From contig JACQWU010000220.1 in NCBI GenBank assembly GCA_016209155.1, forward strand, positions 1 through 5,693: DNA of 5,693 nt, given 5' to 3'. The notes beneath the pieces were generated by a model that ran no database searches, was not told the origin of the DNA, and was given only the letters and a program-made list of their open reading frames with translations. Origin of the DNA: Candidatus Desantisiibacteriota bacterium. GTDB lineage: Bacteria; JACRDZ01. This document shows positions 1 through 5,693 of this stretch, piece after piece. A program made the translations under genes and the position numbers. Position 1 is the stretch's first letter. The number at the start of each line of letters is the position of its first letter.

Positions 1-107
1 AAATGCATTAATCTATACTAATTTTTCGTAGGGCAAGGCTTTAGCCTTGCTAATTATATAAATTAAAGCAAGCCTAAAGGCTTGCCCTACGAAAATTCCA
101 GTGTATC
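1..107. repeat. REP doublet (REPIN-like), copy 1
   Basis: This 107-bp stretch recurs without a mismatch at 226-332. Its core holds two short hairpins in inverted orientation. The left one is an 8-bp stem (33-40 with 43-50) preceded by GTAG at 28-31. The right one is a 7-bp stem (68-74 with 79-85) followed by CTAC at 87-90, which is GTAG on the other strand. The two halves also pair with each other as arms of a longer inverted repeat (about 20-50 and 68-97) around an AT-rich centre. A GTAG tetranucleotide at the foot of a small hairpin is the hallmark of REP sequences mobilised by Y1 (RAYT/TnpA-REP) transposases. That mobilisation is inferred; no such transposase lies in the window. The repeat may extend left of the window. 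Confidence 0.75.
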
Positions 108-113
108 AGCCTG

Positions 114-215
114 CGCGCCGATGATGGAGTCGGCCCGTATATAATATCCGGACTTAAGGGGAAAAAAAATTGATTATGATTTGCTTGATACCGGTATAAC
201 TCCTGAAAATTTCAC
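114..215 (+). pseudogene. Frameshifted duplicate fragment of the adjacent hycI-type gene
   Basis: This segment matches 429-529 inside the downstream hydrogenase peptidase gene, codons 28-61. The first 36 bases are identical (114-149 and 429-464). The middle is diverged and has one extra base, and the final part from 181 is nearly identical again. The extra base shifts the frame, so reading from the conserved RADDGVGPYIIS segment meets TGA at 171-173. It lacks the gene's start, both downstream catalytic residues and the 3' half, so it cannot make a working peptidase. It sits exactly between the two REP doublets, which suggests that duplication and repeat-mediated rearrangement left it behind. 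Confidence 0.85.
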
Positions 216-225
216 AGCGCATAGC

Positions 226-332
226 AAATGCATTAATCTATACTAATTTTTCGTAGGGCAAGGCTTTAGCCTTGCTAATTATATAAATTAAAGCAAGCCT
301 AAAGGCTTGCCCTACGAAAATTCCAGTGTATC
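226..332. repeat. REP doublet (REPIN-like), copy 2
   Basis: Second copy of the 107-bp repeat at 1-107, identical base for base, with GTAG at 253-256 and CTAC at 312-315 bracketing the paired hairpins. The identical stretch includes about 20 bases of non-palindromic sequence on the left and 10 on the right. This points to duplication of a larger unit, or gene conversion, rather than two independent insertions of a bare REP doublet. It ends 15 bp before the start codon of the peptidase gene, so it forms most of that gene's visible 5' region. Confidence 0.75.
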
Positions 333-347
333 CGGAGCACACAGTTT

Positions 348-839
348 ATGCTTATACCAATTGAGCTTCAACTATCATCAATTTTTAAAAACAAAAAAAT
401 TCTGATTGTCGGTGTAGGTAATGTTTTACGCGCCGATGATGGAGTCGGCCCGTATATAATATCCTGTTTTAAAGAAAAAAAAGTTGGTTTTGATTTGCTT
501 GATACCGGTACAACCCCTGAAAATTTCACCGAGGACATTATCAAACTTAAACCGGAAATAATTATAATAATAGATGCGGCATACATGAATAAAAAACCCG
601 GAGAAATATGTTTTTTCAATGGAGATAGTATCCCCGAAACCTCTATATCTACTCATAATATTTCAATGAGAGTTATTTCCGGTTTATGGAAAAATCTAAC
701 AAATGCAGAAATTAATTTTATAGGAATAGAACCGGAAAATACAAACTGGGAAGAGGATATAAGCCAAATTGTAAAAAAGTCCGCCGACAAATTAATATCT
801 TTATTTTTAATATCCGCAGGGACATGTCTCGCGCCATAG
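348..839 (+). CDS. hycI: [NiFe]-hydrogenase maturation endopeptidase, HycI-like (peptidase M52)
   Basis: Cytoplasmic protease that clips the C-terminal tail of a [NiFe]-hydrogenase large subunit after nickel insertion, the last step of active-site assembly. The 163-aa protein has the family signature GVGNVLRADDGVG at residues 22-34, a second metal-ligand region IIIDAA with D76, and STHNIS with H103. D31, D76 and H103 correspond to the Asp/Asp/His nickel ligands of E. coli HycI (D16, D62, H90). TPEN (56-59) and FIGIEP (124-129) also recall HycI, whose client belongs to the energy-converting group 4 hydrogenases. Start: GGAG at 334-337 lies 10 bp before ATG 348, and a short extension ahead of KKILIVGVGN is common in the family. 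No hydrogenase subunit is in the window; one may lie to the left. The final residues (SAGTCLAP) look unlike the family's usual end. HycI subtype is less certain than family membership. Confidence 0.85.
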   Translation: MLIPIELQLSSIFKNKKILIVGVGNVLRADDGVGPYIISCFKEKKVGFDLLDTGTTPENFTEDIIKLKPEIIIIIDAAYMNKKPGEICFFNGDSIPETSISTHNISMRVISGLWKNLTNAEINFIGIEPENTNWEEDISQIVKKSADKLISLFLISAGTCLAP

Positions 840-886
840 GTGTTAAGTTAAGATTAATGAATTAATATAATGCACCTGCCCATTAA

Positions 887-920
887 ACATGCTAAAAGGC
901 ATGTATTTTATTGATTTTTT
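887..920 (+). terminator. Weak possible rho-independent terminator after hycI
   Basis: A 6-bp perfect stem (887-892 with 899-904) with a 6-base loop is followed by a T-rich stretch (ATTTTATTGATTTTTT). The stem is only half GC and the T-run is interrupted, so termination would be inefficient. The placement, about 48 bp after the hycI stop and before the toxin-antitoxin genes, is sensible. Further right, a 12-bp sequence is repeated in tandem at 945-956 and 957-968 with no assigned role. No other gene is evident in 840-1040. Confidence 0.35.
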
Positions 921-1040
921 TCAATTTCGCTTCGGGATTGCTGTTGTTTAGTTATTTGTTTAGTTATTTTAGTTGCAATAAAAGATTCAATATGCTATCA
1001 TTATTTGACACTACTAATAAAAATAGGATTGATTAATTAA

Positions 1041-1439
1041 ATGATAAAACGAATTTTAATTGATACAAATATTTATGCATTTTTTAAACGAAATGATCCT
1101 GTTTCCGTTGAAACTATAAAAAGAGTTGAATATATTGGAATCAATGTTATAGTTTTAGGTGAAATATTGGGTGGATTTAAAGGTGGAAATAAAGAACCTG
1201 ATAATATAAAAGAGTTAAATCAATTTCTTGATTCTCAAAGGGTTTATATTCTTAATATAGATGAAGAAACAACAAATTTTTATGCAAAAATTTATTGGGA
1301 TTTAAAGAAAAAAGGTAAACCTATTCCAACAAATGATATGTGGGTCGCAGCTTCGGCAATGAGATATGGACTATCGCTTTTTACTTATGATGAACATTTT
1401 AAACATGTTAATGGTCTTTTATTATATATAAATAATTGA
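1041..1439 (+). CDS. vapC: PIN-domain toxin ribonuclease, VapC family
   Basis: Toxin of a type II toxin-antitoxin pair. PIN-domain VapC proteins are Mg2+/Mn2+-dependent endoribonucleases that cut tRNA or rRNA and stop translation until bound by their antitoxin. The 132-aa protein has the usual length and the acidic quartet in order: D8 in LIDTN, E41 in VLGEILGG, D99 in PTNDMWVAA, and D117 in FTYDEHF. The catalytic site therefore looks intact. A perfect TTGACA (1005-1010) lies upstream but lacks a good -10 at normal spacing, and the SD is weak (AGGA about 12 bp before ATG). The antitoxin ATG starts 29 bp after the stop, so the pair is co-transcribed with the toxin first, the reverse of the usual vapBC order. 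The genes look more AT-rich than their neighbours, fitting acquisition by transfer. The RNA target cannot be read from sequence. Confidence 0.9.
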   Translation: MIKRILIDTNIYAFFKRNDPVSVETIKRVEYIGINVIVLGEILGGFKGGNKEPDNIKELNQFLDSQRVYILNIDEETTNFYAKIYWDLKKKGKPIPTNDMWVAASAMRYGLSLFTYDEHFKHVNGLLLYINN

Positions 1440-1468
1440 GATTTGTAATTTTTTTAAAGGAGATAATT

Positions 1469-1720
1469 ATGAGCACAATAACTGTTAGAGGCATTGATAA
1501 CGAAGTTTCAAAAGCCTTAAAAGAAAAAGCAAAAGAAAATAGAACGAGTGTTAATTCAATAGTACTTGAAGTTATTAAAGAAGCTCTGGGATTAATAAAA
1601 AGAAAAACTATTTATCATGATCTGGATCATTTAGCCGGAACATGGAATGAAAAAGATTTTAAAGATTTTCAAAACAAAATTACTGATTTTGAAACAATTG
1701 ATGAAAATATGTGGAAATAA
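1469..1720 (+). CDS. vapB: Ribbon-helix-helix antitoxin, FitA/VapB-like
   Basis: Antitoxin partner of the preceding PIN toxin. The 83-aa protein has an N-terminal beta-strand (STITVRGID) followed by two helices separated by a turn (about residues 11-25 and 27-40, with RTSVNSIV between them), the FitA-type ribbon-helix-helix fold that dimerises and binds operator DNA. The C-terminal tail contains DLDHLAGTW (residues 50-58), a segment often seen in VapB/FitA proteins and likely to enter the PIN active-site groove. The start is ATG 1469, served by AAAGGAG at 1456-1462 with 6-bp spacing. The frame is open up to a TTG at 1436 that overlaps the toxin stop, but that start lacks the SD and would add non-family residues. 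Autoregulation by the antitoxin-toxin complex is expected from the family; I did not find a clear operator. Confidence 0.88.
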   Translation: MSTITVRGIDNEVSKALKEKAKENRTSVNSIVLEVIKEALGLIKRKTIYHDLDHLAGTWNEKDFKDFQNKITDFETIDENMWK

Positions 1721-1730
1721 TTCATCATTT

Positions 1731-1757
1731 TAGAAACGCAATGCATTGCGTCTCTAC
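1731..1757. repeat. GTAG-footed palindrome (single REP-like unit)
   Basis: A perfect 16-bp palindrome (1736-1751) extends to a 26-bp imperfect one (1731-1756) with one mismatched pair at 1735/1752. On the minus strand it starts with GTAG (1754-1757), the same foot as the REP doublets at the left end. It lies between the antitoxin stop and the prenyltransferase start and lacks a T-run, so it is more likely a dispersed palindromic repeat than a true terminator. An operator role for the toxin-antitoxin pair is possible but would be oddly placed, downstream of the genes. Confidence 0.55.
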
Positions 1758-1785
1758 TTGTAATTAGATAAAAAAGGAATAAAAA

Positions 1786-2706
1786 ATGGCTTTTAAAGAT
1801 TGGTTTTTTGAGACAAGACCTCAATTTCTTATTTTATCCGTAATTTTAGTATTATATGGAAGTGCTGTTGCCTTTTATCATAATAGTTATAACCTGGCTG
1901 CTTTTATTTTACTTATGGTGGGGTTAATCAGCATGCATTTAAGTTGTAATGTATTAAATGATTATTATGATTATAAAAGCGGCATTGACCTGCACACTGC
2001 GCCCACACCATTTTCCGGTGGAAGCGGATTCTTACCATCGGGAAAATTAAATCCATCGGGCGTTTTTATATTAGGAATATCATCAGCTCTAATCGGGATC
2101 GCTATTGGAGTTTATTTTTGCATCACAGTAAGCTGGGCCTTACTGCCAATTGTTATTGCCGGTGCAATTTCTGTTCTTTTTTATAACACTGTTTTAACAA
2201 AAATAATGTTAGGAGAAATATTTGCGGGGTTTGGGCTGGGATTGCTTCCGATTATGGGGATTTATTTCGTATATACCGGCAGATATGATATTCAGGCTGT
2301 ATTTGCCGGAGTACCGCCGTTTTTATTAGTGTTTAATCTTTTACTTTTAAATGAATTTCCAGATGCGGAGGCAGATAAAAAAGGCGGAAGGAAACATATT
2401 GTAATTGTTTTGGGGCCCAAGATAGCCGCATGGATATATACAATATTTAATCTTTCGGTCTATATCTGGGTTATATTTGGTATTCTATCTGGAATTATGC
2501 CGGTTTGGACTCTATTATGTCTTTTAACATTACCGCTGGCATTTAAAGCTATAGAGGGAGCATTAAAATTCAGAGACAACAGAGAAAAATTTATCCCGGC
2601 GCAGGGCGCTAACGTCGGGATGGTTCTCATTACTCAAGTTTTACTGGCAATAGGTTATTTAATTTCACATTGGAACAATATAACATGTGAATGTCAATTT
2701 CTATAA
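1786..2706 (+). CDS. UbiA-family membrane prenyltransferase (MenA-like)
   Basis: Integral membrane enzyme that transfers a polyprenyl chain from its diphosphate to an aromatic acceptor; the MenA-like branch makes demethylmenaquinone from 1,4-dihydroxy-2-naphthoate. The 306-aa protein is hydrophobic throughout, with about eight or nine membrane segments. Both Mg2+/diphosphate Asp motifs are present: NDYYDYKSGID at residues 58-68 and NEFPDAEADKKGGRKHI at 189-205. The segment after motif 1 (FSGGSGFLPSGKL) is typical of MenA-like members. Start: AAAAAGGAA ends 6 bp before ATG 1786. The last residues (ITCECQFL) follow the point where a 28-bp duplicated segment ends. The copy at 4251-4278 continues in the same frame to ITISCCNSK and a stop, so this gene's tail was probably replaced when the downstream island inserted. 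Loss of 6-7 terminal residues should not harm the catalytic core. The aromatic substrate is not certain. Confidence 0.85.
   Translation: MAFKDWFFETRPQFLILSVILVLYGSAVAFYHNSYNLAAFILLMVGLISMHLSCNVLNDYYDYKSGIDLHTAPTPFSGGSGFLPSGKLNPSGVFILGISSALIGIAIGVYFCITVSWALLPIVIAGAISVLFYNTVLTKIMLGEIFAGFGLGLLPIMGIYFVYTGRYDIQAVFAGVPPFLLVFNLLLLNEFPDAEADKKGGRKHIVIVLGPKIAAWIYTIFNLSVYIWVIFGILSGIMPVWTLLCLLTLPLAFKAIEGALKFRDNREKFIPAQGANVGMVLITQVLLAIGYLISHWNNITCECQFL
2658..2685 (+). repeat. 28-bp direct repeat, left copy (inside prenyltransferase 3' end)
   Basis: This 28-bp stretch, codons 291-300 of the prenyltransferase, is repeated perfectly at 4251-4278. The copies diverge at once beyond both ends (2657 A against 4250 G; 2686 T against 4279 A). 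It marks the left border of the inserted segment carrying the kinase pair, the HNH-like fragment and the MITE. Confidence 0.85.
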
Positions 2707-2848
2707 AAATGCGATATCCCAAAACATAACAATGACACTTTCTTCCTTGCACTTATATATGATGTTTGGTAATATTAACGATATTCGATATTTTGAATTA
2801 ATTCTAATAAAGGAACCAGATTTATAACTCAAATATAAACTAAAATAG

Positions 2849-2854
2849 TATAAT
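2849..2854 (+). promoter_or_regulatory. Possible -10 element for the kinase gene pair
   Basis: A perfect TATAAT lies 25 bp before the kinase start codon. The -35 position at 17-bp spacing (AACTCA, 2826-2831) is poor, so this is a tentative promoter. The interval 2707-2879 holds no convincing gene. It has a small AT-rich dyad around the repeated GATATT near 2780-2793 that might be an operator. Confidence 0.35.
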
Positions 2855-2879
2855 TTAATTATGGACTCCATATAAAATA

Positions 2880-3461
2880 ATGAATAATAAAAATGCTTAT
2901 ATAATCGCAGGTCCAAATGGATCAGGGAAAACGACATTTGCTATGAAGTTTTTACCTGAATATATAAAATGTCCTTATTTTGTAAATGCGGATCTTATTG
3001 CTCAGGGATTATCTCCCTTTTCTCCGCAACAAGCTGCAATCAAAGCAGGGAAACTTGTTTTGGAACAGATTCATGAATTGGTAAATAAAAACCTTGATTT
3101 TAGTTTTGAATCAACTCTTTCAGGTAGAACATATATAAAACATTTTAAATATTTAAAAGATAAAGGATACAAATTACATATTTTTTTCTTATGGATTCCA
3201 ACTTCAGAATTGGCAATTGCCCGTATTAAAGAAAGAGTTGCTGACGGTGGACATAATATTCCAACTCAGGATATCATACGTCGATTCGAAAGAAGTATTT
3301 CTAATTTTTTTAAAATTTATAAACCTTTATCAGATTCATGGATATTGTTCAATAATGCGGGAATAGAACCTAAATTAATTGCCCAAAAAAATGGAGACAT
3401 GAAAATTATCGATAAACTATTATTGGATAAAATATTAAACAAACTCGGAGTAAAAATATGA
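2880..3461 (+). CDS. Compact zeta-toxin-like P-loop kinase
   Basis: P-loop NTPase of the zeta/PezT-like kinase group, whose studied members phosphorylate UDP-N-acetylglucosamine and so block cell-wall synthesis. The 193-aa protein has Walker A GPNGSGKTT at residues 11-19 (K17), then FVNADLIAQGLSPF with D38 (position of the zeta catalytic/substrate Asp), FSFESTLSG with E77, LAIARIKERV (107-120 region) and GGHNIPTQDIIRRF with R134/R135. These follow the zeta order, but the protein is shorter than plasmid zeta toxins (roughly 250-290 aa). The SD before ATG 2880 is poor; an ATG at 2861 stops after four codons. Its stop overlaps the next start (ATGA), so the two genes are translationally coupled. 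It lies inside a segment inserted into the prenyltransferase gene. Toxicity and substrate are inferred from family; it may be a different small-molecule kinase. Confidence 0.8.
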   Translation: MNNKNAYIIAGPNGSGKTTFAMKFLPEYIKCPYFVNADLIAQGLSPFSPQQAAIKAGKLVLEQIHELVNKNLDFSFESTLSGRTYIKHFKYLKDKGYKLHIFFLWIPTSELAIARIKERVADGGHNIPTQDIIRRFERSISNFFKIYKPLSDSWILFNNAGIEPKLIAQKNGDMKIIDKLLLDKILNKLGVKI

Positions 3462-3601
3462 AAAAGAAAATATCATTACATGAAAAAGCGGAGCTTGCAT
3501 TTAAAGAAGCGATAAAAGAAGTCATAATAAAACATAAAAAAAACGGTCGTCCTCTTGTGGTTTGGGAAAATGGTAAGGTTAAAAGAATCACTGTAAATTA
3601 A
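3458..3601 (+). CDS. 47-aa basic protein coupled to the kinase; putative antitoxin
   Basis: Small gene starting at ATG 3458, four bases overlapping the kinase stop, with GGAG at 3447-3450 just upstream as SD. The 47-aa product is Lys-rich: an N-terminal helix (about residues 6-25, HEKAELAFKEAIKEVI), a turn with KKNGRP (28-32), then a short strand pair (LVVWENGKVKRITV, 33-46). Proteins of this shape, with a helix followed by G(R)P-hydrophobic-W-x-x-G-K-V, are commonly found just downstream of zeta-like kinases. By position and size it is the likely antitoxin or regulator. This is an inference from context; the known epsilon and PezA antitoxins are different proteins and are encoded upstream of their toxins. 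No terminator is visible after it, and 3602-3665 holds no gene. Confidence 0.7.
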   Translation: MKKKISLHEKAELAFKEAIKEVIIKHKKNGRPLVVWENGKVKRITVN

Positions 3602-3665
3602 AATTAGCATAATCCATTAATTACGATGCGGTTGATAGTTATTTGCAGCAAAAGAAGCTAATTTT

Positions 3666-3941
3666 TCATCCAGCTGCCGCAATCAAAATCTGTTCTTTTG
3701 TTAATATTCCGCCTTTTTCCGGCACAGCTGAAAGAGCTAACCAAATAGGAAAGCTAATAGTATGGACACCAGAATATACTAAACGATGATGTGTTTTACA
3801 AAAAACCACTAAGTTCCTAAGATCGTCGGGTGTATCGATAATAGGTTTTGTTTTTTCCAATTTTTGAATTTCTTTCTGTAATTTTGTCGAATCAACCGCC
3901 TTGATGACATAGTCTTCATCATAAAACTCTATAGCTTTCAA
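3666..3941 (-). pseudogene. HNH-like gene fragment, 5' end cut by the MITE
   Basis: An open frame of 91 codons on the minus strand. Near the middle it has DDLRNLVVFCKTHHRLVYSGVHTISFPIWLA (about residues 39-69). The arrangement 'N-L-x-x-x-C-x-x-H-H' followed by G-x-H resembles the last part of an HNH/zinc-binding fold, in which LCxxHH closes the metal site. The expected upstream CxxC and the His of the beta-beta-alpha motif are missing. The only start is TTG at 3939-3941, immediately at the edge of the MITE's terminal repeat, with a stop codon two codons further upstream and no SD. The likely reading is a C-terminal remnant truncated by the MITE. A short intact protein cannot be ruled out, and the HNH assignment is tentative. 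Confidence 0.45.
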
Positions 3942-3961
3942 ACTCTAACTCCGCTACCTGG

Positions 3962-4126
3962 TTACGTAATATGTATACCCACCTTTGCTAATAGGTTTTC
4001 AGACGATACTGTTATGGCCTCAACCGAGTATAGATAATAATGTTCTTTAAGATAACGCAGTTCTGTACCCGGACTTCTGTACTTCAATGCCCATTCAGGA
4101 TGTGGTGACTTATTTACTTTTTTCAT
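3962..4126 (-). pseudogene. Transposase remnant inside the MITE (54 codons)
   Basis: Minus-strand frame from ATG 4126 with a strong SD (GGAGGG at 4132-4137). The 54-aa product begins MKKVNKSPHPEWALKYRSPG and goes on to TELRYLKEHYYLYSV. HPEWALKxxxxGTELRxxxxxYYLY is the N-terminal signature I associate with a group of large DDE transposases close to IS1634/IS4-type elements. Full-length members run to several hundred residues. Here about 35 N-terminal residues run straight into a short tail ending LLAKVGIHIT, possibly the original C-terminus, so an internal deletion removed the catalytic domain. The TAA stop lies within the left inverted repeat. It is non-functional as a transposase but might still be translated as a short DNA-binding inhibitor. 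The family assignment is from memory of the motif. Confidence 0.65.
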
Positions 4127-4178
4127 TTAACTTCCCTCCAATCTTAGATTACGTATTTACGTAATATAATATTACCAT

Positions 4179-4216
4179 AAAAAAACCGGGATGCAATATC
4201 CCAGCTAATTTTTTTT
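4179..4216. terminator. Bidirectional terminator inside the MITE
   Basis: A 7-bp stem including one G-T pair (4186-4192 with 4198-4204) and a 5-base loop has seven A's on its left (4179-4185, a T-run for minus-strand transcripts) and eight T's on its right (4209-4216). It would stop minus-strand transcription entering from the tRNA side before the transposase remnant, and also plus-strand transcription leaving the element. Such insulation is common in insertion sequences. Confidence 0.6.
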
Positions 4217-4250
4217 GAAAATATTACGTAATTATGTAGCGGAGTTAGAG

Positions 4251-4278
4251 TTTAATTTCACATTGGAACAATATAACA
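4251..4278 (+). repeat. 28-bp direct repeat, right copy, with the displaced prenyltransferase tail
   Basis: Perfect copy of 2658-2685. Read in the prenyltransferase frame, it continues past the repeat to 4302 as LISHWNNITISCCNSK followed by TGA (4300-4302). This is probably the original 3' end of the prenyltransferase gene, now separated from it by about 1.6 kb. The copy's first three bases are also the last three bases of the MITE's right inverted repeat. Confidence 0.8.
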
Positions 4279-4323
4279 ATATCCTGCTGTAATTCAAAGT
4301 GAAGTCCGGTGATGATACGCATT

Positions 4324-4605
4324 TTAACGAAGCTCATTAATCATGTTTACAGTGAATCCCGAATCATCTTTACCCTGCATACCCCGAAGGTGTAGTTGAA
4401 CAAAACGTGCAAAATTCTGTAGAGGCAAACTTAAACTTCCTGCAAGATAAATAATAGAAGGCATAACCTGATAAATATCATTCACAGTCACCGCATAACC
4501 CTGGTTATCGCTATAACCAGTAGATAAAATAAAAATAAGCCTGTGGGATTTACCTCCAACAGGCTTATCTTTGCAAGAAACATTGACGACTAACTTGTTC
4601 GCCAA
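4324..4605 (-). pseudogene. Open frame, possible beta-hydroxyacid dehydrogenase C-terminal remnant
   Basis: The frame is open from a TTG at 4605, just after the 3' end of tRNA-Asn, to TAA at 4324-4326 (93 codons). Its first third is encoded by the tRNA's terminator hairpin and has no SD, so translation from there is unlikely. The distal part (about residues 38-93) ends with LSLPLQNFARFVQLHLRG, GKDDSGFTVNMINELR. This resembles the end of 3-hydroxyisobutyrate/tartronate-semialdehyde reductase-type dehydrogenases (LPL...G..D.S....I..L). NDIYQ occurs where the family has the catalytic K-D-L, so the Lys would be lost. I read it as a decayed gene end that lost its 5' part. The resemblance is weak, and it could be non-coding. 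Confidence 0.35.
4501..4568 (-). terminator. Rho-independent terminator for tRNA-Asn, plus adjacent hairpin
   Basis: Reading leftward from the tRNA, a 10-bp perfect stem (4559-4568 with 4535-4544) with an inner 3-bp extension is followed by a T-rich tract (TTTTTATTTTAT on the minus strand, within 4524-4535). It begins about 48 bp after the encoded CCA. A second perfect hairpin of 8-bp stem and 4-base loop (4501-4520) follows. Together they form a convincing transcription end for tRNA-Asn. Confidence 0.7.
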
Positions 4606-4615
4606 TGGTTAAATT

Positions 4616-4691
4616 TGGCTCCCCGGGCTGGACTCGAACCAGCGGCGGGGTGATTAACAGTCACCTACTCTACCAGCTGAGCTACCGGGGA
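4616..4691 (-). tRNA. tRNA-Asn (anticodon GTT)
   Basis: Minus-strand cloverleaf. The acceptor stem pairs TCCCCGG (5', 4691-4685) with CCGGGGA (4626-4620), then discriminator G and an encoded CCA (4618-4616). The D-arm carries AGCTCAGCTGGTAGAG. The anticodon loop is CT-GTT-AA with GTT at 4656-4658. The T-arm is GCTGG-TTCGAGT-CCAGC. All stems are intact, so the gene should be functional. It is transcribed alone, away from ilvN, and delivers asparagine at AAC/AAU codons. Its 3' end faces the insertion-rich side, but no second copy of the tRNA end is visible in the window, so I see no sign of tRNA-targeted integration here. Confidence 0.97.
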
Positions 4692-4743
4692 ATACTTTTA
4701 TTCAAATCCTTATATAGCGGGATTTAAAAAAATGTAGATATAT

Positions 4744-4772
4744 ATATAATATAGGTTATCATATCATGTCAA
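4744..4772 (-). promoter_or_regulatory. Promoter of tRNA-Asn
   Basis: On the minus strand a perfect -35 TTGACA (4772-4767) is followed after 17 bp by TTATAT (4749-4744); TATATA one base further or TATTAT two bases earlier are alternative -10 hexamers in this AT-rich stretch. Transcription would begin about 45 bases before the mature tRNA 5' end. A long A/T tract (4776-4797) lies just upstream and may act as an UP element for both divergent promoters. Confidence 0.65.
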
Positions 4773-4798
4773 GATAAAAATTTTTTTTTAAAAAAATC

Positions 4799-4827
4799 TT
4801 GCATATATTAAGTGTTGTGTATATAAT
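4799..4827 (+). promoter_or_regulatory. Promoter of the ilvNB operon
   Basis: TTGCAT (4799-4804), then a 17-bp spacer, then a perfect TATAAT (4822-4827). This is a good sigma70-type promoter, back to back with the tRNA promoter. The start would be near 4834, giving a leader of about 50 bases before ilvN. That leader has no obvious leader peptide, Ile/Leu/Val codon run or attenuator hairpin, so classical ilv attenuation is not visible here. Confidence 0.7.
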
Positions 4828-4885
4828 ATGCTCTTATTTATATTAACATTCAAGCCGGTGTGCGGAATTTATATAGGAGAGTTTA

Positions 4886-5374
4886 ATGCGGCATACAATA
4901 TCTTTACTGGTAAAAAATCGTTTTGGTGTTCTCGCTCACATTGCCGGAATGTTCGGCGCAAGAGCATATAATATTGAAAGTCTGTCTGTAGGTGAGACTG
5001 AAGATCCAAATATTTCACGCATGACCATTATAACCAGCGGGGATGAAAGAGTAATAGAACAAGTGCTAAAGCAGTTGAATAAGCAGATAGATGTTATTAA
5101 GGTTCAGGATCTTACAGGTGAAGAATTTGTCCAGCGCGAACTTTTATTGATAAAGGTTAACGCTGATTCCTCAAAGCGGTCGGAAATTGTTGAGATAAGT
5201 GATTTATTCAGAGCAAAAATTATTGATGTCAGCAATCGATATCTTATTATTGAAGTAACAGGCGATAGAAGTAAAGTTGATGCGATTATTAAACTTCTCA
5301 CACCTTTCGGAATTAAAGAATTGGCTCGTACCGGAGCTGTAGGGATGATAAGAAGTTCAAAAGATAATGAATAA
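4886..5374 (+). CDS. ilvN: Acetolactate synthase small (regulatory) subunit
   Basis: Regulatory subunit of acetohydroxyacid synthase, the first common enzyme of valine, leucine and isoleucine synthesis. It activates the catalytic subunit and confers valine feedback inhibition. The 162-aa protein has the full IlvH/IlvN length. An N-terminal ACT domain (about residues 3-78) carries the ligand-site pattern [26 protein letters not shown] (11-36). A C-terminal domain (about 82-158) carries RELLLIKVN, the FRAKIIDVS strand and [20 protein letters not shown] (4875-4880) lies 5 bp before ATG 4886. The catalytic gene follows after 35 bp on the same strand, so the two form an operon. Having the small subunit gene first is less usual than ilvB-ilvN. 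Nothing suggests decay. Confidence 0.95.
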
Positions 5375-5409
5375 TTCTATATAAAATAATCTTAGGAGAA
5401 GTGTTTTTT

Positions 5410-5693
5410 ATGAAAATAACCGGAGCTGAAATATTAATGGAAAGTTTGATCAAAGAGGGTGCCACTGAAATTTTTGGATTTCCGGGAGGACAGATATTAC
5501 CTGTTTATGATGCTTTATATAAAACAAAAAAAATAAAACATTATCTTACACGTCATGAGCAGGCGGCCGCGCATGCCGCTGACGGTTATGCCCGCGCAAC
5601 AGGAAAAGTCGGTGTATGTTTTGCAACCTCAGGACCCGGGGCAACTAATCTTGTTACCGGTATTGCGACTGCATATATGGATTCAATCCCTAT
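5410..5693 (+). CDS. ilvB: Acetolactate synthase large (catalytic) subunit, 5' part
   Basis: Catalytic, thiamine-diphosphate-dependent subunit of acetohydroxyacid synthase. It condenses pyruvate with pyruvate or 2-oxobutyrate to give the precursors of valine/leucine or isoleucine. The window holds the first 94 codons of a protein normally about 550-600 aa; the gene runs off the right edge. Visible are [26 protein letters not shown] (residues 2-27), and [21 protein letters not shown] (48-68) with E50 as the cofactor-activating glutamate. [21 protein letters not shown] (74-94) is the start of the conserved pyrimidine-domain region. ATG 5410 has an SD AGGAGAA at 5394-5400. It is coupled with ilvN, whose product should bind and regulate it. 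Confidence 0.96.

What the first reader, a model, noticed from the sequence alone, without database searches (positions are those of the whole stretch)
2658..4302. A 28-bp duplication shows that about 1.6 kb was inserted into the 3' end of the prenyltransferase gene and swapped its C-terminus
Seen: 2658-2685 and 4251-4278 are identical. From the left copy the prenyltransferase frame ends ITCECQFL; from the right copy the same frame ends ITISCCNSK at 4302. Inferred: the right-hand tail is ancestral and the segment between (kinase pair, HNH-like fragment, MITE) came in, duplicating the target. Established: elements of the IS1634 type can create unusually long and variable target duplications. 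The right copy directly abuts the MITE end, but the left copy has no inverted repeat beside it, so a second IS copy may have been lost, or recombination followed.
Basis: partly seen in the sequence, partly recalled or inferred. Interest (0 to 1): 0.62.

Follow-up and report, generated by a model that had tools for sequence, protein, structure and literature searches.

The report
One-sided IS1634-type insertion into ubiA
About 1.6 kb of DNA carrying a toxin-like kinase gene pair landed in the last few codons of a membrane prenyltransferase gene, copying 28 bp of the target and swapping the protein's last seven residues; it carries a recognisable transposon end on one side only, which suggests, but does not prove, that the transposase used a makeshift second end.

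Summary
The 28-bp repeat (2658-2685 = 4251-4278) occurs nowhere else in the host assembly. Two island-free relatives (L037, L008) carry the prenyltransferase (UbiA/PF01040) gene running straight from the repeat into the right-hand tail. Joining the two window flanks restores an ungapped alignment through the end of the gene (97/115 identical to L037; the 16 bases after the repeat match 16/16). So the ISCCNSK tail is ancestral, and 2686-4250 is an insert that replaced it with CECQFL.

The small element at 3940-4253 is an internally deleted IS1634-family element: inverted repeats, transposase N-terminus, and C-terminus whose stop codon lies in the terminal repeat all match full-length relatives (L070, L104). 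Its outer end abuts the right repeat exactly. Its inner end truncates an HNH gene whose other half is absent. No inverted repeat, even a weak one, was detected at 2686.

Best reading: this single IS1634-type end and a surrogate left end moved the kinase pair, HNH fragment and MITE together (ISEcp1-like one-ended transposition), with an IS1634-type long target duplication. Decay of a composite transposon remains a live rival. The insertion is firm; the mechanism is inference.

The parts
1786..2706 (+). UbiA-family prenyltransferase gene as it reads now, 306 aa, ending CECQFL-stop inside the insert
   Evidence: PF01040, 100.9 bits, residues 19-255; ORF
2658..2685 (+). left copy of the 28-bp target duplication (in the original gene)
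2686..2706 (+). new C-terminal codons and stop supplied by the insert (CECQFL*); also the left border of the insert, without any inverted repeat
2686..4250 (.). inserted segment (1565 bp)
   Evidence: absent from L037 and L008; joining the flanks restores an ungapped alignment
2723..3605 (+). kinase cassette with its upstream region; paralogue on host contig C198 (89% over 3150-3605, 77% over 2723-3076)
2880..3461 (+). zeta-toxin-like P-loop kinase, 193 aa
   Evidence: PF06414 Zeta_toxin 35.0 bits, cut-off 22.3
3458..3601 (+). 47-aa partner overlapping the kinase stop (ATGA); the same pair order is seen in G041
   Evidence: ORF; G041 homologous pair; no family match
3666..3941 (-). 3' fragment of an HNH endonuclease gene, 5' part missing, cut at the MITE's left end
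   Evidence: phrog_8048 positions 207-261 of 273; G026 homologue has about 70 more N-terminal residues
3940..4253 (.). IS1634-family MITE, an internal-deletion derivative; canonical ends probably C3943 and G4250
   Evidence: inverted repeats; homology to L070 and L104
3962..4126 (-). 54-aa remnant of the transposase: N-terminal 35 aa joined to the C-terminal residues; its stop lies in the inner box of the terminal repeat
   Evidence: 55% identity over 31 aa to the G057 transposase; C-termini and stop placement compared by eye
4251..4278 (+). right copy of the 28-bp target duplication
4279..4302 (+). detached ancestral 3' end of the prenyltransferase gene (ISCCNSK*)
   Evidence: 16/16 bases (4279-4294) identical to L037 directly after the repeat

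Best explanation
Segment 2686-4250 was inserted into the last codons of a ubiA-type gene, and 28 bp of target were duplicated (shown by comparison). The insertion was most likely catalysed by an IS1634-family transposase acting on one genuine terminal repeat, the outer (right) end of a MITE of that family that had earlier inserted into an HNH gene next to a zeta-like kinase pair. For its other end the transposase used a surrogate site at 2686 instead of the MITE's own left repeat at 3940, so the neighbouring kinase pair and HNH fragment moved along (inferred). The prenyltransferase lost ISCCNSK and gained CECQFL from the insert. The change lies outside the PF01040 domain and the gene probably stays functional (inferred).
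For: Island-free relatives show the ancestral gene end, and joining the flanks restores it. The repeat is exclusive to this locus. The genuine end abuts the right repeat copy exactly. The HNH gene is truncated at the MITE's inner end and its 5' part is not on the other side, as expected if DNA left of the MITE plus the MITE moved and DNA right of it did not. The MITE belongs to the IS1634 group. The family includes elements with 8-514 bp duplications (PMC2266710). ISEcp1/ISEc9 moves neighbouring DNA with one true repeat and a second repeat matching at as few as 3 of 14 positions (PMC12116815). One event explains both borders.
Against: The surrogate end at 2686 has no detectable similarity to the terminal repeat (4 of 14 by eye, about chance; rank 2412 of 11328) and starts with T, not C. 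No donor site, second copy or full-length transposase of this subgroup was found in the (79% complete) host assembly. No paper held reports one-ended transposition together with IS1634. A full-length relative (L104) appears to have a 5-bp duplication, and L070 none detectable, so a 28-bp duplication is not typical of this subgroup (L104 read by eye).
Confidence: 0.5

Rival explanations
1. Decayed composite transposon: two IS1634-type copies flanked the kinase-HNH segment, the whole unit inserted with a 28-bp duplication, and the left copy was later deleted, leaving only the right MITE.
Against: The deletion would have to start at the very first base of the left copy: nothing of the terminal repeat (CTCTAACTCC...) remains next to the left repeat copy. 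No second copy of the element exists in the assembly.
Confidence: 0.25
2. Two-step history: the IS/MITE inserted alone into ubiA with a 28-bp duplication; then recombination with a second copy in the HNH gene, or a nested insertion or deletion, replaced its left flank by the kinase-HNH segment.
For: IS1634-type elements do make long duplications on their own (PMC2266710); the HNH truncation shows that a copy once sat in an HNH gene.
Against: Simple recombination between two copies keeps an element copy next to the left repeat; here none remains, so an additional event with a breakpoint exactly at the element's edge is needed.
Confidence: 0.17
3. Assembly artefact: the metagenome assembly joined two loci through a short repeat.
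For: Host is a 352-contig metagenome assembly, 79% complete, and the window is a whole contig; the reads are not available here.
Against: The 28-mer is unique to these two sites. The outer flanks belong together by comparison with relatives. With the left flank entering and the right tail leaving the 28-mer, the remaining graph path can only be a loop that is the insert.
Confidence: 0.07

Closest known systems
ISEcp1/ISEc9 transposition units (IS1380 family)
   Same: One genuine inverted repeat next to one copy of the target duplication, other border with a poor or unrecognisable repeat, neighbouring genes carried along (PMC12116815).
   Different: IS1634 family, not IS1380; the genuine end belongs to a MITE without transposase; 28-bp instead of 5-bp duplication; the surrogate end scores at chance.
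IS1634 / IS1549 elements (IS1634 family)
   Same: Family of the transposase remnant and terminal repeats; reported long, variable target duplications of 8-514 bp (PMC2266710).
   Different: Those are complete elements with both repeats at the borders; here one border has none and there is cargo.
Mobile insertion cassettes (MIC231 and others)
   Same: Transposase-less units carrying unrelated genes, moved in trans, with a target duplication (PMC3913671).
   Different: [quoted passage not shown] here only one border has a repeat.
Zeta-toxin-like kinase with small downstream partner
   Same: P-loop kinase of PF06414 with an overlapping small ORF, a pair found in another genome (G041) and twice in the host.
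   Different: Toxin-antitoxin function of this pair has not been shown.

Membership tests
Target-site duplication of an insertion | Direct repeats flank the insert and are present once in the empty site | tested here: met
   L037 and L008 have a single copy leading into the right-hand tail
IS1634-family MITE | Terminal inverted repeats homologous to those of a full-length IS1634-family element | tested here: met
   Window ends CTCTAACTCCG...TACGTAATAT against L070 ends CTCTAACTCTG...TACGTAATAG; L070 transposase NF033559 157.1 bits, cut-off 100
IS1634-family MITE | Internal deletion of the transposase gene | tested here: met
   54-aa remnant joins the N-terminus (55% over 31 aa to G057) to the C-terminal residues with the stop in the terminal repeat, as in L070 and L104 (the C-terminus compared by eye)
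IS1634-family MITE | Own target duplication at both of its ends | tested here: not met
   Left flank is an HNH gene, right flank is ubiA; no duplication across the MITE itself
ISEcp1-like one-ended transposition unit | One genuine inverted repeat abutting one copy of the target duplication | tested here: met
   MITE right end abuts 4251
ISEcp1-like one-ended transposition unit | Surrogate second repeat next to the other copy | tested here: inconclusive
   No similarity above chance at 2686; in ISEcp1 as few as 3 matching bases suffice (PMC12116815)
ISEcp1-like one-ended transposition unit | Transposition with the surrogate end demonstrated | not testable with these tools
   needs an experiment
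Composite transposon | IS copies at both borders | tested here: not met
   none at 2686
Mobile insertion cassette | Inverted repeats at both borders of the cassette | tested here: not met
   only at 4250

The most novel reading that the evidence does not exclude
An IS1634-family end, here on a transposase-less MITE, can mobilise neighbouring genes by one-ended transposition with an arbitrary second end, making a long target duplication. The family's variable duplications and its ability to pick up flanking genes would then both follow from loosely coupled strand transfer by the two ends.
Probability: 0.35. Interest if true: 0.5.

Novelty: new variant of a known kind. Interest (0 to 1): 0.33.

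Why it matters
The insertion gives a clear case of a mobile segment grafting a new C-terminus onto a core membrane enzyme while carrying a toxin-like gene pair. If the one-ended reading is right, IS1634-type elements join ISEcp1 as carriers of neighbouring genes, and the unexplained long duplications of that family (no model, according to PMC2266710) would gain a testable one: loosely coupled insertion of the two ends.

Tried and rejected
Dispersed-repeat explanation: rejected, the 28-mer is unique to the locus. Left tail ancestral: rejected, no meaningful match to L037. A degenerate terminal repeat at 2686: not found with two matrices. Another copy of the MITE or its donor in the host: none; the host IS1634-family gene on C43 is disrupted and unrelated to the MITE at DNA level. 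Relatives of the transposase or HNH fragment in viral contigs: none; in plasmids: none; in phages only distant HNH matches. Papers on IS1634 (PMC93511) and IS1549 (PMC106989) are not held, so their data are cited through PMC2266710. First-pass alignment by eye of 2686 with the inner TACGTAAT box looked suggestive but rested on an off-by-one coordinate and was dropped.

Full report
OBSERVATION. The 28-bp repeat at 2658-2685 and 4251-4278 is exact and ends on both sides at the next base. In the host genome, a metagenome assembly of 3.08 Mb in 352 contigs in which the window is the whole contig C145, it occurs nowhere else even with three mismatches. The prenyltransferase ORF 1786-2706 (UbiA, PF01040, 100.9 bits over residues 19-255) ends IT-CECQFL. 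The same frame from the right copy gives IT-ISCCNSK and stops at 4302. The left copy ends exactly on a codon boundary (ACA, 2683-2685), so the insert supplies six new residues and a stop.

TEST OF THE ANCESTRAL TAIL. The nearest held relatives carrying the gene are in other genera of the same phylum: G003 (the same contig region as L037, JAQUKH010000020.1; 83% protein identity) and G001 (L008; 84%). In L037 the gene continues through the single copy of the repeat directly into ISCCNF-stop. Window 4251-4294 matches L037 5873-5916 at 90.9%, and the 16 bases after the repeat (4279-4294) are identical. Joining window 2586-2685 to 4279 onward gives an ungapped alignment of 97/115 to L037 and 88/114 to L008 through the end of the gene; the left tail gives nothing. 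This shows that the right-hand tail is ancestral and that 2686-4250 is inserted. Beyond the stop codon gene order differs. The relatives have a small cytochrome-like gene and hydrogenase genes next, and the host's homologue of that small gene is on another contig, C100 (51%).

WHAT THE INSERT IS MADE OF. (a) 2686-2722, no assignment. (b) 2723-3605, a cassette with a zeta-toxin-like kinase (PF06414, 35.0 bits) and an overlapping 47-aa ORF. A paralogue lies on host contig C198, 89% identical over 3150-3605, but its kinase is broken by a deletion. G041 has the same pair (69% DNA identity). (c) 3666-3941 minus strand, the 3' part of an HNH endonuclease gene. It matches positions 207-261 of 273 in phrog_8048, and the G026 homologue has about 70 further residues at the N-terminus. 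The fragment stops at the MITE. (d) 3940-4253, the MITE, which folds far better than shuffles because of its repeats (z -5.95).

THE MITE IS AN IS1634-FAMILY DERIVATIVE. Its 54-aa ORF matches the N-terminus of a full-length transposase in G057 (55% over 31 aa). That transposase scores 157.1 bits on NF033559 (IS1634 family, cut-off 100) and its element has the same two-box terminal repeats (CTCTAACTC... and TACGTAATA). A second relative, L104, has a similar arrangement. In all three the transposase ends in ...IT-stop and the stop codon lies in the inner box of the terminal repeat (sequence comparison by eye). The element is therefore an internal deletion that kept both ends. The ends agree with the family consensus C-----YT (PMC2266710) if the element is taken as 3943-4250, which puts the right repeat copy exactly next to the terminal base.

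HOW IT MOST LIKELY HAPPENED. Shown: insertion, 28-bp duplication, a genuine end at the right border, no repeat at the left border, and an HNH gene cut at the MITE's inner side with its other part missing. Inferred: the MITE had inserted in an HNH gene beside the kinase cassette; a transposase acting in trans then used the outer MITE end and an unrelated sequence at 2686 as its two ends and inserted everything between them into ubiA. This is how ISEcp1/ISEc9 moves neighbouring genes; the second repeat there may share as few as 3 of 14 bases (PMC12116815). IS1634 and IS1549 are the members known for long, variable duplications, 8 to 514 bp, for which that paper says no model exists, although 5-6 bp is usual (PMC2266710). 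The weak point is that the surrogate end is indistinguishable from chance, which is compatible with, but does not support, this reading. A composite transposon that lost its left copy, or a two-step history, needs a breakpoint exactly at the edge of an element copy; I rank both lower but do not exclude them. An assembly artefact is unlikely because the 28-mer has only these two places and the outer flanks demonstrably belong together.

STATUS. The insertion and the swapped C-terminus: confidence about 0.97. The IS1634-family attribution: about 0.9. One-ended transposition as the mechanism: about 0.5. The phenomenon is a new variant of a known kind (an IS end moving neighbouring genes), of moderate interest.

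Noticed in passing
1-332: Exact 107-bp direct repeat (1-107, 226-332), each with a 29-bp hairpin arm pair; between the copies lies a partial, diverged copy of the start of the hydrogenase maturation protease gene (114-215 resembles 429-529, about 90%). The hairpin sequence occurs, with up to 3 mismatches, on seven other host contigs, so it is a dispersed palindromic repeat.
   Followed up: partly
1041-1720: VapC-like PIN toxin and FitA-like antitoxin genes in the order toxin first, between the hydrogenase maturation protease and ubiA; a second toxin-like module at the same locus.
   Followed up: no
L049 (host contig C198) 6428-7187: Paralogue of the kinase cassette whose kinase gene is broken by a deletion of about 70-90 bp.
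   Followed up: partly
4303-4612: No homology to the relatives' downstream region; a 93-aa minus-strand ORF without any family match next to tRNA-Asn, with a terminator-like inverted repeat at 4531-4572.
   Followed up: no
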